The notes under the pieces were generated by a model, which was not told where the DNA came from, ran no database searches, and saw only the letters and a list, made by a program, of their open reading frames with translations. The position numbers were made by a program, and so were the translations under genes. A stretch of 44,608 nt of DNA from a virus. Location of the stretch: the IMG/VR virus record IMGVR_UViG_3300030522_000001, positions 1 to 44,608 of that record. The stretch is one strand, 5' to 3'. Positions 1-44,608 of the stretch are shown here, one piece after another (within the stretch, counting starts at the first letter, position 1; each line of letters begins with the position of its first letter).

Positions 1-127
1 CACGATTGAAGCGTCCAACGGCTTCGTCGACACGCGACAAATAGCGTTGCGCGCCACGCAAAGCTGAAGGCTGCGGTGAAGGGGTCACTGTCGTTGTTGC
101 GCCGTCCGCAAGACGGCCCATCGCTTC
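1..127. repeat. Terminal overlap, left copy
   Basis: These bases are repeated at the right end of the window (about 44482-44608). Merging the two copies gives a 44,481-bp circle and makes the gene spanning the junction one continuous frame of 534 codons including stop. An exact 127-bp overlap is what a de Bruijn assembler with k=127 leaves on a circular contig (inference), so it is probably not a biological terminal repeat. Confidence 0.93.
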
Positions 128-310
128 GTTCGATAACAGATCGTCGCCAGCAAACTGGTCTGGCTGGGCGGGTGCAGATGCAGATGGCTGCTGAGGAGCA
201 GACTCAACTGGCAGCCCCCGTAGGGCTTGCGCGAGCTTTCTTGCGCTCGCTGCGTCGCCTGCCTTGTCAGCGGCGATCAGCGCTCTTTCGAGACGTGCAC
301 GATCACTCAT
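1..310 (-). CDS. Third ejection/internal virion protein, N-terminal part (continues at 44481)
   Basis: This is the start of the 533-aa protein whose remainder lies at 43190-44481. The ATG at 310-308 overlaps the TGA of the upstream 363-aa gene (ATGA), so translation is probably coupled. The first residues read MSDRARLERALIAADKAGDA, a charged helical start, followed by a Pro/Gln/Ser-rich stretch. The methionine at window position 44602 is internal and is not the real start. No known domain is recognised. The place after two other ejection-type genes suggests a protein injected with the DNA; that is inferred from position and composition. Confidence 0.85.
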   Translation of the reverse strand, partial: MSDRARLERALIAADKAGDAASARKLAQALRGLPVESAPQQPSASAPAQPDQFAGDDLLSNEAMGRLADGATTTVTPSPQPSALRGAQRYLSRVDEAVGRFNR

Positions 311-1398
311 TTCGGCGCGTACTTGTCGAGCAGCGATTGAACTTCAGCGCTCTGAAACTCGCCCTCGACCCCCGTGTAAGCGTCATTCAGATCCTGAAGG
401 AAGGCCCGTAGCTCTGCTGCATTTTTCCGATTCACCTCGGGTGGAAATTCACTCGACGGGAATTGCAGATTCTGTAGGCGCGTCTCCAAATCCGACTGCG
501 AGCCGATACCCGGTACGCGAGTCAGCGCCGTCAGCTCTGGCAGCAATTGCGCTGAGGCCGCGATCAACTCTCGGCCCTCGGCCGTACGGTTGATCAGGTA
601 CTGATCGACCTCACCGCCATCAGCTAATCGGCCCTTTGAGATGGCTTCTACAGCCTTTTCGACACGATCCATTCGTCGCAATGCTGCCTTCAAGCGCGGA
701 ATCTTCGCCTTTACTTCCCGCTGATACTTCAGATCAGCAGCGGCAGGTTTATCGCGAGCAACGTACGCAGGTTTGCCAACTGCATCATCACGCGTGGCAT
801 AAACGGGATTGCCGTCTGCCCCCGTCACTTGAACCAGTGGGCCAGCATCGGACGGCTTGTTTAGCTTCTCTCGTTCAATGCGCAACCGCTCTTGCTGATA
901 CGCAGTCATCTCGTTAGACACTGGCGCGGATGCGATCGGCTGGCCGTCAGGGCCGTATCGCGTCTGACCTGAGCCAAGAGTGAATGCCTCAGGTGTCTTT
1001 GGCTGCGCGGGTGCGATGCCAAGCTTTGATTGCGCTTCTCCGGCAATCCATCCCATGTACTGCTTGAGATCCTCATCACCCATTTGAGCCAGCTCTGGGT
1101 GTTGCTTCATCAGGTTTGCGGCGAACTCTCGATTGGCCTGTAATTCCGCCTTCGGGTTGGCCGATTGAGCGATGCGCGTAGCCGCTGCCGCTGTCTGCTG
1201 AAGCGAGCGAGCAATTTGCTCTTGGCTGTATTGCTCTTGCTGGCGATCGGCCAAGGCATTGCGATTTGCAATATCACGAGGCGCTTGCTCAAGCTCCATT
1301 TGAGCGAGCGCGTTGCGCTTCTCGCCGTACTGCTCGTCTTGACGAGCTTGGCGCCCCTGAAGAAACGACCCAAACGGATCTGCGACCTGCACAGGCAT
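307..1398 (-). CDS. Putative DNA ejection protein, 363 aa
   Basis: A 363-residue protein rich in Gln, Ala and Glu, with long predicted helices at residues 15-110 and about 215-330. It has no signal peptide or membrane segment. In P22-type phages three such proteins (gp7, gp20, gp16) are packed in the virion and ejected to help DNA cross the envelope. Composition and position between another ejection-type gene and the seam-spanning gene fit that role, but there is no diagnostic motif. Its ATG overlaps the end of the preceding gene at 1398, and its TGA overlaps the next start. Confidence 0.6.
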   Translation of the reverse strand: MPVQVADPFGSFLQGRQARQDEQYGEKRNALAQMELEQAPRDIANRNALADRQQEQYSQEQIARSLQQTAAAATRIAQSANPKAELQANREFAANLMKQHPELAQMGDEDLKQYMGWIAGEAQSKLGIAPAQPKTPEAFTLGSGQTRYGPDGQPIASAPVSNEMTAYQQERLRIEREKLNKPSDAGPLVQVTGADGNPVYATRDDAVGKPAYVARDKPAAADLKYQREVKAKIPRLKAALRRMDRVEKAVEAISKGRLADGGEVDQYLINRTAEGRELIAASAQLLPELTALTRVPGIGSQSDLETRLQNLQFPSSEFPPEVNRKNAAELRAFLQDLNDAYTGVEGEFQSAEVQSLLDKYAPK

Positions 1399-2348
1399 TA
1401 CACGTTCCTCCGCATGCCATCACCGTAGCCCGGCGTCATCCACGGATAGTTGCCGTAGCCCGTGGGCATCGTCCCGCCCCCATAACCGGTTCCACCGTAG
1501 CCCGAGGACGGACGATTGGCGTAGTACCCTCCGATCCGACCGAGCATATTCACGCCCTGTCCAACCGCATTGGCGGAATCAGTGATTCCAGAAGCACGAG
1601 CCTCGCCGGCATACCGTGCATTTGCGCCGGCAGTCGCTGCGTGATCAGCACCATAGGCCGCAGTCTGGTTCGTCGCCGTCTGCCCAATGCCAGCGATGCC
1701 TGCGAGCTGGTTGAAGTAGTTGCCGAACTCTTGAGAGGCCAGACCGCTATTGAACTCAGCAAGCGCGCGTAGAGCGTTTCCGGAGAATGCGCCGCCCCGA
1801 GCAGCGGCTGAGCGCTCGACGCCGCGCGTGCCCTCCTCGCGTCGGAACTGGTAGCCCGGGCTTTCGAAGAACGAGGACATGTCCGGGCCGGCTGGCGAAT
1901 TCGCCGCCTGCGTCTGCTGTTGGCTCTGACGCATGAGCCCGGGGATGTCGGCACCAGTATCGTTGATGAATCGACCATTCCCCCCACCGGGGCGCAGCAT
2001 GCCGATGCGCTGACCGCCGTACCATACTTCATACCAGCCTTTCCCGACCTCTTTCGTCGTGGTTCCGGCCGGCAACTCGGTGTCGCCAACGAGCTGGGGC
2101 TGTTCGCTGCTCCATTGCTCAGAGGTCGTAGTTGGTAACCCAAACAATCGTCCAAGTGTATTGAGCGCACCCGTGCCTGTCGTTCGATAAGGGGCAAGAT
2201 CGGCACGTGTGACGTCGTACTGTCTGGCGCTCTCAGCCGTGGCGTTATTTGCCCCACGCGCAGCCGCGCTACCTGCAGCGCCAGCCCGATTGGCCGCGTA
2301 AGCCGTTGCGCCGACTGTTAGGACTGTGCCGGCAATTGCGAATGACAT
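1398..2348 (-). CDS. Putative DNA transfer/ejection protein, 316 aa, Gly/Ala-rich
   Basis: The N-terminus has a small-residue hydrophobic stretch (about residues 3-30, Ala/Gly/Val) that could insert in a membrane. The middle contains SPGYQFRREEG followed by an Arg/Ala/Gly block and LASQEFGNYFNQ. This combination is known from many podovirus tail or DNA-transfer proteins. The C-terminal 45 residues are a Gly/Tyr/Pro-rich tail with repeated GYGG-type units. The start overlaps the end of the cupin gene by 31 bases and a GGCTTGAACA stretch precedes the ATG. Role: virion protein, probably ejected; the family assignment comes from motif memory, not a search. Confidence 0.65.
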   Translation of the reverse strand: MSFAIAGTVLTVGATAYAANRAGAAGSAAARGANNATAESARQYDVTRADLAPYRTTGTGALNTLGRLFGLPTTTSEQWSSEQPQLVGDTELPAGTTTKEVGKGWYEVWYGGQRIGMLRPGGGNGRFINDTGADIPGLMRQSQQQTQAANSPAGPDMSSFFESPGYQFRREEGTRGVERSAAARGGAFSGNALRALAEFNSGLASQEFGNYFNQLAGIAGIGQTATNQTAAYGADHAATAGANARYAGEARASGITDSANAVGQGVNMLGRIGGYYANRPSSGYGGTGYGGGTMPTGYGNYPWMTPGYGDGMRRNV

Positions 2349-2782
2349 TGTTCAAGCCTCAACCATTCGTCGTAGTCGTTAGTGACTAAAGCCGCCTCAG
2401 CCTTATCAACTTCGGTCTCATCGCAGGCGTGGACCGTGATCCATACGCAATCCTCATGCGCGAAGCCGGCACGCTTGGTCCCCGGCTTCGAGACGATCAC
2501 GCATGGCGCCTGCATGCGAACAGGACCATCGTCCGTCACGACGGTGATGTCACCCTTCGCGAGGATGTTGATGTGCTCGTGCTTGTGAATAGCGCCGGTT
2601 AGCACACAGTGCTTCGGAATTGAAAGAGAGCGGGCATAGAGTCCCTTGGCGAAGAAATGCTCAACCGGCATCTCTGCGGGAACACACTGCAATATTTCCT
2701 GCTCAAGCCTGCGGATCACGTCCCGCACCGGAAGTCGCGGCGAGACTTGAATGTCCGCCGCAAATCTAGCGATCTCGTACAT
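2318..2782 (-). CDS. Cupin-fold phage protein, 154 aa
   Basis: Residues about 45-125 look like a single small cupin barrel: IHKHEHINILAKGDITVVTDDG supplies the His-x-His of motif 1, and VSKPGTKRAGFAHED the second motif. Proteins of this shape recur beside tail and ejection genes in podoviruses; their function is not established. A metal site (His-His-Glu) is plausible but no substrate can be inferred. It begins where the upstream tail gene stops (TGATG overlap at 2782) and is part of the late operon. Confidence 0.7.
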   Translation of the reverse strand: MYEIARFAADIQVSPRLPVRDVIRRLEQEILQCVPAEMPVEHFFAKGLYARSLSIPKHCVLTGAIHKHEHINILAKGDITVVTDDGPVRMQAPCVIVSKPGTKRAGFAHEDCVWITVHACDETEVDKAEAALVTNDYDEWLRLEQCHSQLPAQS

Positions 2783-3618
2783 CAGATGATCTGATACTGG
2801 AAGACGAAGAACATCGGACGATCAGCGGTGTCCACGGCAATCCACTCCATCTGAGCGCGGTCATTGGTCGAATCAGCAAAGATAGCCGCGCCCTGCCCGG
2901 CAACTTCGCTGGTGAAAGCAGTTCCGCAACACTCGTGCGCGTTGGCGAACGCGCTCGCAATCGGAAGTGATATTCCAACCCGCGCTACGCCGCCCGTGGT
3001 CGCATCGGCATCGAGTCGCCCGGAGACGGTCACGATCGAGCCGACACGCAGGTACTGGCATGTGTAGAGGGTCAGCGTGTCGATGTTCGTAACGGCCGCC
3101 AGCGTCGGCGTGTAGGTCCCACTCGTAACGTTTGGAAGATCAGCAGCAGTCAATGCGCCGAACTGCAATGTGCCTGATCGCCTGACGAGAAAGAGATCAT
3201 CAGCGCCGGCCGCGATGTCTGCGACGTTACCGTCGGTCGCGCCTGCCCGCCCGATGACAGACCTTGCGACACTCTGTCGGAACTTTCCGTTGCTGACCGC
3301 ATTGGCTGCAATCGCCGTTGTGCCGGAGCCCGCCGCCGCCGTGACATCGCCGCTCAGTGCTGAGCGCTGAATGCCTCCGGTTCCCGTGAATTCCAGCCCG
3401 CCGGTGACGATGATCTCCTGCGCCTGACCGGCTGGCGACGTGTCTCGTCCAAGCAATCGGTCTTCAGAAACATTCTGAATTTTCTGGTAGGTAACAGCAC
3501 CGTCCTGGATCGAACCACCGCCGACACTACCTGCATCTGGGATGACTTCGGTTGACCTGAAGAATCTCGCCCACTCCACCAGGTTTCGAGGAATGCTTGA
3601 GAATGGCTTGATCGCCAT
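2782..3618 (-). CDS. Tail fibre-like minor tail protein, 278 aa
   Basis: The start is set at the ATG 3618-3616, which overlaps the gp10 stop (TGATG); an upstream in-frame extension to 3717 would lie inside gp10. After a helical head (residues 1-25) comes a Gly/Ser/Thr-rich beta region with fibre-type phrases such as LLGRDTSPAGQAQEI, GDVTAAAGSGTTAIAAN and SVIGRAGAT. These are typical of the repeat regions of trimeric phage fibres. The C-terminal 110 residues look like a compact beta domain. Lying directly after gp10, it is a candidate for the needle or side-fibre of the tail, but it shares no clear needle coiled coil with P22 gp26. Confidence 0.65.
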   Translation of the reverse strand: MAIKPFSSIPRNLVEWARFFRSTEVIPDAGSVGGGSIQDGAVTYQKIQNVSEDRLLGRDTSPAGQAQEIIVTGGLEFTGTGGIQRSALSGDVTAAAGSGTTAIAANAVSNGKFRQSVARSVIGRAGATDGNVADIAAGADDLFLVRRSGTLQFGALTAADLPNVTSGTYTPTLAAVTNIDTLTLYTCQYLRVGSIVTVSGRLDADATTGGVARVGISLPIASAFANAHECCGTAFTSEVAGQGAAIFADSTNDRAQMEWIAVDTADRPMFFVFQYQII

Positions 3619-4991
3619 CAGCGCACGTCCAATCTCGAACTCATCACGATGAACGGCACGGGATCCGTCACCCGGAATCGATAAACACGCTCCCGGGAAC
3701 GCCCGCCCCGATCCCAATGAACCCTGCTTTTATACTTGCCGGTCGCTCCCAGGCTGCGATTGGAGCGAGCTCGGAACGTAACGCCACCATCGTCTGACAC
3801 GTCCAGCATGATCTGCGGTGACGATCCCTGCCCCGTTAGCGGTGCGTTGCCAACGTCCAGGTCCAGTTCCAGGCGGTCATGTTGCATCCACCGGCCACGG
3901 TCGACGATCGCACCGCTGGTTGCCTCACGAAGCAGTGTGCTGCCCCATTCGCTATAAGAGGTCGGACTCAGCTCGGCAATCTGTCCACTCTGCGTGTCGC
4001 CCACGAGCGTCTTGTCGTACGCCTTGACGATCCACGATGCGCGCCAGTGATCCTGGCCGTAACTCTCACGCTCGTGCCATTCCTGAGTGTTGATGTCATA
4101 GACCCAGGTCGCGCCCGCCGTGGGAAAGGTGAACACAACGAACGTATGCCCATCGAACACGTAATCAAACGCGCGAGCATCGGAAATCGTCGCGTAGTCC
4201 TGCCACTTCTCCTCGACGCCTTCGCTTGAGAAGCGCCGAGCGATGTTCCCCTCGAGTCGACGTGCGATTCGATCCTGATCAATCCAATAGATCGTGTTAT
4301 CGACCGCAGTGGTTGAGCGAGCCGCTCCACAGCCGCATTCAACGAAGCCGTTGGGATTGCGCTCAAATGGAAACCCGGATGCGTCCGTGTTGTCCCAGAT
4401 CTCGGTTGAGTCCTCGCCGAACAGAATGAACTGTCGGTTGTTCGATTCGATGCTGACCAAGTTATCTGGACTGCCCTCGGCAGTCGCAAAGTCGAGCGGG
4501 TCGTAGACCGTGAAGTCAGCTAGGTCGCAAATAAACCAGCGGCCCGAGTTGCCCTCGACGAACGCACCATAGTTATCCATCACCGCCATGCGTGTAGCGC
4601 TGCGGACCAGAAAGTCCGGGTCGGTGACGGCGATCAGCGCCGAGCCGTCATACACCCAAAGATTCGGCTCAATGAGAATCGCGATCTGCCCGGGGATTTT
4701 GGCAATATCGACGTCACCCGCGACCGGTAGTGAGCCAATCGACGTCACTTGCCCCGCACTGCTGATCGAATTGAACGAACTACCACTGACGCAGTAGAGG
4801 CGATTCTCGAATTCGATGGCAGCCCGCTGAGGTGACGAGGAAACGTTGGCGAACGGCACGTTTCCGGAGATGCCACGAATCAACGTCGGAGAACGCCCTT
4901 CCGGGGGCGTCTGCTGCGCGTAACAGTTGAGCAGCCGGGTCTGGGCCGCCTTCTTCGATCGCAGCCTGTAGGAGTGGAATGGGAGATCCAT
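3618..4991 (-). CDS. Packaged DNA stabilisation protein, P22 gp10-like
   Basis: A 457-aa protein with the opening MDLPFHSYRLRSKKAAQTRL and the evenly spaced beta-strand repeats with Trp/Tyr turns (LWVYDG, WFICDL, TEIWDN, YWIDQD, TWVYDI) seen in the P22 gp10 family, a six-bladed-propeller-like tail plug. Its length is close to the roughly 470 residues of P22 gp10. It closes the portal channel after packaging and joins the tail to the head. It overlaps gp4 upstream and the fibre-like gene downstream by one base each, so the tail-completion genes are read as a coupled set. Confidence 0.85.
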   Translation of the reverse strand: MDLPFHSYRLRSKKAAQTRLLNCYAQQTPPEGRSPTLIRGISGNVPFANVSSSPQRAAIEFENRLYCVSGSSFNSISSAGQVTSIGSLPVAGDVDIAKIPGQIAILIEPNLWVYDGSALIAVTDPDFLVRSATRMAVMDNYGAFVEGNSGRWFICDLADFTVYDPLDFATAEGSPDNLVSIESNNRQFILFGEDSTEIWDNTDASGFPFERNPNGFVECGCGAARSTTAVDNTIYWIDQDRIARRLEGNIARRFSSEGVEEKWQDYATISDARAFDYVFDGHTFVVFTFPTAGATWVYDINTQEWHERESYGQDHWRASWIVKAYDKTLVGDTQSGQIAELSPTSYSEWGSTLLREATSGAIVDRGRWMQHDRLELDLDVGNAPLTGQGSSPQIMLDVSDDGGVTFRARSNRSLGATGKYKSRVHWDRGGRSRERVYRFRVTDPVPFIVMSSRLDVR

Positions 4992-5401
4992 CAGTCGCCG
5001 TTGAGGATGTCACCGCGATAGCACTTGCCTTCCCCGCCCGGCAAGTTGGACATGTCGGCCTCTTCCATGTTGGAAAGGACTGCATCACGCAACAATCGCT
5101 GTTTGTTGGCCTCGGCCCGAGCTGGCAGCGTGGGCGGCAACTTGGCGCTCGGATAGAACGTGAAAAGCTGCATCGCCAGCAGCGGCTTCACCGCGGCAGC
5201 TTCTGTGTCATCCAGTGGGAAATCGTCGGCGACGCTGTCCTGAGGCGGGAAGCCCAAGTCAACGCCCTCGCCCGCCAGGTCAAGCATCATGTCGTTCAAT
5301 TGCTCGAGCCCAAGCGCTGCATCTTCGGCAGACGCGCTCTCGTCAGCGTCAAGCACGCCGAGCATGCGTAACACCGACGTGATCAGCTCGCGGTTGGTCA
5401 T
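4991..5401 (-). CDS. Tail accessory factor, P22 gp4-like head-completion protein
   Basis: 136 residues, mostly helical, with the family pattern TNRELITSVLRMLGVLDADE, then LEQLNDMMLDLAGEGVDLGF and a second helical block LLAMQLFTFYPSAKLPP. In P22 gp4 binds the underside of the portal ring as twelve copies and forms the platform for gp10. Gene order portal, scaffold, coat, gp4, gp10 is as in P22, apart from extra small genes between coat and gp4. The catalytic muramidase activity reported for P22 gp4 cannot be judged from this sequence. Confidence 0.82.
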   Translation of the reverse strand: MTNRELITSVLRMLGVLDADESASAEDAALGLEQLNDMMLDLAGEGVDLGFPPQDSVADDFPLDDTEAAAVKPLLAMQLFTFYPSAKLPPTLPARAEANKQRLLRDAVLSNMEEADMSNLPGGEGKCYRGDILNGD

Positions 5402-5718
5402 GGCGTGACCGTGTTAATCGGGCGATAGAACACGGTGATGTTGCCCGTCGCAGCGTCGTTCGGATCGACGACGATCCCGGTCTCGCACCTCACTCCATGC
5501 AGAAAGATATGCGACGTACCCACCGCCGCGGATGCCGCATACGAGTCGATGGTGTTCGCTCCGTCCATCACCGGCAGCGCATGAGCGGATAGCGCCGTCG
5601 TCACACACGCACCAAAGTACAGGCACTTTCCGGTGTAGACAGTTGTCGAGTTGTTCGCGACATCTACCGCGAGATAGTCACATTCAGAAGTGACCAGCGT
5701 TGCGTCTCTCACCGTCAT
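5398..5718 (-). CDS. Small beta-rich structural protein, 106 aa
   Basis: The sequence is beta-rich and without charge clusters: CDYLAVDVANNSTTVYTGKC, then a middle section around MDGANTIDSY and a C-terminal strand TGNITVFYRP. It resembles small head-decoration or neck proteins in composition only; no family is recognised. It overlaps gp4 by 4 bases (ATGA) and is overlapped by the glycosyltransferase end, so it is co-translated with virion genes. A virion role is inferred from position. Confidence 0.6.
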   Translation of the reverse strand: MTVRDATLVTSECDYLAVDVANNSTTVYTGKCLYFGACVTTALSAHALPVMDGANTIDSYAASAAVGTSHIFLHGVRCETGIVVDPNDAATGNITVFYRPINTVTP

Positions 5719-6437
5719 TTTGCGAACTCCGGGTTCGGATTATCCGACTCGCTGCCACCTGGCTGGCGAAGCAGAAACTTATGGAAATTCCCTGGATAGG
5801 CTTTGCCGTCACTGTTGTGATGGCTGATATTCAAGTTCGGAACGAGCCAGATCTCGCCGCACTTGTTGTTCCAGCGCTGACTGAACGCGTAGTCCTCGCC
5901 CCACCAAATGCGATCACCCATCACTGCGCCATGGTTGAACAGGTCCACGGATTGATTGAACAGCGGGCCGTACGTCAGTTCGGGATAGTGATACATGAAC
6001 TGGTTGATCCCTTCCTTGGTGATCTTCAGAAAGCCTGCGGGAACCAGCTTTGCCTTCAAGGCACCATCCGCTCGCACGATGGGGCGATTGTTGGCATCAC
6101 AGTGCAACACGCCCATATAGTCTTCCGGTGAATCCACCGGCTCGTGTTTGATACGGTAGGTCCCGGCGACAACATCACCCTCGGTGTTGATGAGCGTCAG
6201 CAGATCCTGCGGATCCCACGAAACATCGTGATCTAGGTAGACGATGACATCCGCGCCCGCATCCAACGCCTTGCGCGTCATCGTTGCCCGAGCACCCGAG
6301 ATGTAAGGGCAGCCGATCTCGAACACGATTTGATGCTCGATCCCGGCGCGATCAAGCACCGGGACCGAGGCTTCAAGAGCCGACAAATAAGGCGCGAAGG
6401 GCCGCTTTATCGTCGGCGTAGCGAAGATGACCTTCAC
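5715..6437 (-). CDS. GT-A type glycosyltransferase, 240 aa
   Basis: The N-terminus MKVIFATPTIKRPFAPYLSA begins a Rossmann-like strand; VIVYLDHDVSWDP at about residues 66-78 has the DxD-type metal/nucleotide-sugar motif; WWGEDYAFSQRW near 187-198 has the Glu-Asp pair seen at the acceptor end of family-2-like enzymes. It should transfer a sugar from a nucleotide donor, acceptor unknown. The GTG start follows the stop of the 82-aa gene without a gap. A sugar transferase embedded between coat and tail-plug genes suggests virion protein modification, but alteration of host surface sugars is an alternative. Confidence 0.78.
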   Translation of the reverse strand: MKVIFATPTIKRPFAPYLSALEASVPVLDRAGIEHQIVFEIGCPYISGARATMTRKALDAGADVIVYLDHDVSWDPQDLLTLINTEGDVVAGTYRIKHEPVDSPEDYMGVLHCDANNRPIVRADGALKAKLVPAGFLKITKEGINQFMYHYPELTYGPLFNQSVDLFNHGAVMGDRIWWGEDYAFSQRWNNKCGEIWLVPNLNISHHNSDGKAYPGNFHKFLLRQPGGSESDNPNPEFAK

Positions 6438-6686
6438 TCAGGCGCTTCCCTTCCAAATGCCCAGGGCGTTGAGGGTCGCAGTCACCTCAACAATCCAGGC
6501 GGTGAGGGAAGCGGCGATCGTGATGTTGGACGAGACCGACACCACCGAAGCCGCTTGGATCAGGTTCGCACGCTGCGCGACAGGCGTAGCACCGTAGAAG
6601 GCAACCTTCTCCGTTGCGCCAGAACCGATCTGCGCACCGTCAGGCGAGTTATACGTCACCTGTTCGTATGAAGTTGCAATGGTCAT
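6438..6686 (-). CDS. Small coat-associated protein, 82 aa
   Basis: The protein contains EKVAFYGATPVAQRA at about residues 26-40, a motif found in many small phage virion proteins and at the ends of larger fibre or decoration proteins. The rest is Ala/Ser/Thr-rich. It lies 9 bases after the coat gene, the usual place for a decoration or stabilising protein. The function is inferred from position and the motif. Confidence 0.6.
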   Translation of the reverse strand: MTIATSYEQVTYNSPDGAQIGSGATEKVAFYGATPVAQRANLIQAASVVSVSSNITIAASLTAWIVEVTATLNALGIWKGSA

Positions 6687-6695
6687 GATGTCACC

Positions 6696-7883
6696 TCAGT
6701 TCGTGATCCGGCACGCCCACTCGGGACGCAGCGCCTTCCAGCCATAGAGAATGTCCAGACGCAACAGCAACTCGTCGTTGCGGATGTCCGAGCCCTGCCA
6801 TACGCGAATAGCCAGACCGTCCTGGTTGCGACGAACGCACTTGAGCGCATCGTCCATCAGCGGCAGATCCGCAGTGACGAACGTGAATGCATCCTTGTGA
6901 TACATCAGGTTCTGACGGTAGGCCACCGAGGCCGAGCCCACAAACGTCAGTGCCGCGGTGGTGGTAGGAGCCGCACTCACGTTCTGCTTCGGTCCCGTCA
7001 GATAGATCGTCGGGGAGATCAGCAGGTTTGTGGCCGTGGATCCGGACAACACTGTGAACTGTTGCAGATGGCTGTATGCAACCTTGGTCTCAGGATGCAC
7101 GGCGTAGACGCCAGCGATCTCGAACACCATGCCAGCGGTCGGCGTAGCGAACGAGGTCACAGTCAGATCCGCATCACCGTTGACGACCGTGTACGTATCG
7201 AGCGTGCAAGCCACGTCCGAGCCGTTGGTCATCGTCCAGGTCTTCTCGTTCTCGTACCAGTCCGCCATCGCGTTGCGGCTGTAGTGACCTTCACGGAAGG
7301 CTTCCTTGACCTGCGTGCCATCGTGGAACAGCGTTTTCGCACCGTTCACGACAGAGCCCATCGTCACCGAGTCGAGCTGTACAGAACGCTCGGACTTAGG
7401 CGCGAGCATCTGATTGAGCTTGGCGCGTGCAGCAGTCAGCGCCGAAATGTCACCCGACGTGCCAACGACCGTACCGGCGGTCCCGGTCAGGTTGTAGACC
7501 TTCTTCGTGACATCGGCCAACACATCACCCTCGACGCCGGCAACGAGAACGCTGACGGCAGGCTCGATATATCGCTTTGACAGGTCATCGATAGACAGGC
7601 TCAGTTCGGCCGAGTTGAATCGCATGTCCACACCGTCTTGAGTAGCGACGGTAATGGTCTGCGTGCTCTCATCCTGCTCTTGCACGTTCATCACGCGTGA
7701 GCCGGTTCGACGCACATACTGGTTGGGGTTGCGAACCCGCAAACTGTCACCGATCTTTGCTCCAACCTTGGAGTAAGAGTCGTCATAGCTGCGGTTGATC
7801 GTGCCAAGAAACGTGAGTTTCTCGTGCGCAATGCGCAGAGATTCCCGTGCCACCATGTCGATGACACTCAATACGTTACTCAT
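6696..7883 (-). CDS. Major capsid protein, P22 gp5-like
   Basis: 395 aa, near the usual 400-430 of P22-type coats. The opening MSNVLSVIDMVARESLRIAH, the block IGDSLRVRNPNQYVRRTG, QDGVDMRFNSAEL and RYIEPAVSVLVAGVEGDV are characteristic of the P22 coat family (HK97 fold with an inserted I-domain; the beta-rich segment around residues 225-290 may be that insert). It assembles on the scaffold encoded just upstream in transcription. The 17-base gap to the scaffold gene carries a GGACTTTCCGAT leader. Confidence 0.9.
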   Translation of the reverse strand: MSNVLSVIDMVARESLRIAHEKLTFLGTINRSYDDSYSKVGAKIGDSLRVRNPNQYVRRTGSRVMNVQEQDESTQTITVATQDGVDMRFNSAELSLSIDDLSKRYIEPAVSVLVAGVEGDVLADVTKKVYNLTGTAGTVVGTSGDISALTAARAKLNQMLAPKSERSVQLDSVTMGSVVNGAKTLFHDGTQVKEAFREGHYSRNAMADWYENEKTWTMTNGSDVACTLDTYTVVNGDADLTVTSFATPTAGMVFEIAGVYAVHPETKVAYSHLQQFTVLSGSTATNLLISPTIYLTGPKQNVSAAPTTTAALTFVGSASVAYRQNLMYHKDAFTFVTADLPLMDDALKCVRRNQDGLAIRVWQGSDIRNDELLLRLDILYGWKALRPEWACRITN

Positions 7884-7900
7884 ATCGGAAAGTCCTCAGG

Positions 7901-8698
7901 TCAGCGCCTTTGCGCTATCTGTCGTTTCCGCCATTTCGCGAACTCCGCATCGCTCATCTGGCTCGGGTCTTTATCGACCGCGGGCTCAGTTGCATCGATC
8001 TTTGGAGGCGGTGGCGGGGCCTTGCTGACAGGCTTGGCTTTTGCTTGCTCACGCTCGATCGCAAGCCGGGCGTCAATGCGCCCGAGTTCAACGGCGGCGA
8101 GGTTGTCGGGCAGAGAGTTGATACGAGCCGCGATATCGGGATTTTTCCCGAGGTAGTACGCGACGCGCGGGCCTTCATCCATGGCCATCACAAGGTTCGC
8201 CACGTGGTCGTCTATACGTGCGTAGTAGGCGACGTCTTCGTAGTCCTCGATCTCGGTTTTAAACTTCGATTCGAGTTCTTTGAATTTGGCGACTTGTTCC
8301 TTCCGGGTTCTCTCTGACTCCTTCGTGGTGCGCGATTGTTCGAGCTTCTGCGCTGCCTTCTCGGCAGCCACTTCGGCCACATACTCCGCGTACCGTTCCT
8401 CGTCGTATTCAAAATCAGCGAGCTTTTTGAGCGGTTGCTTGACTTCGGCGGGCTTTGGCTGGGCTTCAGGTTTCTGAAGTGATGTCAGTCTCAGCTCACG
8501 CTCGTAGTCGCGCTCTCGCTCGGCTTGCCTGAGTTTTCCTGTCAGTTTGTCGATTCGCTCCTGTACCGCATCTTTGCGGACAGGCTTTTCGCTGGTATCG
8601 ACAGCGGCCGGTGATGGGTCGGCTTTCACAACCGGTTCGGTTGCGTTTGCATCAGGCGCAGGCGTCTCTACGACGGCCTGTTGGGTCGTATCAGTCAT
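7901..8698 (-). CDS. Scaffolding protein, 265 aa
   Basis: A highly charged, Lys/Glu/Ala-rich protein with Pro-rich flanks and a long coiled coil at about residues 50-165. It has no enzymatic motifs and a basic end (KWRKRQIAQRR), as in P22 gp8 whose basic C-terminal helix-turn-helix binds coat. Position between portal and coat is the standard scaffold site. The ATG at 8698 is preferred over an in-frame GTG at 8716. Length (P22 gp8 is about 303 aa) and composition fit; sequence similarity is not claimed. Confidence 0.78.
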   Translation of the reverse strand: MTDTTQQAVVETPAPDANATEPVVKADPSPAAVDTSEKPVRKDAVQERIDKLTGKLRQAERERDYERELRLTSLQKPEAQPKPAEVKQPLKKLADFEYDEERYAEYVAEVAAEKAAQKLEQSRTTKESERTRKEQVAKFKELESKFKTEIEDYEDVAYYARIDDHVANLVMAMDEGPRVAYYLGKNPDIAARINSLPDNLAAVELGRIDARLAIEREQAKAKPVSKAPPPPPKIDATEPAVDKDPSQMSDAEFAKWRKRQIAQRR

Positions 8699-8742
8699 GT
8701 GGATCTCGGGAAGCACCGGGAACCGCCCGGAGTCGGAATCGA

Positions 8743-11028
8743 TCAGGACTTGGGCTTAGGCTTCGGCTTGTTCGCCTTCGCTGCCTTCATGTCCTGCTGG
8801 TGAGCAGACTTCATCTGCTGCACCGTCATCTGGGTCTGTTGATCTTTCAGCGTGTGCTGGCCGTCTTTGACGGTGTCAGCAACGTCACGCTTCTGGGTTT
8901 CCAACTGGTGCGCACCATCTTTCACAGCGTCGCCAACATCACGCTCAGTCTGCTCGTGGTGATGGATGCTCTCGGTGACTGCGTGTGTCGCGGTGAGCTG
9001 AGCCAGCTTGATCTTGAGCGTTGCGTTCTCAAGTTCCTTCGCCAGTAGCGCCCTGTCTGTGTCCAGCTTCTGCTGGGCCAGCGCGAGATCACCCTTGGCC
9101 GTATCCAGCTTCTGCTGAAGTGCGGCCTCAGAGGTTGCCACGTTGGCCTGTGCCAGCTGAGCGGATGCCTTCGCGCTGGCAGCTTTCGCCATTTGCTCTT
9201 GCAGTTCCTGCTGAGCGGCTTGCACGAGTTGACCGTGCTCCTGGACCTGCTGCTGCATCTGCTGGACCTGTCCCAGCGCTGCTTGCACTTCAGGCGGCAA
9301 GTTCTTGCCTTCAGTGAGCATCTTTTGGATCTGTGGCGGCAACAGAGCCTGTCGGCGTTCCGCGATCTCTTGCGCATACGGCAAGTCCATCGCCTTGTAG
9401 ACAAGATCGCCCGACGACATCATCAGCCCCTCATCCATACCGGCCATCTGCGTGTAAGCCTCTGCGGCCTCCATGCGACGCGTTGCATACGAAGGTCCAA
9501 CAGTGATCGCCGTATCGAATCGACCGCGGCTTAGATCGTTAATGATCTTTCCTGTCATCGGATCGCGTTTATTGACGGTCTCGTAACTCTCTTTGCCATC
9601 AGCGCCAAGAATGCGGATCGTGGTCTCGGTATCGATGACTTTGGGCACGAGATCCACCAGGATCTCCCAGGTGCGTTTGACGCCCTTGCCCATGTTGTCC
9701 GGATAGTTGTAGTTGGCAACGTCGCCCTGTGTCTTGCGTGCGTTGATCGCCTTTCCGGATGTCTCGTTTCCCTTGGCCCCTAGACTCGCGTCGTAGATGC
9801 CCGTTACGGCCTTGATGTCATCACTTGCAATCTGCATCTCTTGCACGAGTGCAGCTGGAATGTTTGGCCCACCCTGTCTAACCGGCGGTCCCGGTGCATT
9901 GGGATCCGGGTTATACAAGTTGAACGGATAGTTCTTCTTGTGCGCTTCCGCCAGATGGCCTTCGAGACCGGCAATCTGTTTGGGCGTCATCCACGGCTTG
10001 TCCTGCGGGGCGAGCGCTACTGTCTCGACCGCCGCAGTACGTGAATAGTTGTACGCGCGCTGAGGATCTTTTCCGGGACGCGTAATGCCATTCCAGTACG
10101 TCTTGCCATCAATGACAGCGTACTCGCCGTAGACCACGACCCATGGATGCTGAGAGCCAGCCCAATCGACCGGCCCTTCTAGAATCGCCGTGCCAGACAC
10201 GATGCACATCTTGATCGAGTGGCATCGCTGAATCCGCCGCTTGACTATCGTCACACCCTCAGGCGGCTTTACAGGTTGGTCGTCGTCATCTAACGCATCG
10301 ATGACCGAGCCATCGGACAGGAGCAGCAACTCCTTGTCGTAAGGCTCCTTGTACCAGTACTCGCCAATGCGAACCTTTTCGTCGTCTTCCCAGTCGTCAT
10401 CATCATCGAACTCGACATCGTCGAGATTGACTGCCTCGGCCTTGGGCCAACGCGTCTCGAATGAGGATTTGCTGATCTTGTCCGTGTACCACCAGTCTTC
10501 GGCATCGCGCTTCAGTAAATCCTTGGCTGAAGGGTCGCAATAGAGACAAAACGGATTGAGCAGCGGATCGATGTCAATGACCTGCGAGAATGAGTCCTCT
10601 GCATACTCGACCGTAACGCGCCAGGCACCCATGCCAGCGCCGACCTGATATTCCGCCGCGTAGTCAGTCACCGTGTCGAAGTCAGCATTGGCGACGATGT
10701 TCCGAATCGCGCCTTCCATGATGTCAGCGGTCTTAACATCTCCATCCTCAGCCGCGCGAACCTTGCCCATCGGGCGGTTCTCGCGCATCTGATTGATGAC
10801 GCTCTTGGCCGATACGTTGAGTTTGTTGAACTCATACATGGGCCGGTCCTGTCCACGCTCCTTCTTCGTCAGCTCATCCCACTGGCAACCTGGAACGCGG
10901 AGGAACTTCATGTCCTCAATGGCAAGCTGCCGATTCTGACGGTCAGCATCCATCATGACCTTGGCGCGCTTGCGGATTTTGACCAACAAATCCTTGTCGG
11001 CCTTCTTCTCCGCTCGTGTCTTTGCCAT
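8743..11028 (-). CDS. Portal protein, P22 gp1-like
   Basis: 761 aa, close to P22 portal (725). The N-terminal half has family blocks RQLAIEDMKFLRVPGCQWDE, PMYEFNKLNVSAKSVINQMR and WRVTVEYAEDSFSQVIDIDP. Residues about 580-750 are Gln/Ala/Lys-rich heptad repeats matching the long helical barrel that extends into the P22 head. An acidic patch lies near residue 205 (EFDDDDDWEDDEK). It forms the dodecameric DNA channel at one vertex. Its ATG overlaps the terminase stop by one base. Confidence 0.9.
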   Translation of the reverse strand: MAKTRAEKKADKDLLVKIRKRAKVMMDADRQNRQLAIEDMKFLRVPGCQWDELTKKERGQDRPMYEFNKLNVSAKSVINQMRENRPMGKVRAAEDGDVKTADIMEGAIRNIVANADFDTVTDYAAEYQVGAGMGAWRVTVEYAEDSFSQVIDIDPLLNPFCLYCDPSAKDLLKRDAEDWWYTDKISKSSFETRWPKAEAVNLDDVEFDDDDDWEDDEKVRIGEYWYKEPYDKELLLLSDGSVIDALDDDDQPVKPPEGVTIVKRRIQRCHSIKMCIVSGTAILEGPVDWAGSQHPWVVVYGEYAVIDGKTYWNGITRPGKDPQRAYNYSRTAAVETVALAPQDKPWMTPKQIAGLEGHLAEAHKKNYPFNLYNPDPNAPGPPVRQGGPNIPAALVQEMQIASDDIKAVTGIYDASLGAKGNETSGKAINARKTQGDVANYNYPDNMGKGVKRTWEILVDLVPKVIDTETTIRILGADGKESYETVNKRDPMTGKIINDLSRGRFDTAITVGPSYATRRMEAAEAYTQMAGMDEGLMMSSGDLVYKAMDLPYAQEIAERRQALLPPQIQKMLTEGKNLPPEVQAALGQVQQMQQQVQEHGQLVQAAQQELQEQMAKAASAKASAQLAQANVATSEAALQQKLDTAKGDLALAQQKLDTDRALLAKELENATLKIKLAQLTATHAVTESIHHHEQTERDVGDAVKDGAHQLETQKRDVADTVKDGQHTLKDQQTQMTVQQMKSAHQQDMKAAKANKPKPKPKS

Positions 11029-12278
11029 TAACCGCGCCTGAATGCCTTGTATGGGTCCACAACTGCGTGTGAGTCGTTACTCAATTGGTCCGCCACGATC
11101 GCGAGATAGCGCGTGCCATCCGAGCCGTTCGAGCTGTCATCGTGAAGCGGCGTTGACGCCTGCCCTTCTGTGTTCACGCGGCGTCGATATCGACCGAGCC
11201 GATTCACGAGCTCACACGCGTGCGTCTTGTCCACATAGAAGCGAGGGAATACCTCGCGTGTCTTACGAATGCCCTGCTCCAAGCCTATGTCCGGGACGAT
11301 CTCGACATCCCAGCCCAGCGCCCTGAACTGCTCCTCAGCGCTTGAGCCCGTGACGTGCTTGGCCTTGCCATCGTGAGGCAAATACAACTTGCCCCAGTTG
11401 AGCTTTAGGTCAGTGAGTTCCTGGTGATAGCTCGGGATGTAGCGCATCCGATCCTCGATGTACCGGATAACGCGAATCTCCGAGCCCAGGCGCTGCACCA
11501 GCAAGAGCGCCATGAAGTCGTTGAAGCCCAGGTCCGTAATGACGTGGACCTTGAGCATCGGGTCATACGGAACATTGCCAAGTCGCCCGCTGCTCTTGAG
11601 CTTTGAGACTTCGTGGTAATAGATCGCGCCTTCGACCGCCGGCCTGCACTCGCCCTCGTAGATGTGGGCGTAGTCATCAGGCGCTTCCCGCTTCATCTTC
11701 TCGCGAGCGGCATCCAGCACCGTGGAACGCCACGGGTTGTCCTGCCAATTCATCTTCGTGACGATGCTGTCAGGCGGCGGACTCAACACGAGGCGCTTGT
11801 ACGTCTCGTCCGTGTCCATGTCTGGGTTAAAGCTCACCCAAATCTCTGAGCCTGGCGCGCGTATCGTCGGCTCGAGCAAGTCCCAAGAGCGCTTGCTGAT
11901 GGTCTGAGCTTCCTCGACCCAGCAGATCGTCGTGCCTTCGAATGACTTGATCGACGTTGCGGTCTGACCACTCAGCCCGTGGAAGCTAATCTGCGTGCCG
12001 TTCGCGCCACGGATGTAGTTCTGCTGTACTTCGTAGAAGTCTTCTAAGCCCAGCGCCGACACTAGGTCCTTGAGCAGCTGATGTACCGACTCGCTGATCG
12101 ACTTCTGGATCTCGCGCGTACACAGAATGCGCTCAGGCTTCGCTCTGCCTCGGATGAGCAGCATCCGAGCGATCGAGTGCGACTTGGATGAGTCGCGACC
12201 GCCATACAGGACCTTCCATCGTTTCGCAGGGACAAGGGTGTCGACTGCCTTTCTGGGCAGGTCAATTGCCAGCTGCAT
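11028..12278 (-). CDS. Terminase large subunit, PBSX/Terminase_3 type
   Basis: 416 aa. ATPase domain: a Walker-A variant YGGRDSSKSH at about 25-34 and Walker B with catalytic Glu TTICWVEEAQ at about 116-125, then VSFNPDMDTDETYKRL. Nuclease domain after residue 240: VITDLGFNDFMALLL carries the first acidic residues and HDDSSNGSDGTRYLA a later one. It packages DNA into the prohead using ATP and cuts the concatemer. It overlaps the small subunit by 17 bases. In this family headful (pac) packaging is common, which fits a circular, end-less assembly. Confidence 0.93.
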   Translation of the reverse strand: MQLAIDLPRKAVDTLVPAKRWKVLYGGRDSSKSHSIARMLLIRGRAKPERILCTREIQKSISESVHQLLKDLVSALGLEDFYEVQQNYIRGANGTQISFHGLSGQTATSIKSFEGTTICWVEEAQTISKRSWDLLEPTIRAPGSEIWVSFNPDMDTDETYKRLVLSPPPDSIVTKMNWQDNPWRSTVLDAAREKMKREAPDDYAHIYEGECRPAVEGAIYYHEVSKLKSSGRLGNVPYDPMLKVHVITDLGFNDFMALLLVQRLGSEIRVIRYIEDRMRYIPSYHQELTDLKLNWGKLYLPHDGKAKHVTGSSAEEQFRALGWDVEIVPDIGLEQGIRKTREVFPRFYVDKTHACELVNRLGRYRRRVNTEGQASTPLHDDSSNGSDGTRYLAIVADQLSNDSHAVVDPYKAFRRG

Positions 12279-12561
12279 CCACGGCTCGGATCAGGATCTC
12301 ATTGAGCGTCTTGATTGGCCCGCCTTCGCCGTCACCATCGACGCTCACAGACTGAGCAGGCTTCCCGTCGAGTCGATCGCCGAATTCCTTGAGCGCGCCC
12401 AGATCGCCCATTGCCACCAATGCAATGAGCTTGTCCGCTAACTCATCGATGGCATGAATTCGCTCATCCGCAGGCTTACGTCTCTCAAGAGCGCGCATGA
12501 TCGCGGCACGCCACACTTTGGCCCTTGCTGCGTTCTGATTGCCTACGGGAGCGCCAGCCAT
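12262..12561 (-). CDS. Terminase small subunit
   Basis: 99 aa with the opening MAGAPVGNQNAARAKVWRAA, a start widely seen in small terminase subunits, followed by helices suited to a DNA-binding ring (ALERRKPADERIHAIDELAD; GDLGALKEFGDRLDGKP). It recognises the packaging site and recruits the large subunit. The gene directly precedes and overlaps the large terminase gene, which makes the assignment firm despite the short length. Confidence 0.85.
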   Translation of the reverse strand: MAGAPVGNQNAARAKVWRAAIMRALERRKPADERIHAIDELADKLIALVAMGDLGALKEFGDRLDGKPAQSVSVDGDGEGGPIKTLNEILIRAVDAAGN

Positions 12562-12589
12562 TTTGATTCAATACAACCGTTTGATTTTT

Positions 12590-12922
12590 CTAAACGTTGG
12601 TAATGCCGGCGAGGTTACGCACCCAGTACTCGAACTCATCGACGTGCTGAGTCGTCTCGCCAGGGTTTGCCTGCACTGTGACCACGCGCTTCTCGAAGCG
12701 TCGATTGCGCGGCGTGCGCTCGTAGATGTCGTTGTCCGAGGCTGCGACCTCGATGTCGATCGATGCAGCCGGCGTAAGCGCGGTCCAGTCACGCACGAGT
12801 CTGTCGTTGCTGAGGTCGCGAATCAGATAGCGCAAGGCGTTGGGCGCGGCTGGGTCGTTGAACTGGTTGTAGAAGTCAACCTCCAGCGTGAACGTGCTGG
12901 ATTCGTTCACGTACTCGGTCAT
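12590..12922 (-). CDS. Structural protein of unknown role, 110 aa
   Basis: A beta-rich, acidic protein (VNESSTFTLEVDFYNQF; VEVAASDND-type strand pairs; ending in VDEFEYWVRNLAGITNV). It resembles small Ig-like or head-tail adaptor proteins only in strand pattern. It is the last of five small late genes between the fibre genes and terminase. It is followed by 28 bases without a gene and then the terminase small subunit. The function is unknown. Confidence 0.55.
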   Translation of the reverse strand: MTEYVNESSTFTLEVDFYNQFNDPAAPNALRYLIRDLSNDRLVRDWTALTPAASIDIEVAASDNDIYERTPRNRRFEKRVVTVQANPGETTQHVDEFEYWVRNLAGITNV

Positions 12923-13303
12923 TTAGGCGGCCGCTAACGTGATCGTTGCAGTCAATTGCCACGACTGGGCACTCGTCTTAGTCCCTAAGGACTCGACCTT
13001 TCTCGTGACCATCGTTCCGCCCGAGCTCGCGTTGAAACTGCCCCATTCGTTCCAGGCGAAGTTCGCCTCGGATGTGCCGAACAGGCTGCGCAAGGTCAGT
13101 GCGCCCGATGTACGAGTCGGATAGCTCGCCTCCATCGCCTTGCGCGTTTTGTTGCTCGCCGCCTGCAGATCGGTATGCGCGGCGGAAAAGGCCGTGCTGC
13201 TGTCACCCACGCCGAGATGGGCATTCGATGAGTTGAGGAACGTCGCGCTATCGTTCATCAGGCATTGGGCCGCAAGCACCGCGCCGGCATTGGTAAGGGC
13301 CAC
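12923..13303 (-). CDS. Conserved phage structural protein, 126 aa
   Basis: The C-terminal half contains LFGTSEANFAWNEWGSFNAS, then an MVTRKVESLGTKTSAQSW stretch, recurrent in small virion proteins near tail-fibre genes of several podoviruses and siphoviruses. It is mostly beta-strand with a Thr/Ala-rich end. The stop abuts the start of the 110-aa gene (no gap), so the two are likely coupled. A virion or fibre-assembly role is inferred from context. Confidence 0.6.
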   Translation of the reverse strand: MALTNAGAVLAAQCLMNDSATFLNSSNAHLGVGDSSTAFSAAHTDLQAASNKTRKAMEASYPTRTSGALTLRSLFGTSEANFAWNEWGSFNASSGGTMVTRKVESLGTKTSAQSWQLTATITLAAA

Positions 13304-13304
13304 T

Positions 13305-13568
13305 TCAGTTCACTCCTTCACGGGTTACGGTTTCGACCGGCGGTTGACTTTGGTCATCGCCGTTACGCTTCTCGATTTCTATCTTCCAAAGCACTTTGAT
13401 GCTCAAGCGCTCGGCATCCTTTGCATCGGCCAACGGATGGATTTGATACTTGGCCTGCAACACGATGTCCGGCTCGATAGCCGCCACCGCTTGCTGGGCT
13501 TCTTGCATTGATAGGAACGGCGACTCCATGGGAGTCTTGTCGGGCTTGAGCACGACGTAAAACATCAA
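13305..13568 (-). CDS. Small unknown late protein, 87 aa
   Basis: A mixed alpha/beta protein with MMFYVVLKPDKTPMESPFLS at the N-terminus and a charged tail (EKRNGDDQSQPPVETVTREG). It has no signal or membrane segment. It overlaps the preceding repeat-protein gene by 4 bases (ATGA) and ends two bases before the next start. No family is recognised. Confidence 0.55.
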   Translation of the reverse strand: MMFYVVLKPDKTPMESPFLSMQEAQQAVAAIEPDIVLQAKYQIHPLADAKDAERLSIKVLWKIEIEKRNGDDQSQPPVETVTREGVN

Positions 13569-14272
13569 CGCCTCTTGATCGTCATGCGTGGCTTACGCAT
13601 TTGGAACTTCATGTACTTGATGCGGCGGACCTCGGCGACGAATGCCAGGTCGCTCACCGTCAACAGAGCCGTATCACTCGCGCTGCGTTCCACGATGCCG
13701 GCGAAGATCTCCAGCAACACCGTGTCATCCGCGCTCAGGCTCGCGGTGTCAGTGACGTCCTTGCTTTCGGCGCTGATCGCGACCGATGACGTATCGGTCG
13801 CTGTGAGCGTGGCCGTGTCAGAGACATCGACCGAGACACCCACCGTTGATGTCTCAGAGGCACTGAGCGATGCGGTGTCACTGGCGGTCTTGAGCGTGAC
13901 GCCGCTGATCTGCAGGGCGATCGTTTCGCCGGCCGACAGAGTCGCTGTATCGGTCGCATCGATCCGATTGAACAGCTGCGAGACATCAGACGCCGAGAGG
14001 CGCGCTGTGTCGGTCGTCGCAATCTCGTTGCGGTCGATCGGCTCTTCGGTGGCCGAGAGGCTCGCGGTGTCCGAGACCGTAATCGCCGCGGTCGTCGCGA
14101 CTGTCTTTGTGAACGACCCGTAGCGTCGACCCGGGATGCCACCTGGTCGAAACTGGGTAAAGGTTACGGTGTACGGCCGAGTAACGCTGCCTGGGGCGGT
14201 GTCACGCCACGAGATTCTTCCCGGCGTACCTCGCGGGGTAAGCGCAGATCTCGCGGTGGCAAGCGACGCCAT
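13565..14272 (-). CDS. Seven-repeat S/TDTA.LSA structural protein, 235 aa
   Basis: Residues 67-208 contain seven copies of a ten-residue unit (S/T)DTA-x-L(S/T)(A/V)-x-(E/D) at about 67, 87, 107, 131, 151, 174 and 199, spaced 20-25 residues apart. Between them are hydrophobic strand-like stretches. Before the array is an uncharged beta domain; after it the C-terminal 25 residues are strongly basic (MKFQMRKPRMTIKRR). The periodic acidic Asp/Glu at fixed positions suggest repeating beta-hairpins or a metal-stabilised rod. It is probably a virion fibre or spacer; no family name is claimed. Confidence 0.68.
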   Translation of the reverse strand: MASLATARSALTPRGTPGRISWRDTAPGSVTRPYTVTFTQFRPGGIPGRRYGSFTKTVATTAAITVSDTASLSATEEPIDRNEIATTDTARLSASDVSQLFNRIDATDTATLSAGETIALQISGVTLKTASDTASLSASETSTVGVSVDVSDTATLTATDTSSVAISAESKDVTDTASLSADDTVLLEIFAGIVERSASDTALLTVSDLAFVAEVRRIKYMKFQMRKPRMTIKRR

Positions 14273-14273
14273 G

Positions 14274-14924
14274 TCACAGGATCACGAATTGAACGCCGTT
14301 CGCTGGTGCAGACGTCAATGCCGAGACGGTGAAATGCCCACGGCCGCTTGCCAACGCGTAATCAGTGATGACCGTCGCCTGCTGAGCCAGTGTGCCACTA
14401 CCGAAGATGAGCACGCGACCGATCCAATGATCTGCGGCCGCGGTGGTGATGTCGGCCGTCTCGAACTCTGTCGTGGTCGGTGTGTGAGCCGCGTTCGTAA
14501 CCGTGGCGTAAGCAATGACGTTCACCGAGGCCGCGAACTTCTCGACATGCTCGTCCACACCATCGATCTGGCTCAGGTCGACCTCTACAAGATCGGTACC
14601 CAGCACCAGCGAGTCATAAATATTCGCCGGGACGATCTGATAGTCCTGGCGAATTGGCAACGCACCTGACTCCGACACGCTGACCACCAAGGTCCCGAGT
14701 GTGTTGGTGTCCGTGGTGTTGACCGGGCAGGTATACAAACCGTTGCTTCGGTGAGTGCAGCTGGTCGCCTCATTCTTCTGAGCGAGCGTGGTGCCGCCCT
14801 CTTTCCACAGCAGCACATCCGATTGCGAGATCGTCAGCGCGGTCTCGCTCGTGACGCCATCCGTACTGTCAAGGAATGGGCCTAGCAACAGCGTGGAAGC
14901 TGTTGACTGTTTGAGCAAACGCAT
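14274..14924 (-). CDS. Beta-rich tail-associated protein, 216 aa
   Basis: The opening MRLLKQSTASTLLLGPFLDS with TDGVTSETALTISQSDVLLW is a pattern known from virion proteins of diverse phages, where it begins an Ig-like or baseplate-type domain. The C-terminal part (residues about 150-216) is a second beta domain ending GRGHFTVSALTSAPANGVQF. It has no signal peptide. It sits between two other fibre-region genes, 9 bases after one and 1 base before the next. The exact place in the particle is unknown. Confidence 0.65.
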   Translation of the reverse strand: MRLLKQSTASTLLLGPFLDSTDGVTSETALTISQSDVLLWKEGGTTLAQKNEATSCTHRSNGLYTCPVNTTDTNTLGTLVVSVSESGALPIRQDYQIVPANIYDSLVLGTDLVEVDLSQIDGVDEHVEKFAASVNVIAYATVTNAAHTPTTTEFETADITTAAADHWIGRVLIFGSGTLAQQATVITDYALASGRGHFTVSALTSAPANGVQFVIL

Positions 14925-14933
14925 TCGCTATCC

Positions 14934-15470
14934 TCAGTTGTTCATCAACATCCGCAGGAATGCGGAACTGCGGGGTGCTTGCGTCGCCCCACTGGCCGTT
15001 TCGAGATAGAGGGAAATGTTCTCGGTGTTCTCAGCGTTGGCGAGGCCTGAAAGGCTCGCGCTTTGTGATGGCCACACGGTTCCATCGTTGAACCAGCCCT
15101 CATACAAATTCGCGTCAGCGGCAACAGTATCGGTTGCAATCTGCACCGTGTTTCCGCCACCGCTAATAGCTTCACAAAAGATCGTTAGCCAGTAGTCTCC
15201 GGCGGCAATGCTTGAGGCGATCGTGAACGTGCGCCACTGGCCCGTGGTGTCGGTGAAGCTCGTTACAACATCGGACATGTATGCAAGCGCGTTGGTGCCT
15301 GCGTCATACAGTGTCGCTCGTACGCCATTCGTCGCCGTGCCCTGTGATCGAAGGTACGCATGGATCGCTACCGCTGTTTCAGTTCCAGACAACGTGATCT
15401 TTCGACCGCGACGCCTGAATTCAATCTCAACCCAGGAGGCGCCTTGTGTGATCCGGCCGTAATTTGCCAT
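14934..15470 (-). CDS. Jelly-roll-like structural protein, 178 aa
   Basis: Strand-rich with aromatic-Gly turns (ASWVEIEFRRRGRKITLSGT; TGQWRTFTIASSIAAGDYWL; EGWFNDGTVWPSQ). The pattern is that of a carbohydrate-binding or jelly-roll module, such as fibre-associated lectin domains. Its start directly follows the stop of the 1033-aa fibre gene (no spacer), which suggests the two products are made together and may act in one fibre. The fold assignment is an inference. Confidence 0.55.
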   Translation of the reverse strand: MANYGRITQGASWVEIEFRRRGRKITLSGTETAVAIHAYLRSQGTATNGVRATLYDAGTNALAYMSDVVTSFTDTTGQWRTFTIASSIAAGDYWLTIFCEAISGGGNTVQIATDTVAADANLYEGWFNDGTVWPSQSASLSGLANAENTENISLYLETASGATQAPRSSAFLRMLMNN

Positions 15471-18400
15471 TTACGTCAAGAATCCTGGAGGCGGCCCAAT
15501 GCGAGCATCTTTGGCACGGTTCACGGAAACGATTGGATGAGAGACCATCAGAAAGTTGTTTGCATTCGCGGTGCTCGGGTTGTTCCAGAGGCCGCCGATG
15601 TATTCGATCCTGCTGCCGAACTGATAGCTAAAATCCCATGGCGCCTGTATGTCTCTGTGCGTCAGTGGGATTTCGAGATACCCGATGTACCCAGTGCGCG
15701 ACCAAACATCGAGGCGATTGCGTCCATCCGGATTGCCGCGGTTTCTCCGGTAATCCACCTCTTGCTCGATATAAAGCCACTCTTGGCCTACGCGAGGCGG
15801 ATCAGCAGCGTGATTAATTGTCGTGCCTAGGAAACACAACTTGTTCACGTCCAAACCGGAGTCTGGGAAGATTCCACTGACCGGCTGGTGATAACTCGCA
15901 ATCGTCGTGGCGGTCACTGAGAAGATTCGGCTACCGTTCCAGGTAGCCTCGAACCAACCCGCCCGGCCCAAGCTTGCATTCGGTGCACCGCCTTGCGTTT
16001 GTGCAGCCAGAACGCCAGTAATCTTCGCCGTTGCCGCAAGGTCGATGTATCTCGATCCCCATTGAATGACGACGCCAAGATTTGTTTGCGCAACGTTCTT
16101 TGCGCCGCTGTTCGATATATCCAAATCCCGCATGACGCAGGAGTAAGTGGTCTTGTTGCCGTTGTTGAGCTGGCTTGACGGCGGGACGATGCGAATTGCA
16201 TCGGTACCATCAAACGCTCCACCGACCACTCGTGTGACGGACGCGCCGTTGATGTCGTCAACGAGGGCTCCCCAATCCGAGCCGCTGATGTCCATGCGGA
16301 CCTTGCGGCCGTCTGTACCAGAAAGCTGCGCGGGGATGGCCGAGAAACCAACAGTTGCGTCTTGCCAGTTACCGGAAGGCAGCGAAGTGGTCGTCGCAGA
16401 TGCAGTAGCGCTTTGAGCGCTCGCATTGCCCCGCGCATCGAACGCCAGCACGCGATAAAAACGCGTTGTCCCCGCCGACAACGTCGTGTCGTCGTAGCTC
16501 GTCGTCCCGACCGAAAGATCACTGCCGATCTGCGTATACGTTCCGGTGCTCGTGGTCGACCGAAAGACTCGGTACCCAGCAAGTCCGGATCCACCGGGGT
16601 CCGTCGACGCATCCCAGGTGATGCGCAGTGTCGTCTGTGACAGCGGCGCGGCCTGAACATTCTGCGGAACAGTCGGCGAGATCAGGTCGGCGGCCGTGAC
16701 ATACAGGTGCTGCTCGTAGGCCCAGGCCTCGAGCCGTGTGTAACCAACGCGAGACAGGCCGTTCGAGAACGTGCCTGTCGTGTACGGCGTGTCGCGATCT
16801 GAGCCGGTCGGCAGCGGCGCATGCCAATGCACGCCAGGGTTCAACGGATCAACCACGACAACCGGTACCGACGATGTGCCACCAGATTCAGCCGTGGTGT
16901 TGACGAACTGATTCGTCTGCACAACGCCATCGACGGCATTGCGCATCTGGGTCATTACCAGCTGCAGCCGCGAATCACGGTAGGCGGGCGTTGCACCTAC
17001 GGTACGATCGAACAAATCGATGTAGGCGTGCCACTCCGCTGTCGTCGGACTCTGCGGGTTGGCGGCCCACAGCAATACGCCAGACAAGCCCGAGCCCCAG
17101 CTCGACGGGTACGCGTCCGCATGTATCGTCGCGGATACGCCATAGCTCGCCGGCCGCGACGTGAAGTACGCCGCCTGGTTCGCCGGCTGCGCCCAGCCAC
17201 GCTGGCAATTGCCGAACGCGTAGCCAGAACTGCCCGCGGGGTAAGTCCCTGTCACACTGATCGCAACCAGGTTGTCGCGATTGTTGGGACCTCTCAAGAA
17301 TCCGTTGGCAATGAAGTTGTGGTGATTCGCTTCCGAAGCACCGGCCGACAATATCTGGACCGAATTACCGTCTGCATTGATGCCTGTTGGACGGCCGTTG
17401 TTGTAGTTCAGGCAATTCGCGAACGTGAACGTGCGTGCGCTCACCATCGGCCCACGACCAGTGACGTGCGCCGTCAAGCATCGAAAATAGGTGATGCCAG
17501 CCGACTGATCTGGTGCAGTCGCGCCTCCGCCAAGATACGGACCAAAGCCGTGATCCTCGGTTGGCGGATCTTCTGGGTGGTCGATGACCGAGTCGTGCAG
17601 CGGTTCGTAGAATGCGCAGTCCACGAACGTGACTTCCATGTGCGCATCGTAGAAGCCCGCAATCTCATCAACCGATCGCTTCAACGAAGCGTTGTGGACA
17701 ACGATCTTCGAAGCAACACCGCCGCCGTAGCCCGAGCTCAAGCAGTCGCGAGCGCCGGCTGGCAGACTGGCCGATGCGACGTCTCCCATGTCGATGTAGG
17801 CGTGCCACATCACCACGTTCGAGGCGCCATTCATCGACACATTCGTGTTGCGAATGACGAATCCGGGTGCCGGTGCGAACTGACCGTAGTAAGTAACGTA
17901 CCCAGGACGCGGCGGTGTGCCCGTCTGCAACGGGATAGTGCGGCCAGTGCTCAGTGCGCCACTACAGGCCTGAATACCGACCTTCGGCGATGCCGAGTGG
18001 CGCCAGTAGTACTCCCACGTGCCGGAGTGAACATTCGCACCATGCCCGGTGATAGCGCTGCCTGTGTTTGAATCAGCCGGGCTAGTTATCAAAAACACCG
18101 TCGTCGCCGACGCGGCACCTAAGTGCCGACCGCTGCCACCCTCGGTGTTCATCCCATAGCCGCCCACACCTGGGCTCGTCGAGGCGTAAGGTGGAGCATG
18201 AAGCGGGAAAATCAGTCCCGTGCCCGGGTTCGCTGCCTGAGTCGTCGCACTGGCCGTCGTGCTCGGTGAGCTGACATTTGCATTGCCGTCAAATGCCACG
18301 ACCCGATAGAAATACGTCGTGCCCGCGGCAAGCCCGGAATCGTCGTAGCTCAGCGACGCAACCGAAAGATCCGATCCGATCTGCGCATAGGTGCCGCCGC

Positions 18401-18572
18401 TCGTTAGCGAGCGCAACACTCGATAGCCCGCAAGGCCAGAGCCGCCCGTGTCAGTCGACGGCAGCCATGTAATGCGGATAGCCGATTGCGACAGCGCCGC
18501 CGCGAGCACTGAGCCCGGAGCGGAGGGCGGCGTCGTATCTGGATCGAATACGACGCGCGAGAGCGTGCCCAT
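15471..18572 (-). CDS. Large fibre-like protein with two FN3 domains, 1033 aa
   Basis: The largest product of the genome. Residues about 10-112 form a fibronectin type III domain (SAIRITWLPSTDTGGSGLAG; TTYFYRVVAFDGNANVSSPS). Residues about 637-735 form a second, closely related FN3 copy (TTLRITWDASTDPGGSGLAG). The roughly 520 residues between them are Gly/Asn/His-rich and resemble a right-handed beta-helix. The last 290 residues read as a lectin- or LamG-like domain. It probably mediates adsorption or sugar recognition. It lacks a head-binding domain like that of the tailspike at 41305-43128, so it may be a separate fibre. Confidence 0.72.
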   Translation of the reverse strand: MGTLSRVVFDPDTTPPSAPGSVLAAALSQSAIRITWLPSTDTGGSGLAGYRVLRSLTSGGTYAQIGSDLSVASLSYDDSGLAAGTTYFYRVVAFDGNANVSSPSTTASATTQAANPGTGLIFPLHAPPYASTSPGVGGYGMNTEGGSGRHLGAASATTVFLITSPADSNTGSAITGHGANVHSGTWEYYWRHSASPKVGIQACSGALSTGRTIPLQTGTPPRPGYVTYYGQFAPAPGFVIRNTNVSMNGASNVVMWHAYIDMGDVASASLPAGARDCLSSGYGGGVASKIVVHNASLKRSVDEIAGFYDAHMEVTFVDCAFYEPLHDSVIDHPEDPPTEDHGFGPYLGGGATAPDQSAGITYFRCLTAHVTGRGPMVSARTFTFANCLNYNNGRPTGINADGNSVQILSAGASEANHHNFIANGFLRGPNNRDNLVAISVTGTYPAGSSGYAFGNCQRGWAQPANQAAYFTSRPASYGVSATIHADAYPSSWGSGLSGVLLWAANPQSPTTAEWHAYIDLFDRTVGATPAYRDSRLQLVMTQMRNAVDGVVQTNQFVNTTAESGGTSSVPVVVVDPLNPGVHWHAPLPTGSDRDTPYTTGTFSNGLSRVGYTRLEAWAYEQHLYVTAADLISPTVPQNVQAAPLSQTTLRITWDASTDPGGSGLAGYRVFRSTTSTGTYTQIGSDLSVGTTSYDDTTLSAGTTRFYRVLAFDARGNASAQSATASATTTSLPSGNWQDATVGFSAIPAQLSGTDGRKVRMDISGSDWGALVDDINGASVTRVVGGAFDGTDAIRIVPPSSQLNNGNKTTYSCVMRDLDISNSGAKNVAQTNLGVVIQWGSRYIDLAATAKITGVLAAQTQGGAPNASLGRAGWFEATWNGSRIFSVTATTIASYHQPVSGIFPDSGLDVNKLCFLGTTINHAADPPRVGQEWLYIEQEVDYRRNRGNPDGRNRLDVWSRTGYIGYLEIPLTHRDIQAPWDFSYQFGSRIEYIGGLWNNPSTANANNFLMVSHPIVSVNRAKDARIGPPPGFLT

Positions 18573-18770
18573 TCACACGCGCTTGGCGCGGAACCGGGCG
18601 GTACGCCGCCAAGTGGTAGATTGCTTCGCATGCAAGCCGGCAACAATGCTCGCGATGACTCGATCACGACCGACAGTATCAAGCACTGATAGTCGCGCGG
18701 ATACTTCCGGTGACAGCCAGACGCCATCCCATTGGTTCTTCTGCCAGCTGTAGCGTGCTCTCGGCTTCAT
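18573..18770 (-). CDS. Small basic late protein, 65 aa
   Basis: Basic and helical (YSWQKNQWDGVWLSPEVSAR; ending RRTARFRAKRV), without membrane segments or cysteines. It overlaps the TSP1/FN3 gene by 4 bases and ends directly where the 1033-aa fibre gene begins, so it is translated between two fibre-type proteins. It could be a chaperone or a short virion protein; no family is recognised. Confidence 0.5.
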   Translation of the reverse strand: MKPRARYSWQKNQWDGVWLSPEVSARLSVLDTVGRDRVIASIVAGLHAKQSTTWRRTARFRAKRV

Positions 18771-19504
18771 TGCACGACCTTGCTGACGACGTTGGAATTG
18801 ACGCTCTCCGTCCCGCCGCTGGTGTACGCACGCACTGCGAAGTAATAGGTGCCCGGCGTCAGATTGCTGATCACGTAGTTGGACAAGCCCACGTTCGCGA
18901 CCTGGATCGTCTGCGTTAGCGCCTGCTCAGTCGTACCGTAGGAGATGCGATATCCGGCTAGATTGCCGAGCGATGTGCCGTCGGTGTTACGGGTCGGCGG
19001 CGTCCACGACAGCGTGGCCGAGAGTCCGCACGGGCGCGTCTCAGTCGTCGATTCGGTCAGCGCCGGGCAAGCCGTGCCGCCATTCGCGGGCTGCGCGGTG
19101 ATCGTTCGTGAGCGTGTCAGCGTTCGGGATTGCTGGCCACTGGTGCATGTCGTCCAGGCCGGATCTGACCAGGCGCTCCACGCACTGACGGCGCAGTTGA
19201 CCGGTACCGGCGCTGGGTTCGCCACGAAGTAGGCCGTGATCGCATTGTCTTTCCGGCAAACGTATCGAGCCGTGCCGCTCGTCCTGGTGCGAGCGTCGAC
19301 CGCGATCAGGCCGGTATCGGGATTGTCACGAGCGTCCACGCACGCCTGCTCGGTCGCAAACGTGCGCACCGTGGATCCGGATCGCAGGAGCGAGTAAGTG
19401 ACGACGGCATTTGCCCGTGGCGTGCGCTCAGCCGCATACACCGCCCCCACGACGATCAGGCACAGGCCGACCGCCTTGATGGCAGCTGTGAGGTTGAGAG
19501 GCAT
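18767..19504 (-). CDS. Secreted TSP1-like/FN3 protein, first late gene, 245 aa
   Basis: The start is taken at ATG 19504, 5 bases after a GGAG, because an upstream in-frame ATG would place the reading frame across a terminator hairpin. Residues 1-24 (MPLNLTAAIKAVGLCLIVVG, then AVYA) form a signal peptide with an AYA-A type cleavage site. Residues about 120-175 form a thrombospondin type 1-like module: WSAWSDPAWTTC, then SRTLTRSRTI and paired cysteines (CPAL, ETRPC). Residues about 180-245 form an FN3 domain (LAGYRISYGTTEQAL; TPGTYYFAVRAYTSGG). It is probably exported, possibly to the periplasm or cell surface. Confidence 0.72.
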   Translation of the reverse strand: MPLNLTAAIKAVGLCLIVVGAVYAAERTPRANAVVTYSLLRSGSTVRTFATEQACVDARDNPDTGLIAVDARTRTSGTARYVCRKDNAITAYFVANPAPVPVNCAVSAWSAWSDPAWTTCTSGQQSRTLTRSRTITAQPANGGTACPALTESTTETRPCGLSATLSWTPPTRNTDGTSLGNLAGYRISYGTTEQALTQTIQVANVGLSNYVISNLTPGTYYFAVRAYTSGGTESVNSNVVSKVVQ

Positions 19505-19519
19505 TCGGGCTCCAGAACG

Positions 19520-19546
19520 AAAAAGCCCCGCGCTAGGCAGGGCTTC
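19520..19546 (-). terminator. Rho-independent terminator after Q, tR'-like
   Basis: Read on the minus strand: AAGCCC, an 11-base loop with a 2-bp inner stem, GGGCTT, then TTTTTC. It stands between the Q-like gene and the first late gene, as tR' does in lambdoid phages, where Q lets polymerase read through into the late genes. Confidence 0.8.
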
Positions 19547-19615
19547 ATCATGGGATGGATACAACTACATCGATCGTCGGCTATATAGGATTCAACATCA
19601 AGTTAACTTTGAATC

Positions 19616-20029
19616 TCACGGGTAGAGTCGAGCGTACACGTACCACTGCGCGCTCTCCAACCGAGTCCGGAACGTACTCGTGCTCATCGCAAGCGACTGC
19701 GCCATCGCTTCGAACGACGGCTCGTTCCCGGCATCGTTCAGCGCGGGCTGGTACTTCGTTACGATCACCTCACCGAGCTCGATCGGCATCTGCTCGACGA
19801 TCCGTTGAATCGTTTCAACGTGAGCTGGCACGGGGTTCTCGATCCGAACGTTGGTGTCTTGCGGGATGCCGAGCTTTCCATACAGCGACGACTTCACGAA
19901 TGGAGACTGCTTGGGATAGCCGTTCGGTCCCGACCTGTCCTTACGCTGCCAGTTGCCCCAGATCGTTAGCAGGGCGTGAACCTCGGCCGGAACGCCATTG
20001 CGTCGTGTTGATGTCATGACTGCACTCAT
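19616..20029 (-). CDS. Q-like late antitermination regulator
   Basis: 137 aa. The N-terminal half has AEVHALLTIWGNWQR followed by GYPKQSPFVKSSLYG, a layout found in lambdoid Q-type antiterminators (IWGxW...GYPxxSxF). The C-terminal 35 residues are a sigma-region-4-like helix-turn-helix (SFEAMAQSLAMSTSTFRTRL). It is the last gene of the replication operon, overlaps RusA by 4 bases, and is followed by about 70 bases and then a terminator upstream of all late genes. Role: allows polymerase to pass that terminator. No zinc cysteines are present. Confidence 0.7.
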   Translation of the reverse strand: MSAVMTSTRRNGVPAEVHALLTIWGNWQRKDRSGPNGYPKQSPFVKSSLYGKLGIPQDTNVRIENPVPAHVETIQRIVEQMPIELGEVIVTKYQPALNDAGNEPSFEAMAQSLAMSTSTFRTRLESAQWYVYARLYP

Positions 20030-20403
20030 AGGGCAATTTCCCTCATTGTCACCAAAAGTGATCCATCCTTCTCCACCTGCCCGCGAGTGACATGCAGGTC
20101 ATCGATATCGCCGTCGTCCTCAATCAGTCCGCAATGCTTCAGGGCATCCAGCGAACTCTTGAGAAGATTGTCGAGATCGCGCCGACGACGATCTGGCGGA
20201 TTGGCCCAAATGACCACGGCGAGCTTTCCACGCAGTGCACGTTTCGGAACTCGCTGCTCGAGCACGTCTTTGGCACAGTTCGTTCGGTAGGCCCGGCCTT
20301 CCTCGGAAATGAGCACGCGTCCAGCACTCGGCCCTTTCGAGATGTGGCGCCAATAGTGGTTGACGCTCGGCGGGAATGGCAGCCTGAATTGCAGCATGGT
20401 CAT
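20026..20403 (-). CDS. rusA: RusA-family Holliday junction resolvase
   Basis: 125 aa, the family length. The N-terminus LQFRLPFPPSVNHYWRHIS carries the conserved PPSxNxYWR. The catalytic aspartates lie in RRRRDLDNLLKSSLDAL (Asp76, Asp78) and LIEDDGDIDDL (about Asp96-Asp99). It cuts four-way junctions made by recombination and replication before packaging. It overlaps both neighbours by ATGA junctions. Firm assignment. Confidence 0.93.
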   Translation of the reverse strand: MTMLQFRLPFPPSVNHYWRHISKGPSAGRVLISEEGRAYRTNCAKDVLEQRVPKRALRGKLAVVIWANPPDRRRRDLDNLLKSSLDALKHCGLIEDDGDIDDLHVTRGQVEKDGSLLVTMREIAL

Positions 20404-21089
20404 TGCCCATCCCTCGGAGGTTGGGATGCTCGCGCGTCCATCTGGTCAAGCATCCAAACGACCATGTCGGCGTGATCTGGCCAAGTTAGGTCGTTGCCAG
20501 GGTGCGCTTCCTGCCATCGTTTGATGGCTCGCATATCAGCCTTCCACCGAAGATCGAAGGTAGCTTCCAGTTCTTCAATGCGCTCGGCGGCCCACTCAGC
20601 AAGGAAGGCCGTGTCTGGTGCGTTGACACGCATACGCGCGGCAACCCGCTTGAGCACATCCAAGGACGGCTCCGGCATTTCTTCTTCAGTCAGAGCCGGG
20701 GGCGGCTCTGCAGCTGGCTGGATGTTCCCAAGCTCATGCAGGTAATCGAAAGCCGCCTCGGCTTCGTCTGCTGTCTCAAATGCCACAGTTGCGCGATTGT
20801 CGTCCTGAACGATGACCGCCTTGTTCCATAAAGCCCGCATTGCGGACGGCTCGGGTGCGGCTCGCTCTTCCAAAAGGGCGAGATACTTGTCTCGCATCTC
20901 GGCGGCGCGAGCCTTTACGGCACCAAGCTCCCGCTCCAGGCGCTCAAGCTCTTTGTCCGCATCCTCAACGATGCTTCGACATTCGTAGTACCAGCCGATG
21001 CCCCTTGGGATCGCGCCAGTCACATCGTTCCACTCGTCGAATTCCTTGACGGCGGAGAACTGCTTCTTCGACGGGACTGGGTCGGTCAT
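20400..21089 (-). CDS. Unknown coiled-coil protein of the replication operon, 229 aa
   Basis: The start is set at ATG 21089, which overlaps the DUF1643 stop. Residues about 35-75 form a charged coiled coil (DADKELERLERELGAVKARA). The middle has a Phe/Glu/Ala-rich domain (NRATVAFETADEAEAAFDYL), and the end is Trp-rich (IKRWQEAHPGNDLTWPDHAD). No catalytic motif is seen. Its place beside RusA and the Q gene fits accessory proteins of the ninR-type region, which vary between phages. Confidence 0.55.
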   Translation of the reverse strand: MTDPVPSKKQFSAVKEFDEWNDVTGAIPRGIGWYYECRSIVEDADKELERLERELGAVKARAAEMRDKYLALLEERAAPEPSAMRALWNKAVIVQDDNRATVAFETADEAEAAFDYLHELGNIQPAAEPPPALTEEEMPEPSLDVLKRVAARMRVNAPDTAFLAEWAAERIEELEATFDLRWKADMRAIKRWQEAHPGNDLTWPDHADMVVWMLDQMDARASQPPRDGQ

Positions 21090-21580
21090 GTGAACGCCCT
21101 CAACTCCGTCGAGCCTTTCACGTACAGCGGATGCCGCGGCGCTCGGCCTTTGGTGAGACCGAGATGCCACAAGCCGCCCGGGCATTGCAGAAACGATGGA
21201 ATGTGTGTTCCGCCGTGCACGCCCCATGCACACACAACAAGAGCTGATTCGTGACACATTGCCAGTACGTGACGGGAGTTGTCTGGGCCACGTGCCTGCT
21301 CAGCCCCCACATCGGCAAGGATGCTTGGGTCAGTCGAGCGAATCGCAAAGATGTTGCCGACCCACATTGCGCCGTATCCCCACGCCTTGCTGAAGGCCAT
21401 GCAGCGACGGATGGTTGGATCGTCGATCGATGCGTCGGCCGTGCTCGGGTTCAGCATCACCCACAACACTGGCATGCGCTCAGACTTCGCCCATTCCCGA
21501 TAGAGCCGGTAGCGATAGCGCCCGCACTCAGAAATCACAGCGCGGCGAACTAGCTCTTTTGTCGGCGCTTGCTCGCTCAT
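21086..21580 (-). CDS. DUF1643 family protein, 164 aa
   Basis: Contains the family core LWVMLNPSTADASIDDPTIR followed by CMAFSKAWGYG, VGNIFAIRSTDP and VVCAWGVHGG, in the usual order and length (about 150-170 aa). DUF1643 proteins are common in bacteria and phages and have no settled function. The Asn-Pro-Ser-Thr-Ala-Asp loop and the later Asp/Arg pairs look like a small active site. It overlaps both flanking genes by four bases. Confidence 0.85.
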   Translation of the reverse strand: MSEQAPTKELVRRAVISECGRYRYRLYREWAKSERMPVLWVMLNPSTADASIDDPTIRRCMAFSKAWGYGAMWVGNIFAIRSTDPSILADVGAEQARGPDNSRHVLAMCHESALVVCAWGVHGGTHIPSFLQCPGGLWHLGLTKGRAPRHPLYVKGSTELRAFT

Positions 21581-21756
21581 CGCGCACCACGCTTCGAAAT
21601 AACTCGGTCAACATGCGCTCTGAATTCTGTGATCTCAGTCATCGTTAGCCGCCGAGCTGTACCGCCGCAGATGCGCACGTACTTGCACCCTTCGTACTTG
21701 TTACGACGGTTTCTGTTGGATGTGAGACCAGCGTAGTGGTTGATACGGCTACTCAT
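21577..21756 (-). CDS. Small basic Cys-containing protein, 59 aa
   Basis: ATG 21756 is chosen because GGGAG stands 5 bases before it; a longer version would begin at 21792 and run into the HTH gene. It is basic (SSRINHYAGLTSNRNRRNKY; two Cys at EGCKYVRICGG) with a helical C-terminus (TEITEFRAHVDRVISKRG). It overlaps the DUF1643 start by 4 bases. It may bind nucleic acid; unknown family. Confidence 0.55.
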   Translation of the reverse strand: MSSRINHYAGLTSNRNRRNKYEGCKYVRICGGTARRLTMTEITEFRAHVDRVISKRGAR

Positions 21757-21784
21757 GTTCGCTCCCAAAGTTTGCGGTAGCCCT

Positions 21785-21967
21785 TCATGCACTCCTCCCC
21801 GAAGAGGAGCCCTGAAATACGGTCTTCCCTACCACAGCGGCAACGAACCCGTGACGCTTCAGCGCTTGATGGGCGCCGCTCAGGCTGACTCCCAGGCGCG
21901 TCGCGATTTGAACTGGGCTTAGACCTTTTGCGCATAGCTCACGGAGCCGAGTTGGATCAATCTTCAT
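21785..21967 (-). CDS. Small helix-turn-helix protein, 60 aa
   Basis: Residues 1-42 form a clear helix-turn-helix (RLRELCAKGLSPVQIATRLG followed by VSLSGAHQALKRHGF), the recognition helix being SGAHQALKRHG. The C-terminal 18 residues are Ser/Gly-rich. It begins 11 bases before the stop of the ATPase gene and ends 29 bases upstream of the next start. It may act as a small regulator or replication accessory. The frame is preferred over an overlapping Arg-rich frame at 21753-21935. Confidence 0.6.
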   Translation of the reverse strand: MKIDPTRLRELCAKGLSPVQIATRLGVSLSGAHQALKRHGFVAAVVGKTVFQGSSSGRSA

Positions 21968-22913
21968 GTGTGTAAGCCTCGCGAGGCAGATACTGCGTCG
22001 GCCGCTGGTCGAACTGATCAAGCTTGAATTGGCGGATGTTTCGGTTGAACCAGCCATCGATGTCGCCGATGAACCCGCTTCCGTAACGCTGCTTGCGAAT
22101 TGCGAGTCGCATGCCAGAGACCTGATCACCAAACTGCGCGCTGCTGCCACGCCGAATGAAACCCACATTGTGAGCAAGACGGGCGTAGTCCGCTCCGCCT
22201 GCCACGTCGTTGAGATCGGCCTCTTGGTCCACGCTCTGCGCCTTGCGCGGGTGCGCCACGAGGTGCAGGTGAATGTTTGATTCGATGGTCATCGCGTTCA
22301 TCAGGTTTGCGAACCGACGGTGCCCCTCCCAGTCCTGGCTGTTGATGTCGAGGCACATCAGCGAATCGACGAACGCCTGCGTCACCGCGTTCTTTGCGGC
22401 GAGGGCCTGAATGGTCCCGAATATTTCTTTGTGACAGGCTGATCCCGTAATGCCCCACACCTTGAGCCGCTCGCCGTAATAGTCGATGAACCACTGCAGT
22501 TGGTGCACAGTGGGCATCTCCCGACCAAAGCAAACGCCGGCCAGTTGCACGATGACATCCGCTGGATGCTCTTCCAGGGATGCCACGAACACGAGTTCTT
22601 CAGCGTTGAGCAAATGGCAGATCAGTTGGCGCAATGCTGTCGTCTTGCCGGCACCAGGGTAGCCCGACCAGATCGTGTAGCCCTTCCGGTAAAACTTCAG
22701 CTTGTGGCCCTGCGGATCGAACGGCGATGTTGCGAAGTTCTCACGAGCTTTCGTGAACTGTGCAAGCAGTTCGCGCGCATCGGCCTTCGCCAGATCGAAC
22801 AGCGTTTGCCGCGGTTCGTGAAAGTCGCCGATGTCCGTCACCAGCATGCTGCCGATTCGGCGCGCACGAGCGGCGTCCAGTTTTGCGATCGATGCGTCGG
22901 TGGCGTTATGCAT
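21957..22913 (-). CDS. DnaB-type replicative helicase / RecA-fold ATPase, 318 aa
   Basis: The ATG at 22913 overlaps the primase stop by 8 bases; an upstream in-frame TTG at 22961 is less likely. Walker A IWSGYPGAGKTTALRQL at about residues 82-98; LVFVASLEEHPADVIV follows as in DnaB C-terminal domains; FVDSLMCLDINSQDW carries a Walker B-like Asp; LHLVAHPRKAQ and GGADYARLAHN form the motif 4 region. It lacks the DnaB N-terminal domain. It probably unwinds DNA at the phage fork together with the primase-like protein encoded directly upstream. Confidence 0.85.
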   Translation of the reverse strand: MHNATDASIAKLDAARARRIGSMLVTDIGDFHEPRQTLFDLAKADARELLAQFTKARENFATSPFDPQGHKLKFYRKGYTIWSGYPGAGKTTALRQLICHLLNAEELVFVASLEEHPADVIVQLAGVCFGREMPTVHQLQWFIDYYGERLKVWGITGSACHKEIFGTIQALAAKNAVTQAFVDSLMCLDINSQDWEGHRRFANLMNAMTIESNIHLHLVAHPRKAQSVDQEADLNDVAGGADYARLAHNVGFIRRGSSAQFGDQVSGMRLAIRKQRYGSGFIGDIDGWFNRNIRQFKLDQFDQRPTQYLPREAYTHED

Positions 22914-23319
22914 GGGCGTGGATGTACTCGCAGGCGTCAGCAATCCGCTCAGCAGCGACAAACAGCCGCTGTCGGTCTACAGGCTTTCCCTCGGCCGCAT
23001 CCGCCGAAGAGATCGCAACGATGGCAGCCTCACGACGCAAGGCTCGAAGTGCATCGGTCGCGCTGAATGGCTGCCTCACTGCCGGTAGGTGTTGGGCGAG
23101 TGGAGCTGGAAACAAATCAGCTGTCTCCAGGCCGATTGCTGCCATCACGTCAGCAGCTCCGCAGCCCGAAAAGCAGTGGATCAGAATTCGCCCATCGTCG
23201 AGGCCCCGAACCGTGAGGCTCGGTGTGCGGTCCTTGTGCGCCGGGCAGCACGCGATCCAGGAATCACGCGATGTGCGCTTGGCCTTTTCCAGCCGAGCAA
23301 CGAGGTCGTTTACATCCAT
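22906..23319 (-). CDS. CHC2 zinc-finger primase-like protein, 137 aa
   Basis: The zinc-binding pattern of DnaG/gp4 primases is visible at residues 24-53: CCPAHKDRTPSLTVRG, then ILIHCFSGCGAADVM (Cys/His and Cys-x-x-Cys spacing as in CHC2). The protein ends at 137 aa without a TOPRIM catalytic domain, so it is a free-standing template-recognition module that may depend on the helicase next to it or on host DnaG. It overlaps the initiator by 10 bases and the ATPase by 8. Confidence 0.8.
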   Translation of the reverse strand: MDVNDLVARLEKAKRTSRDSWIACCPAHKDRTPSLTVRGLDDGRILIHCFSGCGAADVMAAIGLETADLFPAPLAQHLPAVRQPFSATDALRALRREAAIVAISSADAAEGKPVDRQRLFVAAERIADACEYIHAHA

Positions 23320-23948
23320 TTCGTTTGCGCCAACTTGGGATATTGGTTACTCGACCAGTGGCCCGAATTCGGCGCCCACTGACGCACGAGCGTTTGCCAG
23401 TGCTGTTCCCAATCCACGTACTCCCAGCCTTTCGCCTTCGAGGTGCTCCGGAAGTACTCCATCAACGCGATGGGATCGACTTGCGGTAGGTGCTTCTCAG
23501 CGTAGGACTGACGCTCGGGTGTGAGCTTGAAATCCTCGGGGATCGGGGTCTTTGGCGGTTTCCGCTTGCGTGCGGTATCTGCTCTACTCTTCTCTTCTCT
23601 ACTCTCCTCTGAGGAGCGTTTTGTATCAGATGCTAGCGTTGTGCTAGCAAGCGCTAGCGGGACAACATTTTCTTTAATGATTTCAATGAAGTCACAATCG
23701 AAGAGCGGTTGCAGGTCCGGAGTGGTCTTCAGGTAGGCCACACGCTGGATGTAGGCAGGGTCTAGCGGGATCTTGTTGTCCGTACCGGCTGCTAGCAACA
23801 TGCAAGCAACTGCTAGCGCCTTCTTGTCGTCGTCCAGCATCACCCAGGTTTGGCTGGTCAATAGCTCACGATGCAACTTGATCCAGGGTGGCGATCGGTC
23901 CTTGTAGTGCTGATGAACTTCCCAGTTCTTTATGCGGAAATAGTTCAT
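23310..23948 (-). CDS. Replication initiator-like protein (O/DnaT type), 212 aa
   Basis: The N-terminal domain (RIKNWEVHQHYKDRSPPWIK, then WVMLDDDKKALAVACMLLAA) is the winged-helix type seen in phage replication proteins. Residues about 100-145 are a Ser/Lys/Glu-rich linker, and the C-terminus (YFRSTSKAKGWEYVDWEQHW, then QTLVRQW) resembles DnaT-like partner-binding domains. It should bind the origin and load the helicase encoded downstream. The gene itself contains the iteron array described separately, as lambda O contains ori. Leu codons at the iterons are the rare CTA. Confidence 0.75.
   Translation of the reverse strand: MNYFRIKNWEVHQHYKDRSPPWIKLHRELLTSQTWVMLDDDKKALAVACMLLAAGTDNKIPLDPAYIQRVAYLKTTPDLQPLFDCDFIEIIKENVVPLALASTTLASDTKRSSEESREEKSRADTARKRKPPKTPIPEDFKLTPERQSYAEKHLPQVDPIALMEYFRSTSKAKGWEYVDWEQHWQTLVRQWAPNSGHWSSNQYPKLAQTKWM
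23583..23820. other. Putative replication origin: two iteron triplets inside the initiator gene
   Basis: Triplet A: TGCTAGCGTT at 23631, TGCTAGCAAG at 23642, CGCTAGCGGG at 23652. Triplet B: TGCTAGCAAC at 23790, TGCAAGCAAC at 23801, TGCTAGCGCC at 23811. Both triplets have the same 11-then-10-base spacing, about one helical turn. A degenerate copy GTCTAGCGGG lies at 23760. The stretch 23661-23700 between the triplets is AT-rich (a melting element candidate), and 23583-23612 is a pure pyrimidine-rich tract on the plus strand. The layout matches origins inside initiator genes. Confidence 0.72.
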
Positions 23949-24133
23949 CGAAGCCCCTGCTCACGTTCCATCTCCGCCACCCGGGCCGGCGAGCGCTGAG
24001 CAATGAGCCGCTTCATCTCATCCCACGCCGCCTCGTGCTCGGCCGGCGTGATCGCGGTGACGAGCAGCCCGTGCTGGAAGTCGATCTGACGTTCCAGCTC
24101 GGCGTCGAAGTCTTTTGCCTCGGGGTTGATCAC
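23945..24133 (-). CDS. Small acidic helical protein, 62 aa, GTG start
   Basis: Start GTG 24133 overlaps the TGA of the winged-helix gene (GTGA); a longer ATG version would begin inside it. The sequence is helical and charged (VINPEAKDFDAELERQIDFQ; EHEAAWDEMKRLIAQRSPAR). It overlaps the initiator start by 4 bases. It may be a small partner of the initiator; unknown family. Confidence 0.6.
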   Translation of the reverse strand: MINPEAKDFDAELERQIDFQHGLLVTAITPAEHEAAWDEMKRLIAQRSPARVAEMEREQGLR

Positions 24134-24354
24134 GCTGCTTTCCGCTTCCCTTCGACGAGCCAGTAGTGCTTGATGCGAGCGCCGTTGCGAGTCGTCACGA
24201 AGCCATCCGCGATCCGGTGGTGCTTGCGTAGCTCCGAAATTCGAGCCCACGGATTGTTGATGTAGAGCCTGTCGAAGATGTCACGCATCGTGAGGTATCG
24301 ACGGCGCTTGAACTCCGCCAGTAGCCGCTCGTTCTGAGTGTCGCGACAGCTCAT
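24130..24354 (-). CDS. Winged helix-turn-helix protein, HTH_39-like, 74 aa
   Basis: ATG 24354 is taken as start because the region upstream of it contains a terminator. Pattern: MSCRDTQNERLLAEFKRRRY, LTMRDIFDRLYINNPWARIS, ELRKHHRIADGF, then TTRNGARIKHYWLVE. This is the helix-turn-helix plus beta-wing found in the HTH_39 family of small phage proteins encoded next to replication genes. It probably binds DNA near the origin or helps the initiator. It overlaps the next gene by 4 bases. Confidence 0.75.
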   Translation of the reverse strand: MSCRDTQNERLLAEFKRRRYLTMRDIFDRLYINNPWARISELRKHHRIADGFVTTRNGARIKHYWLVEGKRKAA

Positions 24355-24367
24355 GACCTCACCTCGA

Positions 24368-24398
24368 AATAAAAAAGCCGCTGACCTGAGCCAGCGGC
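24368..24398 (-). terminator. Rho-independent terminator after the CII-like gene
   Basis: On the minus strand GCCGCTG and CAGCGGC pair perfectly around an 8-base loop, followed by TTTTTTAT. It lies between the CII-like gene and the replication genes, where an early antiterminator or leak-through would be required for replication. No N-like protein is recognised. Confidence 0.85.
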
Positions 24399-24436
24399 AC
24401 AAGCCACGCCAGGGGGAGTTAGGCGCGGGGTCGGAA

Positions 24437-24835
24437 TCATTTCGCGACCCTCAGCTTGGTCTGGGATCGCAGCTGCTCAGCGCGTTCCATGCGCTTCGTC
24501 AGTGCCTTCAGCAGTTCGTTGTTCTCGCGCTCGATGCGCTGGATCTCGTCTTCTGGCTCGATCCATGTGACGACATAGCCGAGCTGTTGCGCTTCGTAGG
24601 TGATGGTTGCGGTGGATCCGGCTTCGAAGGCCAAGCGCTTGATCTGCATCACCTCATCCGGGCAGAGCTTCTGTGCCTGCTCGGGGTTCACTGCGTTACG
24701 CAGCTTCGTTGCGGCCGTTGTTGGGCTCTCGGCTGGCCAAAGCTTGCCGGCTACGACCTTGAATCCGCCTGCCGCGGCGATGTCTGCGCCGAGTGCATCG
24801 AAGATCGTGTCGTGGAACAGAACCGATTGATTCAT
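24437..24835 (-). CDS. CII-like early regulator, 132 aa
   Basis: The N-terminal half is a helix-turn-helix region (FDALGADIAAAGGFKVVAGK, then LWPAESPTTAATKLRNAVNP), a layout shared with phage CII-type and related early regulators. After EVMQIKRLAFEAGSTATITY there is a C-terminal coiled coil (ENNELLKALTKRMERAEQLR) suited to oligomerisation. It is encoded directly downstream of cro as in lambda. It may activate establishment of lysogeny or act as a replication regulator; the assignment is by layout. Confidence 0.6.
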   Translation of the reverse strand: MNQSVLFHDTIFDALGADIAAAGGFKVVAGKLWPAESPTTAATKLRNAVNPEQAQKLCPDEVMQIKRLAFEAGSTATITYEAQQLGYVVTWIEPEDEIQRIERENNELLKALTKRMERAEQLRSQTKLRVAK

Positions 24836-25182
24836 TGGGTTATGCGCCCTTATGCGCCGCGCATACGAACAAATATTGCCCTTCAGGCGTAATGGACTCA
24901 CTCAACGAGAGCAAGTCACGGAGCGCCGAAGCGATGGAAACAAAGATGAATTTCAAAGTGCGAAACGCGTCACGCGCGTTCAGCAACTGGAGACACGTCT
25001 GTGACGTGCTTATTGCCGAAAATTCATCACAACTTTTTGTGACGCCATTGGTGGATGTCGGCGCAATTGACAGCGCAACAGCCCTGCGTAGTTTTGGAAG
25101 TAGACAGCGAGCGATACTTACGCATACTCCCGCTGAACATATTTTATTCAGCGGGGATGGAACAAATGAAGAACGGACGTTC
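24836..25182. promoter_or_regulatory. Non-coding cro-cII interval with three perfect palindromes
   Basis: No convincing gene is seen; open frames here use rare codons and lack ribosome sites. It contains CACGTC/GACGTG with a 3-base loop (24994-25008), TCACAA/TTGTGA with a 4-base loop (25027-25042; on the minus strand the loop is AAAG) and CCCGCTGAA/TTCAGCGGG with a 9-base AT-rich loop (25129-25155). In lambda this interval carries nutR and tR1, so RNA hairpins acting in antitermination are one reading and protein-binding sites another. Confidence 0.55.
24840..24858. repeat. 10-bp-period direct repeat before the CII-like gene
   Basis: TTATGCGCC occurs twice, at 24840-24848 and 24850-24858, on one face of the helix, just upstream of the CII-like start. 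CII-type activators bind short direct repeats one turn apart, so this could be its own site; unproved. Confidence 0.4.
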
Positions 25183-25461
25183 TCAGGCACGTTTACGGCT
25201 CGTAGTAGACAACACCGGATCTCGCCCCCCACGTCGCAGGTATTCCCAATCGACATCTGGCCGAAGGGACTCGCAAGGCACCTTGCCTTTGGACTCGCGA
25301 TCCAGTCCGATGGCAATTGATTCGCCGAGCTTGAATGACTCGTCACGGGACGCGACAGACAGTGCCTTGCGCAAATACCCGATGGTCGTACCGGACCGCT
25401 CGGCATACTTGGCTTGCTCACAGGGTGAGAGGGTCTTCAAGAACTCGCGAAGCTTCTCCAT
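25183..25461 (-). CDS. cro: Cro/YdaS-type repressor, 92 aa
   Basis: The N-terminus MEKLREFLKTLSPCEQAKYA, then ERSGTTIGYLRKALSVAS, is the helix-turn-helix of YdaS/Cro-like early repressors; the second half (ESLRPDVDWEYLRR) is a short dimer tail. The ATG at 25461 lies 7 bases after the promoter -10 box, so the message starts at or one base before it and should be leaderless. An ATG at 25470 lies within the -10 and is excluded. It is the first gene of the replication operon, divergent from the CI-like gene. Confidence 0.78.
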   Translation of the reverse strand: MEKLREFLKTLSPCEQAKYAERSGTTIGYLRKALSVASRDESFKLGESIAIGLDRESKGKVPCESLRPDVDWEYLRRGGRDPVLSTTSRKRA

Positions 25462-25468
25462 GACACCC

Positions 25469-25496
25469 ATATTACCCGTGGGTCATAATACGTCAA
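25469..25496 (-). promoter_or_regulatory. Cro-operon early promoter (PR-like)
   Basis: Minus strand: TTGACG (25496-25491), 16-base spacer, TAATAT (25474-25469). The spacer contains one operator. It has the same design as the promoter at 25979-26006, and both place the ATG 7 bases after the -10. Confidence 0.8.
25472..25485. promoter_or_regulatory. Operator O1 in the cro promoter spacer
   Basis: TTACCCGTGGGTCA, a near-palindrome of the class TTACCY-NN-RGGTAA, centred between -35 and -10, where bound repressor would block polymerase. Its centre is 24 bp from the weaker site at 25496-25509. Confidence 0.7.
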
Positions 25497-25524
25497 TACC
25501 CGGAGGCCATTTACCTGGAGGTAT
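25496..25524. promoter_or_regulatory. Operators O2 (weak) and O3
   Basis: O2, ATACCCGGAGGCCA (25496-25509), is a partial match beside the cro -35. O3, TTACCTGGAGGTAT (25511-25524), is a good match and overlaps the -35 of the CI promoter, the position of lambda OR3. Three sites between divergent cI and cro genes repeat the lambda arrangement. Confidence 0.65.
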
Positions 25525-25537
25525 TGGGTTTTATGCT
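25510..25537 (+). promoter_or_regulatory. Maintenance promoter of the CI-like gene (PRM-like)
   Basis: TTTACC, 16-base spacer, TATGCT; each box matches consensus at 4 of 6 bases. The ATG follows the -10 by 6 bases, so this transcript too would be leaderless, as lambda PRM is. Confidence 0.55.
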
Positions 25538-25543
25538 GGTGAC

Positions 25544-25900
25544 ATGGATGTCCAACAGACACGCAAGCGCAGGCTGCAGCAGCTCGTCGAGGAGTACGGG
25601 ACTCAAACCGCGCTCGCCGAGAAGGTCGGCGTCGAGCAGAACTACATCAGCCGAGCGCTCAAAGGCGCCAAGCGCATCGGTGAAGACTTCGCCGCGCGCC
25701 TCGAGGCGGCGACCGACAAGCCTGCTGGATGGCTGAGTCGGATGGAGAAAACCGGCACGGATTGGCCATTCGAATTCGATCGCCGGCACTGGGATACGCT
25801 GCCCCCTGAAGAGAGGGCGGCGCTTGAGCGATCGTTCCGCCAGATGGTGCTCGGAGCCGCTGCCGACGTTTCTGAACGACGAGGCAAGAAACGCGCATAA
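25544..25900 (+). CDS. cI: CI-type repressor, short form without peptidase domain, 118 aa
   Basis: An XRE-type helix-turn-helix at residues 8-50: RRLQQLVEEYGTQTALAEKV, GVEQNYISRALKGAKRIGED. The remaining 65 residues (WLSRMEKTGTDWPFEFDRRH; EERAALERSFRQMVLGAAAD) probably serve for dimer contact. There is no S24/LexA-like Ser-Lys peptidase domain, so RecA-driven self-cleavage is not expected and induction must work otherwise. It lies between the two early promoters and is read away from cro. A perfect terminator follows. It is the likely ligand of the TTACCY operators. Confidence 0.8.
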   Translation: MDVQQTRKRRLQQLVEEYGTQTALAEKVGVEQNYISRALKGAKRIGEDFAARLEAATDKPAGWLSRMEKTGTDWPFEFDRRHWDTLPPEERAALERSFRQMVLGAAADVSERRGKKRA

Positions 25901-25928
25901 GTGGTTAATTCCAAAACCACGTATCAAT

Positions 25929-25955
25929 AACCCGGCTTTGGCCGGGTTTTGTTTT
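25929..25955 (+). terminator. Terminator of the CI-like gene
   Basis: AACCCGGC, TTTG loop, GCCGGGTT, then TTGTTTT. It isolates repressor transcription from the early promoter directly downstream. Confidence 0.88.
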
Positions 25956-25965
25956 GCCAAAATTA

Positions 25966-25979
25966 TTACCTTGGGGTAT
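25966..25979. promoter_or_regulatory. Operator O4, upstream of the PL-like promoter
   Basis: TTACCTTGGGGTAT next to the -35; its centre is 24 bp from O5. The same 24-bp offset separates O1 and O2 at the cro promoter. Confidence 0.72.
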
Positions 25980-26006
25980 TGACATCGCGTTACCCCCGGG
26001 TAATAT
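25979..26006 (+). promoter_or_regulatory. Early promoter of the recombination operon (PL-like) with operator O5
   Basis: TTGACA, 16-base spacer, TAATAT. The spacer holds the perfect palindrome TTACCCCCGGGTAA (25990-26003). ATG 26014 stands 7 bases after the -10, so the first gene should be translated from a leaderless message. Confidence 0.85.
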
Positions 26007-26013
26007 GGCGCCC

Positions 26014-26208
26014 ATGCCGAACAACCCAGCCACCGCCGCCCTCTCCGCCAAAGAGCGTGCGCTTCACGACGAAGCCGCCCTGCTCGCCTGGCGCCAGTGC
26101 CTCAGTGAGAACGGCCTGCAGGGCGCTATGGGATGCGCCCACCTGGCTTGGGATGCGGCCGACGAATTCATAGAGCAGCGCCGCCAGCGCACCGGGAGAC
26201 AGCCATGA
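26014..26208 (+). CDS. First early protein of the plus operon, 64 aa
   Basis: A helical, Ala/Glu-rich protein (SAKERALHDEAALLAWRQCL; AHLAWDAADEFIEQRRQRTG). In lambdoid phages this position holds N or an early lethal or host-control gene, but it lacks the N-terminal Arg-rich peptide of N. Leaderless start at 26014 (see promoter). An ATGA overlap joins it to the next gene. The function is unknown; expression would be immediate on infection and repressed in the lysogen. Confidence 0.7.
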   Translation: MPNNPATAALSAKERALHDEAALLAWRQCLSENGLQGAMGCAHLAWDAADEFIEQRRQRTGRQP

Positions 26209-26390
26209 GCGAGCAACCAAAAATCCAGGCGCACGCGGCCATCACTCCCTTGTTCGATGCGGACAGCCCAAACGCTGTCTACATCAGCACCGGGCGCGCG
26301 CTCATCAGCATGACGATCGCCGAGGCGCGCGAGCTGTCGCTGGCACTGGCTCGCGCGGCCGACGACGCCGAGATGAAGTTGCCGAAGTAA
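26205..26390 (+). CDS. Small early protein, 61 aa
   Basis: A two-part alpha/beta sequence: AHAAITPLFDADSPNAVYIS then TIAEARELSLALARAADDAE. It has no membrane segment or cysteines. The ATG overlaps the previous stop (ATGA). Unknown family; early expression is inferred from the promoter upstream. Confidence 0.62.
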   Translation: MSEQPKIQAHAAITPLFDADSPNAVYISTGRALISMTIAEARELSLALARAADDAEMKLPK

Positions 26391-26415
26391 TCAACGCACA
26401 GATCGGGAGAAGAAC

Positions 26416-26577
26416 ATGAGCGATCCGAGAAAACGAACGACCACTGCCGAAGCAGATTGCGAAACGGCTGCCGAGCGCGAAGCCGCTGAATATGACGATG
26501 CCGCCGACGACGCCGATCGAGAGATGTTCGGCGACGAAGTCAGCGACTACGGCCTCGGCGACATCGGCAACAAGTAG
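26416..26577 (+). CDS. Very acidic small protein, 53 aa
   Basis: GGGAGAAGAAC precedes the ATG. The protein has 10 Asp and 7 Glu against 6 Lys/Arg, net about -11. The acidic run (EAAEYDDAADDADREMFGDE) gives a dense negative surface. Such small early proteins can mimic DNA and bind restriction or nucleoid proteins, but no family motif supports this here. Confidence 0.6.
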   Translation: MSDPRKRTTTAEADCETAAEREAAEYDDAADDADREMFGDEVSDYGLGDIGNK

Positions 26578-26604
26578 TCATCGCACAAATCAGGAACAAG
26601 TCTC

Positions 26605-27048
26605 GTGAGAGAAGTAATCGACGTCATCCGGCAAGAACGCATCACCTCTGTGGTGGAGATCAAAGAGGCGTTCGAGTTTCGCAAGGACCGACCTGCGCAC
26701 TGGCTGCAAAAGCTGTGTATCTGGACGCTCCGTAAGCTCGGCGCATTCCATCACGGCGAAGTGGTGACATTTGAGCGCCACGTGATTGGCAAGAACGGTC
26801 GACGGTTCATGGACCGCTTGTTTGAGCAGCGGCGCAACCTTCTCAATGGATTCGACCGTGAGCCCACTCGACTTCTGATCGGTGCAGACGACTACGCCGA
26901 GCTGATGCAGGAAGCCACGCGGGAGCACTTCCACTTCGATGCGGAATACATGCGCGGAAACGGAGACCGCTATCCCAAGGTCTGCGGCCTGCGGGTCGAA
27001 GTGATCCCCTGGATGCGTGGCGTCCTCGTCATGCCGAACAACTCCTAG
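26605..27048 (+). CDS. Unknown early protein, 147 aa, GTG start
   Basis: Mixed alpha/beta and basic near the start (HWLQKLCIWTLRKLGAFHHG), with an Arg/Glu-rich middle (NGRRFMDRLFEQRRNLLNGF) and LLIGADDYAELMQEATREHF. The strand near the end (VCGLRVEVIPWMRGVLVMPN) closes the fold. GGAACAAGTCTC stands before the GTG. It looks like a compact soluble protein, perhaps virion-independent; family not recognised. Confidence 0.6.
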   Translation: MREVIDVIRQERITSVVEIKEAFEFRKDRPAHWLQKLCIWTLRKLGAFHHGEVVTFERHVIGKNGRRFMDRLFEQRRNLLNGFDREPTRLLIGADDYAELMQEATREHFHFDAEYMRGNGDRYPKVCGLRVEVIPWMRGVLVMPNNS

Positions 27049-27062
27049 AGCGAGACCGAACG

Positions 27063-27320
27063 ATGCGCACCATACACAAGTTTCCGCTTTACCGGATCGG
27101 TCAAGTCAATGAAGTGCAACTGGCGCGGGATGCAATCCCTCGCCGCGTGGCAATGCAGTCAGGTGTTCTTTGTATGTGGGCTGAACTCGATACAGATGTT
27201 CCGGCAAAGACCCGGCGCTTCTCAGTCGTTGGTACTGGCCATCCGATAGCAGAGAACGGCCACTACATCGGTACGTGCGACGACGGTCCCTTCGTGTGGC
27301 ACGTGCTCGAACTGATCTGA
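27063..27320 (+). CDS. DUF7352-like small phage protein, 85 aa
   Basis: The pattern MRTIHKFPLYRIGQVNEVQL, LARDAIPRRVAMQSG, LCMWAELDT and FSVVGTGHPI matches a widespread small phage family of two beta sheets whose role is unknown. AGAGCGAGACCGAACG precedes the start at a usual distance. It is the third gene in a row of small early genes. Confidence 0.65.
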   Translation: MRTIHKFPLYRIGQVNEVQLARDAIPRRVAMQSGVLCMWAELDTDVPAKTRRFSVVGTGHPIAENGHYIGTCDDGPFVWHVLELI

Positions 27321-27346
27321 CTCTTCGCACCCTCAGGAATCAGCTC

Positions 27347-27550
27347 ATGTGTAACTGCATCGAAGAAGCAAACAAAGCGCTCGCCGAGCACAACACGGCA
27401 ATTGCGCCGGCAATGACAGTGAACACCGAAACAATGAAGACCGGTGTTCGGATCACGATCCCGACTAAAAAGGTCAGCAGCAAGGGCAAGCGCCCGATGA
27501 CTGTGTTCGCGACCTACTGCCCTTTGTGCGGCGTGAAGATCGACGAATAG
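27347..27550 (+). CDS. Small zinc-ribbon-like protein, 67 aa
   Basis: It begins MCNCIEEANKALAEHNTAIA and ends ATYCPLCGVKIDE. A Cys pair at the start (C2, C4) and CPLCG at the end could together hold one zinc. Between them is a basic beta section (VRITIPTKKVSSKGKRPMTV). The layout is a common small phage protein type of unknown role. An AGGA lies upstream of the ATG at 27347. Confidence 0.65.
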   Translation: MCNCIEEANKALAEHNTAIAPAMTVNTETMKTGVRITIPTKKVSSKGKRPMTVFATYCPLCGVKIDE

Positions 27551-27578
27551 TCACATCCCACGAACTGACCTAACGCAC

Positions 27579-27803
27579 ATGAGCACACGCACGAAACATA
27601 TCGAATTGGTCGAGGCCGTGAACAACGCCACGACGCAGGACGAACACGACCGCGCCGAGGCAGTGCTTCGCGGTTTTCGCTTGGCGCTCGATGAGCACTA
27701 TGACGGCTTCAGTCTGATGGACTGCGACCGCCACTACTTGGAACAGGGCATCGACCGTCCAATGTGCTGCGGCGTCTTCCTCGATTGGAAGCCGGCTACC
27801 TAA
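27579..27803 (+). CDS. Unknown helical protein, 74 aa
   Basis: Helical and acidic (VEAVNNATTQDEHDRAEAVL), then FRLALDEHYDGFSLMDCDRH, ending with Cys-Cys-Gly in PMCCGVFLDWKP. The start has no strong ribosome site; translation from the previous gene may be used. No family is recognised. Confidence 0.55.
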   Translation: MSTRTKHIELVEAVNNATTQDEHDRAEAVLRGFRLALDEHYDGFSLMDCDRHYLEQGIDRPMCCGVFLDWKPAT

Positions 27804-27818
27804 GTCTGGAGAAAGATT

Positions 27819-27971
27819 GTGGTCGCCAACAGTTACAGCGAAGCGAACGATTACTTCCGCGAGCTGATCGCCTGGGAAACTGAGGGCGAGCGCACGCCGA
27901 TTCAAACTGACCCGTCGCCCGAGGCGATGGACATCTACACACCCGCATTACTTCGCAAACAGGCCGCGTAA
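27819..27971 (+). CDS. Small unknown protein, 50 aa, GTG start
   Basis: GGAGAAAGATT precedes GTG 27819; the stop TAA shares its last base with the next ATG (TAATG). The sequence (NSYSEANDYFRELIAWETEG) is acidic and helical. Codon choice is like its neighbours, supporting a real gene. Confidence 0.55.
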   Translation: MVANSYSEANDYFRELIAWETEGERTPIQTDPSPEAMDIYTPALLRKQAA

Positions 27972-28273
27972 TGGACATGATGACTCACACGATGCTTGGC
28001 ATCGATCGCATTCTCAACGGTTCCTCGAAGGGCTCGCAGCAACCCATGCCCGGTAGTCCCGCGCTAGTAGAAGGGCCCTCCCCCACCGCCGACGCCAGGA
28101 CTGCAGGCGTCGGCATTCCATATCCAGTGACCTGCCGGGCGCGCTACTACGACGCGGCGAGCCGGGTGCTCGAGGACGAGTTGAACTTGTTCTCGCACGA
28201 CAACGCGAACGAGCTCGGCCAGGTAATCGAGCAGTGGATTGCGAAGAAGCGCGAGAACTGGGAGCCGCGGTGA
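27971..28273 (+). CDS. Unknown protein, 100 aa
   Basis: The N-terminal half is Ser/Pro/Gly-rich (GSSKGSQQPMPGSPALVEGP) and looks flexible; the second half is a folded helical part (VTCRARYYDAASRVLEDELN; ELGQVIEQWIAKKRENW). It is coupled to the genes on both sides (TAATG, TGATG). No family is known. Confidence 0.55.
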   Translation: MDMMTHTMLGIDRILNGSSKGSQQPMPGSPALVEGPSPTADARTAGVGIPYPVTCRARYYDAASRVLEDELNLFSHDNANELGQVIEQWIAKKRENWEPR

Positions 28274-28452
28274 TGGCTGCCAACGACGACAAGTTCCGTG
28301 AGGAGCCAAAGGTGCTCACAGCTCGCGATCGTACGGAGGCGCTGCTGATGGCCGAACTGAATGAAGATCGGGCAACACTGCATCTCGGTGAGCCCGGCCT
28401 GCAGGCTTTTCTTAAAAGGAATGCCGCATTGTTTAGGAGACTTGCGTCATGA
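28273..28452 (+). CDS. Small helical protein, 59 aa
   Basis: The sequence (MAANDDKFREEPKVLTARDR; TEALLMAELNEDRATLHLGE) is charged and helical. The start overlaps the previous stop (TGATG) and the stop overlaps the next start (ATGA). No domain is recognised. Confidence 0.52.
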   Translation: MAANDDKFREEPKVLTARDRTEALLMAELNEDRATLHLGEPGLQAFLKRNAALFRRLAS

Positions 28453-28550
28453 GCACAGCCGCGAAGATCGGACTGGCTCTGCTCATCATCGCGCTCGGCG
28501 CAGCAGCGGTGCTGACCGGAATGTTCCTTGGCTACAAGGCGGCACCATGA
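28449..28550 (+). CDS. Single-pass membrane miniprotein, 33 aa
   Basis: MSTAAKIGLALLIIALGAAA followed by VLTGMFLGYKAAP is one transmembrane helix. ATGA overlaps at both ends show that it is translated within the operon. Possible roles include envelope or superinfection effects; unknown. Confidence 0.6.
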   Translation: MSTAAKIGLALLIIALGAAAVLTGMFLGYKAAP

Positions 28551-28723
28551 ACTTCAGAGCACCTGCAGACATGTTGGTCCTGTTCCCGAAGCGCGTGCTC
28601 GCGGTCTGGGAAGATCTGACGATGCGGAAACGCGACTGGTCGAAGTACGACAGCCCGCCCGACGAAGTTCGGAAGGCGAACGTGGCGAAGTGGAAATTAG
28701 ATCGAGCGAGGAAAGGACGATGA
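28547..28723 (+). CDS. Small basic protein, 58 aa
   Basis: The N-terminus has a hydrophobic-aromatic helix (PADMLVLFPKRVLAVWEDLT), and the C-terminus is basic (RKANVAKWKLDRARKGR). It overlaps its neighbours by ATGA at both ends, directly before the ERF gene. It may help the annealing protein or bind DNA; no evidence of family. Confidence 0.55.
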   Translation: MNFRAPADMLVLFPKRVLAVWEDLTMRKRDWSKYDSPPDEVRKANVAKWKLDRARKGR

Positions 28724-29499
28724 ACGCAGAAGCAACGAAGATCACCGACCACCGCGCGATGACGGTGCTTGCCGAGCAGCCGACATCTTTGCCGACTGTT
28801 ACGCCGATGGAAATGCTGGCCATCGCAGTCAAGCAAGGCGCGGACCTGGAAAAGATGCGCATGCTGATGGACCTAAAGCGTGAGTGGGAAGCGGATGAGG
28901 CGCGCCGCAAGTTCAACGAGGCATTCGCGGCGTTCAAGTCCGAGGCCATCACGATTGTGAAGGGCACCACGATTAAAGATGGCCCCCTGAAGGGCAAGAA
29001 GCACGCTGATCTGTTCGATGTTGTTGGTGCAGTCACGCCAAGGCTTTCGGCACATGGTCTGTCGATCGCGTGGAAGCTCACCAAAGACGACAAGGATTGG
29101 ATGGAGGTGACCTGCACGCTGCGCCATGCAGCGGGACACTCCGAGATCGTGTCTATGGGTGGAGGTCCTGATATGGGGCCTGGTCGCAACGCCATCCAGG
29201 CGCGCGGGAGCACGAAGACCTATCTGGAGCGATACACGGCTACCGCGATTCTCGGGCTGGCTGCCACAGACGGTGACGATGACGGCAATGGCGCTGGCAG
29301 GAATGCCCAGCCGGAAGTCGTTGCCCCGGCCGGTTACGATAAGTGGCGAGCTGACATGAAAGCGCTGGCCGACGAAGGCACCGAGCGTCTGCAAGACGCT
29401 TGGAAGAAATCCAACGAAGAATTCCGCCGTCACGCCGTCGATCATGACGAGTCATGGTGGAAGGAGACGAAGCGCAATGCTGCCAAGGTGAAGTCATGA
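28720..29499 (+). CDS. erf: ERF-family single-strand annealing protein
   Basis: 259 aa. The ERF core is present: EARRKFNEAFAAFKSEAITI, KGKKHADLFDVVGAVTPRLS, AHGLSIAWKLT, then MGPGRNAIQARGSTKTYLER and YTATAILGLAATDGDDDGNG, the last ending in the acidic GDDDGN turn typical of the family. It anneals single strands in phage recombination and circularisation. The C-terminus is a charged helical tail. It pairs with the YqaJ exonuclease directly downstream (ATGA overlap). Confidence 0.9.
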   Translation: MNAEATKITDHRAMTVLAEQPTSLPTVTPMEMLAIAVKQGADLEKMRMLMDLKREWEADEARRKFNEAFAAFKSEAITIVKGTTIKDGPLKGKKHADLFDVVGAVTPRLSAHGLSIAWKLTKDDKDWMEVTCTLRHAAGHSEIVSMGGGPDMGPGRNAIQARGSTKTYLERYTATAILGLAATDGDDDGNGAGRNAQPEVVAPAGYDKWRADMKALADEGTERLQDAWKKSNEEFRRHAVDHDESWWKETKRNAAKVKS

Positions 29500-30143
29500 C
29501 ACGCTTCACGATCATCGATTGCGAACAGCGAACGCCGGAATGGTTCGCAGCCCGCGCTGGCCGGCTCACTGGCTCAGCCGCTGCCGACATGATGCGCAAG
29601 ATAAAGTCAGGCGACTGGGCGGCATCGAGGAAACATCTGCGCATGCGCCTCGGGCTCGAGCGCATCACTGGCCAGCCACAAGAGCGGGCATTCACGACTG
29701 CCGCCGTAGATCACGGGCGTGAGAAAGAACCATTCGCCGCTGCGCGCTATGAGGCGGAGGCAGGCTGCATTCTTGAGCCGCTGGGCTTCCTTTCGATGGG
29801 GCCGATCATGGCCGGCTGCTCGCTCGACTCGTTTATCCACGGACGAAAGGGCATCGTCGAGATTAAGTGCCCTGAGTCGGCCACGCACTATGAATATCTG
29901 AAGTCACGGGAAATCCCCTCCGACTACCGCTGGCAGTGCATCCACAACCTGTGGGTGACTGGCGCGGAGTTCGCCGACTTCATCAGCTTCGATGACCGCT
30001 TCCCCGATGACCTGCAGTACCTCTGCGTCAGGCTGGAGCGCAAAGAGCGCGAGATCGATGCGTATGACGCCGAGGTGAGCAAGTTCCTGGCCGAAGTCGC
30101 TGTCGAAGTTAACGAGATTAACAAACTGAGGATTGCCGCGTGA
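29496..30143 (+). CDS. YqaJ/lambda-Exo type recombination exonuclease, 215 aa
   Basis: Core motifs: CEQRTPEWFAARAGRLTGSA at the N-terminus, AVDHGREKEPFAAARYEAE with the conserved Glu, MAGCSLDSFI (Asp111), GIVEIKCPESATHY (Glu122, Lys124; the D...ExK nuclease set), then WQCIHNLWVTG. It degrades the 5' strand of double-stranded DNA to give ends for the ERF protein. It overlaps both neighbours by four bases. Confidence 0.92.
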   Translation: MTRFTIIDCEQRTPEWFAARAGRLTGSAAADMMRKIKSGDWAASRKHLRMRLGLERITGQPQERAFTTAAVDHGREKEPFAAARYEAEAGCILEPLGFLSMGPIMAGCSLDSFIHGRKGIVEIKCPESATHYEYLKSREIPSDYRWQCIHNLWVTGAEFADFISFDDRFPDDLQYLCVRLERKEREIDAYDAEVSKFLAEVAVEVNEINKLRIAA

Positions 30144-31264
30144 CCGAGCAAACCACCGCGCTGACTGTCGTCGAGCGAGCGCAAAAAGCTCTCGTTATCA
30201 AGCAGACGGAAGATGACCTGAAAGCCCTTGCCGCCAAGACGGCGGACATTACAACGATCACCAATGCTGATGGCCGTCAGCAGGTGCACGCGGCATACAT
30301 GGTGCTGAAGAACGAACGCATTGATATTCAGAAGCGCGGCAAGGAAGCGCGTGACGAGGCGACGAAGTTCAGCAAAGCGGTGATTGCCGAAGAAGACCGA
30401 ATCATTGGGATTATCTCTCCCGAAGAGGACCGGCTGCAGAAGCTGCGTGACGATTGGGATGACGCCCGCGAGGCTGAGAAGCAGGCCAAGATCGCGGCCG
30501 AGCAGAGGCGCGTCGCGGACCTGCAAGAGCGCGTGGCCGAGTTGCGCGCCAATCGGATGCTCTCCCCTACCTTGGGATCTGACCTGATAGCCGAGCACAT
30601 CAGCGACTTGGAAGGCAGCGCCGTAGACGATTCGTTCGAAGATTTCCGCGAGCAAGCCGAACTGGCCAAGGCCGATGGATTGAAGTGGTTGCGCGACCTA
30701 CATGCCGCCGCTGTTGCTCATGAGGCCGAGCAGGCGCGCATCAAGGCCGAGCGGGAAGAACTCGCCAGACTCCGCTCCGAGCAGGCCGAACGTGACCGCC
30801 TAGCCGAGATCGAGCGCAAGGCGCTGGCTGACAAGCAGGCTGCGGAAGCTGCTGCTGAGCGCGCCCGCATTGCTGAAGAGGAGCGCCAGGCAAAGGCCGC
30901 TCGCGATGCTGAGTCCGCCAAACATGCGGAAGAATTACGAGTGATGCGCGTTGCTCAACAACAAGCAGCCGAGGCCGAACGCAAGCGCATCGCCGAAGAG
31001 GAAGCCTCTGCCAAGGCCCTTCGTGATGCCGAAGCAAAGAAGCTGGCCGACGAGCGCGCGGAGTTCGAGCGCCAACAGGCCGAAGCGCGCCGGGTCAAAG
31101 AGGAACAGGAACGCGTACAGCGCGAGCAAGCCCGCCTCGCTTCCATCAAGAAGCCTGCCGATGACGAACTGCTGGGCGTACTCGCGAAGCACTACAACGT
31201 GCCGGCGACAAAGGTTGTTGAGTGGATTCTTGCGATGGACCTGTCGAAGGACATCGCCGCATGA
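30140..31264 (+). CDS. Long coiled-coil protein of the recombination operon, 374 aa
   Basis: The N-terminal 150 residues are helical (QKALVIKQTEDDLKALAAKT; VLKNERIDIQKRGKEARDEA). Residues about 190-345 are an unbroken Ala/Glu/Arg/Lys coiled coil, and the last 35 (DELLGVLAKHYNVPATKVVE) form a small domain. Long coiled coils beside ERF/Exo genes occur in other phages (DUF1351-like), with no settled function. It may serve as scaffold for the recombination proteins. Confidence 0.6.
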   Translation: MTEQTTALTVVERAQKALVIKQTEDDLKALAAKTADITTITNADGRQQVHAAYMVLKNERIDIQKRGKEARDEATKFSKAVIAEEDRIIGIISPEEDRLQKLRDDWDDAREAEKQAKIAAEQRRVADLQERVAELRANRMLSPTLGSDLIAEHISDLEGSAVDDSFEDFREQAELAKADGLKWLRDLHAAAVAHEAEQARIKAEREELARLRSEQAERDRLAEIERKALADKQAAEAAAERARIAEEERQAKAARDAESAKHAEELRVMRVAQQQAAEAERKRIAEEEASAKALRDAEAKKLADERAEFERQQAEARRVKEEQERVQREQARLASIKKPADDELLGVLAKHYNVPATKVVEWILAMDLSKDIAA

Positions 31265-31446
31265 GCGCGCGCAAGTGGCCCATCTACTCGATGGAAGTCG
31301 GCAAGGACTTCGTTGCCGTGAAGCCGCCGCGACGTTTCAAGACGTCTGTCTATCGTTACGGCACATCCGCCGGCAAGAAATTCTCAATCGAGCGGCTGGA
31401 CAAGTCCAAGCCGGACACTGACCTGCGTGTTACGAGGGTGGCATGA
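31261..31446 (+). CDS. Small basic protein, 61 aa
   Basis: A beta-rich and basic sequence (WPIYSMEVGKDFVAVKPPRR; GKKFSIERLDKSKPDTDLRV), suitable for nucleic-acid binding. ATGA overlaps on both sides, between the coiled-coil gene and NinB. No family is recognised. Confidence 0.58.
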   Translation: MSARKWPIYSMEVGKDFVAVKPPRRFKTSVYRYGTSAGKKFSIERLDKSKPDTDLRVTRVA

Positions 31447-31880
31447 AAGAGCAAACGTTCATTCTGCACCGAGGGGTGCGCAATTTCACCAAGTTGATGG
31501 CGTTCCTGTCGGTCTTGGATGTCACCAAGGAATTCCAGGTCACGATAGGCCCAGCGAAGAAAGAGCGCAGCAACCAGCAGAACAAGGCGCTGTGGGGATG
31601 CGCATACGAGCATATCCGCAAGGCGACCGGCAATGACAAAGACGACCTGCATGAAATGTTTTGCGGGGAGTTTTTCGGCTGGGAAGTTTGCGAGGTGATG
31701 GGACAGAAGAAGAAGCATCCGAAGCGCACCACAACGACCGGGTACGACGGGAAGCGTAACGTGATATCGGCGCACGAGCTGCAGGACTTCTATGCATTTA
31801 TCCAGCAGCGCGCGGCTGAGTATTCGGTGTATGTCCCCGATCCCGACCCGATGTGGTGGAGCTATGACAAAGCTGCGTGA
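31443..31880 (+). CDS. ninB: NinB/Orf recombination mediator, 145 aa
   Basis: Family features: FILHRGVRNFTKLMAFLSVL, EFQVTIGPAKKERSNQQNKA, LWGCAYEHIRKATGNDKDDL, HEMFCGEFFGWE and the Arg/Thr block KKHPKRTTTTG, in the order of lambda NinB, at the usual length. NinB binds single-stranded DNA and SSB and replaces RecFOR in phage recombination. It overlaps the DUF1364 gene by 17 bases. Confidence 0.92.
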   Translation: MKEQTFILHRGVRNFTKLMAFLSVLDVTKEFQVTIGPAKKERSNQQNKALWGCAYEHIRKATGNDKDDLHEMFCGEFFGWEVCEVMGQKKKHPKRTTTTGYDGKRNVISAHELQDFYAFIQQRAAEYSVYVPDPDPMWWSYDKAA

Positions 31881-32163
31881 ACTCGCTCGTGGACAGAGCT
31901 GCATGGTCCGCATTCCAGGCGTGTGCAACTGGAACACGGAAACCACCGTGCTCGCACATATTCGACGGCCAGGCAATGCCGGCGTCGCGCTCAAGCCGAG
32001 CGACCTGTGCGGTGTGTGGGCCTGCAGCTCTTGCCATGACGAGATCGACCGGCGCACGCAGAAGATCTCGGCCGAAGAGATACCGTCCTATGTGCTGGAC
32101 GCTCTGGTGCGACAGCTGGATTGGTACGCACGGAAAGAAGTAGTGATAGCGGTGCTCACATGA
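31864..32163 (+). CDS. DUF1364/YbcO-like putative nuclease, 99 aa
   Basis: Pattern: ELARGQSCMVRIPGVCNWNT, ETTVLAHIRRPGNAGVALKP, CGVWACSSCHDEIDRRTQKI. This His/Cys-rich core is the DUF1364 family, of which E. coli YbcO is a His-Asn-His type nuclease-like member. It always sits by nin-type genes in lambdoid phages, as it does here next to ninB. Metal-binding cysteines (about 13, 21, 48, 54, 57) are visible. Confidence 0.87.
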   Translation: MTKLRELARGQSCMVRIPGVCNWNTETTVLAHIRRPGNAGVALKPSDLCGVWACSSCHDEIDRRTQKISAEEIPSYVLDALVRQLDWYARKEVVIAVLT

Positions 32164-32235
32164 GTCCGATTAACTGTGGTTCCGATGCCCATTTATTAGG
32201 TGTTGTGCCGGAATGCTCAGCGCAAAATTGCGCGC

Positions 32236-33060
32236 ATGAACACAACACCGGCCGTCACCGTCAACGATATCTTGGACCGATTCGAATCGGAGTACATCCC
32301 TCACGAGCTCAGCGAGCGAACGCAGAGAGATTATGCCCGGCACATACGCGACCTGAGGCGATGGTTTGGCGATCGAATAGCGGACGAGATGAAACCACGG
32401 GACTTCGCGGAGTTCATGAACGTTCGCAAGGGCCGGATTCAGCGGAACAAGCAGCTGGCCGTCCTGTCATGCGCCTTCACGCAGGCGGTGGGCAGCTGGT
32501 ATCTGATAGATCGGAATGTCTGCCGGGACGTAAAGCGCCACCGGTCCAGGCCGCGCGATCGCGAAGTGACCGACGCCGAGTTCGCGGGTTTCATGGCTAC
32601 TGTTCCGTACAAAATGACGCTGGCCATGCAGCTGTCGGTGCTCACCGGTCAGCGTCAGGGCGACATCCTATCGTTGCTTTGGTCCCAGGTGGACCGGGAG
32701 CAAGGAAAGATTCGCTTTCGTCAAGCAAAGACAGGCAAGCGCCTGGCTGTACGTATCACGCCGGTCCTAGACGCCCTACTCCTAGAATGCATGGATATGG
32801 CGCCAGCCGGCCAGCATGTGATCCGTCGACGAGACGGGGAGCGTTATACATCGGACGGCTTCCGAGCCATATGGCAGCGCTATATGCGCCGCTGGAAAGC
32901 ACTCGGCAACGAGCGCTTCACTTATCACGATCTGCGTGCTCGAGCAGCTGCCAAGTGCAAATCAGTCGAGGAAGCAATGCTGCTCCTCGGTCATCAGAAT
33001 ATTTCGATGACTCGCCGCGTTTACGACCGCAGCGAGCGCACTGTCGAACCGACGATGTAA
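32236..33060 (+). CDS. Tyrosine recombinase 1, 274 aa
   Basis: All catalytic residues are present: Arg140 (TGQRQGDI), Lys165 (FRQAKTGKRL), His231-x-x-Arg234 (TYHDLRARA), His253 (LGHQNIS) and Tyr263 (RRVYDR). Residues 1-105 form a SAM-like core-binding domain (ERTQRDYARHIRDLRRWFGD). Start ATG 32236 is preferred over 32200. It is intact but separate from the attP-linked integrase at 37455, and its target is unknown. A dimer-resolving or excision role, or a captured second integrase, are possible. Confidence 0.88.
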   Translation: MNTTPAVTVNDILDRFESEYIPHELSERTQRDYARHIRDLRRWFGDRIADEMKPRDFAEFMNVRKGRIQRNKQLAVLSCAFTQAVGSWYLIDRNVCRDVKRHRSRPRDREVTDAEFAGFMATVPYKMTLAMQLSVLTGQRQGDILSLLWSQVDREQGKIRFRQAKTGKRLAVRITPVLDALLLECMDMAPAGQHVIRRRDGERYTSDGFRAIWQRYMRRWKALGNERFTYHDLRARAAAKCKSVEEAMLLLGHQNISMTRRVYDRSERTVEPTM

Positions 33061-33105
33061 AGAGTTCTCGCCGAGCAATCGGCCGTCCGAGACACGAAAG
33101 TTTGC

Positions 33106-33267
33106 GTGGACGAAACGGGCCAGACTCTCAAAAACCGTTATTCCGGGCGCTGCTGTCCCAATTGCATCCCGGTCGTGAAGGAAACCTTGCAGCAATGCAG
33201 GGGCTGGAAAGACCTCCAGAGGGGCCCCGAGTACCACGGGCATAGATCCGGATGGGAAAGGGGTTAA
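33106..33267 (+). CDS. Possible small Cys-containing protein, 53 aa
   Basis: A GTG-initiated frame (DETGQTLKNRYSGRCCPNCI; a later Cys in QQCRGW) with CCPNC could bind metal. It has no clear ribosome site; GAAAG lies 7 bases before the GTG. It fills most of the gap 33061-33274, which otherwise holds nothing recognised. Low certainty. Confidence 0.3.
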   Translation: MDETGQTLKNRYSGRCCPNCIPVVKETLQQCRGWKDLQRGPEYHGHRSGWERG

Positions 33268-33274
33268 AAGTTAA

Positions 33275-33490
33275 ATGTTAGAGAGCAACTCCGTGAATGA
33301 GCAACGCACACCCGAAGATAAAGTCGCCGCCTGCAAGCGCTGCAATGGCGAAGCGACCAATGACAACATCTATAGCTATGGTCGGCATGTTGGGTTTCGC
33401 GTCTTCTGTGAGGACTGCGACAACCATGGACCCTTAGCGCCAATCAAGCTTGCTGCAGTTCGTGCTTGGAATACGGAGCAAGCAGCATGA
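33275..33490 (+). CDS. Lar-like restriction alleviation protein, 71 aa
   Basis: Cys-x-x-Cys at CKRCNGEA and CEDCDNHGP, then PIKLAAVRAWN; the spacing (CxxC ... aromatic VxCxxC ... GP ... A..AWN) is that of the Lar family, whose Rac-prophage member eases type I restriction. The start is the ATG at 33275 after GGAAAGGGG; a GTG at 33293 is another option. It overlaps the next gene by 4 bases. Confidence 0.75.
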   Translation: MLESNSVNEQRTPEDKVAACKRCNGEATNDNIYSYGRHVGFRVFCEDCDNHGPLAPIKLAAVRAWNTEQAA

Positions 33491-33678
33491 GCGGCCCTAC
33501 TTCACTTCCCTCGGAGGAGAAGGTGACGACGTCACCGGTGAACCTGTTGACTGAGGCGTTTCTCGAAATGGATCACGCCCGCATGTTCATCAGGACGCGA
33601 GAGAAGATGCACCCGGATGGCGTGCATCAGTTCGACAAGATATGGGCAAAGGTCCGGCGCTTTCTGGAGCAGCAGTAA
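33487..33678 (+). CDS. Small helical protein, 63 aa
   Basis: The sequence (VNLLTEAFLEMDHARMFIRT; REKMHPDGVHQFDKIWAKVR) is helical and amphipathic. It is coupled to the Lar-like gene (ATGA) and to the next gene (TAATG). No family is recognised. Confidence 0.58.
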   Translation: MSGPTSLPSEEKVTTSPVNLLTEAFLEMDHARMFIRTREKMHPDGVHQFDKIWAKVRRFLEQQ

Positions 33679-33977
33679 TGAGCGATGTCACAGTCCCCAA
33701 AGAAGAGAAGCTTCAGGAAGCAAACGAGTTGCTTGATGCGCTCATGGACTTCGCTTACGAGCGTGGATTCCACGAGTGTGGCTACAACCCGGCAAAGGTC
33801 CTGAACGATGAGATAACCGACCTGCGCGCCTCCCTGCGCCGCGAGGAGAACGCGCGAGAGATCACGGCAAGGGAAAACCAACGTCTGCGCGATCTTTCCA
33901 AAACTCCAGGATGCAGCCCAGGACCAAAAGAACTGCTGCACCAGGGCCACATCTACATTCGGGAAGACATCCGATGA
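33678..33977 (+). CDS. Coiled-coil protein, 99 aa
   Basis: Helical with KLQEANELLDALMDFAYERG, then TDLRASLRREENAREITARE, a short coiled coil. TAATG start and ATGA end overlaps. It has one Cys (HECGYNPAK). Unknown role. Confidence 0.55.
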   Translation: MSDVTVPKEEKLQEANELLDALMDFAYERGFHECGYNPAKVLNDEITDLRASLRREENAREITARENQRLRDLSKTPGCSPGPKELLHQGHIYIREDIR

Positions 33978-34135
33978 CAAAGGAGCGGTGCGAAGGCACT
34001 CCGAGGCACTCGTGGAAAGTCTGGTGGACCCGCCGGCTGAAAAAGATCGGCGGACCGAACGACGGCAAGTTTATGCCATACGAGTGGCTCACCTGCAGAA
34101 ACTGCCAGGCTATCAAGGGGAGATGGAAACGATGA
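33974..34135 (+). CDS. Small basic Trp-rich protein, 53 aa
   Basis: CEGTPRHSWKVWWTRRLKKI and TCRNCQAIKGRWKR give a Cys-x-x-Cys and a strongly basic, Trp-rich surface; one zinc is possible. Overlaps of 4 bases on both sides. It may bind nucleic acid. Confidence 0.55.
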   Translation: MTKERCEGTPRHSWKVWWTRRLKKIGGPNDGKFMPYEWLTCRNCQAIKGRWKR

Positions 34136-34752
34136 ACGAGCAAGCGCCATCGAAGGAGTTCGATCTTTCAGTCGAGCAAGACGCTCGTGCCCACGAACTG
34201 TGGGATAACCTCAATGACGACGATGACACTTATGCCATCGCCCAGGAAGTTATCTACCTTCGCGACAAGCTGGCCGCACAGTCAGCCCACGAACCGCCGG
34301 CGAGTCTGTGGGGCGATGGTACTCGCGAGATGCTGATCCAGTTGCGAGACTGGCTGAAGTCAAAGATGCCCTGCCCGGCCGGTGATTGCTGCAACGAGCT
34401 TCGTGGTTGGGTCGAGAAGGTTGACCAGCACATAACGTTCCATGCTCCGGCTGCATCAGCCCCACCGCCAGGGCCTGACCTCCAGCGTATTGCTAAAGCG
34501 GCTGCGGACATCATTCGTCGCGAGGCTGACTGCGGCGTGCCGGCCGAGTACGAGCGTGAGTTCGACGCATTGCGCGATGCTCTCATGCCCCCGCGAGCTA
34601 CCGCAACGAAGCTCCCTGAGCCTTGCGGTCGCTGCGGTGGCAGCGGGAGGCTCACGATCTTCGACACGCCCATGTATATCGGCCAGATATGCGCACCAAT
34701 CGGCGATGAGCCCTGCCCTGCCTGCTCATCCGAGGGAGAGGCGCATGAGTAA
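34132..34752 (+). CDS. Unknown 206-aa protein with C-terminal zinc motif
   Basis: The N-terminal region is acidic (HELWDNLNDDDDTYAIAQEV) and the middle is helical with Ala-rich blocks. The C-terminus has PCGRCGGSGRLTIFDTP and CPACSSEGEAHE, a DnaJ-type Cys-x-x-Cys-x-Gly-x-Gly half repeat. Such tails are common on small phage ancillary proteins. Start ATG 34132 overlaps the previous stop. Confidence 0.58.
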   Translation: MNEQAPSKEFDLSVEQDARAHELWDNLNDDDDTYAIAQEVIYLRDKLAAQSAHEPPASLWGDGTREMLIQLRDWLKSKMPCPAGDCCNELRGWVEKVDQHITFHAPAASAPPPGPDLQRIAKAAADIIRREADCGVPAEYEREFDALRDALMPPRATATKLPEPCGRCGGSGRLTIFDTPMYIGQICAPIGDEPCPACSSEGEAHE

Positions 34753-35074
34753 GGCACACGACGATTTCAACCGGCTGGCATCGCGCTATCCGCCGCAGAA
34801 AGGCACCTGGACGCTGATCGCGCCGGACGGCCGCAAATGGGAAGCGGACAGCCCGCTTGCCGTGGTAGGTGTCGAGCAGCGCGAACGCATTCCGCCGTCG
34901 CTGGCCTTGGAACGCATCTATCGCGCGCTACAGGATGAAACCTCATCGCAGGAAACGGTCCCTGCTCCGGAGGCGTCGTTCGTCGAGACATTTAGACAGT
35001 CGCCGCGACGTGTCTGCGAGCACCGCAACCGATCAGCCGACGGCGTTTGCCTCGACTGCCACGTAGTTCTCTGA
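34745..35074 (+). CDS. Unknown protein with C-terminal Cys/His motif, 109 aa
   Basis: NRLASRYPPQKGTWTLIAPD and GRKWEADSPLAVVGVEQRER form a beta-rich N-terminal part (a common phage motif of the type LIAPDGRxWxADSP). The C-terminal CEHRNRSADGVCLDC may bind zinc. It overlaps the 206-aa gene by 8 bases. Confidence 0.6.
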   Translation: MSKAHDDFNRLASRYPPQKGTWTLIAPDGRKWEADSPLAVVGVEQRERIPPSLALERIYRALQDETSSQETVPAPEASFVETFRQSPRRVCEHRNRSADGVCLDCHVVL

Positions 35075-35089
35075 GAACCGGAGCGTGAC

Positions 35090-35188
35090 ATGTACCGATT
35101 CGCACGATTTATAGGTGGCCTGGTGAAGCTCTGGCGTCTCGGATATCGGGATGGCTTCGACAGCACGAGACCACCGCAGCGTCGATGA
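35090..35188 (+). CDS. Miniprotein, 32 aa
   Basis: GGAGCGTGAC precedes the ATG. MYRFARFIGGLVKLWRLGYR is a basic amphipathic helix; the end is Arg/Pro-rich. The stop overlaps the methylase start (ATGA), which supports it as a real coupled gene. Confidence 0.5.
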   Translation: MYRFARFIGGLVKLWRLGYRDGFDSTRPPQRR

Positions 35189-35739
35189 GTGCAGCAGACT
35201 TCAAATTGGAGGCGGTGACGCGATCGACGATCGGCGGAACGGGCAACTCGTCCGTGATCAACGCCGGACGAGCTCGCAACAACGGCCGATACAACGGCGA
35301 CGGCCGCCACTGGGCCACACCGCCGGAAGTGTTTGAGCCGCTGCATGCCGAGTTTGATTTCACGCTGGACCCGTGCGCGTCGCCTGAGACCGCGAAGTGC
35401 GCGAAGTTTTACACCGAGGCTGATGATGGCCTGGCCCAAGACTGGAGCGGCGAGCGTGTGTTCATGAATCCGCCGTATGGGAAAGAGGCCTACGCCTGGA
35501 CGCGTAAAGCCCGCGAGGAGGCGAAGCGCGGCGCGCTGGTGGTCGGCCTGCTACCGGCCAGTTGTGACCTGAAATGGTGGCACGAGGATGTGGTAGGCCA
35601 TGCGGAGGTGCGTTACCTCCGCGGGCGCGTGCGGTTCCTGACAAACGGCCCATATCGCTCGAGCGGATTCTTCGCGTCAGTCGTCGTGATCTGGCGCCCG
35701 GGCATGTGCCCGCACTGCCGCCGAACATCTCATAGTTGA
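35185..35739 (+). CDS. dam: Phage Dam-type adenine N6-methyltransferase, 184 aa
   Basis: Motifs of the phage N-6-adenine methylase family: HWATPPEVFEPLHAEFDFTL, DPCASPETAKC, ERVFMNPPYGKEAYAWTRKA with the catalytic NPPY at 95-98, and GRVRFL near the end. The usual target of this family is GATC or a related site, but specificity cannot be read here. Methylation would protect phage DNA from restriction, which fits the Lar-like gene in the same operon. Confidence 0.88.
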   Translation: MSAADFKLEAVTRSTIGGTGNSSVINAGRARNNGRYNGDGRHWATPPEVFEPLHAEFDFTLDPCASPETAKCAKFYTEADDGLAQDWSGERVFMNPPYGKEAYAWTRKAREEAKRGALVVGLLPASCDLKWWHEDVVGHAEVRYLRGRVRFLTNGPYRSSGFFASVVVIWRPGMCPHCRRTSHS

Positions 35740-35749
35740 AGCCCTGAGC

Positions 35750-36004
35750 ATGAGCAAAGCAAACAGATACGACGAGTTCACGATCCAGGAACAGGAGCAC
35801 GGACCGCCGCTGGTTCTCGACCGGAATGGACGTGAGCGACCATCAACTAAGGTCGAGCGCGCGCTGTGGGAGATTCTGAACCGTGACGACGACAAAGCGC
35901 GCGTAGCCATACTGAAGGCCCGCATTGCGGATCTTGAGGAAGAACTCAAGCAGCGTGAGGCCCAATTGCGCGCCGTGCTCGACCTACAGCGAACAGATCA
36001 CTAA
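35750..36004 (+). CDS. Coiled-coil protein, 84 aa
   Basis: YDEFTIQEQEHGPPLVLDRN is followed by a clean coiled coil (LKARIADLEEELKQREAQLR, then AVLDL). It has no catalytic motif. It starts 10 bases after the methylase stop. Unknown role. Confidence 0.58.
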   Translation: MSKANRYDEFTIQEQEHGPPLVLDRNGRERPSTKVERALWEILNRDDDKARVAILKARIADLEEELKQREAQLRAVLDLQRTDH

Positions 36005-36020
36005 TGGAGAGCGTGACGAA

Positions 36021-36176
36021 ATGAAACGAACATTTGCAAGAGACGTGTACGGCTTCTACATCCTGCCGTTGATCGCCTACAGCAACACTCCGCGTGAGGG
36101 CCGCTGCGTTTGGCTCGGCATTGGACCATGGCTGTGGTCGTGGGGAACCGGTCCGGGCAAGGAATCAGCTCCATGA
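36021..36176 (+). CDS. Small aromatic protein, 51 aa
   Basis: FARDVYGFYILPLIAYSNTP and VWLGIGPWLWSWGTG give a hydrophobic, Trp-rich sequence that may attach to membrane. GGAGAGCGTGACGAA precedes the ATG. It overlaps the next gene by 4 bases. Confidence 0.52.
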   Translation: MKRTFARDVYGFYILPLIAYSNTPREGRCVWLGIGPWLWSWGTGPGKESAP

Positions 36177-36292
36177 AGTGGCTTCAGTTCATCGCCGCCC
36201 TGCCATTTCTCGCGATCGGCTTCTTGTTTCAGTGGGCGCGTGACATGTTCGATCGTGGCCGTGCCTATTACGACTGGCTCAGTGCAGAGTGA
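36173..36292 (+). CDS. Membrane miniprotein, 39 aa
   Basis: MKWLQFIAALPFLAIGFLFQ is one transmembrane helix; the rest (WARDMFDRGRAYYDWLSAE) is charged and cytoplasmic. It may work with the aromatic protein upstream, to which it is coupled by ATGA. Confidence 0.58.
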   Translation: MKWLQFIAALPFLAIGFLFQWARDMFDRGRAYYDWLSAE

Positions 36293-36306
36293 CGGAGGTG
36301 TTCCCA

Positions 36307-36501
36307 ATGACCGAACATCTTGAACCGTTCGACTGGTGGCATAGCGGCCGCTTCTGGTACTGCAGCCTGCAGAAGCCGGGCGTCGCTCTAGTGAGCGGTT
36401 GCGGAGTTACAAAGGAGCGCGCAATTGCGGACGCGCACAGAGACCTACAGAAACTTGAGGGTAAGCGGCGGCTACGTGGCACGCCCGCTACTCAAAGATG
36501 A
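36307..36501 (+). CDS. Small protein, 64 aa
   Basis: The sequence (EPFDWWHSGRFWYCSLQKPG; VTKERAIADAHRDLQKLEGK) has an aromatic first half and a basic helix after it. GGAGGTGTTCCC precedes the ATG, a strong ribosome site. No family is recognised. Confidence 0.58.
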   Translation: MTEHLEPFDWWHSGRFWYCSLQKPGVALVSGCGVTKERAIADAHRDLQKLEGKRRLRGTPATQR

Positions 36502-36526
36502 ATTGCAACCCTGACTAGGAGATCAA

Positions 36527-36775
36527 ATGAAATATCGAAAGAAGCCAGTGGTGATCGAAGCTGTGCAATGGACAGGCAAGAACAAACGTGAGATCGCGAA
36601 CTTCATGCAAGGCTGTATCTCGCAAGGCGGTTCACTGTTCATCTCAACCCTAGAAGGACAGATGACAGCCAGCGTCGGCGACTGGGTCATCAAAGGCGTG
36701 AAGGGAGAGTTGTATCCGTGTAAAGACGAGATTTTCAGGATGACTTACGAACCAGCAGATGAGGCCATGTCTTGA
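36527..36775 (+). CDS. [15 protein letters not shown] family protein, 82 aa
   Basis: The opening [20 protein letters not shown] and the end [20 protein letters not shown], then RMTYEPADE, are the marks of a very common small phage family (beta-barrel-like, no function known). TAGGAGATCAA precedes the ATG. Its last 41 bases overlap the end of the HNH gene on the other strand, and a second copy of its C-terminal motif lies beyond that gene at 37197-37241. Confidence 0.75.
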
Positions 36776-37178
36776 TGGCGTGGCAATTTGCGCAGCGAAC
36801 CACACATTTTGTGATCTCGGTTTCGGCTTGCGCGATGCTCTTGGAATTGCACACGTTTAGAGTTTTGCCACTGGTGACATGATCGAAATGAAGGGCGGCA
36901 GGATGAAGATTGAATTTACAATCAACACACCCAAGAGCCAACTTGTAGGCGTCGAGCCAACGACGAATTCTGGTCGCTCTCGCGTTGGTCTGTTGGTTAA
37001 TTCGCTCCCTATATCCAGGGACTGCAAGCCGCGACAGCCGCCATGCCTTGGATTTCCCCGGGTCGTGCGAGCGAATTCGCTTCCGTCGATTCGCGGCAGC
37101 GACCTTCTCGGGGTTTCGATCTTTCCAGCGTCGGGAGGCTTCTCTTGCGCGAGCAAGCTTTTCTTTCGCAGTAAACAT
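36735..37178 (-). CDS. HNH endonuclease, 147 aa, on the opposite strand
   Basis: HNH core in the C-terminal half: [20 protein letters not shown] (Cys-x-x-Cys and His-Phe-Asp-His), SGKTLNVCN, then [18 protein letters not shown] with the final His. The N-terminus is a Lys/Arg/Ala helix ([20 protein letters not shown]). It has its own extended -10 promoter (37185-37213) and lies against the direction of the operon, like a free-standing homing nuclease. The ATG is 6 bases after TATAAT. Confidence 0.82.
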
Positions 37179-37184
37179 GCGGGG

Positions 37185-37213
37185 ATTATAGCAATCCCCT
37201 GCAAGCCTGACAT
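37185..37213 (-). promoter_or_regulatory. Extended -10 promoter of the HNH gene
   Basis: Minus strand: ATGTCA (37213-37208), 17 bases, then TGC-TATAAT (37190-37185), an extended -10. A perfect 7-bp inverted repeat GGGGATT/AATCCCC (37181-37199) covers the -10 and could bind a regulator or form a hairpin. Confidence 0.65.
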
Positions 37214-37241
37214 CTTCGCCGCGACTTACGAGGCCGTATAG
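37197..37241 (+). pseudogene. C-terminal remnant of a second MKYRKKP-family gene
   Basis: In the plus frame this reads IPCKPDIFAATYEAV followed by stop, which is the usual C-terminus of the family seen at 36527-36775 ([17 protein letters not shown]). No start or N-terminal part is attached, and the HNH gene fills the place where it would be. The fragment is probably what remains of a disrupted or replaced copy. Confidence 0.55.
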
Positions 37242-37260
37242 TCAAGGTTGACCTAGTTCG

Positions 37261-37635
37261 ATGATCGCCACGTTCGAAGAACTCGCGAAGCTTGCCGGCA
37301 CAAAGAAGCCGAAGGCTGTCGCTGCCTGGTGCGCCAGGAATCGCATCTTGACGTGGCGCGACACGAAAGGCCGGCCGTGCACTACGTTGACAGCACTCGA
37401 CCGAGCGTTGCATCGTGGTACGACCGAAAACGAACCTAACTACGAGCCTCCGGAATGGCCTACCTCCAATCCTGCGGCCTCTCAATCCCAGGCGTCACCG
37501 AAAAAGACGGCCGGTATTACAAGGTCATCAAGAACAAGTGGCACCCGCTCTCTCGAATCGACGAAGGCGCCAATGCTCTCTACCGGGCTCTCTACGAGCT
37601 CGACCCGCTCCGGCCCGGAACGATCGGGGAGCTGA
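37261..37635 (+). CDS. DUF4224-like protein, excisionase candidate
   Basis: The first 55 residues (MIATFEELAKLAGTKKPKAV; then RNRILTWRDTKGRPCTTLTA, LDRALHRG) match the DUF4224 pattern F..L..L.G.K....Q..W L..N.I.....GRP.., a small AlpA/Xis-like fold usually encoded just before phage integrases. The frame stays open for 181 bases inside the integrase gene, giving a Ser/Thr-rich tail that looks like out-of-frame coding. The functional part probably ends before about residue 65. Confidence 0.68.
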   Translation: MIATFEELAKLAGTKKPKAVAAWCARNRILTWRDTKGRPCTTLTALDRALHRGTTENEPNYEPPEWPTSNPAASQSQASPKKTAGITRSSRTSGTRSLESTKAPMLSTGLSTSSTRSGPERSGS

Positions 37636-38378
37636 TCAACGTGTACCGCGCCGTTGGGATGGATGAGCTTAAGCCCGCCACCCGAGATGATTATCTGAAC
37701 ATCCTGAAACGCCTTGACCATCACTTCGGGAAGATGCGGATCGGCACATTGAAGCCGAACCAGATCGCGCATTTCCTCGAGACCCGGAAGAAACGCGGCA
37801 AGGGCGCCACCCGCGCCAATCGTGAGGTGGCGGTCCTGAGCGCCGTCCACAATTTCGGGATGCGCCAGATGTACGTCGAGACGAACCCATGCCGTGAGGT
37901 GTCGCGCAACACTGAGCGCCCGAAGCGGAAGGTAGTGAAGGATGCCGATTTCTTAGAGGTCTTTGAGCGCGCCAACGAACCCTTCCAGGACTTGATCGCC
38001 GCAGCCTACCTGTCAGGCGTCCGTCAAACGGATGTGATCGCGTGGAAACGCTCCGAGCATCTAACGCCCGAGGGCATTGTGTATGTGCAGAGCAAGACCA
38101 AGAAGCCGCACACCGTCTATTGGTCAGACGCTCTTAGGTTCTTCGTACGGCGCGCCATGGAGCGATTTCCAGGGGCCGAGCTTGTGTTCACTAATACGGA
38201 AGGGGAAGCTTGGACGACGTCTGCAATCGCGTCCCAGTTGGCCAGGCTTGAGTCTGGATGGTGCTTCAAGGATCTGCGGGCGAAAGCACAGACCGACTCG
38301 CCGCATTCGGTTTTGGGTCATGGCGCGGCGCTCGAAGCGATGTACCGGAAGGAACTTCGCACGCGGCCGGTTCGGTAG
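37455..38378 (+). CDS. int: Tyrosine integrase 2 (attP-linked), 307 aa
   Basis: N-terminal arm-binding region (PGVTEKDGRYYKVIKNKWHP, LSRIDEGANALYRALYELDP) typical of this integrase group. Core-binding domain at 55-150. Catalytic domain: Arg190 (SGVRQTDVI), Lys in SKTKKPHTV (about 214-217), Lys272-x-x-Arg275 (FKDLRAKA, Lys in place of the usual His), His289 (LGHGAALEA) and Tyr297 (AMYRKE). It joins attP to the tRNA-Asn gene of the host. The attP starts immediately after its stop codon. Confidence 0.93.
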   Translation: MAYLQSCGLSIPGVTEKDGRYYKVIKNKWHPLSRIDEGANALYRALYELDPLRPGTIGELINVYRAVGMDELKPATRDDYLNILKRLDHHFGKMRIGTLKPNQIAHFLETRKKRGKGATRANREVAVLSAVHNFGMRQMYVETNPCREVSRNTERPKRKVVKDADFLEVFERANEPFQDLIAAAYLSGVRQTDVIAWKRSEHLTPEGIVYVQSKTKKPHTVYWSDALRFFVRRAMERFPGAELVFTNTEGEAWTTSAIASQLARLESGWCFKDLRAKAQTDSPHSVLGHGAALEAMYRKELRTRPVR

Positions 38379-38574
38379 TTCTTAGAGAGTGGTGAGCGAT
38401 TCTTAGAGGAAAAATGCAGCGTTTCACGGGAAACAATGGCTCTTCAGACGGACTGTTAATCCGTTGGTCGCTGGTTCGAGTCCGGCCCGGGGAGCCAGCC
38501 CTAGCGGCTCCAGTCTCTAAGACCCCGAAGGGAAAGAGCCAAAATTGGCCGCATTTCCTTCGCCCTCTTAGAGG
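38379..38574. other. attP: tRNA-Asn 3' half core with four arm sites
   Basis: The core (about 38440-38497) is the 3' half of tRNA-Asn with anticodon GTT at 38455-38457. Anticodon stem ACGGA/TCCGT, T stem GCTGG/CCGGC, acceptor CCGGGGA, discriminator G and CCA all follow. Integration there would restore the tRNA 3' end. TCTTAGAG-type sites occur at 38380 and 38401 (same strand, 21 bp apart) before the core, and at 38514-38522 (reversed) and 38566-38574 (within CCTCTTAGAGG) after it; they are the probable integrase arm sites. Confidence 0.82.
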
Positions 38575-38697
38575 CAATTCGGCGCCAATCTCGCGCCTCT
38601 CATCGCACCGCACGAGTCCCTTCCCCGTATGGCAGCCTGAACGGCTACTCCCTACAGTCGCCGCGCGGGAGAACTATTACAACCAGGGAGACGTCAC

Positions 38698-38871
38698 ATG
38701 ACGTGGCTGATCTGGGCGACGGGGATTGTGGGAGCGATTGCGATCGGGTGGCTGGTCTATCGCTTTACCGGGTCGACGGAGCAACGATACTGCGTGGCTT
38801 GCAAGGAAACGCGGCCGTGGCATCCGACGAAGGGCTGCTCGGTGTGCCGTACACTTGATTCGGTCTTCTGA
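38698..38871 (+). CDS. Membrane-anchored zinc-ribbon protein A, 57 aa
   Basis: Residues 1-22 (MTWLIWATGIVGAIAIGWLV) form a transmembrane helix. The cytoplasmic part RYCVACKETRPWHPTKGCSV ends with a second Cys (CSVC), giving CxxC...CxxC. AGGGAGACGTCAC precedes the ATG, a good ribosome site. It has a related gene at 39537. The region between attP and this gene, 38575-38697, holds nothing recognised. Confidence 0.68.
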   Translation: MTWLIWATGIVGAIAIGWLVYRFTGSTEQRYCVACKETRPWHPTKGCSVCRTLDSVF

Positions 38872-38884
38872 ACGGAGTTGAGCA

Positions 38885-39109
38885 GTGACTGAATTGAAGC
38901 GCTTCGGCTACGGCATCACTAAGGACGGCTATCCGCACCTTGAGCGCGAGATGTGTCCGTTCACCAAGCTTGAAGAAGCGGAGGAATACGCTATGGCTCT
39001 TAACGATTCCGAGTCGCCATTCTTCGATAGCGAGGTACGCTTCAAGGTGGTCGAGCTCTTGATGAGACCCGTTCCTCAGGAGGGAGCGAATGAGCGCATT
39101 CCGCGATAG
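38885..39109 (+). CDS. Unknown protein, 74 aa, GTG start
   Basis: KRFGYGITKDGYPHLEREMC and FTKLEEAEEYAMALNDSESP form a compact alpha/beta protein. GGAGTTGAGCA precedes the GTG at 38885. It overlaps the following gene by 20 bases. No family is known. Confidence 0.6.
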   Translation: MTELKRFGYGITKDGYPHLEREMCPFTKLEEAEEYAMALNDSESPFFDSEVRFKVVELLMRPVPQEGANERIPR

Positions 39110-39248
39110 GCAGGCTCGCCGGCGCGGCAACTCAACGGCCTACTGGCTGGGGCTGCCGGCGTTCTTTGATCGTCTGTGGGACTGGCGAGCTCGACGCTCA
39201 TCCCACAACACAGGGGCGAAACCAGATGAACGCTTGGCTACCGATTGA
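39090..39248 (+). CDS. Small basic protein, 52 aa
   Basis: SAFRDRQARRRGNSTAYWLG and PAFFDRLWDWRARRSSHNTG: basic, Trp-containing, perhaps membrane-surface binding. GGAGGGAGCGA precedes the ATG, a strong ribosome site. It overlaps both neighbours in different frames. Confidence 0.52.
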   Translation: MSAFRDRQARRRGNSTAYWLGLPAFFDRLWDWRARRSSHNTGAKPDERLATD

Positions 39249-39429
39249 AAAGGTTGCACTAATCAATGGTCGAGACTACTGCGTTGGTCGAGGGCCGAAA
39301 ATCCAATCAGACATCGGCACTTGGTACGAATCGACTGGCTGGGCATGCATGGGTGATGAATGGGGCAAGGAACTTCCTGTTTTGTTTATTTTGAACGGAG
39401 AGCCGCTGCCAAATACATCCCACGACTAG
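39226..39429 (+). CDS. Small beta-rich protein, 67 aa
   Basis: MNAWLPIEKVALINGRDYCV then GTWYESTGWACMGDEWGKEL: it begins like the phage proteins with the MNEWIPIEKxxP opening (DUF551-type), which vary in length and have no known role. It ends with FILNGEPLPNTSHD. It is the last gene before a promoter-like stretch. Confidence 0.6.
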   Translation: MNAWLPIEKVALINGRDYCVGRGPKIQSDIGTWYESTGWACMGDEWGKELPVLFILNGEPLPNTSHD

Positions 39430-39500
39430 CGCCTCCGTAGCCTGTATAGATCCCCGACTACGTGTAAAGGGACGTTGTAACTTTAAAATCGCGTAGTAGA

Positions 39501-39527
39501 TTGACCGCTCTTCTGGGAAGTTACAAT
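39501..39527 (+). promoter_or_regulatory. Possible promoter before zinc-ribbon protein B
   Basis: TTGACC, 15-base spacer, TACAAT, 9 bases before ATG 39537. The spacer is short, so this is tentative, but it would allow the last gene of the cassette to be expressed from the prophage. Confidence 0.4.
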
Positions 39528-39536
39528 AAGAAACAG

Positions 39537-39713
39537 ATGAAATGGCTCGCCTATCTGGCGATTGCGGTGTCAATCAGCGGGCTCTGCGCTGCGATTGTTT
39601 ATGTGCTGTGCAAGGCACCAAATGTTGAGAGATTCTGCGCTATCTGCAAGAAGGCAACGGGGCATTCCGAGCGGGGATGCGAGGCATGTGAGTGGGCAGA
39701 GCGGCAGTGGTGA
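39537..39713 (+). CDS. Membrane-anchored zinc-ribbon protein B, 58 aa
   Basis: A transmembrane helix at residues 3-26 (WLAYLAIAVSISGLCAAIVY) followed by RFCAICKKATGHSERGCEAC. It shares the layout TM - R(Y/F)CxxCK - H - GCxxC and the length with protein A at 38698, so the two are probably paralogues. The stop lies one base from the convergent Rz1 end. No intrinsic terminator is seen between them. Confidence 0.68.
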   Translation: MKWLAYLAIAVSISGLCAAIVYVLCKAPNVERFCAICKKATGHSERGCEACEWAERQW

Positions 39714-39714
39714 T

Positions 39715-39963
39715 CTAAGGCTCTAGGCCAATAGCTGTAAGGCACTTTCGGTATTGAATCCCCTGCTCTGCCACCTTTGAGATGAATTCAGCGAAGGTTT
39801 TGCCCGTCATCGGTACTGGCGGCGGGCAACTCGCCCGGACCAGTGGCGGGATTTCCTGTGATGGCTTCGTTGACGGTGTCGAGCACGCGCTGATCAGCAA
39901 TGCAGTCGCGGTAGACAGGCTTCTCGCGAATCTCGGTCTCAAGTTTCTGGCGGATCGTGACAT
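39715..39963 (-). CDS. Rz1-like outer-membrane spanin lipoprotein, 82 aa
   Basis: The lipobox LLISACSTPS gives cleavage before a Cys at about residue 27 and lipid attachment; the remainder is Pro-rich (STKPSQEIPPLVRASCPPPV) as in Rz1 proteins. It overlaps the Rz-like gene by 176 bases in another frame, the classic Rz/Rz1 nesting. It would fuse inner and outer membranes together with Rz at the end of lysis. Confidence 0.82.
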   Translation of the reverse strand: MSRSARNLRPRFARSLSTATALLISACSTPSTKPSQEIPPLVRASCPPPVPMTGKTFAEFISKVAEQGIQYRKCLTAIGLEP

Positions 39964-40165
39964 TCTTCACCTCGATCTTCGCGATTGCTTCGGCGGCGGC
40001 CTGCTGAGATGCATCCCGAGCCGTCCTCGCCACTTCCTCCAACGTCACGCGCTGCGCGATCTCGACTGCCCGGCCATCGCTCCTGCCCTTCACGTAGGAG
40101 CCCGCGAGACCGCCTGCGATCGCAACTCCAAGGATGGCGTACACCCATAAACTAGGCGCCAGCAT
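39788..40165 (-). CDS. Rz-like inner-membrane spanin, 125 aa
   Basis: An N-terminal transmembrane helix (LAPSLWVYAILGVAIAGGLA) is followed by a periplasmic helical region (VTLEEVARTARDASQQAAAE; IAKIEVKNVTIRQKLETEIR). ATG 40165 is used; a GTG at 40183 is possible. It overlaps the holin by 14 bases and contains most of Rz1 in another frame. Confidence 0.78.
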   Translation of the reverse strand: MLAPSLWVYAILGVAIAGGLAGSYVKGRSDGRAVEIAQRVTLEEVARTARDASQQAAAEAIAKIEVKNVTIRQKLETEIREKPVYRDCIADQRVLDTVNEAITGNPATGPGELPAASTDDGQNLR

Positions 40166-40352
40166 CGGGAGGCTGCTTATCACGGTGAATGTGATTCAGT
40201 GCGACATCGCCCGCTGTGAATGCACCGAGAATCACACCGACCAACGTCACAAATTCCCCGCCAGAGAGCTTCGCGGTGAACGCAAAGACCGCACATCCGG
40301 TGACCGTAAAAACGAACGCCAGGATGAACTTTCGGGATAAATACTTGATCAT
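40152..40352 (-). CDS. Holin-like protein, 66 aa
   Basis: Two transmembrane helices (FILAFVFTVTGCAVFAFTAK; EFVTLVGVILGAFTAGDVAL) with a short turn and a charged C-terminus (NHIHRDKQPPDAGA), the shape of small class II holins. It begins at ATG 40352, overlapping the endolysin stop (TGATG). It would release the endolysin and set the time of lysis. Confidence 0.75.
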   Translation of the reverse strand: MIKYLSRKFILAFVFTVTGCAVFAFTAKLSGGEFVTLVGVILGAFTAGDVALNHIHRDKQPPDAGA

Positions 40353-40726
40353 CAGTAGCTCCAAACGACTGGGCGAGGCTGCCCCGGCGCATTGGGGAGA
40401 TTGTCCAAATGTATGAACCGAGAGCTGCCCTTCTGATTCACGCCGATGCCCGTGAACTTCATCATCAGCGCGGCTTGCAGAACTTCGTAGGCTCGACCAT
40501 GAGAAACGGCAATATCGGCAGCGCGCCCTGTCGTATGCGGTCCAGTTCGACCAGTGCTCGACACCTTGGCGTTGTGCTCGGGGCATCGGTAGCCGGAAGA
40601 GATCGCGAGCGGGAACCCAAGGTGATGACGCAGGTCGTCGAGTTCTTGGACGAATACGTGATCGATGAGATTCTGGCCGCAATGCTTGCAGGCAAACTCA
40701 CTGATTTTGAAGTAGCGTAGCGTCAT
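40352..40726 (-). CDS. Peptidase M15 endolysin, 124 aa
   Basis: Start ATG 40726 overlaps the previous stop (ATGA). Sequence marks: FACKHCGQ near the N-terminus; SSGYRCPEHN; GPHTTGRAADI, the SxHxxGxAxD-type zinc motif; SSRFIHLDNL with the second His-x-Asp. This is the M15A (D-Ala-D-Ala peptidase) fold used by many phage endolysins to cut peptidoglycan peptides. It has no signal peptide, so it needs the holin encoded next. Confidence 0.9.
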   Translation of the reverse strand: MTLRYFKISEFACKHCGQNLIDHVFVQELDDLRHHLGFPLAISSGYRCPEHNAKVSSTGRTGPHTTGRAADIAVSHGRAYEVLQAALMMKFTGIGVNQKGSSRFIHLDNLPNAPGQPRPVVWSY

Positions 40727-41109
40727 CGCTTCGGACACTCGGGCAGCTGGTACTCGCGATCGGTGGCCAGTCGATACTTCGAGAGCTCGCGCTGCAATTG
40801 ATCATTGAGATTCAATTGATCGTCATCCTTGACTGCGTTGCACTTCATCCGATGAAGATCGCGGATTGCGATGCTGTACAACGTTACCTTGACCTCGGCC
40901 ATCTCTGATTTAACCGATGAAACACTGCTTGCGCTCGCGAAGCCCGAAAGGCCAATTGACGTCAGCCACCCGCATGCGATAGCTATGTGCCCGTAGATCA
41001 GCGCGACGGCGACGGAAAGTGCAACAGCGTGACGCCGCATTTCTTTCGGGCTGGCATCCCGAGGCGGCGCGAGCAACGATAACGACAAATCCAATAGGCG
41101 TTGGATCAT
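40723..41109 (-). CDS. One-helix membrane protein of the lysis region, 128 aa
   Basis: The start is uncertain: ATG 41109 gives a 128-aa protein like others found in phage lysis regions (MIQRLLDLSLSLLAPPRDAS, then AVALSVAVALIYGHIAIACG as a membrane helix, GLSGFASASSV, and a C-terminal helix RELSKYRLATDREYQLPECP). An in-frame ATG at 41301 would add 64 Cys/Pro-rich residues. Neither has a clear ribosome site. It may modulate the holin or stay in the virion. Confidence 0.6.
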   Translation of the reverse strand: MIQRLLDLSLSLLAPPRDASPKEMRRHAVALSVAVALIYGHIAIACGWLTSIGLSGFASASSVSSVKSEMAEVKVTLYSIAIRDLHRMKCNAVKDDDQLNLNDQLQRELSKYRLATDREYQLPECPKR

Positions 41110-41118
41110 GGAGGACTC

Positions 41119-41265
41119 GTGGGGCGGATCAGACAGTTCTGGTGCGATGTCGCCGCATGGGCCTTCTGGCCCGCCATCAAGGGCGCAGGCATTGCTACCC
41201 TCATCAGCGCATTCCTTGCCGTTCTTGTTGCATTGTTTCTTGCAGCACGCTGGGCTCTCAGCTGA
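41119..41265 (+). CDS. Possible antisense membrane miniprotein, 48 aa
   Basis: GGAGGA stands 3 bases before GTG 41119, and the frame reads FWCDVAAWAFWPAIKGAGIA, then TLISAFLAVLVALFLAARWA, a good transmembrane helix. It is opposite the doubtful upstream extension of the 128-aa gene; both cannot easily be real. Low certainty. Confidence 0.3.
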   Translation: MGRIRQFWCDVAAWAFWPAIKGAGIATLISAFLAVLVALFLAARWALS

Positions 41266-41304
41266 GTAAGGATCGAAATCGCTTGTAAGCGGCGGGTCCA
41301 TGAC

Positions 41305-43128
41305 CTACGACGCCAAGACCGCCATTGCCTTCCACGTGCCTGGTGTGCCATCGGCAACGCAAACCCAACCAGGCGGATTGCTTGCTGTCGGTGCGACTGA
41401 CATGACGCAATCCCCTTGCGACCATGTTCCATTCGTAGGCGCGGCGTTGCCGTAGCACACACGCCGACTTTTGATGGAGTGCGGCCACGCGATCGCCGAA
41501 TGTGAGTTGAAAAAGTCCTCGATGCTGTCCGTAGCAGTCAGTGCGAGCAGAGCCGTAGCAGTGTTTCGCTTGAGGTTAACCAGCCAGACTGGCAGGTTGG
41601 TTGGATCGTTCAGATCGGTATCGATCGCCGTGGTTCCGCCGATGAATGTTCCGCCCTCGAAGATCGCCGGGGCAGAGGAGTTGTCGCCATTCTGGAAGAC
41701 AAAGTGCCGCGCCGGCCCGCCGGTGCAGTCGGAGTAATTGTCGATGATGTCGATCTGGCCGCCGGCCGGAGTGATGACCACTGCGCCAACGGATGACGTG
41801 CCCGTCGTCGCGTTGATCTTGTTCCCCTGCAACAGCGTCAGCAGCGCTGGCACGGTGATCGCTGCATTCGCCGCCAATCCAGCCGGCATGCCCGATAGGA
41901 TGTTGTTCACGATGCGACAGCCGCGATAGTACTGGCTGACAGAGATCAGGGCAGAAGGCCCGGTCGTGGTATACCCGCCGCCGTCGATGACGTTATTCGC
42001 AATCACACCACCGTTGGCCAAAGTAGTAACGGCAACGTTCAGTGCAGCAATGCCGCCGCCGTTCTTCACGCCGTAGATGTAGTTGTCAGCAAACACCCAA
42101 TCGGCAGCTGCTTCCTCTGCAGCAATGTGCCCGGACACGGTGATGTCTTGAGCGAAGATCTTGCATCCGATGACAGACCCGCCGACGCAGTTGGGGCCGT
42201 TGAGCGCGAATGAAACGTCCTTGGGTGCGGTGACCACGCAATTACTGAAGCGCGCCCGAGCACCCTGCGAGAAGCCTGATCCTGGGCAGTCGTGGAAGCT
42301 ACACGAGTAGATCTCGCCGTCATCCGCGCCGGTCAGGAACAGAACCGCGCAGTTTGCATCGTTGCCGCCGTCACCGAGAGAGATGAACCGGCAGTTGTAG
42401 ACCTTGCCACGAGAGGAGTTGTTGGGGAACTGCACGAAGGCGTTGCGGTTCGATTCACCGGCTTTCGCGGTTCCATCGAAGATCACGTTGCAGATCGTCA
42501 CATCGGCTGCACTGACCGTCAGCATGATCAGATTGTTCGTGCCGGCGTCGTCGTACGAACTGGAGAACTTCAGCACCGATCCGTTGAGGTCGATCGTCGA
42601 CTTGGCGACGCCGAGGGTTAACGTATTCGCGATTAGGATCGTCAGCCCTGCGGGGGCGTTGATGGGACCACCGACCGAAAGTGCGCGCTGAAACGCAGCT
42701 GTATCGTTGGCAATGCCGTTGCCAATGACACCGTACCGTCGCACGTCGCCGGGCGCATACCGAAAGTCCGTGGGCGTAACGGACACCGCTTCTTCTGCCT
42801 CCGTTTGCGGATACAGTGCCGCCAAAATCTCCGTGGGCGTGACGGTGAATTGTTGGATGTCATCTTCTTGATAGAGTTGCACGCCTGATGCAGTGGTCAG
42901 GCTCATGCGATAAGCGAAATCGGCGCTGGAGTCCAAGTAGATCTTCGGGAACTCTCCGGCCGCATCGGCAACAACAGGGTTGCTGTGCTGGATGGCCAGT
43001 GACAGATCCGAGTAAATGGCCTGCGGCGTGGTCGATTCGGTGCGGTAGAAATACAGCAGCGCCCCAGATAACGGGTTGGCGTCGTCATCGAGCGCCAGCT
43101 GCCGCGGCAGGACGAACAGTTGAGGCAT
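41305..43128 (-). CDS. Tailspike with beta-helix, 607 aa
   Basis: Residues 1-110 form a virion-binding domain (PQLFVLPRQLALDDDANPLS; SADFAYRMSLTTASGVQLYQ). Residues about 130-500 are a right-handed beta-helix of the pectate-lyase type, beginning at RYGVIGNGIANDTAAFQRAL, the opening phrase of P22-like tailspikes, with repeating N/G-rich turns (VYNCRFISLGDGGN; IYSCSFHDCPGSG; VIGCKIFAQDITV). The C-terminus is a small beta domain. It binds and probably cuts a host surface polysaccharide. TTTTGGAGCTGAA precedes the start. Confidence 0.85.
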   Translation of the reverse strand: MPQLFVLPRQLALDDDANPLSGALLYFYRTESTTPQAIYSDLSLAIQHSNPVVADAAGEFPKIYLDSSADFAYRMSLTTASGVQLYQEDDIQQFTVTPTEILAALYPQTEAEEAVSVTPTDFRYAPGDVRRYGVIGNGIANDTAAFQRALSVGGPINAPAGLTILIANTLTLGVAKSTIDLNGSVLKFSSSYDDAGTNNLIMLTVSAADVTICNVIFDGTAKAGESNRNAFVQFPNNSSRGKVYNCRFISLGDGGNDANCAVLFLTGADDGEIYSCSFHDCPGSGFSQGARARFSNCVVTAPKDVSFALNGPNCVGGSVIGCKIFAQDITVSGHIAAEEAAADWVFADNYIYGVKNGGGIAALNVAVTTLANGGVIANNVIDGGGYTTTGPSALISVSQYYRGCRIVNNILSGMPAGLAANAAITVPALLTLLQGNKINATTGTSSVGAVVITPAGGQIDIIDNYSDCTGGPARHFVFQNGDNSSAPAIFEGGTFIGGTTAIDTDLNDPTNLPVWLVNLKRNTATALLALTATDSIEDFFNSHSAIAWPHSIKSRRVCYGNAAPTNGTWSQGDCVMSVAPTASNPPGWVCVADGTPGTWKAMAVLAS

Positions 43129-43143
43129 TTCAGCTCCAAAACA

Positions 43144-43168
43144 AAAAGCCCGCTCGAGGCGGGCTTTT
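43144..43168 (-). terminator. Terminator between ejection genes and tailspike
   Basis: AAAAGCCCGC, 5-base loop, GCGGGCTTTT: a perfect stem with T-runs on both strands. It ends late transcription after the 533-aa gene unless antiterminated; no separate tailspike promoter is obvious in the 16 bases left before its ribosome site. Confidence 0.88.
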
Positions 43169-43189
43169 GTGGTCTATGGATAGTTGAGT

Positions 43190-44608
43190 CTAGAAATCAG
43201 CGAGCGCGTTGCGCTTTTTCTCGGTGGCCTTCTTGGCCAGTGCGTTAGCGCCACCGGGCCCGCGTCTCATCAACTCGTCAGCGGTGCGGACATTGCGCAG
43301 AGTCAGGCGGGTTGCAGCGGCCCTACCGCCAATGCCAGCGAGCGGGAGTGCAGCACCGAGCGGACCACCAATCATGGCACCCGCGCCGCCCGTGAGTACG
43401 CCAGAGACGACGCCTGTGGGCGCAAACTTCCCAATGAATCGCGCCGCGTTCTCAACTGGACCGCCGTTGGCAACCTTGCGTATTGCAGCCTGTTCCTCGG
43501 CGGTGAACATGCGCATCTGTTTCTTGTTTTTGGCCAACCCGCGGAACTGCGTTCGAACAGCGTTTTCAAGGCCTGAGCCCGAGAACTGCGAAGCTGAGTC
43601 ATGAGCTCGCTGTAACAAATCTTCGACGACCTCGGATTTCTTGGCACGCGAATAGAGACCGCGCGCTTCCTTGAGCGCCTTCACCTTGGTCGCATCACCC
43701 GCGAGAACGTCTGTCTCAGCAAGATTGTCGATATAGTCGTCGAGTTCTTCGACGATCATGCTGGCGATACGCTTGTCAGCCGGCTTGATTGAGCCCTGCG
43801 CATCCTTGGCGATCTTTCTCAGGGTCTCAAGCTCGGTGAGGGTCAGATCACCCTTCGCCTGGGTCACTCTCTTTAGAACGGCGCTCGAGTCAGGGTGCAG
43901 ATCTTTGTCGAGACCTTCCTTCTTACTCAGCGAGACGATGCGAGTCTTAAGCCCCTTCAGGCTGTTCTCGCTGACTACCACTCCAGCTTCGTCAGCTCGC
44001 TTGTAGGCGTCCTTGGCTGCCTCGGCGAGATCGGCCCGCGTCGGGACAGCATCCGCAGATACACCCGCCAGTCCGGCTTTCCGTGCTTGAGTGGCAGGGG
44101 CAGGAACCGTCTCGCCAGCAGCAGCAGTCCCAGCCAGCGGTGCTGGCTCACCAGGAACAGGATCGTTACCAACACGAGGACGGCGAGCATTGGCCGGGAT
44201 CTTAGCAGGACTCGCCGCAAGAGCCCGAGACTCGCCGGCCAACAAAGGTGCAAGTGCGATATCTGCACCGGATTCCGTCAAGGGGCTCGCGATGGCGCCC
44301 AGCACCCCTAACTGTGCCTTGCCACTCTCGGTGCGGGGTTGGTAAGTGTATCGGGCAAAGGACTTCTCGGGATCCGTGCCAAGAGCGATCGACTCGGCCG
44401 TCCCAAGAATAGGTGCGGCAATGCCACCTGTCGCCATCGTACCCAGCGCTTCAAGCGTGCCCACTCCGCCCGTTCCTTCGGCACGATTGAAGCGTCCAAC
44501 GGCTTCGTCGACACGCGACAAATAGCGTTGCGCGCCACGCAAAGCTGAAGGCTGCGGTGAAGGGGTCACTGTCGTTGTTGCGCCGTCCGCAAGACGGCCC
44601 ATCGCTTC
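43190..44608 (-). CDS. Third ejection/internal virion protein, body and C-terminus (533 aa in all)
   Basis: This continues the gene that starts at 310. The central part is helical (LAEAAKDAYKRADEAGVVVS; TLTELETLRKIAKDAQGSIK; RIASMIVEELDDYIDNLAET). Residues about 445-500 are a Gly/Ala/Val-rich hydrophobic region (FIGKFAPTGVVSGVLTGGAG, then AMIGGPLGAALPLAGIG), suited to membrane insertion. P22-type ejection proteins combine such helical and membrane-active parts to build a channel. The role is inferred. The last 127 bases of the window repeat its N-terminal part. Confidence 0.78.
   Translation of the reverse strand, partial: EAMGRLADGATTTVTPSPQPSALRGAQRYLSRVDEAVGRFNRAEGTGGVGTLEALGTMATGGIAAPILGTAESIALGTDPEKSFARYTYQPRTESGKAQLGVLGAIASPLTESGADIALAPLLAGESRALAASPAKIPANARRPRVGNDPVPGEPAPLAGTAAAGETVPAPATQARKAGLAGVSADAVPTRADLAEAAKDAYKRADEAGVVVSENSLKGLKTRIVSLSKKEGLDKDLHPDSSAVLKRVTQAKGDLTLTELETLRKIAKDAQGSIKPADKRIASMIVEELDDYIDNLAETDVLAGDATKVKALKEARGLYSRAKKSEVVEDLLQRAHDSASQFSGSGLENAVRTQFRGLAKNKKQMRMFTAEEQAAIRKVANGGPVENAARFIGKFAPTGVVSGVLTGGAGAMIGGPLGAALPLAGIGGRAAATRLTLRNVRTADELMRRGPGGANALAKKATEKKRNALADF
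44482..44608. repeat. Terminal overlap, right copy
   Basis: Same bases as 1-127. Removing one copy closes the circle at 44,481 bp. Confidence 0.92.

Follow-up and report, generated by a model that had tools for sequence, protein, structure and literature searches.

Predicted leaderless cro, repressor and left-operon messages in a temperate P22-like podovirus with a lambda-like immunity region

The immunity region of a temperate, P22-like podovirus (an IMG/VR virus record of 44.6 kb) probably is a compact, lambda-like operator-promoter cassette whose cro, repressor and first plus-operon (P0003) messages are leaderless, as judged from its sequence. The window is the whole record of 44,608 nt, in which the portal, terminase, head and DNA-ejection genes lie on the minus strand, and the Erf-like annealing protein, exonuclease and integrase genes on the plus strand. 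A search of the phage collection returned no DNA-level relatives.

The stretch from 25183 to 26208 contains a cro-like gene on the minus strand, a repressor gene on the plus strand, a hairpin, a second operator-promoter unit and a plus operon (Table 1). Its layout supports a lambda-like OR/OL design. The repressor and cro genes are divergent, with three related operators between them, one of which (OR2) is degenerate, and the OL pair at 25966/25990 precedes an early operon read in the direction of the repressor. Downstream of this pair, on the same strand, are the recombination genes (Erf, exonuclease) and the integrase gene. P0001, a small helix-turn-helix protein divergent from the repressor, belongs to the Cro family (phrog_35/YdaS-like), and its match to the YdaS_toxin profile is below the Pfam cut-off. 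Its M1 was set by the family alignment (HMM E 2e-32, start offset 0).

Table 1. Positions of the features of the immunity region and of the HNH gene in the window
Feature	Position	Strand	Remarks
cro-like gene P0001, 92 aa	25183..25461	-	phrog_35 transcriptional repressor, E 8e-9; start ATG 25461
PR-like promoter TTGACG-16-TAATAT	25469..25496	-	TTGACG 25496-25491, TAATAT 25474-25469
Operator OR1 TTACCCGTGGGTCA	25472..25485		in cro promoter spacer and first 3 bases of -10; same place in relatives
Operator OR2 ATACCCGGAGGCCA, degenerate	25496..25509		centre 24 bp from OR1; sequence reading
Repressor promoter TTTACC-16-TATGCT	25510..25537	+	-35 25510-25515, -10 25532-25537
Operator OR3 TTACCTGGAGGTAT	25511..25524		15 bp from OR2 by centre; overlaps repressor promoter
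Repressor gene P0002, 118 aa	25544..25900	+	HTH_3 above Pfam cut-off, YdaS below; phrog_5736 transcriptional regulator, E 5e-10
Intrinsic-terminator-like hairpin AACCCGGCTTTGGCCGGGTT, T-rich tail	25929..25948	+	between repressor and plus operon
Operator OL2 TTACCTTGGGGTAT	25966..25979		centre 24 bp upstream of OL1
PL-like promoter TTGACA-16-TAATAT	25979..26006	+	TTGACA 25979-25984, TAATAT 26001-26006; score 12.6
Operator OL1 TTACCCCCGGGTAA	25990..26003		in PL promoter spacer and first 3 bases of -10
P0003, first plus-operon gene, 64 aa	26014..26208	+	leaderless geometry; one relative, in L041
HNH endonuclease-like gene, 147 aa	36735..37178	-	phrog_3106, E 1e-17

Operators are given as 14-mers, and spacings were taken from centre to centre. 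A preliminary description of this DNA had placed an operator TTACCY..RGGTAA within the spacer of both lytic promoters, with a second site 24 bp upstream. Since this strict motif matched only at 25990-26003 (against 0.01 chance matches expected), operators were located with the looser core TTACCNNNNGGT. The core occurs at just four places in the 44.6 kb (25472, 25511, 25966 and 25990), all of them in the immunity region; at 25990-26003 it matches on both strands, and the reversed control gave 0. The strict operator was thus borne out for the plus operon, while the cro site has one mismatch. Both promoter-proximal operators are placed in the spacers as described, but they extend 3 bases into the -10 element. 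The second site was present at both promoters, the one on the cro side being weak; an OR2-like site 24-25 bp upstream of OR1 was also seen in several relatives.

The distances from promoter to start codon agreed with the preliminary description. Reading of the sequence and promoter scans both placed the ATG 7 nt after TAATAT at cro (GGGTGTC) and at P0003 (GGCGCCC), and the repressor ATG sits 6 nt past TATGCT (GGTGAC), which is the best distance there and is shared by many relatives. At cro and P0003, a -10 element 6-8 nt before the AUG is combined with the lack of a good Shine-Dalgarno (SD) sequence, as in leaderless mRNAs. Anti-SD pairing was -3.9 kcal/mol at each of the two starts, a value within the range of the leaderless class described below and not zero. 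The layout therefore supports the prediction that the messages of cro, the repressor and the first plus gene begin at or next to the AUG, and the cro geometry is kept in relatives.

Each -10 box (TAATATG) includes a further ATG, at 25470 and 26005, that is in frame with the proposed start and precedes it by 9 nt, and gene finders could misplace the starts of cro and P0003 inside these boxes. The same codons could serve longer transcripts, which weighs against the leaderless reading: transcription would then begin further upstream or at multiple places, and leadered genes would begin at 25470/26005 or at 25461/26014. However, within 45 nt before the cro ATG there is no promoter comparable to the PR-like one (10.6 vs 5.7 for the second best), no good SD lies upstream, and the 6-8 nt spacing at cro is preserved in relatives. 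The terminator-like hairpin upstream of PL separates it from the repressor gene and was counted in favour of a PL message starting at the AUG. Upstream starts are thus very improbable.

The leaderless geometry of cro was examined in 53 relatives gathered from IMG/VR, the phage collection and 399 genomes of the Curvibacter order. Start codons were fixed by the family profile, and sigma-70 promoters were scored at every distance, with scores of at least 8 regarded as strong; sigma-70 spacing was assumed for the source phage. The best distance from -10 to start was bimodal, with 26 loci at 6-9 nt (11 at 6, 10 at 7, 4 at 8 and 1 at 9 nt), 25 at 18-40 nt and none at 10-17 nt; two loci gave 1 nt, where the choice of start or promoter is doubtful. 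A strong promoter was located 6-8 nt before the start in 23/53 cro genes but in only 5/420 control ORF starts of the same loci (Fisher p 6e-20, nominal because the rows are related), which argues that the geometry did not arise by chance. Anti-SD pairing was weaker in the short class, with a median of -2.9 vs -6.5 kcal/mol (nominal p 4e-5). All 26 short-class starts were ATG, a result partly built in by a start rule that favoured ATG. A pyrimidine preceded the ATG in 23 of these 26, compared with 64% of the leadered class (borderline, p 0.05), which would fit initiation at the A. One locus (L061) was excluded and the starts of L079, L083, L090, L097 and L101 are uncertain, but the result was unchanged.

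The cro geometry was kept across the operator types TTACTG, TTACCG, TAGC and AACC. It was found in 18/31 betaproteobacterial loci (Burkholderiales genomes or Burkholderia-group phages) vs 1/14 gammaproteobacterial loci (p 0.003), a host link that is confounded with phylogeny. The cro genes of the mEp043, Mannheimia, Pseudomonas and SfV types have SD leaders, although several of them share the operators and their spacing. On the cro tree, which is weak (86 columns), the leaderless state was clustered, with 9 changes vs 13.6 in shuffles, and L003 and L033, whose cro genes are closest to that of the window, both had the leaderless geometry. A single origin of leaderless cro was considered and found unsupported: 9 changes are required on this tree, at least 2 of them by well-supported branches.

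L041, an IMG/VR phage of 46.5 kb with another immunity type and operators TCAACCTRGGGTTGA, also has a cro-like gene 7 nt past a -10-like TTGACT (L041:1443-1676 and 2400-2470). This gene had no match to the cro family profile, and the leaderless cro geometry may extend beyond the cro family of the source phage.

Compared with lambda, the source phage has the same divergent repressor and cro genes, three OR sites, OL upstream of a second operon and a leaderless repressor message (by geometry). In lambda, the cro and N messages carry SD-containing leaders, whereas cro and the first left gene of the source phage have the geometry of genes without an SD leader, and no N-like first gene was identified. 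Lambda CI has a C-terminal autocleavage (S24) domain, which not all phage repressors possess. In the repressor of the source phage, of 118 aa, no such domain was found, as only helix-turn-helix families matched P0002 in Pfam and PHROG, and its induction therefore probably does not proceed via RecA-stimulated self-cleavage. The divergent ORFs of many relatives are longer, at 220-270 aa. A peptide-pattern search of IMG/VR found no relatives of the repressor.

Two phages of the set allow closer comparisons. The E. coli phage mEp043 (L034) resembles the source phage in its operator core TTACCNNNNGGTAA, its OR spacing of 25/15 and its OL pair, and its Cro is 42% identical to P0001; however, 32 nt separate the -10 from its cro, which has a strong SD (AAGGAG), and no ORF begins at its PL start. 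The Paraburkholderia phage IPK (L033) has a close cro relative arranged as TTGACT-16-TAATAT-6-ATG, with OR/OL operators of the same core, but its first PL gene lies 54 nt past the -10 and has an SD.

Leaderless lytic operons had been called unusual in the preliminary description, and for cro this did not stand, given the leaderless geometry in about half of the sampled cro relatives and RACE data from the Yersinia phage PY54. According to the accessible part of PMC4488713, RACE gave one leaderless species each for PY54 cI and cro. As in the source phage, the promoters of both divergent repressor genes lie directly at the start codons, so that the cro message begins at the AUG; PY54 Cro differs in binding one site only, OR3, and the same part of that paper reports no leaderless left operon. 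PY54 shows leaderless cro to be a real arrangement and one not limited to Betaproteobacteria. The paaR2/ydaS regulators of a cryptic prophage in E. coli O157:H7 are likewise divergent and phage-type, and the accessible part of PMC8630535 describes leaderless expression for the cI-like paaR2 only and not for the cro-like ydaS. Translation without an SD is established there for both lambda cI and paaR2. An enrichment of leaderless regulators has been reported for B. cenocepacia and for C. metallidurans (PMC4603805, PMC7563307). Leaderless cro thus appears to be a recurrent and partly known design, common in betaproteobacterial phages, and not an oddity of the source phage.

For the left-type operon, the claim of an unusual arrangement held. 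The comparison covered 25 loci with an identified OL pair, and in the source phage alone (1/25) did an ORF with an ATG start begin no more than 12 nt from the -10 of PL. At the other loci, callable first genes began about 26-170 nt past the -10, mostly with an SD, and a few loci had no callable first gene. One of these loci, L058, was classed as leadered: a long frame opens with TTG at 7 nt, but there is also an ATG behind an SD at 35 nt. In L080, the promoter called for PL was poor (score 2.1). The idea that PL is leaderless across the whole family was consequently rejected, and a leaderless left-type operon appears to be a rare element, seen once among these loci.

P0003 had no Pfam or PHROG match; N proteins diverge fast. 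Its one relative is a 62-aa ORF in L041, and no further relatives were found in IMG/VR, in phages or in the 399 genomes of the Curvibacter order, the last of these searches having had no positive control. It is conceivable that only cro is leaderless, that P0003 is poorly or not translated from 26014, and that the ORF at 26205, which has an SD (-7.4 vs -3.9 kcal/mol for P0003), is effectively the first gene of the operon; this would make the P0003 stretch a leader of about 190 nt. The single known relative fits such a leader, as do the other 24 OL loci (24/24), which lack an ATG-initiated ORF within 12 nt and whose callable first genes are leadered, mostly with an SD. The same two points, a single relative and no second leaderless PL among the 25 loci, weigh against the main reading. 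On the other hand, the L041 ORF shares the start Met and 64% of its residues with P0003, half of the base differences (33/66) fall at third codon positions, and GC3 is high in both. This conservation points to P0003 being a real gene, and its role as a mere leader is unlikely.

In L041, the P0003 relative stands behind the other operator type TCAACCTRGGGTTGA, about 25 nt from -10 to ATG. The same gene would therefore be leadered in L041 and leaderless, by its geometry, in the source phage, which suggests that an OL-PL cassette was joined directly onto the P0003 start codon.

The PL messages of L006, L058, L050, L033, L036 and L039 have a predicted 5' stem-loop at their start, and the source phage has no such leader; at its PL, no 5'-end hairpin beyond chance was detected (z 0.2). 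The stem UUCGCUCC/GGAGCGAA is common to L006 (z -6.1) and L058 (z -3.1) despite their different operators, and the 5' stem of L006 contains the SD of the first gene.

Outside the immunity region, the HNH gene was confirmed to follow its -10 closely, with TATAAT at 37190-37185 and 6 nt (CCCCGC) before the ATG. This -10 lies within a perfect 7-bp inverted repeat, GGGGATT-GCTAT-AATCCCC (37181-37199), which had no match elsewhere in IMG/VR.

The leaderless reading suggests the following mode of action. Repressor dimers would bind the three OR and two OL operators. Since the promoter-proximal operators lie inside the -35/-10 spacers, repressor at OR1 and OL1 would occlude the polymerase at both lytic promoters, and the overlap of OR3 with the repressor promoter would allow autoregulation or control by Cro. 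When repression fails, RNA polymerase would initiate on the first base of the AUG, 7-8 nt beyond the -10, and the cro (minus-strand) and P0003 (plus-strand) messages would then be translated without an SD leader, probably with modest output of Cro and P0003 per message. The repressor message would be leaderless as in lambda. The leaderless PL would be a local feature, probably derived from the joining of an OL-PL cassette to the P0003 start codon. On the simplest and most likely account, a fixed operator-promoter cassette would have been packed compactly against the gene, an arrangement that the host would tolerate.

Leaderless lytic messages might also serve as a regulatory device, as the preliminary description had proposed, in which 70S-type initiation ties Cro and the early left functions to ribosome state or growth phase. 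Leaderless mRNAs in E. coli are indeed translated by a different route (established in work cited in PMC8630535), and on the cro tree the leaderless state recurs and forms clusters. However, compactness or host-specific tolerance explains the pattern of beta- and gammaproteobacterial loci equally well, and the other phages of the set with a callable first gene have a leader at PL. We regard such a device as quite unlikely.

The leaderless lytic message was already known from cI and cro of PY54; what is unusual here is the putative leaderless left-type operon. Within one cro family the gene appears either leaderless or SD-led, two discrete states that share one operator layout and track the host group. 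An impression from a single phage thus becomes a testable pattern. Temperate phages of Betaproteobacteria may repeatedly have made the cro message, and here that of the left operon too, leaderless as a functional choice, with entry into lysis set by non-canonical translation that depends on ribosome state, but we hold this to be a rather improbable interpretation. Matched pairs, such as the IPK-type and mEp043-type phages, would allow the effect of a leaderless lytic regulator on the lysis-lysogeny decision to be asked.
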